From Argyresthia goedartella (Eukaryota > Arthropoda > Insecta > Lepidoptera > Argyresthiidae), in NCBI GenBank assembly GCA_949825045.1, contig OX463809.1, forward strand, positions 4,925,501 through 4,989,500: 64,000 nt of DNA, given 5' to 3'. Positions within the stretch are counted from its first letter, which is position 1; each line of letters begins with the position of its first letter. The translations under genes were made by a program, and so were the position numbers. Below, piece after piece: positions 1 to 64,000 of the stretch. Under the pieces are notes generated by a model, which was not told where the DNA came from, did no database searches, and saw nothing but the letters and a program-made list of their open reading frames with translations.

Positions 1-1112
1 CAATTTCCTGTGAAAATCCATTACTGTCGTGTTTTAGCGACCGGCAATTTCTTGTCCAATTCCATGATTGTTTCGAAAATGGTAAAAAAAAGGTAGCGCA
101 AAAAGGTAGTAAAGTACTATATATGCCTTGGTCCGCAATGACTGCACTGCTGGCCACACTATGAAGGCCTCGAGCTTAGCTTAGCTACGCTCTCAGCCTA
201 TAAGCTTGGTCACCATTGCAGCCTTTGATGTCCACGCTATAAAAGCCTTGACCTTCGGTCTCGGCATTTATTCCAGCTTGTCCATCAAAGGCTGCAAAGC
301 TGATAAGCCTTGAGCTGCGCTGTGCTGCGCTTTCGGCCACCAACAGTGCGACCAGCAACGCAGTCATAACAGACCGCGACAGTAATGTACTATTCTTTAT
401 TGTACTACACAAAACAGACATACAGATAACTTGTAATAGAAAAAACATGTAACAGAAGTTTGAAGCATCTGTCGGTGACGATGTGTCTGTATGTTTGTCC
501 GTGGCACCCTACCGGTCAAACGGGTAGATGGATTTTAATGCGGTTTTTTGTAAATGGTAGTAGACTTCACTGCAATGGTTTTTAGATATGTTTTGGTTAA
601 ATTGGTTTCGAATTTCGAAAGTTAACAAAGAATAGTGGTAATGCGCGGATTTTAATGCGGTTGTTTGTAAAAGAATTTACTGCGATGGATCTTAGATTCA
701 TTTAATTGAATTCGGATCAGCGTAACCTGTTAATAATGTGTTGGAATTGTTTCATGCTCGAAATACCTCACGACTGTTTCAGGGTTAAAGTAGTGGAAGG
801 TTAAGTGGTACTTATTCGCCATTGACTTATCAATGAGGGATTTTAAATAAAAAACTTCAGAAGTTCCAAATTTGTCAATAGATGTCGTCGAAAAGTCGTA
901 GCTTTCACAGCCAGTTGCCAGATCAAAAATTTGTGTTCTGTCGCTGATGGTGGCTGGTCTGTGATGTGTCAGACCGTTTCTCCTGTGGTTACGCGATGTT
1001 TTGTTTTCCTGTTCTCCTCTGTTTTGTGACTATTACGACGACCCTGGCTATTCTTTCGGACTCTTGAAGCTCCTTCCCTCGACTGACCTCCGCGTGCACC
1101 CTGGACATTTGC
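1..1112. other. left-edge region without a supported gene
   Basis: I see no coding exon with plausible splice sites here. The segment at about 385-445 closely matches 10383-10440, including a TTGTACTACACAAAACAG motif, so at least part of it is a dispersed repeat. A minus-strand open frame at 185-448 is composed of repetitive GCT/CAGC-rich sequence and shows no family resemblance. Confidence 0.5.
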
Positions 1113-1359
1113 TTGCCATTACGATTGACCCCTGCCTGTGTATTGGACTTCGAAAAGCCTAATCGTCCATGCGTTGTTAGGTTTTTTTTAAAAAATGGTA
1201 CTCACCGTTTCCCTAGTGATGGACATCGACGTTCACTATGGGTTCAAGCTGTTGAACCAGCAAAGCCTGGATTTACCCTAGGAAAGCATAGCAGGATATG
1301 CTCCGATCACTTCAAGCCATCCGATTTTAATAGAACACCGTTATCATTGTTACAGCCAG
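1113..1359 (+). CDS. possible THAP-type zinc-finger exon (fragment or decayed)
   Basis: The open frame reads C-V-V-R-F, then T-H-R-F-P, a conserved W, and an ICSDHF block followed by SDF. This order matches the THAP DNA-binding domain (C2CH zinc finger; HRFP, W and C-x2-H landmarks). It ends in CCAG followed by a perfect donor GTAAGT at 1360, as expected if the domain is split by an intron. The frame has no ATG at a sensible position. The second zinc Cys of the first pair seems to be Phe (CVVRF where C-x3-C is expected), next to a run of eight T. No downstream exon was recognised. It is therefore either one exon of a THAP gene running toward the right on the plus strand or a pseudogene relic. 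The resemblance is seen; function is not claimed. Confidence 0.45.
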
Positions 1360-3155
1360 GTAAGTTTACCTAAAGATTTCCGAGTATGCCTAATATGCAC
1401 CATACCCGTGCTCATGAGTGCTTACTTTCGCGAGTCAGGTGTGATTTCATCTTTTGCACTAATTAGTGCTTATGCGAGCAAGCTTATCAGCAATATCAGG
1501 TGAAAAACCGGAGTTAGACCGGTGATTTTATTTTTTACCGGTATTTTCAAACACGCGCGTGGAACACTTTGTTTTGCGTCTGAAAGTATTGTATCCGAAC
1601 GCACCTTACTTTATGTAACGCGGGGTCGGAACGCAACTTAATTTAACGTCCGAAAATAATGTATGGGGAATCCCCATTGGGGATCTGTTTTGTCCTATAC
1701 GAATTCTATAATTTTGTCTATGTATATCTAGGGTTGGTAATTATTAACTAGCCCTTTTCACGAAAAAAGTCCCCCGTCAAAGTCGATATTGTCAAAGGTT
1801 AAGTACGAAAATGCCTTGATCCAGAGGACTTCTTTCAAGAAAAGTACTCTACACTGAAACAGGGTGAGAAATCGCACCTGTCTCAGTGCGAAACTCACCA
1901 GCCTTCAAAAATTCAGTGTGATTGATCATAGATTTATATGGGTAACTATCATCGGGCGACTTTCGCTCGACGATAATCACACTTGATGCGATGTTCCTGA
2001 ACGCACCCCTGGGTAAATTAAGCTAATTTCCATTTAATATAAAAAAATATTCCTATAGGATTTTCTCCGGTGAAACACTGGTTCTTGCTGATAAATCTCC
2101 GGAGGCTAAATTTGCAACCGGTACACATCTCTATTATCAATATGGGAACTTATGCACTTTGTCATAGTGGGAAGTTGTCGAATTGGCATAAAAATAAAAT
2201 AATGTCGAAATGGGAAGCCGAAAGTTGACTGTCGGATGTAGCCGGACTATCCAAGTGCATTTACTGCACATTTATTACTATGGACTCTATTTGTAGTAGT
2301 TCTGGGAATATAATTGCAATATTTAAAGTAGAGGGTCTAAATAAAACACAGTTTTATATTAAATAAACTCTATAGTCTTGTATTTCACATCACTGTATTA
2401 AGCTTAATAACCAGTTTATCTATTTTGCATGAACATTATCTACAATACTATGGAATTTGCTACGTTACAATCGGGTTGCCATCTCTAAGAGACAAATTAA
2501 CGGCAGGTTTGTCAAATGTCAATAAGATAAGTACTACGCGATAAACACAACAAGGCGCATGGCAGGACTGCGGTTTCGGCGCCTCTACTCCTCCTACAAA
2601 ACGTAAGTATACACACATTAGCATGTACTGTATGGTATGAAACACGGTTCCGGTGTTACCTCCGTTATTCCAATGAACGCTTAGCTGTAATGCGCCAAGT
2701 TGTGTTGGTCCCGAAGCAAGTAAAAAGTTGAGCTTCAACTTTGGTTCTGTAGCCATCGCTTTTGGGTTCCAAATGCTTGTCAGAACTGTTGGCTTGGCAC
2801 GCTTAATATATTTCAAGGCAATATGGCGCCACTGAAAAGAAGTGGCGCGGCGCTTAAATGCGTGTTGGGCTCGAAATAATTCAAAGGGTCGCGTCCTAAC
2901 ACTGGAATAGAAAACCCTCTAGATAGAACCTCTAGACGCGACGGACGACGGCCCGACAATATAATAAAGTCGGCGGGATCGCTCTGCATGCTGTTGGCAC
3001 AAGACCGATGATTGTCGCTAAACAGGCCTGTGCCGAGCGGTGAGTCGATGTGGGAGGAGCATCTGATTTGTCACTCTTCCTCTTCCGTCATCTGTAAGTG
3101 GCCATTCAGCTTAAAGCAGCAACACTAGTCCAATTCCGTCGTGGAAGTATTGTGT
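1360..3155. other. intergenic / intronic region without a recognised gene
   Basis: AT-rich sequence downstream of the DUSP12-like stop codon, and possibly an intron of the THAP-like gene. A minus-strand open frame at 2460-2816 (118 codons) has no recognised domain. A short GC-rich inverted repeat lies at about 2825-2856, with arms related to GCGCCACT and AGTGGCGC. No convincing poly(A) signal for the phosphatase gene was located on the minus strand close to its stop. Confidence 0.45.
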
Positions 3156-3259
3156 TCAGACTGTGACCTGCACGTTCTGGACTATGTTGGCCCACTCCAC
3201 CTTGGAAGGCACGAGGTAAAACGCTGGCGCCACCTTCTGGCCGCATGGGCACTTGCAAC
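3156..3259 (-). CDS. DUSP12: DUSP12 exon 9 (C-terminus, aa 403-436 and stop)
   Basis: Acceptor ATTCTCGCAG, then CKCPCGQKVAPAFYLVPSKV, the final zinc ligands and the (P)AF..x..S/N-K/R-V block typical of DUSP12 ends. TGA stop at 3158-3156. It joins exon 8 exactly (G + GT = Gly). Confidence 0.92.
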
Positions 3260-6200
3260 CTGCGAGAATCGATGTATGAGTTAATGACTTGTTGGTTATA
3301 GGCATTGCTGCACGATAAGAAAACGGAATCAGCTGGACTAGACTCCCATTTTAGTATGGCGGCCGTAACATTAAATATATAAAAGCACATACATTGCGTC
3401 TGGCCCCACACTTCCCTGTGTCGTGGGAACCAGAAACAACAACCAGAAACATAAACATCCAAAACAGTTTTTCTTCCTCTCCATCCGATATTCGAACCCA
3501 AGACCTCTCGCTTGAACTGAGCCTTAAAACGCAACGCCAGAAGTCGTCAAAGAAATAATCATTCATTTGATTAAATCGAGTCATAGGTTCTCACGAGTCT
3601 TCGTGACCATCGGCCTTTTAAGCCTACATGGGTTTACACTAACGGCACTTTTCCAAGACCGTCGGCATCGGCTGCACGAACCACGTCAGAAGCCTATTCT
3701 GAGGCATTCTACTTAAAAAGTGATGTTACCCATATCTTACCCATGACCCAGTTGAAGCTGCCGATCTTGGTCTGGCACTTGGGACAGTGCAGTTTTCCCT
3801 GGGTATCATGCTGGACGTCCCGCATCCAGGACATCGGCTCCACGAACCACATGAGACGACACACCTCTGGGGCGTCGGCGCGCGGCGCGATGCTTCCGTC
3901 CACCATGTTCAGCTCGCTGGACAATACATACATATCGACAGTGATTCCAAACTTCATTTTACGTGACAGAGGGCTTACTCATCGCAGCAGCTATGGAGAT
4001 ATTAATAATTAATATTTAATCATAAATGACCCCCCCCCCCCCCCCCGGCTCAGGCTTTTAACCGGATTCGAGAAAGATTGAGCCATGTTCCACCACGCTG
4101 GCCCACCCAACAGTTAGAATTGTTCAAGCTGCTATTATTAGATGAGAATGATATTTCACCCCAAGCTATAGTTTTTTTGGAGTATTGCACCCCATATTCC
4201 CATATGGGGTGCAATACTCCAAAAAAACTTAGTCATTATAAAGTCAATGTGTCTGCGACTTTTACCTATTCCCATCCAAACGTCCATGACTCGTTCCCTC
4301 AACCACCGGATCATGAGCATCATCATCATCATCATCATCATAGGTCGTGGTGCAAATCTCCACCTCGTCAGCGACGTCGCTGCGGCTGGGCACGGCGTCC
4401 GCCGGGATGTCCACTCGGATGCCCTCTTCCGTCTTCATCATCTGGTTGATCTGGCACGCGAGGGTTTTCAGCTTCTCGATGAGTATTTGGCCGTTGTCTG
4501 GAATGTGAAGTTAAATCAATGTAATTCTGACGACATGATCTTTATATAGAACAGTTTGCGAAATTAATATGTTGCCGAGACGCCGCAATTAACGCAACAA
4601 TTCCAAGAAGTGTATGTTCTAAAAGCCTTCTATAAATAACTGTGGTTTTCTACTAAAGGGGCAAATAAGAAACCCGCAACCGGCGAGGCTGTATGAAGAC
4701 TTAGGAATGTTGAGGGAGCATGAGATGTATGCCTAGATCGTAGCTAGTGGAGGCCGTTTGCCGGGAAAGGTCGTAAGCATGTGAATATGGTATGTTCTCC
4801 GCCATGCTACTAGACCGGTCGTCTAGGTATAGTTACTTAATACTAACGGCAGTGCCTGCCCGCTAGCAAGCTACCCGGGTTTAACCGCGCGGGTGAGTTT
4901 ATTGGCGCAGTCGGCAGTTTAGTTTACTACATGAGGTTAAGGGCCGATATTTCTTCATTTTACTCTGTCCATGGCCATTATTTAAAGCTCCGACCATGTA
5001 TTCTTTGTGTCCCGGTCTTCTGGACCGTTTTCTTCCTTGCTCGCTGTATGCTTTACATATCTCTCTAGCTAGTGACCTGGTATCATTTGTAACTGAACTG
5101 GCAGAAGGTTTAGATAAGTCTCAGCAAATAGATGCAGAGACTTTAGAAGTGCTTTTGATAAGGTCAATCACTGGGTAAAATATAGAAGTATAGTGTCCAT
5201 GGCTCAATATTGAAATGGTTTGAGTCTTATCTCCAAGACAGACGCCAGGTGGTTGCGGTCAGTGGCTATGAATCGAAACCGTACACGGCAAGCTCCGGAG
5301 TTCCACAGGGATGGCATCTGGGTTCCGTTTATTCTCTTGGTCATAAGTTTCCCGCCAGTAGATGTACCATGTTTGCAGACGACCTTAAAGTCTACAGACA
5401 GGTCACTAACTTGTCTAAGGTCGAACTTCTATGACAGGACATTAACTAAGTGTCCAAGTAGTGTGTCGATAATGATATGGTATGGATCGGCACCAAATGT
5501 TTTCTTATTAAGTTCACCGAAAAGAGACAAAATAGAATTCACATACTCAGTTAAGCACTATAGAGGAGGTTGGTCACATTAGAGATTAAGGGGTTACGCT
5601 GGATAGCCAACATAGATTCGACGTGCACGTGAGCAACATCGTCAACCGTTCTGCGAAAACCCATGGATTCATCAAGCGCAGTTCTAAAGAACTCAGGTCA
5701 GTCAGCACTAGAAAGGCTCTATACAACGTATAAGTACGTAGAGTTTTGAAGTATGCCTCAAACTATTCGGATTCGGATCGGTTGTAAAAATTGGCGTTCT
5801 ACAAAATTCCTTATAAGGCCCTTTCTTATTCGTGGTATATATTAACGATCTGCCATTCATGGTGGAGAAATTGACTGACATAGTGTTGTTTGCTGATGAT
5901 ACTTGACTGGACTTCAAAATTGAAAGACAAAAAGAAGACTTTGATGATGTTAATGGTGTATTGTCTTTAACCTTGAATTGGTTCACAGTTAATAATTAAT
6001 TGTTAAATGTTAGTAAAACCAAGTATCGAATTCTCACTTCCAAATGTCAAGCAAGTTGAGACCAGTTTAGTGTTACGGTACGATTTACAATGCGCATTTG
6101 GTGCACACACTGCTGCAATCATTGTTTACTCCCTGGTTTACATTGTAAGCACGCAAATAGCGCGCATTCTCCCGCGTTCATTATAAACCGACGAAAGCGC

Positions 6201-9200
6201 GCTTACGTCATCCATCTGTCAACTGTCATATGTTATGTCACCCTCCAACAATATAAATTGTTTATCCTCTACTTTACTTACAGTACTTTTCCACCTCTCG
6301 CGCTACGTTAAAATTAAATTAAAGCAATAGATATTCCAAGAATAATTCTCAATTCAATTCAAATTTCACAACAGATAACAAATGTCAATTTGACGTTTCC
6401 ACACACACTGCACTACCTCTTTTTCGTGAGCGCTGTGCGCGCGCTATTGTGACGTCACTCCTGAGGTCACAACGTTCACTCTGGTGGATTGTATGCGCAT
6501 TATGAACCGACCTATAGCGCGGTCACAACGCAAACAGCGCTCGAAAGCGCATTGTAAACCGCAGCGTTAGACAGCAACACGTTAGAATTAGTAATTGATA
6601 GGAAGTTTCTTGGAATAACTATTTGTTGCAAATTGCAGTGGGGACCCCACATAGACAAATTAGATGGTAAATTAAGTTCTACGGCTTACGCTGTTAGGAA
6701 CATCAAGGATAAAGGGATATTACAATGGTCAAGATTACTTAAATGACGGGACTGTATGGGGTTAATCTAACTCAACACAGACCTTGCTGTTAATAATTTT
6801 TAGTTATTTATACCTGCTTATTAATTATAATAATTTATATTGTAATATTTGTATTAGTTAAGCACAACCAATTTTTAAAGAGTACTTAAATCAATCTGTG
6901 GGAGTTTCTACGCACTCCGGTAAAAAATTACGTTTCCTTAGGTACATGCAAATATCTACAGTAAAAAAGAAATTTGTCTTTGACAAAAGATTCCTCTTTA
7001 ATATCGTGTCAGTTTCTACATGAGTTTAATGATTGTTTGTTTGTATTGCACAAATTTATATGCTAAGTGCTAGAGTAAGAAGGTTAATTTGGATTTTAAA
7101 AAATCTCAGACACGTAGGTCCAACTTTACAATATATATTGCTTTAGCGCAATCAATAATTAACTACTATTTCCAGTTTGGGGTGGAGCCATTAAAACTAA
7201 ATTTATTGAAATAGAAAGAGCTCAATGAGCATTAACAAAGATCGTGTTCTTCAAACCATATAGATTTCCAACAGAGGATTTGTACTCGCTTAGCCAGCTG
7301 TTAACTGTTCCAACAGAGGATTTGTACTCGCTTAGCCAGCTGTTAACTGTTCCAACAGAGGATTTGTACTCGCTTAGCCAGCTGTTAACTGTTAGAAAAC
7401 TGTACTGTAAAAGTATTTAATAGTACCTAGTTTATGTGACTGTTACATAATGGAGGGCATTAATACTCGAGAGTGGTTTCATAATAATATCACTCGAGAG
7501 TTTTAATGCCTAATTATGTACAGTTACATACACTAGTTTATCTATACACATATCATAAGCTCTCTTTGATGTGTTCAGGAATCGCATGTTTGACCGGCAT
7601 TGTGGCATTGATGCCACAATGCCGCAGTTGTTTAGCTTGTTCTGTAGTACCAACTTCACAGACAAACTAGGGGCGGCACGCAGGCGGGCGTCGACGTTTG
7701 AAATTTGAATGTCATAATTTGACAAATTTTGGTACATTATGGTCATAATGTACAAATTTTCAGAAATGAGTTTTTACCATATAATTTCACATCATGCTGG
7801 TCTTAACGTGCGGCTTTTAGACGCAGTAAAGAGGGTTTATGGTACGTGTGTAGATAAAATTCATAAAACTTCTGCAGTTGACAAAGAGTAATTAAACAAA
7901 AGAAGAAAACACACCATTATCAAAGCCAGCTTGTAAGTCCACATTTGCTCGCAGACAATATAAATTTCAGGCAACCTGCATATAATAAATAAAAACATAC
8001 AAAAAACTACTTAGAAAGTAAAAAACTTGTAATCACATGAATAATCACTAAAGCTTCAAAGAGATTGAGAGCCTTATCTCAGTTCAAAGATTTTTTATTC
8101 ATAATAGCACAAAAATTGAGACTTAATGAACATCATATCATAATCAAGCAAGCATAATATAACATTAAGTAGGTGCCTAATTATTACATATAACATAATA
8201 TATAGGGTGCAATGAACTGGTTTAATGCCAGATGTCGGTGTCTTGTAAAAAGTCACTAATTTTGTAGCAGGCCTTTGTGCACAGTGTGCTTTATACATTT
8301 TTTTAATCGAGCTTCAGTTAAGTTTTGTATTTCTTGCGGAATTTTATTGTAGAAGCGTATACAGTGTCCCATAAAAGAACTGCTTACTTTTGTGAGTCTG
8401 AACATTGGAAAAAAAAGTTTATGTTTATTTCTAGTTTGCGGCTATCAATGTGGCGGCTATCAATGGTTTTAAAGCTACTGATATTTTTCCTCACATACAT
8501 TATGTTTTCATAGATATATTGACTTGTCTTATCTGTCAAGCAACATAAGATTATATTATCATAAAATACTGGTAGCTACAAACCGCATTACACAATAAGC
8601 CCACACGCACCACACAGACACACACATACACACACACTCACAAACACACACACACACACACTTTTTTAGAATTTGACTTGAATAATTTGAACAAAAATAT
8701 AATATATTAATGTCTGTAATGAAAGTAATCATGCAAATGTTGTGATCGCCAGAAATAGGTCTATACATTAGAACCATATATAAATGTAATTTAAATGTGC
8801 ATTGTATAGATATACTGCTCGTATAGCTCATATAAATAAATAAATAACTCTCTCATACATGTTTGTTGCAGCCGGTAGCACTGTCCTACCGGTTGCGCCA
8901 ACCGCCAATGAGTCCATACTATTTTGGCACAGCCGGTAGCTCAGTCCTACCAGTCGTGCCAGTAACTCACTAAGAACTCACCCGTGCAGTTAATTCCGGG
9001 CAGCTTGCTAGCGGGCGGGCGTTGCGCCTTCTTCGCTCGCTCGAGCCGCAGCGGCCGCGGCACGTGCGGTATGATGTTGCGGCGCGACGCGACCACGCGG
9101 CGGCACTTCTTGCAGCGGTACACGATCGGATCAGGCCGCTCGCGGGTCAGGCCCGGGTCGCCTTTCACGAGGTCCGCGAACAGTTGCGGGAGGATCTTGA

Positions 9201-12200
9201 CTAGTATTAAATGACAAGTCAGTTTCTTGATAAGTTAGGATCTACAGCGAAGAAAAAGTTATCGTTTATATGCATAGTACAAAACTGAGTAGGATTCCTG
9301 CAATAGCAGAAATGGGTCTCTACCCACACACACCCCTCTGGGTGTTTTTGTGTGTGAGACGTAGGAGACGGTGAGCATAGTATTTAAGGCAACATCACCC
9401 CTTCCGCACTACCACAGTACTAATGTAAACTATATATTTATTTTATTTTATTTTATTTATTTTATTTATTATTGAATATATTATTTCTATTCAATATATA
9501 TTATATATATTGAATAGAAATCTCCACAAGCTATTCAATATATTTAAAGGCTCTCCATTAGTGTGTTGTACCTTCTTTGAGCTTCTGGCCGGCCAGCTTC
9601 AGTCGGAACTGCTTGAACCGAGGGTCTTCGTGGTCCAGCTTGCAGCCCATGTGCCCGTACAGCTTCAGCTGAGCCACAAATCCCATGTTGGGCTGTATGA
9701 AACGCCGCTGCAAAATAACACTTTCATTTGTAATTTATTTGTTGTGTACACTTTATTGTGTTCACTTTTGTCATTTATATAATATATAATTTATACGTAA
9801 AAAACATAAAAAAACATATTTTAAGGGTTCTACATCCTTTAGGATCTGTCAAAACCCTTTTTCGCAGAAACGAGTTGATCAAACTCTTAAAATATCAAGT
9901 TGGAATCAATTTCTAAGGGTCCTTTGAAGCTGTAAAATTGTAAAGCTCGTGCATCCTAAGTGAACGCGGTAAGAATATGGCAAAAACTTGGCTGTTTATT
10001 GTACCTAAACTTACTTCAATGTTAAAATAAATGAAGTATTATTATACCTTACTCTTTACCAGCGCGAACGCCTCTTCATAGCAGAGCTTGTATTTGTGCA
10101 TTATGTAGCCGATGACCACAGCAGCAGACCGCGACACGCCGAAATAACTGGAAAATTATAGAACCAAATATGTGTACATTTTATCCATGACTATAGATCT
10201 AAGAATCTTAAGTACATTAATTCAGTTGAGGAAACCCTCAGATCTCCATGGCTGCGGCGATGAGCTAGCCCCCTGACACGCAAAATGGAGTATTGAATAA
10301 CTGTGCCTTTGTCACCCCCTATGGAAAAAGGCGAGATGCAAAGTTTTTTTATTTACGTACCTAGCATAGTTTACCAGTTATGTAATTTATTGTACTACAC
10401 AAAACAGTCATACAGATAACTTATAATAGAAAAAAACATGTACAAAGGCGAGCTTATCTCTCAAAAGTTTCACATGTTTTAATCTTAAATAGGTATGCAA
10501 ATGTGAATTGAATCTGTTTTTGAAGGCATACTTCAGTGATCATCAATTGTGGGGGATGATGATGGTAGGTGACTTACCAATGAACCAGTATTGTCCCTCC
10601 ACTGTGTATAGCTTTTTTGATGAATTCATTAGTTGCTGGCAAATGTGTTATGAGGTCCTCTTTGGGAATATCTGCCACTGAAAATAGAGATGGATGCCAA
10701 TAAAGTAAGTTTGTGTTGTAAGTTGTAGTTTCCTGATAAATTGTATCTTGTAACCGATAACTGAATTAGAATGTTTTGTAACTTCTGCATGATTGATAAT
10801 AATGTCTTCCAATCCAAGCAATAGCAACAGCAACTGCTTTAGGAGGTCCCTGGTTTGAGAGGTATTGAGCTTGTGACCTCTGCATTATATATGAAGTAAG
10901 CATTACCTTCCAACCAAAAAAATACCAGAACAACAGAATAAAAGCCAACTACTACCCAAACAACCCAGATACAAAAATACCTCCTTATACTTATGCACAA
11001 TAAATACCCGAACACTCAGAACGCCTGAAAGCCTACATGAACTAGAACTGGCTCTATCAAGCATAAATTGCGACATAGTAGGAATCAGTGAGATGAGGAG
11101 AGATGGTGAAGGAATAAAAGAACACAGGGACTATATTATGTACCACAAAGGTGAAACTGCTGGACAAAGAGGTGTAGGTTTCTTGGTAAAAATACAACAC
11201 AAAAGTAAAATCAAGGAATTCGAAGGAATAAGCGAAAGAATAGAAGTATTGCACATGGAAATCCCTAACTACCAAAAAGACTGGACAATCAAACAAATAT
11301 ATGCACCCACCGAACAGGCCGACCAGATGGACACAGAATGCGTCTATAAAATCTTACAGAGATAGTGAGAAAGTACCCTAGAAACCACTTGGTGGTCATG
11401 GGAGACTTTAATGCCCAGGTTGGAGAAAGAAAGCAAGGGGAAGAAAATTTGGACATGGAAAGCGAAGCCCGAACGGTTCCAGATTGATCAACTTCCTGCT
11501 TGAAAATAATCTAACAGTACTTAACTCAGTCTACAAGAAGAACCACCCCAAAACGAAGTGGACCTGGCTATCCCCGGATGGGAGATACAAAAATAAGATT
11601 GACAATACTATTACCAACAGTGTCAAATCATTCAACGATCCTCACATAGTACAAAACCTAAATTTCAATACAAATTACAGGATGGTAAGAAGTCATATAA
11701 AGATACACCCACCAAAACATTCCAGAAAGAAAAAAAATGGAAAAGTAAGCATAACAACTGAAAAACAATATAATGGAATTATGAAATTTACAACAATACC
11801 TTTCCTAGATATTTCCAACTCTGACTTAGACACAGTAGAAAAATACAACAACTTAGAAACAAAACTCATTGGACTGACGAAAGAACCACCAAAAAGTAAC
11901 AAAGAAAACAAGCTCAGCAAAAGAACAGAAGAATTGATTGAAAAAAAAAGGATACCTATTGTTCTCCACAGCTAAGAGCAAAGAAACCCAAAAAGAAATA
12001 ACAAAAGTAAGCAAACAAATAAGAGAAAGCATGAAAAAGGATAGACAAAGAAGGAGAACTCAAACCCTACATGAATACATTGAAAAAACAGGGGGCAGTA
12101 AAAAAGCTCTGAAAGAATTAAGAGAAAAGAGCAAGGATTGCATTCCCATAATAAAATACAAACACAAAAGTACAGCAAAACGTAAAGAAATCCAGGAAAT

Positions 12201-14649
12201 AGCTACAAACTACTACCAGACTCTCTATTCCTATTCAAACATAGAACCAGAAATGCTATGCTACAAAGAACGATCCAAAGAACATAAGAACTTATACCAC
12301 ACAGCCTTGTATCAGAAGTAGTGAATGCGATCAATACACAACTAGAAAAAGTCCCTGGCCCCGACAGGATCCCAAAGGAACTGATGAAAGGTACAATCGA
12401 AGAACTGAGTCCAGCCTTAGCTAGGACAATGACATCCTACTCACAGGAAAAGTCCCGAAAGTGGGGTGAATCCCATATCATTCTCATCCATAAAAAAGGG
12501 GCGAGAGACGACATAGGCAACTATAGGCCTATAAGTCTCTTGTGAAACATCTACAAGGTCTTCGCAAAGGTGATCTTGGCAAGAGTAACAAACACACTAG
12601 AAAAAAATCAACCAATTGAACAAGCAGGCTTCAGAAAGAATTACAGCACAATCGACCACATCCACACTATTAAACAAATCATGGAAAAATATAATGAATA
12701 CGAGAAACCATTGTATATAGCCTTTATCGACTATTCCAAAGCTTTTGACAGTTTGAATCACAATAATATTTGGGAAAGCAAAGTAGAGAGCAAAGAGTGC
12801 ACAACAACTATATCAATATAATGAAAAATATCTACAAAAAAGCAAAAGCTGCATAAAGCTAGAGTCCAAAGGCGAACCATTCCCTATAAACAGAGGTATG
12901 AAACAAGGATACCCAATGTCCCCCAAAATTTATTGGCGGTGCTGGAACACATATTCAGAAAATTAGACTGGGACGACTATGGCCTAAACATTAATGGTAG
13001 ATATCTAAACCATCTAAGATTTGCTGACGACCTGATCTTACTGGAAGAAAGCCCAGACATTGCATTGCATGATACAAGCCCTAAGCAACGAAAGCAAAGA
13101 AGTAGGTCTCGAAATTAACAAAAACAAATCAAAACTAATGACTAACAAGTTATATATAAGTTCGATATTGAAATAGACAGAACCGAGTTCGAATATGTGA
13201 AGGAGTATGTGTATTTAGCACAAATCTATGGAAATAGACAAACATATTGCATGCAGCTAGAACAAATACAGGTCCTTGAAAGAAATCATGAAGAGTAAAG
13301 ACTTAAACATCCATATTAAAACAAAAACAATCAACACCTGTATCCTTCCCTGCCTGACATACGGCTGCGAGACTTGGTCCCTTACTGAAAAGCACAGAGA
13401 GAAATTAGAGAAATGCCAAAGATCAATGGAGAGAAGCATGCTGGGTGTAAAACTAAGTGACAAAATAAGGAACGGGGACATAAGAATGAAAACCAAACTC
13501 ATCAACATACTTTCCAGTATCAATCACCTGAAATGGGGTTGGACAGGCCACATGCTACACTGCCAAGAGAACAAATGGAGTCAACAGGCCACCCATTGGT
13601 ACCCTAGAGATGGTACTAGAAGACAGGTTCGCCCGGCAAGAAGATGGGAGGATCAATTACGTCTAACACTGGGACCACATTGGACCAGAGTGGCGTTAAA
13701 TAGAAATTAATGGAAACGGCTGGAGGAGGCCTATGCCAAAAGGCACACAGAATTAAGAGACTTAATATAAAATAACTAAGATTCAAATAAATGTTTTAGT
13801 ATATAAATTAAATACTCTTCTCCTGGAAATAAAGTTAAATTAAAATAAAAATTAAATAAATATTATTATATAAGCAGTACCTGTAAGTTATTTTCAACAA
13901 CTTCATCAATTAACCTGTTTTATCTGAAGCACAACTTACATTTGACATAGTAATGGGTGAGAGTGGATCTGTCTAGGATGGCCCGAGGCAAAGGCACCAC
14001 GTCTATGGTAAGTATATGTGAGATGCCAAGTTTCTCTTGAGCATGCGCATCACGAGCACAGGCCAGGTTACCTGGAAATTGGGATGGATTTTAATGGGAT
14101 GAAAGGGATGTAAATACGGATTGGGTGTACAAATAAAGAAAAGTATACCCTTTTGCTGGGAGGTAGCCCAGGGGCATGAAGAGTGGAGGAGGGAAAGAGA
14201 GGCCTTTGCCCAGCAGTGGGATGATGTAGGCAAATAATAATAATAATAATACCCTTTTGCTACTAATATTTGACGAAAAAATAACATTATTGTTTGAGTA
14301 AATGTCAGAAATGCAGTATTTCCTTCCAATGCACAAGGCACAAGGTTCAAAATTGCGATGCCTCATAACGGGATTCGGAAAAGTTGTGGTTATTGCATCA
14401 GCCCATTAGCACTCCATTTCCCATAAGAAGTCGCAGAGGAATTGTGCATATTTAGCCAGTAATACAATACACAGTACAGAAGGGGAAATCCATAAGCCTC
14501 CGTAAACCCTTATTTTTGTGTCAGAGAAGTAACATACCAAGATAAAGATTATCGTCTATGCGGTCAACACTGACATCTGTGTCGTCATCATCCTCTTCTT
14601 CGTGAGAGTCCGACGCGTGGACTAGCACATCTGCTAGTTTCTTAGCCAT
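3156..14649 (-). CDS. DUSP12: dual-specificity protein phosphatase 12 (YVH1-like), nine exons, complete
   Basis: Joined from exons 14649-14538, 14071-13940, 10677-10578, 10147-10048, 9707-9572, 9200-8982, 4497-4266, 3916-3741 and 3259-3156. The total is 1311 nt, or 436 aa plus TGA, and all junctions are GT-AG and phase-compatible. Residues about 28-190 form the DUSP phosphatase domain. The general acid is probably Asp84 (in LADIPKED). The catalytic signature is H114-C115-YFGVS-R121; the Cys codon is split across the exon 3/4 junction. Known DUSP12/Yvh1 proteins end in a zinc-binding domain, and here it is visible as C223-x2-C226, then C388-P-K-C391, GSFNW and C406-P-C408-G. Yvh1 family members also act in late 60S ribosome maturation, so a dual role is possible (family knowledge). 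The protein is about 100 aa longer than human DUSP12, largely because of the Asp-rich exon 7. The ATG has A at -3 and G at +4. It is divergent from Nup205. Confidence 0.93.
3345..3600 (-). mobile_element. tRNA-like SINE copy in DUSP12 intron 8
   Basis: Read on the minus strand it contains GAGAGGTCTTGGGTTCGAAT, resembling a Pol III B box (GGTTCGANTCC), followed by a tail GTGGGGCCAGACGCAATGTA. The tail recurs in the copy at 53040-53175. Both copies are minus strand. The family was not identified. Confidence 0.55.
3741..3916 (-). CDS. DUSP12: DUSP12 exon 8 (zinc-binding domain, aa 344-403)
   Basis: Encodes the family hallmark FVEPMSWM, HCPKC (C388, C391) and GSFNW. I placed the acceptor at TTGTCCAG because it keeps the frame from exon 7 (AG + C). 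The open frame extends further upstream, so the exact start is the least certain point. Donor GTAAGA. Confidence 0.85.
4030..4046. repeat. poly(C) tract, 17 bases
   Basis: An uninterrupted run of C in DUSP12 intron 7. It could be length-variable or a sequencing or assembly weak point. Confidence 0.9.
4170..4229. repeat. perfect 28-bp inverted repeat with 4-nt loop
   Basis: Left arm 4170-4197 and right arm 4202-4229 are exact reverse complements, with loop TCCC. It lies in DUSP12 intron 7, so it would be transcribed as a perfect RNA hairpin from either strand. No flanking target duplication is obvious. Confidence 0.95.
4266..4497 (-). CDS. DUSP12: DUSP12 exon 7, Asp-rich linker (aa 267-344)
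   Basis: Supported by acceptor CATTCCAG, a GC-rich open frame (NGQILIEKLKTLACQINQ...), phase agreement with both neighbours and donor GTAAAA. Seven consecutive GAT codons near 4320-4341 encode a run of Asp. The exon has no counterpart in the human protein as I know it and forms a long acidic linker inside the zinc-binding half. The 4.5-kb intron before it is full of retrotransposon debris. Confidence 0.75.
4990..5764 (+). mobile_element. degenerate LINE reverse-transcriptase fragment (Jockey group)
   Basis: Broken frames read SDLVSFVTELAEGLDK, then WFESYLQDRRQVV, SGVPQG and MFADDLKVY (RT motifs 4-5), then ANIVNRSAKTHGFIKRSSKE and a KALYNV block of the C-terminal ORF2. At least four frameshifts or stops are present, and part of RT motif A is missing. 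It abuts a different LINE family at about 5765. Relic only. Confidence 0.7.
5765..6990 (+). mobile_element. LINE 'B' relic (Jockey/CR1 group), internally deleted and interrupted by a MITE
   Basis: This is the same family as 29465-30575 and 57360-58955. It carries FVVYINDLPFMVEKLT and VLFADDT, then LTLNWFTVNN. After the MITE it resumes at the point it left off, then jumps from AVRNI directly to the KGYYN-type C-terminus, a deletion of roughly 0.5 kb relative to the 29.5-kb copy. The 3' end is ATATCTACAGTAAAAAAG-like. Confidence 0.8.
6076..6566. mobile_element. Harbinger-like MITE, 491 bp, TSD TTA
   Basis: The terminal inverted repeats CGGTACGATTTACAATGCGC (left) and CGCTGCGGTTTACAATGCGC (right, reversed) match at 17 of 20 positions. 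TTA flanks both ends (6073-6075 and 6567-6569), and the surrounding LINE B sequence is continuous when one TTA and the element are removed. Three-base TTA/TWA duplications are typical of PIF/Harbinger elements. No transposase is encoded. Confidence 0.82.
7165..7420 (+). mobile_element. CR1-type LINE ORF2 C-terminal fragment
   Basis: Frames read WGGAIKTKFIEIERAQ, then PYRFPTEDLYSLSQLLTVRK. These correspond to the segment near 43620-43760 of the LINE at 39.6-44.4 kb (GGAAKTHLIEVERAQ, RLPFRYPTTTLY). It contains the 42-bp triplication listed next. Confidence 0.7.
7266..7391 (+). repeat. 42-bp tandem triplication inside the LINE fragment
   Basis: Three identical consecutive 42-bp units (7266, 7308, 7350), each 14 codons encoding PTEDLYSLSQLLTV. 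They are error-free, so the duplication is recent compared with the decayed LINE around it. Confidence 0.95.
7430..7630 (-). repeat. dispersed repeat with CTCGAG hairpin, copy 1
   Basis: The reverse complement is about 90% similar to 54530-54745 over some 200 bp. It includes ACATGCGATTCCTGAACACA and a foldback built on CACTCTCGAG/CTCGAGAGTG arms around a TATTATTATG-like loop. No coding capacity or TIR was seen, so the class is unknown. Confidence 0.75.
8604..8662. repeat. (CA)n-rich microsatellite
   Basis: Mostly CA dinucleotides, imperfect on the left and pure at about 8642-8661. It lies in DUSP12 intron 6. Confidence 0.9.
8982..9200 (-). CDS. DUSP12: DUSP12 exon 6 (zinc-binding domain start, aa 194-267)
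   Basis: Carries YRCKKCRR (C223, C226), the first half of the DUSP12 zinc-binding region, followed by RRNIIPH and a basic, GC-rich stretch ending INCT. Acceptor ATACTAG is weak; donor GTGAGT is strong. Confidence 0.9.
9430..9521. repeat. ATTTT repeats ending in an 18-bp perfect hairpin
   Basis: Short TTTTA/TTTA repeats run to about 9470. A perfect inverted repeat follows, with arms 9483-9500 and 9504-9521 and a 3-base loop. It lies in DUSP12 intron 5, about 50 bp from exon 5. Confidence 0.85.
9572..9707 (-). CDS. DUSP12: DUSP12 exon 5 (aa 149-194)
   Basis: Reads RRFIQPNMGFVAQLKLY, the conserved C-terminal helix of the DUSP fold (P-N-x-GF-x-x-QL), then a basic helix FRLKLAGQKLKE. Acceptor TTTTGCAG, donor GTACAA, phase 1 end. 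Confidence 0.92.
10048..10147 (-). CDS. DUSP12: DUSP12 exon 4 (catalytic loop, aa 115-148)
   Basis: Begins with the last base of the catalytic Cys codon and continues YFGVSRSAAVVIGYIM, giving the HCxxGxxR(S) P-loop. It ends after KSK in phase 0 with donor GTATAA. The P-loop is intact, so an active phosphatase is predicted. Confidence 0.93.
10230..10350. repeat. dispersed repeat (copy also at 52810-52940)
   Basis: GCTGCGGCGATGAGCTAGCC, CAAAATGGAGTATTGAAT and a GGAAAAAGGCG block are shared with 52815-52935. The class is unknown; it is probably a SINE or LINE end. Confidence 0.65.
10578..10677 (-). CDS. DUSP12: DUSP12 exon 3 (aa 82-115)
   Basis: Encodes LADIPKEDLITHLP, which carries the probable general-acid Asp, and the strand GGTILVH leading into the catalytic loop. 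It ends TG, so the catalytic Cys codon is completed by the first base of exon 4. Donor GTAAGT. Confidence 0.92.
10950..13810 (+). mobile_element. RTE-type non-LTR retrotransposon, nearly full length, inactivated
   Basis: In order, in shifting frames: endonuclease start (TINTRTLRTPESLHELELAL, CDIVGISEMRRDG), GDFNAQVGE, a charged spacer, RT (ILIHKKGARDDIGNYRPISLL, AGFRKNYSTIDHIHTIKQI, FIDYSKAFDSLNH, FADDLILLEES), then LTYGCETWSLT and a C-terminal GHMLHCQENKW / PARRWEDQLR block. This order matches lepidopteran RTE endonuclease-RT proteins. There are at least six frameshifts or stops. The catalytic Asp of motif A and FADD are still present. It sits in DUSP12 intron 2, antisense to the gene. The ends are approximate. 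Confidence 0.85.
13940..14071 (-). CDS. DUSP12: DUSP12 exon 2 (aa 38-82)
   Basis: The acceptor TTTCCAG precedes it; it reads GNLACARD, GISHILTID and LTHYYVK, typical of the early DUSP domain. Its donor is GTAAGT. The following 3.3-kb intron holds an RTE retrotransposon. Confidence 0.9.
14150..14253 (+). mobile_element. 3' end of an RTE-type LINE with ATA tail
   Basis: GAGGCCTTTGCCCAGCAGTGGGA followed by (AAT)n is, as I know it, the common 3' terminus of lepidopteran RTE insertions. It is severely 5'-truncated, in DUSP12 intron 1. Confidence 0.65.
14538..14649 (-). CDS. DUSP12: DUSP12 exon 1 (aa 1-38)
   Basis: Starts at the ATG and encodes MAKKLADVLV, an acidic stretch (EEEDDDD), then the RIDDNLYLG strand that opens the phosphatase fold. 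It ends in phase 1 with donor GTATGT at 14537-14532. Confidence 0.9.
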
Positions 14650-15418
14650 CTTGTAAAGCAAATAAATTCTTATTGGTTACCTCGGTTTTATGGTAAAACG
14701 CCTTTGAAAAAGATAATTTAGTAGAATGGAAATTGTTTAGAGTTGATTTGTGTAAACATTAATTATAATTATAAATGTTTACTTTTGGAAAGAAACATGA
14801 AGGGATATGAATGATTAGGACTAACCTTAACAGAAAGAAAAATCAATACAATGTAAATCAACATTAGATGTATGGCCTTTATGAATGTGAGTGAAAGACT
14901 TTCTTGTACCTTTCCTGTATTTGATGCCGATATCAACCTTTAAACATTCCCTTATTTTAAATAAATTCGATCCATAATTTTACCAATAAATAAAATTTTG
15001 AAATTCCACTGACTGCCTGACTGACAGTGACACTGACAAGTTGACTTGACAAGGACAAGTGACAATACAAATTATTATGACTGTCATGTTTACTCAAAGA
15101 AACTGTCGGGAACCCATTTACACCGCAGAGTATACAACTATATAAATGCTCTGTGATACAACCCAACAAACGGCGCTAACTGAATGAAAGAATGTACGAT
15201 TTATCTTTGAGCGTCGTGAACTCGTGTTGTTGCGCGATTACAAAAAGAAAAATAATGTCTGTCTGTCTACAAAAAAAAGCGTATTTGAATTATTGAAGTC
15301 AAAAATTGTGAAACTGTGCGGTTGTGTATCCATTGTATTTAGAAAAAACACTAAATGATTTTTACTGAGAATATATGACAGTGATTCTTACTCCTTAGAA
15401 ATCCTCGTGATAAATATA
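14650..15418. promoter_or_regulatory. divergent DUSP12 / Nup205 intergenic region (putative bidirectional promoter)
   Basis: 769 bp separate the two start codons, which point away from each other. The transcription starts of both genes and their 5' UTRs must lie here unless upstream noncoding exons exist. I see no clear TATA box at a defined start; there are scattered TGACA/GACAAGT repeats at about 15000-15065. Confidence 0.7.
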
Positions 15419-15434
15419 ATGGATATGTCTGAAG
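15419..15434 (+). CDS. Nup205: Nup205 exon 1, 16-nt coding part (aa 1-5)
   Basis: ATGGATATGTCTGAAG then GTAAAA. MDMSE plus the split codon G+GA (Gly) fuses in frame to exon 2 (GTPTDDLW), matching the short N-terminal tail before the conserved W of Nup205. A at -3 and G at +4 favour this start. No other upstream ATG-donor pair with phase 1 was found. The upstream 5' UTR is not delimited. Confidence 0.65.
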
Positions 15435-16878
15435 GTAAAACATGAAAACTTTACCTAACCTCTCCGCTTGGCGGCATTGAAACAATTAACATTTGCTTTT
15501 TGAAAGAAACCTCCAAAAACATGTTAGTATTTCTGGTATTACCTATATCTGGTTCACAGGTATGGCATATTTACTCATTCTCAGGAAATATCACCGTATT
15601 TTATTGTTCTCAATATTAGGTTATGTACACAATAATATAATAATAAAAATATCTAAAATAAATAAGAACCAATTCTTATTTATTTTGGGTTGGGTCTTAT
15701 ATAAGACACATTGAAATTGGAAGATTGGAGTACTTAGGTGGTTAGGGGGGGTCCTTAGCTATCCTCTGATACCATTTTCTGATTTAAGAAACATCATTTT
15801 AGCACTTTAATTATAAAATATGTTTACGCGATTTTTACAACTTGGCCAATCTCGGAACGACAAATGTCAAACTCAAAAGCTCCAACGTTGGATATTGGTA
15901 CATGATTTTAGTAGAAATTACAAGATTTTGTTGTAATGGTAGAAATTTGCGTCAGCAATTTTGTATTTTCTGACATAATGACTTGCTCATTTCATTCCGA
16001 TTCCTTCCGTGTTTGTTGCGCTCTCGTTTTATCCGTGATTCTCTGGATGACTTTGGCTTTGTTTACTTACTAACTACTTTATGGAGTTTATCAGAACCAA
16101 ATTGGTTGCTTTAGGTCACTTCGTGTTTAAAAACTAAAGATAGGTTTGTTAGGTTCACACGTTACAGCAGACCTGGGAGCCGGAGCTGGAGCGAAGCGGA
16201 GCGGAGCGAGGCAACCCCCTACTTGCTCATTTCATTCCGATTCCTTCCGTGTTTCGTGAATGTTCTGTTGCGCTCTCGTTTTATCGGTGATTCTCTGGAC
16301 GACTTTGGCTTTGTTTACTTACTAACTACTTTATGGAGTTTATCAGAACCAAATTGGTTGCTTTAGGTCACTTCCTGTTTAAAAACTAAAGATAGGTTTG
16401 TTAGGTTCACACGTTACAGCAGACCCGGGAGCCGGAGCGGAGCGAGGCGACCCCCTACTTGCTCATTTCATTCCGATTCCTTCCGTGTTTCGTGAATGTT
16501 CTATTGCGCTCTCGTTTTATCCGTGATTCTCTGGACGACTTTGGCTTTGTTTACTTACTAACTACTTTATAGAGTTTATCAGAACCAAATTGGTTGCTTT
16601 AGGTCACTTCCTGTTTAAAAACTAAAGATAGGTTTGTTAGGTTCACACGTTACAGCAGACCCGGGAGCGAGGCGACCCCCTACTCTTGCCAACCCCTCCT
16701 CCAACCCCTCTCCTCCTCCAACTCCCCCGAAATCCAAAAAATGTAGGCATTTTCTTCAATCTTTGGACCTCCATAACATAAAAACTAGTGGTTTCCTAAA
16801 AGGGGGGGTAGGTGGGGGGACCTCCCCTCCCCCACCCCTCCCCCCCTCCCCCAAATTCAATGTGTCTTATACAAGTAC

Positions 16879-16922
<44 letters not shown>

Positions 16923-19900
16923 TATTATGCACAAGCAGCTTAAAGCTGATGCATGCATATCAGTTCACATTTCACAGCACTTGTTTTATACAATTGTCAA
17001 GTCTATTTTTAAAACTGTTCACTGATGGTGCACTAATAACAGTTTCTGGAAGTCTGTTCCACTCGCGGACCACTCGGTTTGATAGAAGGTGTTTGCGTGG
17101 GTTACTTGTAAACGAGAGCCCTTGGAGTTTCAGTGTGTGTCCTCTGAGGTGGTGATTCTGGTTCATCGTAAACATTTCCTTCATAGTCGATACATCATAG
17201 TAGCCAGTTAGAATCTTATATGTTTCTATGAGATCTCCACGTTTACGTCGTTGCTCTAGAGTGCTCAATCCTAGCTCTGCAAGTCGCTGCTCATAAGGCT
17301 TGTCACGAAGTCCTACTACCATCTTGGTTGCTCTTCTTTGTACTTTCTCCAGCAAGTCTTTGTCCTTCTGGACTGGACTTACCCATTATTTTAGATGTGT
17401 CCGCTATGCGGCTATAAATTGGTAAGATACAATGTCTCTAAAGATCTGAACTTTAGCTATATTTGCTACTATAATGAAATTGACATTGTATTGTTTAAAT
17501 AAATATAATGCATATATATAAATATACAAAAGAAAGTTGGGTTAGTTACACCACTTGTAACTCAAGAGCGGACGGACCGATTTTAACACATTGAATGCCA
17601 CCCATACTTTTGACGCATCGTGATTTTGAACCTCATGCCATGGTAATAAAATTCAAAACCTATAAGCGGTCTTCTTCGTATATATACGTAGTTGGCATTC
17701 AATGTGATCTCTTACTTTTTGGATTCATGTTTGCCCCAAATAGCAGTATAACTCTTAAAATATTGGAAAAATTCATGTCAGATGATATTCAGATTTTTTA
17801 AATAAATTAAAGTAAAGCCAATTTGTCGAGATAAAGAATGTAAACAATCTGATCTGTAAAATTTTGTACTTGGTCAATAAAGGCTGTTGTTGCAGAGTGC
17901 ATCGGTTGCCCAAACTGTGTTCTTTCAAATATACTTGACACTGGAAAAATTTACCTCAAAAGAGGTTTGCATTGGTTGACTGTGTCAGTTGTTTTCAGGG
18001 CAAACTTATTAACCATTGGTCTGTCACGTAATCAAATATGATCGCCTAAAAAAGTAGGCATCCTGGTTTCAAATTAGAATTTAGAATGTATTGCTAAGCT
18101 AAACTGTACTAAACTATTTTTATTGGTTTAGCTTATTTAATATTCTTTCCAACTGCGTAACATTCAGGTATAGGTCCCATAGAAAAAACAGAGTTATCGT
18201 CATTTTTTATGAAACGGGCCGCAGCGCGCCGTGACATGGCAGCCATTTTGTGTATATATATTTGCGCTCCTTGACAGTTCAATGGTTAAAAGAAAAACTT
18301 CTAAATGGTAAGCTTTTAGCTGAGTATATGGGTGCAAAAGTTCAAATGTTCAAAATTTCTGTAAATAAGTATTAACATATGCTTAGAATCATAATTTTTT
18401 GCCTTTTCTTTGTTACCACTGCCGTTAGGAGGGCAAGAAAAAGATCTCTTAAAAATAGGATGTGTTTAACTAGAGCAAATATTACATTTTTTTTAAATAA
18501 TGTGCAGAAACTACAAAATTATTGGATGAGTTCTTTGTTGAGTTAGATTAATACGAGGCACTCTTGTCATTAATGTTATTTTGAATAAATTTTTGTTACA
18601 TCATTTTGTAAATAAAGTGGCTTTTACATGGTTTTATAGTTGCTCAAATGGCAATAGATTATTTCCACGAGTCAATGGATACCTCTGCTTTGAGAGTTGG
18701 TTCGAGATTTTTTTCTGAAACTGGTGCTGGAAAATTCTCCTTACCACTCAGTACGCCAAGAAAAAACTCCTACCTCTGCATGGAGAAAATCAAATATTCA
18801 AAATGGCTGCATAAGAAAAAACTACCACAGCATGGAGAACAGCAAGTATTCAAAATGGCTGCGTAGTAAAGAAAAGTAAACTAGGTAGAGGAGAAATACC
18901 AAAGTGATGCTGTGGATGAGCTCGAAAAAAACATCAGGTGGAAGACTGCAACCTTATCATTGCGAGCTCAATCTCATTGATCTCTTGTGGCCTGACATGA
19001 AGGGGCAGGAAGCTTGCAATAATACTTGCACTAATAATGCGCTCTTTGAATTTGAAGATTTGAAAAAAATCTAAAATATGTCTGCTGACAAATGGTGAAA
19101 ATTTGTAGATCACTTCATAAAAGTAGAAAACAATTAGAAACAATTAGATTAAACAATAGATGTCGTCATGAATATGGTTGATTCAGATTCTTCTGAAGAA
19201 TCATCTTTATCTAATCATGCTTAGCTCTTTGCACTATAAACTACACTACAACCATATAATACACTGTTTATATATACTGTGAATGACTAATATGTGTTTT
19301 TTTGTAATTTGTGAAAATAGGAACTCCAACAGACGACCTATGGACACCTTTCAAGGAGTTGCTATCTGTTGTGGAGGGCTACTTGACACGAGAAGGCAGC
19401 GGAGCTCCATATGCAGTCCACACATTTGAGTCGGTCCTGCGGCGGAACAAGCAGGCTTTCTTGTCTTTGCTAAAGAACCCTGTAAGTAATTTCCTCATCT
19501 TAGTTGAAGCATTTCCATAATCTCAAGCCAAACATTGACGAGAATCAGCAATCCATCTTATTATAACAGTATATTTCTGTATCTCACAACTTTTCCTAAT
19601 TTCAAACCAAACAATAAAGAGAATCATCCTCCATCCTGTTATAACAAATTAGGGATGGCCATCAGTCTCATCTGTATGCAATGCAATTCAATTTTACAGC
19701 CAAAAAACCCAGCAAGCCGGGAAGAGATAAAGCGTGGGATCACAGAAGGAGTCACCCTCCCCAGTATTGGCAAAACTCTACTGGCCAAAGAACTTGTTGA
19801 AGAAGCATGCATTCTATCAGGTAAATAACAGTTGTTCCCTGTCGCAATATCTCACTAAATGAGTGTTGCATAACTGGTTAGATATGAACGGAAATTGTGC

Positions 19901-22900
19901 TTCTGCCAGCCTTTGGTAATTCTATAACGATGTCTTCACTGAGCCCTTTCAGCTTCAACATTAATTGCGTCAAGAGCATGCCTCACGTGCGCTTGAATGC
20001 GCTATGACGCAAGCCTATGTAGTTTGCATATAATGCATATTCTAAGGCCTTCCTCAAAAGTCTGTTTGCCTGTAAATGTAAATGTTTCTCTCCATCCACA
20101 GACATGTACTGCGTGAACGAGTACCTCGCCCTTGAGCTGCTGCACTGTGCCGCGCGCCAGTCGCCGCGCCACCCGGGGCTGCCGCGCGGCCTGCTCGCAG
20201 TACTTCTCTACTACGATGGACGGCGCGCGCTGGCGAGGGCGCTGAAGGAGCTCGTCATGGCGAGGGATGGGGTTTCGTGGTGGGTCATCACATCCTCATC
20301 ATGTTTTCTTGGGATCTTGTCCATGGCTTGCCCACTCTGGAGCTTAAGCTGCTTCAGTCAGTCATATGTTCTTCCCTAACGATACCCCATTGGTTGTCGT
20401 GGTGGCAATACACCGAAATGATTCAGAAATAGCTTACTGCACACGTGCAAGGCCTGCCTGATAAGGAGTACCTAAAAAAGTACCTCCTCTTTTATGATTT
20501 GCCATTTATCTCTAATGGTTATATTGACTATCCCCGATACGTAATTAAGCCTTTCGCTTCGTGAAGGAAGAAAAGAAACAAAGCAAGAAATCCACCACAT
20601 TTCCACCATCACTATTATACCATCAGGTCGGTCTCAGCCCGGGAAGAGATCCTCAAATACGTGTCCCGCTACGTGGACCAGCTGATCTCTGACGGGCTGT
20701 TGGCCAGCACGCTGGACAGCGTGCGGCGGCTGTCGCTGGCGGCGGAGCTAGAGCTGCTGCAGAATAACCGAGCGCTGCCGCCAAGGAACCACCACCAGCG
20801 GCTGGTCGACACTATCGAGGGGACCAGGTTAGTACGGCGAGCAGCTATTCCCGGATGGACTGCTGGACAGACTGACAGTCCTGTTTTGACGAAGTTAACA
20901 AATGTATAGCCAACTTAGGGCATGGCCCAGTTCATTAGCCGGTCTTCTAATGTTAAAGTGTCCTAATAAATTGAAATGTGTTTCCAGAACAGTAATGGCG
21001 GGAGTGATATTCTCTGCTTCTGCGCAACGCGGCTTGCCAAGAGACATGCTGCTCAGACTCATTGCAGATGTAAGTAGCTCTAATACTTTTGCTTCAAGAG
21101 GAGAAAGTTTGTTACCTTTGTGCTGTTTTTACTCGGTTTGATCTCGGCTTTTAATTTACAACACAGGAACCCTGCATTTTTAGTCAGAACTTCCAGGTAA
21201 CGTTCTACCCATGTTTCCAAATGTTAGTAGGATTTACTCGTTGGCTATGTGCCGGTCGACTATGTTAGTCATATTTTCACGTAATGTTAAGATCAGTTGA
21301 CGACCGTCACAGATAAGGTATATTTATATTCACCACGCACTATGTCTTATGCACGTCATTAATAACATGTACCAACCTAGTATATAAGCTAGGATTTCCT
21401 ATAATAAATTAGTCTAGTATTTGCGCGCATCTCAAGCCTTTTACTTTACTCCCGAAGATGTCGCTCTCCTCATAATTGCCTCTGGCAAAGGCTATATCAA
21501 CCACAATTTGAATTTAATTGCAGCAATCCAACTCACCGTCTCAAGGTCCGACTGGCGCACTCGACGAGGTATCGCTCGCGCTTCACATGGCACTACTCTA
21601 TGGCCTAGATCTCTCTGTACTACACAGGTATAGTATACAAATATACTATATGAATATAGAAAAGACTAGAACAAAATAAACGTAAATTGTAAACCCTGTT
21701 GGTCCGGTTTACTATCTGCCGATAGTTGATCAACTGCCGCGTTAGTTTATCAACTAACGGTTTTGACTATCTAACGGTGACATACACAATTACAAACATG
21801 TAAGTTTGTGCCATAGGGCCCTGCCAACAATTTTTTTTAACGGTTGCAAATCGATCAAACCTGAATAACTGATGTTTTTTCAAAGATTGAACATATTTTT
21901 GTGAATCATAATAACTATTAGGTCCTTAAATATGAAATTGGCGTTTTGCATGGGAGGAACATAAAGTTTTTTAAATATAATATATTTATTTAATCCAAGC
22001 ATGTACCATTGCTATCTATACACTTTTGCCATCTCATAGGTAGTTCTTCGATCCCTTTACTAAAAAAAACATTCGGACGGGAATCAATAAAATCTTTGAA
22101 GGCAGTTTGGACTGCCCCATCGGAGTTTGAATTTTTTCCCTTTCAAGAAGTTATCCAAATTTCGAAAAAAAATGGTAATCTGTTGGAGCAAGGCCCGGAG
22201 AGTATGGTGGATGTCTTAGACATTCCAATTGAAGCTCCTCTAATATGGTAGCCGTCTGTTGTGCAGTGTGTGGTCTAGCGTTATCATGAAGCAGCAGTGG
22301 CCTAGAGCGATTGACCAGCCTCGGTTGTTTATCAGCTAGCTTTTCCATCATGATTTGCAGTTGCTGACAATAGACATCTGCCGTAATCGTCTGGCCATAT
22401 TTAAGAAAGCTGTAGTGAACGACACCAGCACTAGTCCACCAAACGCTCACAAGTAACTTTTTTGGAGTCAATTTTCGCTTGGAGCATGGTTTGGCTGGTT
22501 CGGCAGGGTTCAGCCATTGCGATGAACGCTTCCGATTATCGTACAGGATCCACTTTTCATCACAGGTAATGATTCCATTTAAAATCCTTTCATTATTGTG
22601 CCGGGTGAGTAGTGCAACGCAGCAGTCAACGCGCGTTTGTTGATTTGCTTCACTCAGTTCGTGAGGTACCCACCTTTCAAGCTTTTTCACCTTCCTAATT
22701 TGCTTCAAGTGGATTAAAACAGTTTTATCACTAATACCGCAGCCTGCAGCTAACTCGGACGTGGTTTGCGATGGATCCGCTTCCACAATAGCCTTCAATT
22801 CTTCATTATCAACTTTCGTCTCCGGCCGTCCACGGGGCTTGTTCTTGGTCGAAATTTCCAGAACGAAAACGTTGGAACCAAAAACGCACTGTGTTTTCTA

Positions 22901-25900
22901 TTGCGGCACCGTCGCCATACACATCATTAATCCTTCGAGCCGTTTCTGCAGCACTGGTGCCACGGTAGAACTCATACTCGTAAATAACGCGATATTTCAA
23001 GTTTTCCATTTTGTAAGCTCACTCAGCTTAAAAAAAAACAATTGAGGAAAAAACAAATGAATTATAATTTTAGAAACACAAATACATGAGTAAATAGCTG
23101 TATAAATGAATTTGGAATTCCTAACCATAGAGGAGATATTTTAGATCAAAGTGGCCAGTACGGCGAAACGCCAATTTCTTATGTAAGGACCTAATATATA
23201 CAGCGAGTGCGAACACGGGTTGAACGCCGTGTACTTGAGGAAACCATTAGTTAACAATTGGTTGCCTGATAGGCTGATGATGAAAAACTTACACACTTGT
23301 TTGTCTCCCTCAGACGCGAAGACGGCGAGGAGCTGGCTCGGCGGCTGCCGCTGATCCAGGACCCGGAGCTGATCTCCGTGATGCTGGACGAACTGTCGCC
23401 TCCCACCAACCCAAACCAGTCGGCGCAGGAGGCGCAGGTAGGCCAGATTACCAACCCTAACTAGTCGGCGCAGGAGGCGCAGGTAGACCAGAGTACTAAC
23501 CGCAACCAGTCCGCGCATGAGGCGCAGGTAGGCCAGACTACCCACCCCAACCAGTCCGCGCAGGAGGCGCAGGTAGGCCAGACTACCCACCCCAACCAGT
23601 CCGCGCAGGAGGCGCAGGTAGGCCAGACTACCCACCCCAACCAGTCCGCGCAGGAGGCGCAGGTAGGCCAGACTACCCACCACAACCAGTCCGCGCAGGA
23701 GGCGCAGGTAGGCCAGACTACCCACCACAACCAGTCCGCGCAGGAGGCGCAGGTAGGCCAGACTACCCACCACAACCAGTCCGCGCAGGAGGCGCAGGTA
23801 GGCCAGACTACCCACCACAACCAGTCCGCGCAGGAGGCGCAGGTAGGCCAGACTACCCACCACAACCAGTCCGCGCAGGAGGCGCAGGTAGGCCAGACTA
23901 CCCACCACAACCAGTCCGCGCAGGAGGCGCAGGTAGGCCAGACTACCCACCACAACCAGTCCGCGCAGGAGGCGCAGGTAGGCCAGACGGGGGACAGGAA
24001 TGCACAGCCCAGTAATGCCCGGCCCCGGAATGCCCGACCCCGGAATTGTGGGATTTGGGACGCCAATTCCGGGGCCGGACATTCCAAGCCGCACATTACT
24101 GGGCCGTGCATTCCGAAGCCGTGCACTGCCTGTTCGACCCCGGAATGTCCGGCCCCGGAATTGTGGGACGTCTCTCATTGGCTGGAAATACTGGCTTCTG
24201 ATTGGTCGAACATTTTAGATTTAACTTAGACGAATCTAAGGCCATGGTCATAGCAGTGAGGTATTTTTGTAAGCAAGTTTAACATTCACTTGACACATAG
24301 CATAACCTAATATTATTCATATTTGGTTAGTTTAAAATAAAAACAAACTCAATTCTGCTATTTGTTAAAAAAAATAGCTCTGTGAAGACTGTGTTCAAGT
24401 GCATTATATTTATTGAGTCAAATTTGGCTAGAGTAGGTTATTGTGGCTAAATTTCAATTGGGTTATAGGTTAGGTTGGAACTTAGAAGAAGCAAAACCGA
24501 AGCGTAGCGGAGCGGAGCGGAGCGAAGCGTATGCAAATAAAAAAAACATTTAATTATATTAAGATTTTAGATTAAGATAGAAGATTTTTTGAGAAAGAGA
24601 AACTATGAACACACCCTAATCTCTGATGTAGCAGTTGTCTATGGTACTCGGGACGCCAATTCCAGGGCCGGGCATTCCGGGGTCGAGCACTATTTTGTAC
24701 GGCCACGGAATGCTCGGCCCAGGAATGCCCGACCCCGGAATCGTGGGCTTTTGGGACGCCAATTCCGGGGCCGGACAATACTGGGCCGGGCATTACAGGG
24801 ACTCGGCCAGACCACCCACCCCAACCAGTCGGCGCAGGAGGCGCAGGTAGGCCAGAGTACCAACCCCAACCAGTCGGCACAGGTTGCGCAGGTAGGGCAG
24901 ATTGCTAACCCCAACCAGTTCGCGCAGGAGGCGAAGGTGGGCCAGAGTACCAACCCCAACCAGTCCGCGCAAGAGGCGCAGGTAGGCCCGACTACCCAAC
25001 CCAACCAGTCGGCGCAGGAGGCGCAGATAGGCCAGAGTACCAACCCCAACCAGTCGGCACAGGTTGCGCAGGTAGGGCAGATTGCTAACCCCAACCAGAT
25101 CGCGCAGGAGGCGAAGGTGGGCCAGACTACCAACCCTAACCAGTCGGCGCAGGTAGGCCAGAGTACCAACTCCAACGAGTCGGCGCAGATAGGCCAGAGT
25201 ACCAACCCCAACCAGTATGCGCAGGTAGGCCAGAGTAATGGGACATATTTCTGAACAACTTCCACTTTGGCACCAGTTGGATCAGATCAGCAATGTATTT
25301 AAATTGGACTGCGGAACAGTCCGCTAGGGGGGCATTGTTGGGCGATTTTCTGACCCCCCTGGCGCCTATCCCCGCCTAACTTATTGTTCTAACAGGCAGC
25401 ACGCCCGCCATTAGCCCGCAAGTACCTTGCAGCGTGTCCGCGCTTCAGCCAATTTCTACTTTCTCCCGTTCAAATAATAAAGCCTACTACTCTGCTCCAG
25501 GACAAGACTTCGGGGGTCAAGGCGCTCTGCCAGCTGTCGCTCGGGCTGGCGCTGGCCGCGTTGAAGAGGGCGCCACAGTCGCTGCTGCGTGTGGCCGGGC
25601 AGGAGACCCGCGCCGAGCTGCTGGACCAGGACGAGGCGCTGGTGGACGCTGCTATTGATGGCAAGGTAACGGCTGTTTCAAATATTCACTTGTAAGATAA
25701 AAGTATAGGTCGCCAGTCGTACCATGGTACACATTAAACCCTATTACCTGCATTCGATTGGTACAGTTATGAGGTTTGTTGGCACAAAATGAAATAGTAT
25801 TATACTGATGAATGCTCCTAGGCTAGCCCACGGCTTCAGAGAAGGCTCTGGTGTAGGTTGACACACGTTACTCGGTGGTGGTTATAGTCGAGGTTGTATA

Positions 25901-28900
25901 TATAACCTTTTTTATTATTATAACAATTTCTTGTCCATTGAACCGAGCTTCCGCCAGCTCATCGCCATTTTATTGTGATTGTATTGCTCGCCGTATAGTT
26001 TCGAACGTTTCCTTGTAGGTTTTCGAGTACCTGGACGAGGCGATCCTGTCGAGCGAGCTGGTGGTCAAGGAGGAGTACTACCAGCGGCGGCTGCACGCGC
26101 TGCTCACGGACTTCGTGGCGCTGATGCACGCCAAACTGATGGAGATGAGGGCCAGGTATTTATTTGGCGTTTGGCCGGTAGCGTCGTCGTCACTAAGACC
26201 CAAGCAGCCATTGGACAGTCGCTTCGTCAGCGGAGTGGACCTTTTGCAGTCCGCCCACAATCGACGAAAGAGGAAAGTCGTCCGTGAGGTCGGCCATGCT
26301 CTAAATGGTTCCTCAGGTGCCGAAAGGATTGTCTCTGTGCCACCATTTGTGCATTGGTACGTCAAGTAATATCGGAGCACAACCAACGAGAAAAACCTTC
26401 GTTTTCAACGAAAAAACATCATCACACTCTTTGCTGAAAGGGGAAACAGAGGATTTGGACCCGTAAATGTAGCTCAGAATGGGGAAGGAAACTGTAAAAG
26501 TATTTCCACATAGAGGGCGCTAGTTTTTATAAAAAACACAAAGTAAGTAAGCAAAGAGTTTATTTTACGGGCATAACGTTGGCGTGTGAACTGTCATGAA
26601 CATCAAGGGATTATAGGGGGTATAAAATCTTTTCCTCAAACCAACCTTACCTGCACGCGGTTACCCTGATGATCAACAAACAAGGCTCTGGCGAACCACT
26701 CACCAAGACGCACAGGCCAGCGTGATATTTTAAGGCTAATACCCCTCTTCATTATGATAATGACCGTTAGATCATCTAATGTCTTAAGCTTGTTAAAACC
26801 CATCGGCGATCGACAATATGTCAATCTAGAATAACAAACTTGGCAACTTCGTCAATCGAAAATGAAATTGCTGAAAACATCGACTTTGATATCCTAATAA
26901 AAGAGTTCGCCGATAGAAAGGCTAGAAAAGTGAAATTTTGTTAGTTTTTAAAATAAATTGATATATTTTTTTTTCTTATACCCATTGCCTTTTTCGTATG
27001 GAATTGAAGTGCAGTTAGGGGGCGCCGTAGAAATCTCGCCCTGGGCGCTGGTAGTGCTAAAACCGGCACTGATTAGATGATGACTATGATAAATGACCAA
27101 CAGAAAAGGGTGCAAAGAATCTCCGGCCTCTGCCTCGATCCTTTCGGGCTGCCACCATACGATGACTTTGGCTACATTCAATTCACAGACTTTGAAAGAT
27201 GATGATAGGGTTACAGAAATACTAAAAGGATTAAGAAAAATCAAGTGGGAAGATGTCGGCCTGTCTGAGGTTAGATGCAAAGGAGAAGATCTGACAAATT
27301 TTAGCCACACCTTCTACCACAGGGGGCATGAGGATTCGTCATACGGGGTAGTAGGATTCCTGATCAATAAAAACTCGCATCTCCCATCCAGAGCGTGCAA
27401 AGTATCTCTCTACGCGTTTGCAATTTAAAGTTGAGACTAAACCGAAGATATGATTTGAAGTTCCTACAAGTATACGCCCCAACCTCAAAACAGCGATGAT
27501 AACGTACAAGTCTTCTATGAGGAAATGGAGAAAGTGTTAAACAAAAATGCCTCTTTCTACACACCACCATAATGGGTGATTTTAATGCTAAAATCGGTTC
27601 ACCACTTGAAACAGAACTCTGTGGGACAATATGGCCTAGGATGTCGGAAGCCACGAGGGCAGGTTCTCGTTGACTTTCTTGAGCATCACAACTTGTTTGC
27701 TATGAACACCTTTTTCAAGAAACGTCCCTCCTGAAAGTGGACTTGGGCCAGCTCAGATGGTCAGACTCGAAAAGAAATAGACTATTTCGTCAGTGCACAA
27801 AAGAACAGCATTACCCTGACAACGTTTAAGTAGCTTTGAGACAAGCAGAGATCACTGTTTAATAAGAGCGATATTTAATTATAACCTGCAAAAGGAGAGA
27901 TCAAATATGGTTCGAAATCATCATGTGAAATACGACAGTTCAGCATATTTACATCTTTATTGAGAGTTTCGCCTTCATCTGAAATCCAATTTGATTGGCT
28001 AGAAGAAGAAAATTTAGATATGAATTTACTGAATGAGAAACTTTGTAACAACACTACTCTAAACGACAAAGAAACATCTTGGTGGCTCCAAACAAAAGGA
28101 GAAATAACTTTCATCTGAAGATCAAAGGGAATAAGAGAGATTGAATAAAACTATAAGGAAAATTATGAAACAGGATTTAAGATCATATTACACAAAAATT
28201 ATTACAGAAACAATCAAACAAAATAAAGGACCAAAAGTTTTCACGCGCAAGTTAAATAAAGGCAAATCAGAAATTAACTGACTTAAAGATAATTCAGGCT
28301 ACCTAACCACAGATCGAGACAAAGTTATTGAAATTCTTGAAGAGCTTTGCGCTTTGTATGCGTCAAAAATTGAGAAACCAGAATCACCAGTGTAGGAAGC
28401 AGGAATAATTACGCGTCGAAAAAGTATGCGAATCTAACTGTCAGTGACTCTTATGCACAATGACTTAAGGTTGATTTTATCTGAACTCGAACACTTTTTC
28501 ACTCTGGTATTTATTCCTGCTTGCGCCACAGATATGCACGATCCAAGAGCAGAGTTTCGAGAGAACGAAGTTCTGTATGAAGGCAACACTCCGAAATTGT
28601 GCGAGCATGCCAGTCACCATCCTTCATAAATAGAGCGATAAGTGTAAGTTAGGTAACTATCGTCCTATCAGCCTCCTCTCCCATGTCTATAAACTGTTCG
28701 CGAAGATCTTATGCAACAGAGTTACAGCAACTTTGGATGAATACCAACCGATAGAGCAGGCAGGCTTCCATAGTGGATACTCAACCATGGACCACATTCA
28801 CGCGCTCAAAGAACTGATGGGGAGATGCCGGTAGTATAAGCTGCCCTTTGCCTTTGTCAACTATGAAAAAGCATTCGACAGTGTCGAGCACTGGGCCGTG

Positions 28901-31900
28901 TTTCATTCTCTCCATCGCTGTAATGTTGACAAGCTATACTTGGACATCCTCCGGGAGCTTCACCGAAATAAAACTCTCCAAGTACTGAAACAAAGGCTCT
29001 CTGACTTCGTACATTTACTGGTGTGCTCGAAGATCTGCTGAAGACACTCGACTGGGAGGACAAAGATATCAATATTTACGGCCGATGTTTATAACATTAT
29101 CATTGCGACCTTATCTTTCTAGCCGAGAAAATTGCGGATCTTCAGAGAATGCTCGAAGACCTGCATAAAGCTTCGCTTGGGGTCGGTCTGGGGATGAACG
29201 AGTCCAAAACCAAGATTATGACCAATCTTGAGGGTCCTAAACCTAACATAATCGTAGGTAACTGTCGTCTAGACTAGAGACAGTGGGCGAATACATCTAC
29301 CTTGGACACAGTTTATCCTTTGGCTGAAATTCTCATGTGAAGGAGATCTCCAGGCGAATACAGCTGGGTTGGGCCGCATTTGGTAAATTGGAAGATGTCC
29401 TCAAGTACAAAATTCCTCAAAACCTGAAAACCAAGGGTAACCAAATGTAGGACACATTGGTTACCTTAGGCAGGACGCCTATACTCACTAAACGCCGATA
29501 CTTCAATGGTCTTCAAAATTTAAAGACAAAAAGGAGATTTTGATGATGTTAATGGTGTATTGTCTTTAACCTTGAATTGGTTCACAGTTAATAATTTATT
29601 GTTAAACGCTGGTAAAACCAAGTGTATCAAATTCTCACTTCCAAATGTCAGGCAAGTTGAGACCAGTTTAGTGTTAGACAACAGCACGTTAGAAATAGTA
29701 AATGATACGAAGTTTCTTGGAATAACTATTGATAGCAAATTGCAGTGGGGACCCCACATAGATAAAATGGCTGGTAAATTAAGTTCTGCGGCTTACGCTG
29801 TTAGGAACATCAGACAAAGCACGGATGTGGCTACATCTAGGCTAGTATATTTTAGTTACTTTCATAGTGTGATTTCCTATGGTATCTTGTTGTGGGGGAA
29901 AGCAGCGGATATTCAAACTATTTTATTTTACAGAAAAGAGCTATTCGAGCAATTTATAATTTAAAACGAACAGACTCCTTAAGAGAGCTTTTTAAAGAAA
30001 TTGACATATTAACAGTAGTTAGTCAATTTATTTTCGAAAATATAATGTATGTACGCAAGAACCTTACAACATTTTCCAAACTTAGCGATAGCTGTAATGT
30101 TAACCTAAGAAATTATCACAGACTATGTGCGCCCCGTTTTAGACTCGCGAAGGTTAGCAATTCTTTCAAGGGTCAGTGCATTCTCTACTACAATAAGATA
30201 CCTCTGGAGATTTTGAAATTGCCATTTGAGCAATTTAAAAAGCATGTTAAAGCGACTTTGTCGAAAAAGGGATATTACAATGTTCAAGATTACTTAAATG
30301 ACAGGACTGTATGGGGTTAATCTGGCTCAACACAGAACTTGCTGTTAATAATTTTGTAATTATTTATTCCTGCTTATTAATCATAACAATTAAATTTTTC
30401 ATATTTGTATTAGTTAAGCACAACCTATTTTTAAAAGAGATCTAAAAATCAATCTGTGGGAGTTTCTACGCCCTCCTTCTCCCACAGTGGTCCAATGTAG
30501 AGAAGAGGCAAAAAATGACGTTTGCTAAGTATATGTAAATATCTACAGTAATAAAGTACTTTTTGACTTTGACTTTGACTATGGATCCGTAACATCGGAA
30601 TCCATGCATAAAATCCGAGTAGCACAAAGGGCAATGCAGCGTGCTATGCTCGGAATCTCCCCTTCGCGCTCACGTATGCGAATCGCAAGGTTAAAGTGGA
30701 GATGGGCGGGACCCTTGGCTAGGAGGGACGACGGCAGATGGACCAAGGCGGTGACGAATGGTGGTCAAGGGACGCGCGTAGACCGAAAGACAGACCACCC
30801 GACCGATGGTCGGATGATATCGCCAAAACTGCCGGGCCGCAGTGGATCAGGTTGGCCCAGGACGGAAATAAATGGCGTAATGAACAGGAAGCCCTAACTC
30901 ATCAGTGGGTGCTGGAGTCTGGATTGATAGGTAGATAGATTTATCATCTATCTATCTATTTATATTTTATGGAACTGACACGCCACTAGCGTTTAGTGGG
31001 ACTTTACAATTTAAAAATCGTTTCTGAAATTGGCTGGAAGTAAGTTAAGCAAAAGCATATTACAAACACAGTGCCATCTACCAAAAAGTTTTGTAAACTT
31101 CCCCCTTCACTTCTATGTCACACGTGTCATATGTTAGGTTAGGGAAACGTCAGTCTTTCCTGATGACTATTTGATTTGAGTGACCCAGAGAACCGTAAAG
31201 GCCACAATTATAACATCTTGTGCATTGGTTTTACTAATAAACTCGGAACTGTCCGACAAGCTCTCAAGTGTACAAGAGTACTTTTGTGTGTTCGTCACAG
31301 AGCGGACGAGGCCGCGCGTGCCGTCCAGATGTACGTGTCCGAGGGCGTGGCGCCGCCCGCCGCTGCCGCCGCCGCGCGCTCACGCCTGCATGCGCTACTG
31401 CGCTGCGTCGAGCGCCTCTACGCGGCTGACCCGCGCCGTCTGAGGGACGACTACTGGCTGGCGTGCGAGACCAACCACTCGCACACGTACAGGTGATCTA
31501 ACTCTCGGCAAACTATGATTAGGATCTGGGTGTTACGCCCGCATCCACAAGAGCGCTACCGAATATAGAAAAGAACCGACAGTACCTGACAGTACAGCCG
31601 GGCGCATCTGACCGTGTACGCGGTATTCGGCAGCTACTGAATTTCTGATGCGGCAGGTACGCACGAACCTACCAGTTCAGAGATGTTAGTTAAACCGAAG
31701 ATAGGTTTGATTTTCCGTCGTTTCATTTTCTGATCCAGCTGTGTCCGCAGGTCGGGTGGTCGCGCCGCCACCCTGTATAAGTTCGTGCGCGGCTGGGGCG
31801 CGCTGCCGTCGCCGTCGCTGGGCGCGTGGCTGCGCGCGCTGGCGGCGCTCGCCGTGCCGCGCCACACGTGGGCGCTGCTGGCCGCGCGCGACCCACCTGC

Positions 31901-34900
31901 CGCCGCGCACCTGCTGCAGGCGCTGCATAGATACCGCCAGTGAGTACACGCCCATACTGTAGACACACGTAAGTACACGCCCACACTGTAGTCAACAAGT
32001 GAGTACACACCCACACTTTAGACACACAGTGAGTACACTCCCACACTGTAGACACACAGTGAGTAGACGCCCACACTGTAGACACACAGTGAGTACACAA
32101 CCACACTGTAGACACACGGTGAGTACACACCCACACTGTAGACACACAGTGAGTACACGCCCACACTGTAGACACACAGTGAGTAGACGCCCACACTGTA
32201 GACACACAGTGAGTACACAACCACACTGTAGACACACGGTGAGTACACACCCACACTGTAGACACACAGTGAGTACACGCCCACACTGTAGACACACAGT
32301 GAGTACACACCCACACTGTGGACACACGGTGAGAACACACCCACAATGTAGACACACAGTGAGTACACACCCACACTGTAGACACACAGTGAGTACACGC
32401 CCATACTGTAGACACACAGTGAGTACACGCCCACACTGTAGACATACAGTGAGTACACACCCACACTGTAGACACACCGTGAGTACACTCCCACACTGTA
32501 GACACACAGTGAGTACACGCCCACACTGTAGACACACAGTGAGTACACACCCACACTGTAAACACACGGTGAGAACACACCCACACTGTAGACCACCCAC
32601 ACTGTAGATACACAGTTAGTTCACACCCACACTGTATTCTCGAGGCGTCTATACATGGCCCATCTCAATAATGCGGGAATTACTGAATGAACTGCCGAGA
32701 TCTGATGGAATTGATTGTTGAGTGAATGAAAGTTAATACTATATATTAAGTAGTCAGAGAATAGTCTCTATTCCCTGTCTACGATATATTATGATGTTGA
32801 ATGATTTTTAGATTGTCTAAGGACCTGATTAATTTATTCAAATAACATTAAAAACGATTGCTTCAGTAAGGTTCCGTCTCGTTCCTGTTCGCTTGATTCT
32901 CGACACTTATTCTTTTTTCTCTTTATGTTTATAATAACAACTTTATGTTAAGTTGTTCCATAATCTGCCTGCCTTCATATTACCCTTAGGTGAGCGAAAC
33001 GAAATGTAGGTCACGTCACACTCAAACAAAGTAATGATTGTCTGCGTTTTGTTCATTGCGTTTTGCTTGTTCGTTTTGTCTGTGTTGTTTCAAACCTTTA
33101 AGGTAATAGATTATTTCCCAACAAGCCCAGTGTGTCTGGGTTCAGGCTTTTTGTATTTAATTGTTAATTTAGTGTTAAACCTCGTAAGGGAGGATATTAT
33201 AGTTTAGTTTTATATTTATTTTATAGCTATTGTAGTATATTTATTTATTTATTTTAAATGGATATCATAAACAATTTCACAGACAGTTTTTCTCTAGCTC
33301 TTCTAACGGCGACTCTCTTGGTTCAGGAGGTGTCGACTCCCTTGCGGACGCATCATTGTTTAGCAATCTGAAACGAGTGTTCAACAAGTCGGAGTTTAAT
33401 TTCAATGTCGTTCATATTAATGCCCAAAGCATTTCTGCTAGTTACGCTGATCTCCTGGAAGCTTTCAGTGATCAGATTATGCATGGTATTTTTGTATCCG
33501 AATCATTTCTGAAACCATCTCTTCCTTCCTCCATGTATTCTCTGCCAGGGTTCAGGCTCTATCGCAACGATAGGACAGGCAAAGCAGATGGCGGGGTTGC
33601 TATCTACTTACGTTCTGACATTCCGTGCAAAGTCATCTGCAACTCGCCAAGCCTGTACTCTAGTTCAGCTGAGTATCTCTTCCTTGAGATCAGCTTGCAC
33701 CACAACAAAATTCTTCTGGGTGTATATTACAGCCCCTCACTTCGTATCGATTACTTTGATTCTTTTGAATCTCTACTCAGTGACTTGACTCCTCTCTATA
33801 GTGACACTCTCATTCTCGGTGATTTTAACACCTGTCTCCTGAAAAATAACGCCCGCTCTGCCAAACTTAAATCTATTGTAAATTCCTCTAACTTACATAT
33901 TCTTCCCCTTGACGCTACTCACTTTCAACCGCACTGTATTCCCTCCCTTCTCGATCTCATGATTATCTCCAACATAGCCAAGGTGGCTGCTCATGGCCAG
34001 CTTAATGCCCCATTCTCCTATCACGATCTGGTGTATGTTTCATACAAAATTAGGCTCCCTAAGCGCAAAGTCAAAATCCTTGATATTCGAAGCTTCAAAG
34101 GTGTGAACCTCGATTCCCTAAAATCAGATGCCTCATCTGTCGATTGGACCCCCGTTGTAACTGGTGAGACCGTTGATGACAAAATCCTGAAGTTCAACTC
34201 AATTGTCCTGGGGCTGTTCGACAAGCACGCACCAATGAAAAAGGTCAGGGTAAAACATTTTCCTGCTCCGTGGTTGACAGACGCTATCAAGCGTTTAATG
34301 GCAAAAAGAAACCGTGCGAAGGGGCGATATAACAGAGACCCAACCGATAACAATTTCCTAACATTTAAACGCCTTCGAAACCTATGCAACCGCATGTGCC
34401 GTGACGCCAAGCGACGCCACATCTATGAGCGTATAGAAATGTACACCCCAGCTCAGGTCTGGAAATTTCTTAAAACCCTTGGTGTTGGCAAGTCCCAGGA
34501 ATTTTCTTCAGGTGATGTCGACCTCAACGGTCTTAACCAGTTCTTTTCTTCTCCCCCCCTCGTGATAGACCCCGCCACAAAGCAGGCAACCCTTCGTCAT
34601 CTACGGTTGAAGGCTACAGTCTGTACCTCACCGTTCAACTTTAGTCTCGTTGGAATCGGCGCAGTTAGAAAGGCAGTGCTAGCGGTCACATCCAAAGCTG
34701 CTGGTGGCGACAACGTCAGCCATCAGATGATCCACAGCGTCCTTGAAGAGTTGCTCCCTCCAATTACCCACATCATAAACTTCTCTCTATCAGCTAGATC
34801 TTTTCCTAGTCTGTGGAAGAAAGCTCTTGTCATCCCACTGCCCAAAAATTCCAATCCCTCCTCCTTCAAAGATTACAGGCCCATATCTATTTTACCTATT

Positions 34901-37900
34901 CTCTCCAAAGTCCTTGAATCCATTGTCCACTCCCAACTCACCTCCTACCTTTCATCAAACAAACTTCTCAATCCTTTCCGATCTGGCTTCAGACCAGGGC
35001 ATAGTACTACCACAGCACTCTTAAAAGTCAGCGATGATATACAGCTAGCCATGGATCAGAGGTTGGTTACGGTGCTGGCCCTGCTTAACTTCAGCAATGC
35101 CTTTAACTGCGTCGATTTTGACATTCTTGTCGCTATATTAACATCGCTGAATGTCTCCTCCCACGCTGCTGGCTGGTTCGACTCATACCTGAGAGGTCGT
35201 CAGCAGCGCATTAAGTCTGAAGAGACCGAAACTCAATGGTGTGATCTTTCCTCAGGAGTGCCTCAAGGTGGTATTCTCTCTCCTCTTCTTTTTTCAGTCT
35301 TTATAAACTCCATCTCCGACGTCCTCTCTTCTTCGTATCATCTGTACGCAGATGATCTACAAATTTATCGCCACTTTTCCCCCTGCGATGTAGTTTCATC
35401 CGTGGAGGCACTGAATGCTGACCTCGAGAATGTGAAAGACTGGGCCTCATCATACGGGCTGTTAATAAACCCGAATAAATCACAAGCCATGATTTTAGGA
35501 ACCAGGCACACTCTTACCTTGTTACAAAAACCCATTGTTCCCGTATCATATAATGGCATCACAATAGAGTACACAGATAAGGCGAAAAACCTTGGGGTTA
35601 TTTTTGACAACCAGCTGTCTTGGTCTCCACATGTCAGCGAGGTCAGCAGACGGGTCTTTGCGTCTTTTCACTCCCTCAGGCGTCTGCAGTACTTCTTGCC
35701 GCGGCAGACCAAAATCACCCTTGCTCAGTCCCTTCTCCTGCCGCTAATCGACTACGCCGATGTCTGTTGGGCGAGAGCGAACGAAGATCTTCTGAACAAA
35801 CTCGAACGACTTCAGAATCTCGGGATTCGGTTTATCTTCGGGCTGCGCAAATTCGACCACGTCTCTCAATTTCGCAAAGAGTTGGGGTGGGGTGGCTTCC
35901 GATTCGTCGTCGCCGAGACTCCCATATTCTTTTTTGTCTTTTCAATATATTGAAAAATCCGCGCTACCCCAGCTAGCTACCTTCGAGACCGCTTTGAGTA
36001 TCTCTTTTCAGGAGATCGGCAACGGAGATCTCACACGGTCTCACTCTTAGCCTCATATGAGCACTCCTTCAGGTTGCAGGCGGTCCGACTGTGGAAGGCA
36101 CTTCCTTGTGCGATTAGAGACAGCCCGAATCTTTTCGCTTTCAAAAACCGGGTAAAAGAGCACTTCCTCTCTCTTTTGTGATAGTTGTAGTATGTATATT
36201 ATTATTATATGTAAACTTTATGTACAGGTTTATGTATGTATTGATACGTATTTAGTAGTTTGTTAGATACGAGTATGTATTTTATTTACCGTTTTTTAAA
36301 GATATGTAATTTACTTATATGTATTTTATTATTGTTTAGATATTGTGCACTGCCTACCCTTTATTGATAAAATTTCCTGTCATGCCTTGGGTTGCTGGAA
36401 GAAATCTCTTTTTAGAGATAAGCTCGCCATTGTACGTATGTTTTCTCTTAATGTATCTTTTTTAAATAACTGTGTTCAATAAAGAATTATGAATGAATGA
36501 ATGAATGAAGGTGTCGTTAGATAATCAAAATAGAAACAACTTCAGGGTTTAAAACATATGTTTATTTTATTATAAAAATCATAATAATTAGATACTTTTT
36601 GAGCACGTTTTTTCAAAATCCCATAGATGGCGCTTTGGGCGCCCCAACTTGTTTTTTTCTTCCGTGCATGTGCATGTGTTAAATATGGATGTTTGAATTA
36701 TTTGAAAGTGCGTGATTATGGGATGCAAATGCGAGAGTTAGGTACTTGTGCTCAGAAACGAACGAACGACAGAGTTACTTTGGATATTTCATTCATACAT
36801 TATTTTATTCACATCATCCTATCACTAAAACGAATTATGACACTTTTGGCTATTCTGTGTTCAGATTTTCGTTGGAAGTGGAATTTTGGGAAATAATGTT
36901 ATTTTTAAGCAGAATTCAGACCAGTTTCAGTGACCAGACTGAATATGGTAACCAACAACGAGTGATCCCTTTGGAATATCGAGTTTGGTGATCTTATGAC
37001 ATTTGTTTACATTGTTGGCCTAGTTAGAACTCCCAAGGTAGACACACAGTGAGTACACACAGCACTTGTAGCGACCACTACTTTGAGGATGGGCGCTACA
37101 GAGAAGCGGCCTTGACCCAGCAGTGTACCGATGTATGCTGTGCGTAATGACTTGATGAGTTATCTTTTGGACGTTTCCTGCGTAGTCATACGGAGCATGG
37201 CGCATCACATGGACGGCTGTCCTCTTTGGTCGCTCGAGGGCAAACCCCATTTAACGTACAAAGGCTGTTACACAGTGAGTACACACAGCACTTGTAGCGA
37301 CCACTACTGTGAGGATGGGCGCTACAGAGAAGCGGCCTAGACCCAGCAGTGTACCGATGTATGCTGTGCGTGATGACTTGATAGTATTAGTTATCTTTTG
37401 GACGTTTCCTGCGTAGTCATACGGAGCATGGCGCATCACATGGACGGCTGTCCTCTTTGGTCGCTCGAGGGCAAACCCCATTTAACGTACAAAGGCTGTT
37501 CTATGTCTGTTGTCAGCCTTCCCTTCAGGTTCAATATGTAGGTTTTTAGGTATATATATATGTTGTATGCATGTATTTACCATATAACGAATACACTATT
37601 TATGTTGTTACCCTTTCTATATGTCGTTTGTCTGCAATGAAGAAATAATGAATGTTCAAATTATGACATAGCTAAGGATGACGTTGGCACCACCTCAATA
37701 TAAGTTCGAGGCCTCGTTGCTAACAGTAATGTCACACATTATAAATTAACAGCATTACACTTTAAAAGCTACAACGTGCGAATGTGTTTTTATTTACCAA
37801 TAAGGTATAATCGAAAAGCCGTTTTCAACAACGGTTCTTATAAAATAACTCACCGGTTATTTGCATCTTTTTAAAAGAGCCGTTATTCCCACCTTTGCTC

Positions 37901-40900
37901 ATTAGGCCGTTTAACTTTCCATATCCTGGCTTCTCATTCCACAGGAGTCTCCGCGCGGACCCGTCCCCGTTCTCGGACCAGCTGCAGGCGTCGTCGCTCG
38001 GCGCCTCCGCCGTCGTCACGCCGGCCGCCAGACCCGGACGCATGTTGATGCGGCAGGAGGAGGTACAATATGCTTTATTATCTCTGCTAAGCAAGGGTTG
38101 TTGCTGCCTAGCTAGTGTGTTAGAAATGGTCACTCACTTTCCTTCGGCGTATTGGCGCCAGCCGCGTTGCATGTACGTACGGGTCGACATTCACGCGCTC
38201 TTTTCCAGAAGTGGCGTACTTTTTTTTACTTTATTAGGGTTGTTATCGAGGGTCACCAGTGAAGCGACGAGGTTATGCTGCGTTGGCTGTGGATATTTGA
38301 TCCTTAAAAGGGAGATCTCCGCGCTCCAGGTTGCTACGCCTGGGGACCGCTGGTCCGACAGCTTATGCTCGGAAGTTCTATATAATAGTTAGTAACTAAA
38401 CTTCTCTTACGCGATGCAGGAACGATTGTTAATTGTTTCTGTGACCCGTGGTGACATCTGTTGACAACTTCTGTCAACTGGTACGTTTATTTTTGCTAGA
38501 TATATTAGATAGTTATTATGTGGATCGCCTGATAGGTGACGCCACAACTTACAGGTTTATTATTGGTATACAGATTTTAAGGTACAGAAAAATGCTTATT
38601 TCTAAGCCAATTACAATTTTTAGTTTATGTTTTATCGATAAGTTTACTAGGTGCATCATAGCGCAGGTTTTTGTTCAAGTTAAGGCTAATTTTAAATGAT
38701 ACTGTGCAGGTGGAGGCGATGATAGCAGCTCTCAAGCTGATTGCAGCGGTGGCGCGCGTGGATTCAGCCGCCTGTATCGCCATCTGCGAGAACCTGCAGT
38801 GGGACGCCATCAACGTCATGTTCGGTGAGCCCTGAATGAATGACGTAGTAGTCGTAAAGCTGTGTCAGAGACATTATAAGGCTGCTTGAAATCTTCTGAC
38901 GGTTATACCTATATTAACATCCTTTACCAAACTGCACTGAGCTAGCTTGGTCCACCACGTAAATTCAACATTGCTTGATTCCAAGTAAAGGCTGGGGTTA
39001 CCTTTTTTTGGTCCAGCTATGTGACGTGTCCCATACGTGGCTCTGTCGTGTGTCGCAGGTCTGGTGTGCTGCCACGTGCCGCTACTGCTGAAGGCGGAGC
39101 TGCTGCTCACCCTGGCAGCGCTGGGGAGCTGTGGCGCGGTCGCGGGCCGCGTGTGGGCCTCGCTCGAGGCAGCCCAGCTGGTGCACTCTCTGCACACGGA
39201 GCTGCAGGAGGTAAGCCTCACATCATCCAGGATTACCTGCGTGGAACGTGTTAGCGTAAACACCTTTGTCCGACATCGTGTTTAATAATATTCAAAATCC
39301 GTACAAAAAGTGAAAAGTTACAATAGAATTTAGAATCACTGTAAAGCCTACAAAAAGCTGCGCAAGATTGTGTAAAGTGAAGCAAAAATAGTGACCGATA
39401 TTAAGGATAAACAAAGCATTTTTGTTTCAAAATCTTCTGTTGGCGATGTACCCCTGACCTACGACAACTTGCAGACGCTCGCTGCGGTGAGTCACCTCCC
39501 TTGGCTGTATCGGCTGACTTGTTGAAATACTCTGCTCCTGATCTATAACACAGGCACTAACGCTAATTTGCGTACGAACATTGCTAACATTTTTTGCACA
39601 GGCGCTTTTGGCAAACTCAAAATTCGATCTGCTGTATCTACTATCAACTTTATTACTAAGATCCTGAAAGTGACATTTATTAGAATTAATTAGTGGAGAT
39701 GCCAGTTGACCGCTCGCCCGTTAAGAATTCTACATCTCAGCTTCGACTCAGTATGACAACCGGTAGCCAATGTTCTTCTGTCCCTAATCTTTGCTCCGAG
39801 TCTGACCTGGATTCCAATATTACAATGCGATATTCCAAAAGAAAAAGGCTTGAAGTCCTGGGTTCTCCCGACTTCAAAATGGAGCTCCAAAGCATGTTTA
39901 GGGAATTCAAAGAAGATCAAAAACTGCAATTTGGCGAACTTAATGGAAAAATTGACGATCTGAAAAAACAAAACGCTGAGCTTAAGCAAACTGTCGAGTT
40001 TAATGCGGCCAAATATGATGAGTTTTTAAATAAACTAGAGCAGCTCCAATTAGAGAAAAAGGAGGATCGTAAGCAGATTCGTTTGATGGAGGAGAAAATC
40101 GAACAACTGGATCGTCAAATTCGTTCTACAAGTATTGAGATCAGAAATATTCCAACTCATGAATCGGAAACCAAACAAGATTTGGTTAATACATTAGTCA
40201 AATTGGGAAAAGCCATTGACGTGCCCATTCTACCAACTGAGGTCAAAGACATTTTTCGCATCAAGTCTAAATCACAGCAGAACAAAACCATTATAGCTGA
40301 ACTGACTACTGTAATCGCTAAAGAGAATATTGTTAGGTCTTTAAAGGAATTCAATAAAGTCCATAGCAAAGATGAGAAACTTAACACAAAGCACCTACAT
40401 ATTCATGGACCGAAACTTCCGGTTTTTGTTTCTGATAATCTTACTCCTATGAACAAGAAACTGTTCTTTTTGGCACGTGAGTTCGCTGCCTCTCATGATT
40501 ACAAATATTGCTGGACTTCTTTCGGAAAGGTCCTTCTGCGGAAAGGCGAAGGCCTTCCACTGATTCGTATTAACTCAGAAATGGATATTCGTTCTCTGGA
40601 ACACCCTAAGTGACTAGCAATCATCATATTTAAAATTATACTTGTTTTTTTCCTAGAATTTTTTGAAGTAATGTTTCTAATTTTCTATTCATATGTTTGG
40701 ATTTATTATAAGTTTTGCCTAGTTCCATTTGTAACTGATGACTCCACTTCATGTTCAATACACATTTACCCCATAAGCAACTACAGCTCTTTCACAAAAT
40801 ACACATACACACAAACGAAATCAAAATCTTACACTGACAATTACACCCTAAAAATCTATCAACATATAATCAAAAATATTACATCTAAACACAAAAGCAT

Positions 40901-43900
40901 TGTCACAATACATTACCCAAAGCATAAACAATTACTGAATTTAAATAATTATGTTACAACAAATTTCTACAATTTTTACGTATTATCAGATATTACTTCC
41001 CTCACACTTGTTACCACTACTATTAACCTAAAGCTACTGAACCTGATTCATATAATCATTATTTTTAAAATTCACTCCCCATAATATAGTGCAGTCCGAC
41101 GATACGAATAATCCTAAATGTATTAAACTAAGTGATGCAACCAGTTTTTCTCGATATGCGAAAAACGAGACTTTTGGAAATGGAATCTCGGTAATTACTG
41201 TTAACGTACAAAGCATTTTTTCAAATCTAGACCGATTTCTTCTGTTTGTGGCTGGCCTCAATTGTCCTATTGATGTCCTGGTCTTGACAGAGTGTTGGAC
41301 ATCTGAACAGAGAGTGCCTCCAAATATAACAGGTTACAAAACGTATTACACTAAGTCAAGTATTAATCAGAATGATGGTGTCGTTGCCTATGTTAGTAAC
41401 GACCTTGAAATGCTCAAATGCTCAAGAACATAACTTATTTCAAGGTAACTGCCTTATTCTACATCTACTTAGTGTTGATACTAAAATTATTTGTACTTAC
41501 CGTCCACCATGCTTCTCGAACCCTTCTGGTTACATAGACTCTCTAAATGTTCTTCTTGAAGATATTAAGTGTCCAAACGTTATCTTAGCAGGTGACTTAA
41601 ATATGGACATTTTGCCGGGACAAATATTAAATCATACTGCCAATTACCTGACTCAAATGGCTTATCACGGTCTTCTTCCTGGAATTAATATACCCACTAG
41701 ATATACCAGATGCATTGATCACTATATGATTAAGTCCAGACACAAATGGTGGACATTTGTGTTTGACAGGTTCACTGATCACTCTCCAATTTTATTAATT
41801 ATTGATAACTCGCATACCAGGCAAGCTAAATCTAAAGACAAACTTTGTGTGGATTACAATGCTATCAGAGAAGCACTTGCCCTTCAAAACTGGGATGAAT
41901 AATTTTCCCTTTCTGATGCTAATGTGGCTGCGGAGTATATTGTGGGAAAACTAAAGGACATAGTTGGTAACTGCACAAAAACTATAAAAAATTCCTGCAG
42001 GAAACGGCCATTGAAACCATGGATTACCCCCGGTGTACTAAAATCTCTAAGAAAAAGGAACAAGTTACAGCTCAAACAAAAGAAAACTCCTAACGACAAC
42101 AACCTTAACAACGAATATAAACAATATAGAAATACGTGTAATTTTATGATAAAAAAATTAAAAAAACAATACTATGATACAAAATTTGAAATTTACTCTA
42201 AAGATAAAAAAATGACATGGAAGCTTATTAAAGAGGTTGGAAATATTAGTTCTACCAATATACCTGCTCACAATTTATTAAAAATTACAGAATCCAAAAC
42301 AGAATCACTAGATATTACTAATAAGTACTTTAGTACTATTGGCAAAAAACTAGCTGATGAAACTCTAAACAAACTCAGAACAACAGACTCTGCATTGGCC
42401 TCCAAGGCTAGATCTAATAAAACACCCGTCAACTCATTATCTATGTTCTCCACTGATGAAGTAGAGGTTAGACACACGATTAATAGCCTTAAATCAAGCA
42501 GTGCGCCAGGAGTGGATAACATTCCGACAAAGATAATAAAAGATAATGATGATATCCTTGCTAAGCCCATTACATTCCTTTGTAACTTAAGTTTTGATAC
42601 TGGAATTTTCCCAACAATCTTTAAGAAAGCTGTTGCTACCCCAGTTTATAAAACAGGTGATAAATTACAGCCAACTAATTATAGACCCATTTCTCTACTA
42701 TCCTGTCTGTCTAAAGTGATGGAGAAGATTGCAAATAAAAGACTTGTCACGTTTTTGGAAAATAATGATCTCCTAGTTGAGGGACAATTTGGATTTCGTA
42801 AGAATAGATCTACTGAAGATGCTGTTCTGCACCTTACATCTATTATAGTTAATCGACTAGAAAGGGGGGACAAATGTCTGGGCGTGTTCTTAGATCTGAA
42901 GAAGGCGTTTGACACTGTCTCCATCCCAATATTACTCTCTAGTCTAGAAAATCTCGGAATACGGGGCCTCCCTTTGCTGTGGTTCACAAATTATCTTAAT
43001 GGAAGGAGCCAGACTGTACGTGTAGAGGGTGAGGAGAGTAATCCTGACGCTTGCACTTATGGTGTTCCCCAGGGAAGTACGTTAGGGCCTACTCTCTTTC
43101 TCACCTACATAAACAGTCTTTGTGATAATAAGTTAATAGGAGCGGACATTTTAATGTTTGCGGATGATACCGTTTTATTATACAGTGCTAAAACCTGGAA
43201 AGATGTTTTTGAAATGGCAGAAGTTGGTTTGAAGCATGTGACGGCATGGCTTGAGGATAGCTTGTTGTCTCTTAACACCTCCAAGACTAAATATTTATGT
43301 TTTCGGAAAACTGATGCTACAAATCCAGATAAAAATTTCAAATTGAAAATTCATACTTATCCTTGTAATAGGTGTGCGCGTGAATTACCAGTATTACCTT
43401 CCTGTGATTGTCCTATTCTAGAACGTTCAAGCACCACTAAGTACCTTGGGGTTGTGGTAGATGATAAGTTATCCTGGATTCCGCAAATAAATTCTGTTGC
43501 CGGTCGTACTAGGAAACTTATATACGTTTTTAAGAGTCTTAGGGATGTTCTTAGTCAGGATATGTTAATACGTACTTACAAGGCGCTGGCTGTATCTGTT
43601 CTCACCTACTGTATTACTTCTTGGGGGGGTGCTGCAAAGACACATTTGATAGAGGTTGAGCGTGCACAACGGGCTCTTCTTAAGGTAATGAAAAGATTAC
43701 CTTTTCGCTACCCTACGACTACATTATACAAAGAGTCCAAACAACTTACAGTCAGGAAGTTATACATTCTCCAATGTGTTTGCAGATTTCACCGTAATAT
43801 CCATCCAATTCCTGATCACATTGGAAAAAGGGTAGATATAGTCCCATTACCCAACTTTAGGTCTGCCTTTGCTAGAAGACATTTCTTATACAATGCACCA

Positions 43901-44084
43901 CGTATTTATAACAAACTAAACAAAAGCAACTCCATAAGACGACATAATATTTATACACTTAAAATATATATACACAACTGGTTTAAGGAGTTTGACTATG
44001 AAGCAATTGAGCAATTATTTAACTATGCATCTTAAATCTTTACATTTCACGATCACGCACACACTCACACACACGCACTCACCC

Positions 44085-44121
<37 letters not shown>

Positions 44122-47100
44122 CACCCTCACACACACACACACACCCTCATGCATATACACACGCAGGTCACATAAGGAGCCTTAATAACTTTATTTTTAC
44201 TTAACATATTTTTGTAAATACTTACCTTATTTTCGTGTTTTCTTTACGCTAACATGTTTACAAACGATCTATGTAACTGAGTTAAGTAAATACTGAAGCC
44301 TGTAACACAGTGTATACTACCACAGGCTTCAGGGTTACTGTAGATTTAAGACAATTGTATTATGTTAAAAATAAAGAATTTTTTATTATTATTATTATTA
44401 TCATCATCGTTGTTAGCCTGTCAGAATAACCACTGTTGAGTATAGCCCTCCTTATGTAAAACACCTTTTTTTTCATAATAGGCAACAAAGCAATATAGTT
44501 CGAAGGTTTCAGACCCCACCAGGTTTTTTCTCTTGCTTTCTCGCGTAGGGTATGGTGGGGTGAGAGAGAGAGAGAGAGTTGACGGATCGATGAAATGCCC
44601 AGAAACCTGGCTTGGCTTGTAGTAAAGAACTCTCGAGCGCATCGAGAGATTCAACGTCGCCCGAGACCCAGACAGTGTTTCTTATGCAGGTTACTAGATG
44701 CACATCTTTTGCACCTACATGTAGTGCGTAATTGTTGTTGACTGTGTGTTTTCATAATTAACATTTCCCCCCCCCCCCCTCCAGGTGGAATGCCGCGTGG
44801 AGGAGTATCCGCTCTCCCGCGCGTTCGTGTCGCTGCTGACGTCACTGTGCGCGGCGGCCCCGCTGCCGCTGACGCTGGGCGCCGGCGCGCGCGAGCCCGG
44901 CCTCGAGCCGTACGTGGAGCACGTGCTGGCGAAGCTGGCGTTGCCGGCGCCGCATCGACGGTACGCCAAGCCGCAGGAGAGGTGGCAGGTGAGCACTGAC
45001 CATACCGCACTAAGATACCGACCGTAGTGACAGAGTTTGGCGGCGAGCACACTGTGATCGGCAACGTCAAAAGCTTTCGAGAGGTCACGGCAGAGTACTG
45101 CGACCTGAAACATCCGCTCACTCGCCTCCGGCACGCCCTGCACCACCTCCCGGGCCAGCGTCTACTGCACTGCTTCGCTACTGGTCTTTCCTAGGAACTT
45201 ATGCAAATCATCTCAATTTCTCTACTAGCTAGATGGTTTCGTGGCCCAAGCAGGTATGAATACCAGATTGAAAAACTGTTCAAGTTCAGATAAAACTAAC
45301 ATTGTGTCATTTACTTTTATGTCACTGACAATTCTATTCGCATACTTTTCCTGCTTTTTACACTGAATGTTGTCTCTTAATAGTCGCGTATTCGGTCAGT
45401 CAGTAAGCGGCTATTGACGAAGTATTCCCCCCGCAGCTGCTCTCGCTGTGCCTCGGCCTGCTGTCGCGCTGGCTGGACGCGTACGAGCCAGCTGCCGCGG
45501 AGCTGCCCCCGCACGCCGCACCTCCGCCCGGCGCTCGCGTGGCGCTGCGCCTGCACGCCGGGGACGAGCTGCTGCGGCTGCTGCTGAACACTGTGCGCGA
45601 GGCTGTGGACATGATGCCGATCAGGGTCCCCTATCAGGTACACACATCATGGTTTAGATACCCCGCATGACATATCGCTTGCCTAAAAACGTACATTCAC
45701 TTTTTCATAAGCTCATAGTTAGTATTTTCGGGCAGTATTTAATCGCGATTATTTGAAGTTTCTTGGATGACACAAAAACAATGGGAAGTATTAAACCGCA
45801 CATCAAAAATACTGATTGGCACTTTAAATATCAGGGCGAAGTGGTGGGTCAGGGTAGGTGAGCGAAGCTTTCGTGTTAGGTTGACATGTATGAGTGCGAG
45901 AAACATATGTTAGAGTAAAATAAACTTAAAATTTGAGAACACATCAAATATTTGATGTGCGAAATAAGTAGTAATAAGATGTTACTATGAATCAATAATA
46001 ACATTTTCACAGAAAATTAATTTGTTCTAACAAAACAGATCTTTAAGCTGGTCGTAATTTGCGGTTTTTAAACGCAGCATCCTCTAAGACGCCACTCCTA
46101 CGGCCTCACACCTCACACCGACAGTGGATTATGGATATGTACAAGAATGTCCCCAGATCGCATGAATTGACGGTCAATTGGGGAGGTCAGATGGCCAGTA
46201 GTGGGCACAAGAAGAAAAAGAAGAAAAGTTGTCAATTCTCATCATCTATTAAAATCCCCAGGAGCACGTGACATCCTGCCTCGAGCACTCCCTGCGTCTG
46301 TTGGAGCGCGCGCTGGAGCTGGAGCGGCCGCTCATGCAAGCCGCGGCGGAGGCAGGCCGCTCCCTCATTGTGGTGGGGCTGTCCAAGCTTATATTGGGTG
46401 AGTCTTTGGATGTTTGAGCCGAAGTGCCACGAAATCGACTCAAGACTATTCTCAGGATTACTTTTACATATAAAGTTGTCAAAGTTATTTAGAGAAAAGA
46501 TTTGACTCGCACTCCTGCTGGTGACACTGAATGTCTCCAAGCACAGCCAAACGAGTAATAATGTTAACTCGATGGGACTTTTTAAGTGAAAGTACAACAA
46601 GTAATACTAAAACATCTAATAGTATTACGAACAAGTAATAAGTTTATTTCAGACAATATAAAACCCATAAAAAGTACTCCACGTTAATTTTACATTTATT
46701 GCAGCTTGTCAAAAACTTGGTCATATTGTACGCCTTGACTTTTTAACCGACTTTAAAAAGGAGGAGGTTCTCAATTCGACTGTAATTTTTTTGTATTTTT
46801 GTTACTTGATTATATCGTCAATTACGAACCGATTTTGATGATTTTTGTTTTGGTAGGTAGATCATACTTCAGAGGCGGTCCCATATGATTTTTATCTAAA
46901 TTGATTTAGCGCATTTTGAAAAATCAATAAAAAACTAAAATATATACACAGATGACGTTTTGAATTGTGGTTCCGTTCAGCAAAAGTTTTGGTGAGGACT
47001 TTTCGTGTACGTGTATACAGACGACATTTGCATCGCGATCGTGGAGGAATAAATAGGGCTTGAACTTGAAGTAGATATTTTTTAAGTTTTGGAATTGTGA

Positions 47101-50100
47101 ATAATATAAGTATCCAGATTATGTCACAGTTGAATGATCTCCCTCCAGCCCCGGACCCGGGCGACGACAACTTCCACCTGGTGACGGTGTGCCGCGTGCT
47201 GCAGCACGTGCAGTGCTACCCGGGCGCGGCGGCGTGCGCGCTGGCGCTACTGCGGCGTGCGCTGCGCAGCGGCACCGGCGCGCGGAGACTGCTCGCTGCG
47301 GTGACGCACCACCATCATACTGCTGATGAGATCAGGTATATTTACTCACTCAGTCTTGTGAACATCGTGGAGTGCCTCTAACGACGAAACTTCCTATGCC
47401 TAGTAGGCAGTAAACAAAAACTAATAGCATGTCGAAAGGGCCTCGTCCGTATCCGTTAGCCCTCCTGCGCGTGTTTATTGTTTTTATTTTATTCTTATTT
47501 ATAAGAAAACGAACGGTCACGTATTGAGTTGCATGAAAAAAAATACATGCTTTGCGAGAGTTATTTAATGGGCTTCACAAACTATAATGCGTTTTTGACA
47601 GCTTAAGCAGTTTTGACACGTGCCACACTTTTGACAGTTGTCATAGAAAATCCTACTATTTCCATTGAGTATTATTTGGGAGGCAGTTACTCACGTCCGA
47701 AGGAGATACTTGGAACCTACAGCACTTCACGTCCTCCCGGGTAGTGCTAATAGGAGCAACAAATCAACACTAAAGTTTCCAGTTTCTCGCGAGAACCTGT
47801 GCCAATGTACCCTAGTCATGCTTGTTTATCTAAGTATAATATTTATCTATATAAGTATGTGTATCGTTGTCTAGTACCCAAGATACAGGGAATCCGAGTT
47901 TGGGGCTAGATCAATGTGTGTAAATAGTGTCCAAGGTTTATAATCAAATACAGTGACATCTATAAAAACAAGTGACATTGGCGATATTAACCTGGCTATA
48001 AGACCGCCATTAATTAAGAAATTGAATTGAATTGAGTATCATTTCACCACATCGTTTTGCCCGCAGGCACGGGTTCGTGGAATGCATGGAGGCGCCGTGC
48101 CCGGAACAGTCGGACGGCGCGGACACGGCGCTGAGCTGCGCGGCGCTGCTGCACCAGCTGCTGCCGTCGTCGGCGCCCGACCTGGCGCTGTGGCTGCTGG
48201 GGCTCCAGCCGGCTGTGAGTCACTACTATAATGATATACTCCGAGCGATTCTACTCACGACGACCGCGTCAACTTCTTTGTATCATTGTTTGTTGGCTCA
48301 TTCATTAATTATCAGCTCACCTCGAATCATTGCTGGGCATAGCCCTCTTATCTCTCGCAACAATCACGGTCCTGTCTTGCAGCATTTTGCCGTTCATTGG
48401 CTCTCAACGTAGTCAATCTTCATTGTGTATGACATGTTTGAATTAGAAATTAAAAATAGCATACGGGGAGTTCAAATTTCGCTATGGCCTTGCATCAAAA
48501 TCGAATGTCCCTGCGGCTCATAAACCCTTGATCGATCAAGCCGACCTGGTGGCTGCTTGGGGCTTAGGCTGCATAAAATAACTCCAAATTATAAGTTCAT
48601 GCGTCAGGTTAATCATGCGTCAGGTTGTATCAGGTCAAGTTCATGCATAAGGTCATGCGCGTGGAAGTTAAAAATTTCTTCGGTACAAAAGGTTGTAAAA
48701 AAAGCTGACTTTGGTGGTTTCTCATTCCTTTGTTTTCCAATATTTAATTAAGAAAACATACAGTATTTATCTACTCAATGGGCTCTAAACAACGATATGC
48801 CACTCGATGGGGCAGGACAATTATTTCTTTCGATCCCCCCCTTAGGTTTATGGGAGTCCCCTTCAAAACATTTAAAAAAAAATTGGCAATTTATATGGCT
48901 TCAGGTCTGTGTGTGAATAATTGAAGAGTATGGACACGTGAGGGACAACCTAGCGCTCCGCTTCGATCCTTCGGCTACGGAACCCTAAAAAGGAGATGCA
49001 GCTAAATTATTGAACTGCGAGAAGTAGCCAAACAACCTGTTTCCTCATACAGATAAACCGCACGTCCCTGAACGAGCCGGGGGTGGGCGGTGCGCCGCGG
49101 ACGTGCCTGCACTCCCTGCTCGACATACTGGAGCGGCACATCGCCGGGCCCGACAATACTGACAGGTATGTGTGTACTCATGTTCAATGCTTGGTTTGGT
49201 AGGTATTAGACTAATCAAGCTGGCTCGACGACAAGTCTTAAGACATAGATTGGACTCAAAAATCTATTCTAATATCTGGCTCGACGACAAATCTTAAGGC
49301 ATAGATTGGACCCATAAATCTATTCTAATATCTGGTTCGACGGCAAATCTTAAGACATAGATTGGACCCAAAAATCTATTCTAATAACTGGCTCGACGAC
49401 TGGTTCGACGGCAAATCTTAAGACATAGATTGGACCCAAAAATCTATTCTAATAATTGGCTCGACGACTGGTTCGACGGCAAATCTTAAGACATAGATTG
49501 GACCCAAAAATCTATTCTAATATCTGGCTCGACGACAAATCTTAAGGCATAGATTGGACCCATAAATCTATTCTAATATCTGGTTCGACGGCAAATCTTA
49601 AGACATAGATTGGACCCAAAAATCTATTCTAATATCTGGCTCGACGACAAATCTTAAGGTATAGATTGGACCCAAAAATCTATTCTAATAACTGGCTCGA
49701 CGGCTGGTTCGACGGCAAATCTTAAGACATAGATTGGACCCAAAAATCTATTCTAATAACTGGCTCGACGACTGGTTCGACGGCAAATCTTAAGACATAG
49801 ATTGGACCCAAAAATCTATTCTAATATCTGGTTCGACGGCAAATCTTAAGACATAGATTGGACCCAAAAATCTATTCTAATATCTGGTTCGACGGCAAAT
49901 CTTAAGACATAGATTGGACCCAAAAATCTATTCTAATATCTGGTTCGACGGCAAATCTTAAGACATAGATTGGACCCAAAAATCTTTTCTAATATCTGGT
50001 TCGAAGGCAAATCTTAAGACATAGATTGGACCCAAAAATCTATTCTAATAACTGGCTCGACGACTGGTTCGACGGCAAATCTTAAGACATAGATTGGACC

Positions 50101-53100
50101 CAAAAACCTATTACTGATTTCCTGCGACTCTGGCTTCTAGCATTCCAAACATTTTTGAAACTGGCTATTTCCCGCTAATATTATAAATTTGAACGTTTAT
50201 GAGTAATGTTGTCTCGATACTTGCTAGTTTAGAAGTCCACGCGGACGAAGTTGCCGGCACCAGCTAGTGTAGAATAACGTCACAGGCGCGTCATCCGCAC
50301 CAAATGTGCGGACCCTAATGATGATGGAGAGCATAGATCGGAAACGATATCGATTCCAGCAGCTCTCTTCGGTTTCTGTGAAATCAATCCGGATCGCTTT
50401 CAAATAGATGTTTTGAAATGTGTTCGCCGACTTCGAACCGACGCTGACCGATCAGAAGCGCTATTCTGACTATGATGTCTAGAAATTTCTATGGAAATTA
50501 ACTACGTGTTTGTGTTTTTTGTTTGACGACACTGACTAGTTGCCAATTTGAGGTTGTTATTGTATTATTGTTCGTAATTCATACTTCTTTATTGCCACAG
50601 ATATTTAACCTGTAGACTAGGGTAAACCCTAATAAGGAACTTTTATAAAATTCACGCTAACTCAGGTAACCCCTAAGCTTATAAGGAACCTCTGAGGCTG
50701 GGGTCAGAAAATTCCTTATTGTGCCGTTTAAACACTGTCTGACCGTGTTTAGTCGGTTAGGTAAGTAGTGTGTGGACCATCATTGGTTTAAGTGATACTG
50801 GCAACAAAATCGGGCAAATAAAACTTATTTCCGGGGAACCATTTCGCATTGCTCGCGTTTACTGGTCTTGGAGTCCGTTTTTGTTAGTGATTATGTATGG
50901 CAGGTATAGTAAAATAATCTATGGATTGATAACGTATATATATAGGATAATAAAAGTTGTAAATTTGATGCATAATAATCACATCTGTGTTTGAAATAAA
51001 AATCAAATACTACCACGAAACAACGTTTTTTTTTTCACTGCTGTACTTTGACTACCTACAACAGAGAGAGACATAATTTGATAGGGTGAAAGGTCATAAA
51101 ATCAGAAATAAGCATCAATATATATGTGTTCACCTTTTATTTCAAAGACATAATTCTTGAGAAGTTATCCATAATTTAGTACACATTGCCACATAATTTC
51201 GACAATCCGGCGCGGAGTGTCGCATCCTTATTAAGAGAAAACATATCTACAATGGCGAGACTCTAAAAAGAGATTTCTTTCAAAAAACAAAGGCATGATA
51301 GGCAAATGTATCATTTAAGAGTAGGCAGTGCACAATATCTAATATCTAATCTATACCAAAATACATATGAAGTAAATTAAATATCTATAAAATATGGAAA
51401 ATAAAATACCTATATACCAGGCTACTAAATTAGCACCAATACATAAATATATTGTTATTGTTGTGTATTATGTAATAATGATGCCAATCGCAATTGAAAT
51501 ATCGACCAATGAGAACACGAGTCGCAGTTGCATTGACATGCAAAGTCCTATAAAAGATAGCTCATGTCAAATATTCGTGATTTGATTAGACCCGTTTTCC
51601 ATTGTGTTTGACATTAGAATTACATAATAAGGCTGCTGAACGCGATAATGTCACACGTCATCTTTAGTGATTGTAATTTGATTAGGAAGAAATCTGGATA
51701 GGTACAGAGAAATACGAGACTCGCTACAGATCGTACGCATGTGTTCTGTGGGTCGCAGAGAGTGCACCGCGCTGACAGAGAGCTGCTACCATCTGCTGTA
51801 CGTGCTGTGCGCGCGCGACAACACCTCGACGCCGCTGCTGCGCTTCCTGCGCACGCGCGACTACGCGCTCGAGAGACATCTCAAGGCGACCATCAATCTC
51901 GAGGTGAGACCTTACCTTACAAAACCTATTCCATGATACAAGCCACCGATTAGTGAAAACCGTATCACACTCCCCTCGGTAGTTCTCGAGGTCAGAAGGT
52001 ACAAAAAAAACGGATAAAAACTAAAAAAAAATGCTGCATATGTGGTATACAGTTTGACACAAAAAAATTGTCAACATTAAAATAAAAAATCCATCAAATT
52101 CGATTCCAAGAGTCCTTCGGCCACCCACCCTCTATTTTACAAAACTGCCCGTGTAATATGCCTGGTTTGCATTACACCCCGCCCTCGCTTACCCGTGCTG
52201 CCGGAAATGTTTCCCATGATGCCGACGTGGCAATGTCGATGGCTCTGATCTATATACTTTTCGCTCACACTCATGCAGCTGTCTCAAGCGATTTTTTGAC
52301 TCCCGCACAATAAACCGCCAACGGAGGGAGCACGGGCAGTGGACAATAACATGACGAGCGGCATGACAAGTGAGCGCTTATTTTATGCTCCTGCTCACTT
52401 CCCTGCCCACTTCGGTGTAATGTAAACGGATGAATACAAACAGCGTGTTGTGTCCCCCCAGCGCGCGTCGCCGACGTCACTGTCTGCGCGCTCGTGGGTG
52501 CTGCGCGCCTGCGCGGTGGAGGCGGGCGCCGCCGCACGCAACCGCTCCGCCGCCACCGCGCTGCTGCGGGCGCTGCAGCCGCAGGTAACTGTCGCAACCA
52601 CATGCCTTACACACTGATCAATCCAATACAACACATTTATTTAATTTAGAGCTCTTTCACACGAGCAGCATGCGCGTCGGCAGCAGTCGACGGCAGGCAA
52701 CAGTAGATTTTAACGGGTCGACGAACGAAGTCTGCTGTCGATTGCTGCCGACACGTTGTTAGCCTGCCGTCGACTGCGCACGTGTGAAAGAGCTCTTCGT
52801 TATCTGCCAAGCTGAAATGGATAGCTGCGGCGATGGGCTAGCCCCCTGTCATGCAAAATGGAGTATTGAATGACTGGCTAAGTGTGGGCACAATGTGCCT
52901 CTACCAACCCGTATAGGAAAAGGCGTGACGCGGTGTATGTTTGAAATGTAACTATGCCGATGTATGCCAGATATATCTTTCGACGGATGCCTGCCGGCTA
53001 CAATATACAATATAAGTAACTTGAACGAATTCACTGAATTCTAGCATAACATTTTTATATAGGCACATACATTGCTTCTGGCCCCACACTAGGATACCGT

Positions 53101-56100
53101 ATTTCGTGAGATCCCTCACGACACAGAGTACCCCAGCCGGGGATGGAACCCGAGACCTCTCGGGAGGTCGACAATTCACACATAAAATAGATTAGGTCGA
53201 ATATTCATCATTCATAATTTTGTTTGTTTGTTTATTTGTCTACGCAGTCTGTTGCCTTTGGCCTGGCCGTGCAGTTTTGCTATGTGCAGTTTTGCTGTGT
53301 GGGTTGATTAATAATTAATGATCAGGTTGATATTTCAGATGATTCTCAAAAAATAAGTCGGTGTCTATTTTGGATATGTTTTATGTCTCATTTAGTGTGC
53401 GTTGTGTATCATCTGTACTTTATCTCATCTTTATAGATGCTATCCCTAATTCTATATCCTTCCCTACACTGTAACTTCGATCTTAAATTGTGTAAACAAA
53501 GTAAATACAAAAAACTGGTCTTGTGTTATGTCCTAGTGAGAAATGTTTAAGATGTCGTCAGGTTTTGTGTTATGTTGTTAGTCCATTTCTTATGTTATGT
53601 CACCTGTCATCGTTTTTCTCTAAATAAACAAAATAAAATTAAGCTGAAACGAATTCAACAAAGATCTATGTATTGTATGTGTTCAGTCAGACACGTTGAC
53701 GTCAGTAGTTACCCCATATTCTGAAATACTTTAACTATAGAACGCGTTGATGACGTCACAGCCCCAGTTGCACAGATAATGTCACCTCTCTCTCTGTGCG
53801 AGAAAGAGAGGTCACCTGCACCGGGCGGTAGTTGTAAGGAACAAGGTGTCGACAGGAGTGGGAGTGGTGCCTGCTGCGGCGCACGCTCGCCAGCCTGCCC
53901 GTGCAGGTGGCGGCGGCGGAGGAGCCGCGCTGGGAGCTGCTGCACCCCACGCAGCTGCGGCACGCGCTCGACGAGTGCGACCTGCCGACCGGTAAGTGCT
54001 CAACTTAGTGCTGCATGCGGTGTTTTTTTTTTTGGGGGGGAAAAAATGGAATGTCCGGGTCCCCACATATTGAGCGGGCATCAGCTCGTGTGGTATACGG
54101 ACTAAAACAACCCCTTTATGTTTGCAGTTGTCCTACTAAGACTACTGTGAGCCATGGCCTCGGTATATGCTGAGGGCTTTCTACCTACAATCTGCTCTTT
54201 TGGGCGATATATATGTCTATATGATATATATGAGAGGAGTTTGCCTGCTTACCCGATTTTACGAGCGGACATCAGCTCATAGTCAGCGGGCGTGATAGCG
54301 GCACGTTAGGGGGGCAGATAGCCCCCGCTACTAAGAGGTGGCTAACTGCATGCGGTGACTATATCGTCCGACCGAGACTAGCCACTCATGAGTCATGGCT
54401 ATGAATAAGGCGAGAATTTCGCAATTTGTTGTTTGAAAGTGAGGGACAGAGATTTTGACAGAGTTAATTGTTCATCAACCGTTTCTCCCACGAATGGCAG
54501 TGGCAACATTTAATTGAAACTGGCAAATATCAATGCCACAATGCCGGTCGAACATGCGGTTCCTGAACACATCAAAAAGAGCATACGATATGTGTGTAGA
54601 TAAACTAGTGTATTAGTAGTGTAGCTATTAGGCATTAAAACTCTCGGGTGATATTATTATGAAACTCGCCTAAACCCACTCTCGAGTTTTAATGCCCTCC
54701 ATTATGTATCAGTCACATAAACTACTACGTATTATATTGTTAAAATAAAAAAACAAGTAGAATTTTGGTTTAGTTAAATATCGTACAAGATGTTTTTAAA
54801 TGGCAACAAATATAATGACCACCAAAATATATTTTTCCTACCCAAAATGGCTAAATGACCACCAAAAGTTGCAGAAAATATCAGGGCAAAATACTGCGGT
54901 AGCTTAGGTGAAGGGTAAAGGGGGTGAGCGAAGCGAAGCATCCTTCGTGTTAGGTTGAACATGTAAGAACAACAAAAAATACTTAAAAACATAAACTTAA
55001 GTAGGTACACAAAACATAAAAAGAAGTTTGGTGATCATTTATCCAAACACTATTTGGTGGATCCATCCATTGTGGCAGTAATTTCGAATTTATTGGCAGC
55101 AAATTTTTGAATTTTTTGTAATCGTTTAAACACAAGCCTTTTTAAATCTTGTTTAGTCTGTTTATGTGATTGATCTCATTCAAGTGAGTATACTTTGGAT
55201 GACAGTCTAGAACTGAATGTCAAATTTACTATTTTATGTATGTTAAGTGATTGTCATCTGTTTTACTTACCTAATACTTAAATTAAATAAAAATACGGAC
55301 ATAGCAAAGCATGATTTCAAGCTGTCAGACCAGTTCATTGGTTAATTGATTTTAACTCCTCCAGAAGTCCATCGAATAAATGCGTAAAGTATCCAATACT
55401 GAAGTACAATTTCACCAAGCCAACTGGGGCTCAATTCTCTTATGGGAAACGCATAGTGATAACATATCGATAGTATATCGACTGCTCACAAGGGCGCAAA
55501 ATGCCGTTTTTGTCAGACAGCTTTCAAATAAAATAGGCGCCGCCCCGAAAAGTCAAATACGGCATTTGGCACCCTTGGAGCAATGACTTTTGTCAAGTAT
55601 TGAAGCATGTTTTGTGCCAGACAGGCATCCAGTTGGCTGGGTGAAGTAGTGTTGAATGTGTGTCTCTGTTGTCCAGGGCTGGGCGGCAAGCGAATCAGCG
55701 TGAGCCGCGTGCACGCGCTGCTCGCGAGAGAGATGCTAGCGCTCAACGCGACCACGCAACAGCGGAACATGCTCGCCCTAGAGATACAGAAGGTTAGCTA
55801 TTACTGGCTAGCTATTATACACTTGAAAGTATTTGTAACCGCTAGAGATAAGGAGAAGAGTCGAAATGGGTAGGTGGATGGGCGGTAGGTACTTTGCTTG
55901 GGTTTCCGTGGCTTCTCTGTCTCCTGCGGGCTAGTGCGAGACGGTGGGGCTGTCTCGTGGCGTTGTCTCCCGGTTAGGGTGGAACTCAATGGTTGGGATG
56001 AGTCGTGCGTGGATGGCACGTGCGTGCGAGTCAGTCCAGTGCTCAATTAGTTCGCGGCACAGGGTTTGAATGCACTTCACACGCGACGTGATAGCTAGCT

Positions 56101-59100
56101 AGCTTGTAATTGTCTATGAGCGGATATGTGCGTTGGATAAAGAGAGAGTCACACCGACCCGTGGCTACCAATAATGGCGTCGAGTGGGGTGAAGCGCAAG
56201 CGCAAGTCACGGACGGAATGAGGAAGCCATTCGCCGGATTGCCATGCGCCGACGTCGTGGTTGGTGATTGGCGGAAAGGCGCGCTAACGTCACGCCTCTA
56301 GCGTGAACAGTATTCGTTATAAGACAATGATGCACAAAATGGGCTAGCCTTCTAGGCTAGTACTTGCAAAGGAGTGATGAATTACTGACTTAGTAGTAGG
56401 ATCCCGTTTGGCACCCTTCGCGTATGGAACCCTAATAAGTAGGCATTAGATTTGTTAAGAAAGCAAGGGAGTTATCCAAGATGTTTGGATTAGAAGTAGG
56501 AGCCCTTGGCCCTCTTCGGAGTAAATTAAAAGTGTAATCTTAACGTTGTTTTAGGTCCTAGACTACGTCACCGAGGTGAACCGCCGCCGCAACCTCGCCG
56601 CCACCATCTCCCACTACTACGACTCCTGGCGACAACTCACCGAGATACTCTTCTGCATCGCGCCACCAGACCTGCTCAGTGTGGAAGCCAAGAAGACCCT
56701 CATCCTGAACATTCTCCAGGACCTCCTGAGCAAGATCCCCCCAGCAGACGTCCTTCCCCAACTTGGATACTTGGCGTCTGGAACAGTCCTGCTCCTGCTC
56801 GTTAACCTACGTCACTGCTACATACTCCAGAAGAGGGAATCAGATCTCAAGTCCAAGGAGTTTGAGAACTCATTCTTCGGACCCTCAAGCCAGATGGAAT
56901 CTAAATCGTTAACGTTAAAGTTTGTTTTGCACAAAATTTTATCCTGGCTTCTTGTTTCGGGGGGCTCGACACAGAAAATGCGAGTGAATCTCTACGGAGC
57001 GTTGCTGAACTATCTGAATATAGTCAATTTGAAAGTCAGTCCGGCGGAAAACGAGGAGGATGTGAACTGCACCTACGTCAGTCGGCTGGACAACTCTAAA
57101 GGACTTCCCGGCAGAGAAGAATCGGCGTTGAAAAGCATGGTCATCGATGTGATTAGTGGTTTTGGCGATAATCTATGTTCTATAGGTAGGTAACTCCCAA
57201 GAGTAAAGTCAGGTATACTTACCTATATAAATTGCAGCAGGTGAACATGTTTGCGACGTAACTGTCGCTCGGGTAACAGTGGGATAGATCTCTCGGGTCA
57301 AAGACGTCACGCACTACATGAAAAACAGCGAGATCAATCAATATCACTGTATTCTGACTCACAGTGTCAAGTCGGGAGACAAGGGTGATCCTTCAAATTT
57401 GTGACCAATATCTGTTCATCCAGCGCTTAGTAAAATATTTGAAAAGATTATGTTCAGTCAAATGCTCTCACACTTCAACCGTACAAAACAACTCCTCGCC
57501 AAACAATACGGTTCCACTAGGGGTAAATCGATACGGATGCAGATATTACCCTTATATCTCATATTTATTCTGCATGGGAGGACGCACAGGATGCTATCGG
57601 ATTTTTATCGATCTGTCAAAGGCATATTTGATTGTGTTGATCATGACACTCTACGTATAAAATTAAATCATTACGGAGTTAGAAATACAGCGTTGGATCT
57701 AGTAAGATCATACGTAGGCAGTATAATTCAAAAAGCAGAAGTCAACAGCGTTAAATCTGATGGATCGGGTGTAAAAATTGGCGTTCCACAAGGTTCCATA
57801 TTAGGCCCTTTCTTATTCCTGGTATATATTAACGATCTGCCTTTCATGCTGGAGAAATTGACTGGCATGGTGTTGCTTGCTGATGATACTTCACTGGTCT
57901 TCAAAATTGAAAGACAAAAAGAAGATTTTGATGATGTTAATGGTGTATCGTCTTCAACATTGAATTGGTTCGCAGTTAATAATTATTGTTAAATGCTGGT
58001 AAAACCAAGTGTAACAAATTCTCACTTCCAAATGTCAGGCAAGTTGAGACCAGTTTAGTGTAAGACAGCAACACGTCAGAATGATTAAATGATACGAAGT
58101 TTCTTGGAATAATCATTGATTGCAAATTGTAGTGGGGACCCCACATAGATAAATTACCTGGTAAATTAAGTTCTACGGCTTACGCTGTTAGGAACATCAG
58201 ACAAAACACGGATGTGGCTACATCTAGGCTAGAATATTTTAGTTATTTTCATAGTGTCATGTCCTACGGTATCTTGTTGTGGGGGAAAACAGCGGATATT
58301 CAAACTATTTTTATTTTACAGAAAAGAGCTATTCAAGCAATTTATAATTTAAAACGAACAGACTCCTTAAGAGAGCTTTTTAAATAAATTGTCATACTTA
58401 CTGAAGCTAGTCAATTTATTTTCGAAAATAATGTATGTACGCAAGAACCTCAAAACATTTTCCAAACTTAGCGATAGCTGTATTGTTAACCTAAGAAATA
58501 ATCACAGACTAGTAGCGCCTCGGTTTAGACTAGGGAAGGTTAGCAATTATTTCAAGGGCCAGTGCATTCTCTACTACAATAAGATAACTGGACATTTAGA
58601 AATTGCTTTTTGAGCAATTTAAAAAGCATTTTAATGCGACTGTCTAAAAAGGGATATTACAAGGTTCAAGATTACTTAAGTGACGGGACTGTTTGGGGTT
58701 AATCTGGCTCAACATAGACCGTGCTGTTAATAATTTTGTAATTATTTATTCCTGCTAAATAATTATAATAATTAATTAATATTGTAATATTTGTATTACT
58801 TAAGCACAAGCAATTTTTAAAAGAGATCTTCAAATCAATCTATGGGAATTTATACACCCTTCTTCTCCCACAGTGGTCCAATGTACAGAGAGGCAAAAAA
58901 TGACGTTTGCTAAGTAAATGAAAATATCTACAGTAATAAATAAATTTGACTTTTACTGTAACACAAAACATCTTTCGTCCGCTTGCAAACGTCTTTACCT
59001 CGTTATTTTCTACAGTCTGCTCCGACTGCATCGGTGCGGGCCACGACGTCTGCCGCATGGTAGCGCTGAGCTGCCTCGACACGCTCGTCGAGATCCACCC

Positions 59101-59191
59101 GGGCACCGACTGGATGAGCACGCTCACCGACCAGGGCTACCTGCGCAGCCTCATCGACAGCCTGCTGCAGGACGATGATGAGCTGCAGCAT
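15419..59191 (+). CDS. Nup205: nuclear pore complex protein Nup205 (27 exons, 3' end beyond window)
   Basis: Join: 15419-15434, 19321-19481, 19700-19820, 20102-20279, 20627-20827, 20988-21069, 21524-21627, 23314-23437, 25501-25665, 26019-26155, 31301-31492, 31751-31939, 37945-38062, 38710-38824, 39059-39210, 44785-44988, 45437-45637, 46262-46397, 47149-47335, 48067-48214, 49053-49165, 51708-51903, 52462-52584, 53856-53991, 55677-55792, 56555-57185, 59016-59191. The total is 4422 nt (1474 codons) with all phases agreeing. The translation follows the order of animal Nup205: RGLLAVLLYYDG, FVALMHAKL, LKAELLLTLAALG, EEYPLSRAF, GFVECME, LRFLRT, SWRQLTEILF and GHDVCRMVAL. Nup205/Nup192 is a large alpha-helical solenoid of the inner ring that binds Nup93 and organises the pore scaffold (family knowledge). 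The usual length is about 2000 aa, so roughly 500 residues lie past 64000. Exons 4-25 are strikingly GC-rich in AT-rich introns. Confidence 0.95.
15982..16683. repeat. about 236-bp tandem repeat, three copies
   Basis: Copies start at CTTGCTCATTTCATTCCGAT (about 15983, 16222, 16457) and end in a GGAGCCGGAGCGGAGCGAGG-like GC block. They are nearly identical, apart from small indels in the GC block and one 13-base insertion. The first copy is divergent at its left end. Confidence 0.9.
16879..17390 (-). mobile_element. CR1-type LINE, 5'-truncated, with TAA tail
   Basis: An intact minus-strand frame (17355-16972) encodes the ORF2 C-terminus: KVQRRATKMVVGLRDKPYEQ, RRKRGDLIETYKILTGYYDV, SNRVVREWNRLPETVISA and NSFKNRLD. 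It is followed by the 3' tail (TAA)n at 16879-16921. This block is typical of CR1-clade LINEs with microsatellite tails. Confidence 0.8.
18915..19215 (+). pseudogene. decayed DDE transposase C-terminus
   Basis: One frame reads LQPYHCELNLIDLLWPDMKG, resembling the L-P-P-Y-H-C-x-L-N-P-I-E-x-x-W block of DDE transposases (Tc1/mariner-like superfamily). The frame then has ADKW..FVDHFIKVE and an Asp/Ser/Glu tail (VDSDSSEESS), interrupted by four stop codons. It ends about 100 bp before Nup205 exon 2. No TIRs were located. Confidence 0.6.
19321..19481 (+). CDS. Nup205: Nup205 exon 2 (aa 6-59)
   Basis: DDLWTPFKELLSVVEGYL, then TFESVLRRNKQAFLSLLKNP, the conserved N-terminal helices of Nup205 (human has LW.P.K and K..F.SL.KNP). 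Donor GTAAGT, phase 0 end. Confidence 0.93.
19700..19820 (+). CDS. Nup205: Nup205 exon 3 (aa 60-100)
   Basis: PKNPASREEIKRGITEGVTL...LAKELVEEACILS. The E-G-V, L and EA-ILSD positions match the family. Acceptor TTTTACAG, donor GTAAAT. Confidence 0.92.
20102..20279 (+). CDS. Nup205: Nup205 exon 4 (aa 100-159)
   Basis: DMYCVNEYLALELLH, then HPGLPRGLLAVLLYYDGRRA, the most conserved block of the N-terminal region. I chose donor GTGGGT at 20280 because GTTTCGTG joins exon 5 as VSWSVSAREE. Sharp GC rise relative to exons 2-3. Confidence 0.92.
20627..20827 (+). CDS. Nup205: Nup205 exon 5 (aa 159-226)
   Basis: SVSAREEILKYVSRYVDQLI...LVDTIEGT: helical solenoid segment. Acceptor CCATCAG, donor GTTAGT; the last Arg codon is split. 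Confidence 0.92.
20988..21069 (+). CDS. Nup205: Nup205 exon 6 (aa 226-253)
   Basis: TVMAGVIFSASAQRGLPRDMLLRLIAD, equivalent to the human SLFAWACQSPLGKEDTLLLI helix pair. Donor GTAAGT, phase 0. Confidence 0.92.
21524..21627 (+). CDS. Nup205: Nup205 exon 7 (aa 254-288)
   Basis: QSNSPSQGPTGALDEVSLAL, then HMALLYGLDLSVLH, matching the family GSLD.V.LALLMALLY..D.S block. Acceptor AATTGCAG, donor GTATAG. Confidence 0.93.
21918..23194 (-). mobile_element. mariner-family transposon, 1277 bp, TA target duplication
   Basis: Ends TTAGGTCCTTAAATATGAAA (left) and TTAGGTCCTTACATAAGAAA (right, reversed), each flanked by TA (21916-21917 and 23195-23196). It is inserted in Nup205 intron 7, antisense. The TIRs, size and transposase resemble cecropia-type mariners of insects. 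Confidence 0.93.
21990..23009 (-). pseudogene. mariner transposase, frameshifted
   Basis: Starts MENLKYRVIYEYEFYRGTSA, with an HTH region. The catalytic triad is visible as ITCDEKW, LLHDNARPH and YSPGLAPTDYH (DD34D type). A frameshift near 22840 (after DQEQAP) and others in the T/A homopolymers near 22075-22160 separate the C-terminus, which ends in LD and TAA at 21992-21990. It is probably inactive. Confidence 0.9.
23314..23437 (+). CDS. Nup205: Nup205 exon 8 (aa 288-329), with amplified donor
   Basis: REDGEELARRLPLIQDPELI, then NPNQSAQEAQ and donor GTAGGC at 23438. The last 45 bases of the exon side and the first bases of the intron form the repeat unit of the minisatellite that follows. 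The first donor keeps phase 0 with exon 9. Read-through meets TAG at 23462-23464. Confidence 0.87.
23393..23990 (+). repeat. 45-bp minisatellite copying the exon 8 splice donor, block 1
   Basis: GCGCAG|GTAGGCCAGA recurs exactly every 45 bp at 23438, 23483, 23528 and so on to 23978: 13 copies, 12 with GTAGGC and one with GTAGAC. The unit spans exon (CCAACCAGTCCGCGCAGGAG) and intron sequence. It is 15 codons long and open after the first unit, which accounts for spurious long frames on both strands. Confidence 0.95.
23991..24800. other. GC-rich / AT-rich composite insert between the two minisatellite blocks
   Basis: The two outer segments (about 23995-24170 and 24650-24800) are built of GGAATGCCCGACCCCGGAAT-type repeats in both orientations. 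GGAATGTCCGGCCCCGGAAT at 24141 is the exact reverse complement of sequence at about 24063-24085. The middle (about 24200-24640) is AT-rich and contains a GGAGCGGAGCGGAGCGAAGC motif like that of intron 1. It looks like a foldback element that split the array, but no target duplication was fixed. Confidence 0.6.
24801..25240 (+). repeat. 45-bp minisatellite, block 2 (diverged)
   Basis: This is the same unit as block 1, with donor-like sites at 24847, 24892, 24937 and 24982, then mutated ones (GATAGG, GTGGGC), and 30-bp shortened units at the end. A higher-order period of about 180 bp is visible (GCGAAGGTGGGCC recurs). Confidence 0.92.
25501..25665 (+). CDS. Nup205: Nup205 exon 9 (aa 330-384)
   Basis: DKTSGVKALCQLSLGLALAA...DEALVDAAIDGK, corresponding to the family LQA.VRLAWALAL and ADEAM.ELAI.D blocks. 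Acceptor TGCTCCAG, donor GTAACG, phase 0. Confidence 0.93.
26019..26155 (+). CDS. Nup205: Nup205 exon 10 (aa 385-430)
   Basis: VFEYLDEAILSSELVVKEEY, then RRLHALLTDFVALMHAKL. Very close to human (VF.FL.E.VV.SE....EE.Y.RR.H.L.TDF.ALM..K). Acceptor CTTGTAG, donor GTATTT. Confidence 0.95.
27090..30945 (+). mobile_element. RTE-type LINE, decayed, split by a LINE B insertion
   Basis: First part 27090-29460: endonuclease (TLATFNSQTLKDDDRVTEIL, DVGLSEVRCKGEDL, GDFNAKIG), RT (GNYRPISLLSHVYKLFAKIL, QAGFHSGYSTMDHIHALKEL, KAFDSVEHWAV) and LGHSLSFG, ending near LKTK. Second part 30576-30945: MHKIRVAQRAMQRAMLGISP, KWRWAGPLARRDDGRWTKAV and PPDRWSDDIAK, with an (ATCT)n tail. Many stops. The reading order is continuous across the insert, which supports nesting. 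Confidence 0.85.
29465..30575 (+). mobile_element. LINE B copy nested in the RTE
   Basis: 5'-truncated ORF2: LTLNWFTVNNLLLNAGKTKC, FLGITIDSKLQWGPHIDKMA, YAVRNIRQSTDVATSRLVYF, KRAIRAIYNLKRTDSLRELF and a C-terminus KKGYYNVQDYLNDRTVWG with stop at 30318-30320. One frameshift near 29935. The 3' end ATATCTACAGTAATAAAG is followed by TTTGAC repeats. It is the best-preserved 3' half of this family in the window. Confidence 0.87.
31301..31492 (+). CDS. Nup205: Nup205 exon 11 (aa 430-494)
   Basis: RADEAARAVQMYVSEGVAPP, an alanine run, then LLRCVERLYAADPRRLRDDY. Human has RADEDAR at the same place. Acceptor TTCGTCACAG, donor GTGATC. A (GCC)-rich stretch encodes AAAAAAR. Confidence 0.92.
31751..31939 (+). 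CDS. Nup205: Nup205 exon 12 (aa 494-557), with amplified donor
   Basis: ATLYKFVRGWGALPSPSLGA...HLLQALHRYR. KFVR, LP and the final helix follow the family. Ends CGCCA before donor GTGAGT at 31940. Phase 2 joins exon 13 as CAG-Ser-Leu-Arg. Read-through gives CAG TGA, an immediate stop. Confidence 0.92.
31940..32635 (+). repeat. 30-bp minisatellite whose unit begins with the exon 12 splice donor
   Basis: The unit is GTGAGTACACRCCCACACTG plus TAGACACACA. Units start at 31940, 31969, then every 30 bp from 31999 to 32569: 22 copies, plus degenerate pieces to 32635. Twenty of 22 retain GTGAGT or GTAAGT exactly. A 120-bp higher-order repeat (32059-32178 = 32179-32298) carries the GTGAGTAGACG variant. 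Confidence 0.96.
32900..36508 (+). mobile_element. LINE 'A' (Jockey/CR1 group), nearly full ORF2, tail (GAAT)n
   Basis: 5' boundary approximate. ORF2 spans ATG 33258 to TGA 36181 with two frameshifts (near 33295 and 35930). A short 3' UTR ends in AATAAAG and GAATGAATGAATGAATGAA at about 36487-36508. No ORF1 was seen upstream. It lies in Nup205 intron 12, sense orientation. Confidence 0.9.
33258..36181 (+). pseudogene. LINE A endonuclease-reverse transcriptase ORF2, inactivated
   Basis: The APE-type endonuclease is at the N-terminus (NVVHINAQSI, GVYYSPSLR, LILGDFNT, SYHDLVYV). RT follows (LVIPLPKNSN, FKDYRPISILPILSKVLES, FRSGFRPGHSTTTALL, SSGVPQGGILSPLLFSVFIN, LYADDLQIY) and a C-terminal domain ending FKNRVKEHFLSLL. 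Motif A reads LALLNFSNAFNCVD: the catalytic Asp codon is AAC (Asn) at 35087-35089. That change alone should abolish polymerase activity, besides the two frameshifts. Confidence 0.88.
37041..37500. repeat. about 229-bp tandem duplication in Nup205 intron 12
   Basis: Two copies (about 37041-37270 and 37271-37500), over 95% identical. Each starts ACACAGTGAGTACACACAGC, a relic of the 30-bp minisatellite, and ends GTACAAAGGCTGTT. The left flank (GGTAGACACACAGTGAGTAC) suggests the array once reached this point and LINE A plus other DNA was inserted between. Confidence 0.92.
37945..38062 (+). CDS. Nup205: Nup205 exon 13 (aa 557-596)
   Basis: SLRADPSPFSDQLQASSLGA...RMLMRQEE. It fills the linker (human DLPS... 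to Q.EQDGL). Acceptor ATTCCACAG, donor GTACAA, phase 0. Confidence 0.9.
38710..38824 (+). CDS. Nup205: Nup205 exon 14 (aa 597-635)
   Basis: VEAMIAALKLIAAVARVDSA...ENLQWDAINVMF, equivalent to human L.AFLQL...I...S..AR.A.CE..QW.PV. Donor GTGAGC. Confidence 0.93.
39059..39210 (+). CDS. Nup205: Nup205 exon 15 (aa 635-685)
   Basis: GLVCCHVPLLLKAELLLTLA...VWASLEAAQLV. Near-identical pattern to human LLQC.IP.VLKAELLKTLAAFG...SLWQSLE. Donor GTAAGC. Confidence 0.95.
39699..40613 (+). CDS. LINE E ORF1, coiled-coil and FP-protein-like domain
   Basis: Intact 304-aa frame from ATG 39699. Residues about 60-150 are rich in K/E/L/Q heptads (LNGKIDDLKKQNAELKQTVE), a coiled coil. The C-terminal half (RSTSIEIRNIP, VKDIFRIKSK, LTPMNKKLFFLAREF, YCWTSFGKVLLRKGEG) has the layout of the baculovirus FP-protein-like domain found in many lepidopteran LINE ORF1 proteins. 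The likely role is RNA binding and RNP formation. There are no frameshifts, so ORF1 could be translated. Confidence 0.85.
   Translation: MPVDRSPVKNSTSQLRLSMTTGSQCSSVPNLCSESDLDSNITMRYSKRKRLEVLGSPDFKMELQSMFREFKEDQKLQFGELNGKIDDLKKQNAELKQTVEFNAAKYDEFLNKLEQLQLEKKEDRKQIRLMEEKIEQLDRQIRSTSIEIRNIPTHESETKQDLVNTLVKLGKAIDVPILPTEVKDIFRIKSKSQQNKTIIAELTTVIAKENIVRSLKEFNKVHSKDEKLNTKHLHIHGPKLPVFVSDNLTPMNKKLFFLAREFAASHDYKYCWTSFGKVLLRKGEGLPLIRINSEMDIRSLEHPK
41089..44035 (+). pseudogene. LINE E ORF2 endonuclease-reverse transcriptase, two lesions
   Basis: Endonuclease: ITVNVQSIFSNLDRF, LVLTECWTSE, CTYRPPC, ILAGDLNMDI and DHSPILLII. RT: TPVYKTGDKLQPTNYRPISL, GQFGFRKNRSTEDAVL, GVFLDLKKAFDTV, YGVPQGSTLGPTLFLTYINS and MFADDTVLLY. 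The C-terminal domain ends NWFKEFDYEAIEQLF with TAA at 44033-44035. A frameshift near 41425 and a TAA at 41900 are the only lesions, and both RT catalytic Asp motifs remain. This is a young copy. Confidence 0.9.
44050..44165. repeat. (CA)n-rich 3' UTR microsatellite of LINE E
   Basis: ACACACTC- and CACACACA-rich stretch just after the ORF2 stop. Confidence 0.9.
44785..44988 (+). CDS. Nup205: Nup205 exon 16 (aa 686-753)
   Basis: VECRVEEYPLSRAFVSLLTS, then GAGAREPGLEPYVEHVLAKL. Human CEEYPLTRAF and GAG.RPPGFDPYL match. The acceptor is preceded by a poly(C) tract of about 13. Very GC-rich. Donor GTGAGC. Confidence 0.95.
45437..45637 (+). CDS. Nup205: Nup205 exon 17 (aa 754-820)
   Basis: LLSLCLGLLSRWLDAYEPAA...LLNTVREAVDMM. 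It corresponds to the VLEVFYKLLRDYEP helix onward; the linker is Pro/Ala-rich. Acceptor CCCCGCAG, donor GTACAC. Confidence 0.93.
46262..46397 (+). CDS. Nup205: Nup205 exon 18 (aa 821-866)
   Basis: EHVTSCLEHSLRLLERALEL...RSLIVVGLSKLIL, the family H.EKAVQHCLALLNLTLQ segment. Donor GTGAGT. Confidence 0.93.
46735..47000. repeat. putative dispersed lepidopteran repeat
   Basis: TTAACCGACTTTAAAAAGGAGGAGGTTCTC and ACGAACCGATTTTGATGATT are motifs I associate with abundant interspersed repeats of moths and butterflies. There is only one copy in this window, so no internal confirmation. Confidence 0.45.
47149..47335 (+). CDS. Nup205: Nup205 exon 19 (aa 866-928)
   Basis: DPGDDNFHLVTVCRVLQHVQ...RRLLAAVTHHHHTADEIR; human .D.VVNIARYLYH... 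It contains a His run (HHHH). Acceptor CCCTCCAG, donor GTATAT. Confidence 0.92.
48067..48214 (+). CDS. Nup205: Nup205 exon 20 (aa 928-977)
   Basis: HGFVECMEAPCPEQSDGADT...APDLALWLLGLQPA; human AGFVECLD and NLALYLLGFE match. Donor GTGAGT, phase 0. Confidence 0.94.
49053..49165 (+). CDS. Nup205: Nup205 exon 21 (aa 978-1015)
   Basis: INRTSLNEPGVGGAPRTCLH, then LLDILERHIAG. Human PGVLG.PRTCLHAILNILE is nearly the same. Donor GTATGT; a minisatellite begins about 45 bp downstream. Confidence 0.94.
49211..50120 (+). repeat. about 60-bp minisatellite near the 5' end of Nup205 intron 21
   Basis: The unit is CTTAAGACATAGATTGGACC plus CAAAAATCTATTCTAATATC plus TGGTTCGACGGCAAAT, about 60 bp. A longer variant carries an extra CTGGCTCGACGA segment of about 20 bp. 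Roughly 14-15 copies are interspersed in patterns that suggest higher-order duplication. Confidence 0.95.
51225..51370 (-). mobile_element. LINE A 3' UTR fragment
   Basis: The reverse complement matches 36335-36450 (AGATATTGTGCACTGCCTAC, GAAATCTCTTTTTAGAG, ATGTTTTCTCTTAAT). A short, diverged relic in Nup205 intron 21. Confidence 0.75.
51708..51903 (+). CDS. Nup205: Nup205 exon 22 (aa 1015-1080)
   Basis: REIRDSLQIVRMCSVGRREC, CYHLLYVLCARDNTSTPLLR and FLRTRDYALERHL. Human CYQVIYQLCA..DTS.PT.RYLRT matches. The acceptor GGTACAG at 51705-51707 and GATAG six bases upstream (exon from 51702) both keep frame, adding YR if the latter is used. The polypyrimidine tract is weak. Confidence 0.88.
52462..52584 (+). 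CDS. Nup205: Nup205 exon 23 (aa 1081-1121)
   Basis: RASPTSLSARSWVLRACAVE...TALLRALQPQ, the family SWLMKTA.IE.....R...LL.LLL helices. Acceptor CCCCCAG, donor GTAACT. Confidence 0.92.
52649..52795. mobile_element. 147-bp foldback / MITE-like element
   Basis: Left end GAGCTCTTTCACACGAGCAG and right end (reversed) GAGCTCTTTCACACGTGCGC are near-perfect inverted repeats. They extend inward through GCAGTCGACGGCAGGC on both sides, so most of the element is arm. No unambiguous target duplication. Confidence 0.75.
52810..52940. repeat. dispersed repeat (copy of 10230-10350)
   Basis: Shares GCTGCGGCGATG-GCTAGCC, CAAAATGGAGTATTGAAT and GGAAAAGGCGTGACGC blocks with the copy in DUSP12 intron 3. Confidence 0.65.
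53040..53175 (-). mobile_element. tRNA-like SINE copy in Nup205 intron 23
   Basis: Minus strand: GAGAGGTCTCGGGTTCCATC (B-box-like) then GTGGGGCCAGAAGCAATGTA, collinear with the 3345-3600 copy. Confidence 0.55.
53856..53991 (+). CDS. Nup205: Nup205 exon 24 (aa 1122-1167)
   Basis: EWEWCLLRRTLASLPVQVAA...LLHPTQLRHALDECDLPT. It replaces the long disordered loop of vertebrate Nup205 with a shorter segment and leads into the F/L-D...I..VI..C motif. Acceptor TCGACAG, donor GTAAGT. Confidence 0.88.
54000..55676 (+). other. Nup205: Nup205 intron 24 (1.7 kb)
   Basis: Contains the CTCGAG repeat copy (54530-54745). The rest is AT-rich with no recognised element. Confidence 0.6.
54530..54745 (+). repeat. 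dispersed repeat with CTCGAG hairpin, copy 2
   Basis: The opposite-strand partner of 7430-7630. ATGCCACAATGCCGGTCGAA, GTAGATAAACTAGTGTA and the ACTCTCGGGTGATATTATTA foldback are shared. Confidence 0.75.
55677..55792 (+). CDS. Nup205: Nup205 exon 25 (aa 1167-1205)
   Basis: GLGGKRISVSRVHALLAREM...QRNMLALEIQK, the family LLHRVLVAEVNAL helix. Acceptor GTTGTCCAG, donor GTTAGC. Confidence 0.93.
56555..57185 (+). CDS. Nup205: Nup205 exon 26 (aa 1206-1416), the longest exon
   Basis: VLDYVTEVNRRRNLAATISH, YYDSWRQLTEILF, ILNILQDLLSKIPPADVLPQ, LKFVLHKILSWLLVSGGSTQ, MRVNLYGALLNYL and SMVIDVISGFGDNLCSI. Human ..WRQLVEIIL, IIRDILQDV and RTHLYGSLLYYL correspond. It is 631 nt, much longer and less GC-rich than exons 4-25, as if introns were lost here. 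Acceptor GTTTTAG, donor GTAGGT. Confidence 0.95.
57360..58955 (+). mobile_element. LINE B copy in Nup205 intron 26
   Basis: GDKGDPSN, then PISVHPALSKIFEK, DFYRSVKGIFDCVDHDTLR, IGVPQGSILGPFLFLVYIND and VLLADDTSLVFKIERQKEDF, then the 3' half shared with 29465-30575. At least five frameshifts or stops. 3' end ATATCTACAGTAATAAATAAATTTGAC. Confidence 0.87.
59016..59191 (+). CDS. Nup205: Nup205 exon 27 (aa 1416-1474)
   Basis: CSDCIGAGHDVCRMVALSCL, WMSTLTDQGYLRSLIDSLLQ and DDDELQH. Human C.GHDIGRMLAL..LD and SGYLK.LVDSL.EDD..LQ match. Acceptor TCTACAG, donor GTGAGT, phase 0. The next exon was not found before 64000. Confidence 0.95.
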
Positions 59192-59584
59192 GTGAGTGCA
59201 CACACTCCGGACAGACTCCGGTGGTTTTGGGAAACTTAGACTAGGCCTGGGACACTCGGAATGGGTTTGGGTCACTTATAGGGGCATTGGGAAACTTAGG
59301 CACAGATAAGACAATACTTATTTCGTAATAGATACATTACAGCCCTACAAAAGCAAAAATACCTACGCTATAATAGCCTAAATATTTTTTTTATAACAAT
59401 ACTTGGAGTAAACTGCAAGCAAAATACGTTTATTGCACGAACACCGAGAGGTGAGAACGCTGATAAAGTGAAATAAAAGATCTGAAGTAATTAAATTATT
59501 TTCCGACTTCTGAGCTAAAAATAGCACCTTCGCCGCTTGATTTTGAGTTCTCAGGCGGAAAAATTATATTCCTAACTCGTTCGA

Positions 59585-61345
59585 AATAGTTATTTGTGTC
59601 ACAAGGGAGCAAAATGATGTATTTACGGCGAGGGCGGTACATTGAATCCAGAGTGAAGGGAAGGATTCTAGTAGGAAGTTAGAATCCTGAGCGTAACCAA
59701 GGATTCAAGCGTTAACGCCCAAGACGAAAATAATTTTGCTCCTGAGTGACACATACAACTTTTCACACCGACTATGAGGAAAATTTAAATTGCTCTTAAA
59801 AAAAATTTAATTATACTTTTACAGTAATCGAACAACGAAAACAGTTTTTTTTATATAATGACGGATTGTGAAGGATTAGGGAAAGGTCACCACAGATAAA
59901 ATATTCCTGTGTACTTTTACTATTGTGTAAAAATAATCGAATCGAATATTACAATGGTTTCGGCTATCAATATTCATTACATCACAATAACAGTCATCGA
60001 TAGTTTTGATTTCAGTAAAACATATAATTTATTATGACACTTTTTTTTAAATATTACGAAAAATTCGTAAATTTTGATATAACGTTGTTAAAGTTAATAC
60101 TTGAACCATGTTCGTTTTTAATCGACTACGTAATGTCATGTAATTTCATAATAACATTCTATTATTTTAATCTGTGTTCAATTGGCACATTGCGTAAATG
60201 CTGGATGCCAATGAATAAATTAAAAAAGTAGCTTGAACAGAAAAGTAGCATTTTGCTCCCTCTCGTTGTGGAGCAAACCTTACTTTTCCGAATGAAAGGT
60301 GTGAAATAGTTATTTGTGTCACAAGGGAGCAAAATGATGTATTTACGGCGAGGGCGGTACATTGAATCCAGAGTTAAGGGAAGGATTCTACGATAGAATC
60401 TGTATGGGGTTAATCTGGCTCAAAACAGTTCTTGCTGTTAATAATTTTGTAATTATTTATTCCTGCTTATTAATTATGATAATGACTAAATATTATATTT
60501 TGTATTAGTTAAGCATAAGCAATTTTTAAAAAGAGATCTAAAAATCAATCTGTGGGAGTTTCTACGCCCTTCTTCTCCCACAGTGGTCCAATGTAGAGAA
60601 GTGGCAAAAAATGACGATTGCTAAGTATATGTAAATATCTACAGTAATAAAGACATTTGGAATTTGAATTTGAATCCTGAGCGTAGAGAGGGATTCTAAG
60701 TTAGAATCCTGAGCGTAACTAAGGATTCAAGCGTTAACGCCCATGACGAAAATAATTTTGCTCCTGAGTGACACATACAACTTTTCACACCGACTATGAG
60801 GAAAATTTAAATTAAATGCTCTAAAGAATTAAATAACTATACTTTGAATTATACTTTCACCACTTTTTCAGTTTTTAGTAATCGAACAACGTAAACAAAA
60901 CTTTTTTTTATAATGGTGGATTGTGAAGGATTAGGGAAAGGTCAGAGATAAAATATTCCTGTGAACTTTTACTAATGTGTAAAAATAATAGAATCGAATA
61001 TTACAATGGTTTCGGATATCAATATTCATTATATCACAATAACAGTCATCGATAGTTTTGATTTCAGTAAAACGTATAATTTATTGTGACATTTTTTTTA
61101 AATATTACGAAACATTCATAAATTTTCATATAACGTTGTTAAAGTTAAAACTTGAAACATGTTCGTTTTTAATCGACTACGACGAAATTACAATCAATTA
61201 TTTTATTAAGATCTGTGTTCAATTGGCACATTGCGTAAATGCTACATGCCAATGAATAAATTAAAAAAGTAGCTTGAACAGAAAAGTAGCATTTTGCTCC
61301 CTCTCGTCGTGGAGCAAAACTTACTTTTCCGAATGAAAGGTGTGA
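59585..61345. repeat. tandem duplication in the last visible Nup205 intron
   Basis: Copy 1 is about 59585-60302 and copy 2 about 60303-61345. TTATTTGTGTCACAAGGGAG, TTTGCTCCTGAGTGACACAT, AACAGTCATCGATAGTTTTG and TTGCTCCCTCTCGT recur in the same order. Copy 2 is longer because of a LINE B 3' fragment at about 60390-60680. Confidence 0.93.
60390..60680 (+). mobile_element. LINE B 3' end inserted in duplicate copy 2
   Basis: TGTATGGGGTTAATCTGGCT through ATATCTACAGTAATAAAG with a TTTGAATTTGAA tail. It is severely 5'-truncated. It is absent from copy 1, so it inserted after the duplication, or copy 1 lost it. Confidence 0.85.
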
Positions 61346-61438
61346 AAAGGCTATTTACGAACCTCGCTACGACCGTCTCCTTCGGCACGTGCCGTAAACT
61401 TCTCGGTTCGTAAATATAAGCCTTTGGCAGGTGCCCAG

Positions 61439-61475
61439 TCTCATCGACAGCCTGCAGAACGACGATGAGCAGCAA
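61439..61475 (+). pseudogene. remnant of Nup205 exon 27 (3' part)
   Basis: TCTCATCGACAGCCTGCAGA plus ACGACGATGAGCAGCAA resembles the end of exon 27 (SLIDSL-Q-DDE-QQ), with small deletions. It is preceded by CAG and followed by GTGAGT. At 37 nt it would shift the frame if included. The downstream sequence (GGGCTGGGAAATTTAGAAGA) also resembles that after exon 27. Confidence 0.8.
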
Positions 61476-61721
61476 GTGAGTCGGAGTCATGGTCATCAGG
61501 GCTGGGAAATTTAGAAGAGGTCTGGGAACTAAAAGGGAGTTTGGGAAATAGAGAATGAGAGATTGGGAAAGGACCATGAGTAATTTTGTGCTAATTTTTG
61601 AACAGTGATGGAACCTATACCATTTGAGTGTATTAAGGAGATATATTTTTTCAACACACTTGCTCATAAAGTGATTCTTTATGGCAACGCATTTAGGATA
61701 ATGGAGCTTATTACGCACTAG

Positions 61722-62130
61722 TGCTTTTTAGGGTTCCGTACCCAACGGGTAAGAACGGAACCCTATTACTAAGACTTCGCTGTCCGTCCGTCCGTCTGTC
61801 ACTAGGCTGTATCTCAAGAACCTAGCTAGCTAGAGAGTTGAAATTTTCACAGATTATGTATTTCTGTTGCCGCTATAACAACAAATACTAAAAAACAGGA
61901 TAAAATAAATATTTAAGGGGGCTCCCATACAACAATACCACATACAAACTTATGGATGCACCTGGTTACGTACATGGAGTGTAAAAGTAACCGCACCAAT
62001 AACTTTGTAAACAATATTTTGCTGTGTAAAATCCAAACTATTCACTCCACACCATCGCTTCCATTGAACGGTGGTACGGAACCCTTCGTGCGCGATTTAG
62101 ACTCGCACTTGACCGGTTTTTTTATTTTAT
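61722..62130 (+). repeat. abundant lepidopteran dispersed repeat
   Basis: Runs from TAGGGTTCCGTACCCAACGG, through CTGTCCGTCCGTCCGTCTGT and TTTCTGTTGCCGCTATAACA, to a GACTCGCACTTGACCGG end. I associate this motif set with a very common moth/butterfly interspersed repeat; the class is not certain. Confidence 0.65.
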
Positions 62131-62756
62131 ATTACCGCACAGTGTGGTAATGTACTTAACTCTTTTTTCCAAACTCCGCGAAGTTTTTGTGCCTATAAAC
62201 AATGCATATTTTTGTGAATAAATATACTATTTTAGCTTGAGTACTTATGATAAATCTTTCATCATTTTGTTATCATTATTTCATCAAATTATTAACCTTA
62301 AAATGCGTTTGATTTTTCTAGTGCTTTATTTAGTGAAAAAACTAATCGAGAGTGCCATTTACCATAAATATTTGTTTACGTTTTCCTTGTACTATTATCA
62401 ATAAAAGTCTGTCCTTTTTCCTCGCAAGTGTGTTGAAAAACATCGTATGAAAATCGTGTTCATTCATCATACACACTCGGCTACTTTACCGCGCTCGCCG
62501 CCTCGTGTATAACAACCAATCCGCACACTTGTATCTTAATCTAATATCTAATACTACGGGAGCCAAGTGTTTCTTGTCACTTTTGGTCCAAGCGGCCCAA
62601 CGATTAGTATGGAGTGTGAAAAATAAATTTGGTCTGATCAAATCGGTTTCTTAGTCAGAGTAGAGAAGCTTCGGTTAAATATATCACATTTAATAATATT
62701 TTGAGACTTAAAAACATAGAGATTTTGCACGTTTTTATATTATTTAGTAATAAATA

Positions 62757-62960
62757 TAAAAAACGGCCAAGTGCGAGTCGCACTCGCGCACGAAGGGTTC
62801 CGCACCATTATCTATAAAAAAAAATTTATTTTATTCTTAAATGTTTATTTTATTCTGTAGTTATTATTAAAGAGACAACAGTAATACATTATCTATCGAG
62901 CAATAATGAGCAAAAAAAACAAGTTTATTGTATGGGAGCCCCCCTTAAATATTGATTTCA
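62757..62960 (-). repeat. second, shorter copy of the same dispersed repeat, inverted
   Basis: CGGCCAAGTGCGAGTCGCAC, CGAAGGGTTCCG and TTGTATGGGAGCCCCCCTTA are the reverse complement of parts of 61915-62120. Confidence 0.7.
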
Positions 62961-64000
62961 TTTTAATTTGTGGGGGCGATGATGAAAGCAAGGGTAAGCG
63001 ATTTACTTTCAGAGCTTTATTGCCCAATACACATATTACAGGTCAAATGTGAGCTTATTCGTAACAGCGATATAAACAGTAAGTAAGCGATAGGTATTCG
63101 CGGAGGCTAGCGACATACTGCCCTGATATGAGAGAAGGCCGTTAAGCCACAAAACTGCAAACGGAGAAAAACGCAAAAAACCCGCGAAACTACTTTTCTT
63201 GAATTCTATGACCGATAAAAATAATATATCGATTACATGCCGTGTAGGAAAAATCACTGAACTCATGTATATTTTTTTTTAATAAAAAAACCATGATAAG
63301 GCTACGCAAAATGAAAAAATGTACTTAACGTAAGTATGTTGTAATATTTTTTACACCTCATCATAGGGTTAAAGGCCATTGGCTGTAGCCAAGCGGCCTT
63401 TTTGTTTAGTGTCGTCAATAATCATACGCAAAAAAGTCGCTAAATCTACCTAACGACTTTTTTCTTTCTGGTGATCAAGGTAATTGAAGAAACGAAACTA
63501 CGCTAAATAGCGGCTATGTAACAAAACGGCCTTTTGGTTTACTTTACCCTAAGAAAACATGAAAATTTCTGAGTAAAACTAACGTAGAAGGCAGTAATAA
63601 GCACATCTATCTTATTTAGCCGCCATCTTCGCTATCACACATAAGATGAATAAGTTACTCGTCAATGGTAATTAGACGTTAAGCGGCAATTTCATGTATG
63701 TCAAGCGTCAAGTTTAAATTTCAAAGAGTAATGAAAAAAATATTTTTCTGTTTGAATTTTGACTTTTTGTCTAAATAACTTAGGTATATCAGAATGAAAT
63801 GAAAAAAATCATATAAGAATATAAAATATTATTAAAAAACACAAGACTCACGAGAAACTTTTATATAATCAGACCAATGCTCTCTTTTATAAAGAATTAT
63901 TCTTAATCATAATCAGGACAAATTATTCACATAGTTCCGGATGAAATCTTATGACACACGAATCGTGGCCACAGTGACTCAAGGTGGCTTCATTCTACTA
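62961..64000. other. right-edge intronic region, nothing recognised
   Basis: AT-rich. No exon continuing Nup205 (next expected residues follow ...DDDELQH) and no transposase or RT frame was seen. Small GGCC-bearing foldbacks lie at about 63370-63400 and 63505-63530. Confidence 0.5.

Follow-up and report, generated by a model that had tools for sequence, protein, structure and literature searches.

A donor-carrying minisatellite at the first base of a Nup205 intron in Argyresthia goedartella

The window examined here, a 64,000-nucleotide stretch of the Argyresthia goedartella genome, contains exons of a gene for Nup205, a core scaffold component of the nuclear pore. Of eight exon candidates on the forward strand, six match the Pfam family PF11894 (Nup186/192/205) with E-values of up to 0.1. 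Three of the six pass the curated cut-off of 28.7 bits, scoring 44, 77.7 and 55.3 bits, and three are weaker (E = 0.085, 6.1e-4 and 1.3e-4); the other two candidates gave no match. The pair of exons on either side of the intron described below, translated alone (101 aa), had no Pfam match and retrieved only a designed protein in a search of structure chains. When four exons were joined over this intron, the resulting 203-aa translation matched PF11894 with an E-value of 3.7e-12 across profile positions 412–615, and was colinear with residues 411–626 of the solved Nup205 chain 6lk8 (E = 9e-4), which we take to be the Xenopus protein. In the chain search a designed protein outscored 6lk8, a second Nup205 sequence, 5ijn (E = 0.065), fell below two Reticulon 4 receptor chains, and a third Reticulon 4 receptor row ranked last. 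The proposed junction of position 31939 with 37945 is supported by this homology to Nup205.

The intron created by this junction is 6,005 bp long (31940–37944), and a minisatellite array begins exactly at its first base, where the forward strand reads ...GCATAGATACCGCCA/GTGAGTACACGCCC... (Table 1). A first-pass annotation had described 22 copies of a 30-bp unit starting at the first intron base; the copy number and the exact start at 31940 are correct, while the first unit proved to be 29 bp long. The 22 donor-like starts lie at 31940, at 31969 and at 31999 + 30k (k = 0 to 19). The first six bases are GTGAGT in 19 units, GTAAGT in one (31969) and GTGAGA in two (32329 and 32569), which confirms the earlier count of 20 of 22 units with an intact GTRAGT. 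The degenerate GTTAGT forms a 23rd site, and unique sequence resumes at about 32637. Tandem Repeats Finder (TRF) reported a period of 30 and 21.9 copies at 31938–32593, with 91% matches and a score of 1072. As GTRAGT is expected at only about 0.0005 per site, the array is no chance sequence, and its 22 unit copies are a single amplification history rather than 22 separate observations. It had also been noted that the exon ends in CCA and that most copies follow ACA, and we found ACA directly before 14 of the 21 later donors. Between 31992 and 32613 several reading frames of about 200 aa run through the array without a stop, on both strands; this is a mechanical result of a unit length that is a multiple of three, and is no evidence for a gene.

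Table 1. Positions of the features at the Nup205 array, numbered from the first base of the window
Feature	Position	Strand	Remarks
Nup205 exon preceding the array	31751..31939	+	189 bp; ends ...CGC CA, phase 2; colinear Nup205 and PF11894 matches
Minisatellite of 22 units	31940..32598	+	unit GTGAGTACACACCCACACTGTAGACACACA; first unit 29 bp, others 30 bp
Donor 1	31940..31945	+	boundary CCA/GTGAGT; sole frame-keeping donor of 22 (frame test)
Donor 2	31969..31974	+	CAC/GTAAGT; predicted to be the most accessible of 22 in naked RNA
Block of four units, 120 bp, repeated	32059..32298	+	120/120 identity; recent higher-order duplication
Degenerate array end	32599..32636	+	GTTAGT at 32615, after TAGATAC as in the exon tail
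LINE-type retroelement in the Nup205 intron	33236..36501	+	endonuclease and reverse transcriptase; limits approximate
Isolated 27-bp patch resembling the array	37034..37060	+	26/27 matches, 23 bp exact (37038–37060); 5 kb downstream, same intron
Next Nup205 exon	37945..38062	+	acceptor CACAG/G; 3' end placed by eye at GAG/GTACAA

When donor 1 is joined to 37945, the translated frame stays open through the end of the next exon. Every one of the later donors (21/21) leads instead to the same premature stop, CAG TGA, and the proposal that only the first donor is productive is therefore upheld at the level of the reading frame.

The first-pass annotation had also argued that GTGAGT is retained beyond what would be expected of a neutral minisatellite. 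The hexamer is exact in 19 of the 22 units (20 if GTAAGT is allowed), and the same count of 19 was obtained for five other hexamers of the unit, TGAGTA, CCACAC, CACACT, ACTGTA and ACACAC (positions 24–29). Another 12 of the 30 hexamers reach 17–18, and counts fall to 9–15 for the 12 overlapping the two most variable columns; in this tally, hexamers crossing the unit border are penalised by the 29-bp first unit and by the array end. The six donor columns hold three non-consensus cells, a mean of 0.5 per column against 1.5 elsewhere, and include four of the 14 invariant columns (of 30). When six columns were drawn at random, sets as low as the donor were obtained with P = 0.20 for cells and P = 0.19 for distinct variants. 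Among contiguous six-column windows, 5/30 by cells and 7/30 by distinct variants were as low or lower, the donor included. Excess conservation of the donor hexamer over the rest of the unit was thus not detected, in a comparison to which one array brings little power, and the claim did not hold up. In variability the donor window shares the lowest rank, and weak selection on it could therefore still be present. The 120-bp block of four units that is repeated without a mismatch implies that the array turns over and that its units are not independent; found within one assembly, this duplicate is also the one indirect sign of possible copy-number variation among individuals. Recent amplification suffices to explain the retention of GTGAGT, and selection maintaining the extra donor copies is not supported.

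Pairing with U1 and local folding were estimated for naked RNA. With U1 forced into the splice-site register, donor 1 is the weakest of the 22 at -3.0 kcal/mol, a typical later unit reaches -5.2, and four sites reading ACG/GTGAG reach -8.3 to -8.9. The best free duplex of donor 1 (-7.1 kcal/mol) equals that of a typical later unit, and those of the four ACG sites range from -8.3 to -10.8. The low register value of donor 1 probably arises because an isolated pair at position -3 costs a loop. An inverted repeat, ACAGTG/CACTGT, is predicted by local folding to bury the later donors in hairpins. At the 150/100 setting positions -1 to +3 were unpaired with a probability of 0.024 in donor 1, 0.224 in donor 2 and at most 0.009 in the other 20. 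Folding in the smallest window left donor 1 (0.040) less open than two donors beyond the second, at 0.065 and 0.063. Donor 2 was more open than donor 1 at all four settings, and 11% of 500 arrays built from shuffled units were as buried as the real one. When the cost of opening was added to register pairing, 14 of the 21 later donors had a net score of -0.2 kcal/mol or higher and donor 1 had +0.6. The suggestion that each unit is a plausible U1 binding site is weakened by the predicted folding, whose cost is roughly equal to or greater than the gain from pairing for these 14 later donors, and likewise for donor 1 as computed. By net score donor 1 ranks 13th of the 22; the donors ahead of it include 31969 and all four ACG sites, and five later donors are better by at least 2.7 kcal/mol; substituting the typical-unit value of -5.2 for -3.0 moves donor 1 arithmetically to sixth. 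Because naked-RNA energetics favour five later donors, the dominance of donor 1 is something we can only infer. Leakage, if there is any, should on this model begin at 31969 and the ACG units. A search of 31700–38100 against Rfam at gathering scores found no match to a structured RNA family.

The origin of the array may be reflected in the exon itself. Aligned with the 20 bases that precede the terminal GTTAGT, the final 20 bases of the exon score 5, sharing CTG, TAGATAC and CA with two 2-base gaps. This score was matched by none of the 91 20-mers that precede GTRAG in the window and by 2.9% of the 928 that precede CA/G. The tail of the consensus unit scored 3 against the exon, with 3.3% of the pre-GTRAG and 16% of the CA/G null sequences scoring as well, and the tail preceding the donor at 31999 showed no resemblance (score -0.5). 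Three unit tails were tried, and the null sets omit sites in 31900–32650 and 37000–37300. A duplication spanning the exon/intron junction is thus suggested, though not proved, as the seed of the array. Searching the 1.1-Gb assembly (89 contigs) for the array unit returned at least 11 matches, and all 11 listed lie inside the Nup205 array; such counts are lower bounds, common words having been skipped. With these matches, and with no match at E = 1e-4 in any of 20 sampled 10-kb stretches of the genome, the array unit was rejected as a dispersed repeat. The single-locus result is weakened by the fact that the genome search missed the 27-bp patch in the array's own intron, and the genome may hold short copies at other places. 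That patch matches the array with E = 6.9e-6 in a search of the window plus 200 kb, and we infer that it was copied within the Nup205 intron.

In humans, the CBS gene carries a VNTR that, going by the reported title of Lievers 2001, is associated with reduced enzyme activity, and Turri 1995 is said by its title to describe a minisatellite with multiple splice donor sites in IFI6 (6-16, G1P3). The closest precedent is intron 18 of human ABCA7, where a VNTR with a 25-bp unit and 23.7 reference copies has the canonical exon 18 donor as its first GT (PMC5954066). The same source states that the second donor is used in 2 ± 1% of transcripts in the measured tissues, keeping one unit and causing a frameshift and a premature stop; that this unit retention is independent of VNTR length, which ranges from about 12 to 427 units; and that skipping of the next exon and reduced expression do depend on length (PMC5954066). 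The Nup205 array resembles that of ABCA7 in starting at the exon border with the canonical donor as its first GT (the junction being placed by protein homology), in having a unit of minisatellite size in at least 12 slightly varied copies (22 units and 91% matches in Nup205), and in that retained units lead to a premature stop, by translation at all 21 later Nup205 donors. It differs in its 30-bp unit, that of ABCA7 being 25 bp long and lying in a C-rich region. The CBS VNTR, c.1444_1467+7(16_21), is given in the accessible text as a 31-bp unit in 16–21 copies (PMC2630376). On our own reading of this notation, the unit spans the exon end and the first seven intron bases, so the donor is repeated as in the Nup205 array, although the CBS unit is mostly exon-derived. 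For IFI6, the excerpted text of one source describes two downstream units of the minisatellite that serve as donors, giving three mRNA species, and the donor variants are said there to encode different isoforms (PMC4526556); PMC2572611 does no more than cite Turri 1995. Here too a minisatellite supplies several donors, whereas on this account the later donors of IFI6 yield coding isoforms and the 21 later donors of Nup205 yield CAG TGA. An array of alternative coding donors of the IFI6 type was ruled out for Nup205 on this ground. The 12-bp unit of IFI6 also sets it apart. With these three precedents the anatomy of an amplified donor has already been described, contrary to the earlier statement that no such case was known, and the Nup205 array joins them as a further member. 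The literature on repeated donors, searched with queries that did not name Nup205, gave no Nup205 example, and no repeated donor was found in the available portions of PMC2812944, PMC3039753, PMC12783039 and PMC8724738, the last of which deals with several U1 per pre-mRNA.

We consider it probable, at about 80%, that the array is a minisatellite, likely a VNTR, that carries the intron's own 5' splice site, with donor 1 in use, slight leakage to later donors and no selection on GTGAGT. A short segment across the exon/intron junction would first have been duplicated, and slippage or unequal exchange would have enlarged it to an array within a weakly constrained intron, halting at the exon because coding sequence would not tolerate it. 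Exon definition would let donor 1 produce the ordinary Nup205 mRNA. Now and then a later donor, perhaps donor 2 before the others, would be chosen; part of the array would then stay in the message, TGA would follow at once, and the transcript would go to decay. GTGAGT would persist because the units are young and homogenised, and not through selection on later donors. ABCA7, with its canonical first GT and its leak of 2 ± 1% to a stop, counts in favour of this reading. As to origin only, an unrelated minisatellite may by pure coincidence have come to abut a donor, a view that overlaps functionally with the preferred reading and that we hold to be possible but rather unlikely. Comparable arrays, defined by TRF as having a period of 10–100, at least 4 copies and at least 120 bp, numbered 2 across the 200 kb sampled from the genome in 20 stretches and 4 in the 64-kb window, the Nup205 array included. 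At the sampled density, and assuming the genome to have on the order of 100,000 introns, chance alone would place an edge of about 11 arrays (1 to 40, given Poisson limits for a count of 2) no more than 5 bp from a donor, so that one donor-abutting array is unremarkable by position. Coincidence is at odds with the suggestive likeness between the end of the exon and the terminal unit and with the lack of a genome match outside the array, in a search that misses short matches.

The remaining alternatives give the array a function. Structural masking, in which donor 1 wins because the inverted repeat conceals its later competitors, draws on the low accessibility of 20 of the 22 donors at the 150/100 setting, but donor 2 there is far more open than donor 1 and stays ahead at every setting, two later donors exceed donor 1 in the smallest window, and donor 1 is 13th once U1 pairing is added. 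We regard masking as improbable, and hairpin masking as an adapted feature was rejected, since equal burial arises in 11% of shuffled arrays and donor 1 gains no advantage in net U1 score. Slightly less credible still is a selected decoy array, whose later donors would be kept for sequestering U1, for suppressing premature polyadenylation in a long intron or for adjusting Nup205 dosage through a leaky stop. The intact hexamers, the identical stop from every later donor and the four ACG/GTGAG sites that beat donor 1 in U1 pairing by both measures are in keeping with it; the non-significant conservation excess (P = 0.19–0.20), the predicted burial of 20 of 22 donors in hairpins and, in ABCA7, the independence of unit retention from VNTR length all argue against it. 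The most doubtful proposal is that copy-number-variable poison donors set Nup205 dosage, each unit adding a competing U1 site, of which four pair clearly more strongly than the true donor, and diverting part of the transcripts to truncation at the same codon and to decay; if true, an essential nuclear-pore gene would be under the control of a tunable, length-dependent rheostat. The array offers a natural test of how the spliceosome chooses among many near-identical 5' splice sites. Taken with the arrays in ABCA7, CBS and IFI6, it points to donor-spanning minisatellites as a recurrent feature, and a genome-wide survey for them would be possible.

The same intron holds other repeated sequences. 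The open frame of the LINE-type element (33236–35950, 905 aa) matches RVT_1 with an E-value of 6.9e-34, a 92.9% copy in the same genome (L026) extends to 36501, and 6 of the 20 sampled stretches contain matches longer than 200 bp to the element as a whole (33236–36501). A 231-bp sequence occurs twice in tandem at 37044–37500, with about 96% identity, and opens with the patch of 23–27 bp (37034–37060) that is identical or near-identical to the unit of the upstream array, 5 kb away; the 231-bp sequence had no match at E = 1e-4 in the 20 sampled 10-kb stretches. Further long minisatellites lie in the window at 23414–23988 and 24805–25158, both with 45-bp units that appear by eye to be of one type, and at 49220–50112 with a 56-bp unit. 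Open frames of 306, 176 and 703 aa at 39693–44035 form another LINE-like set, and the frame of 703 aa is, by eye, a putative reverse transcriptase.
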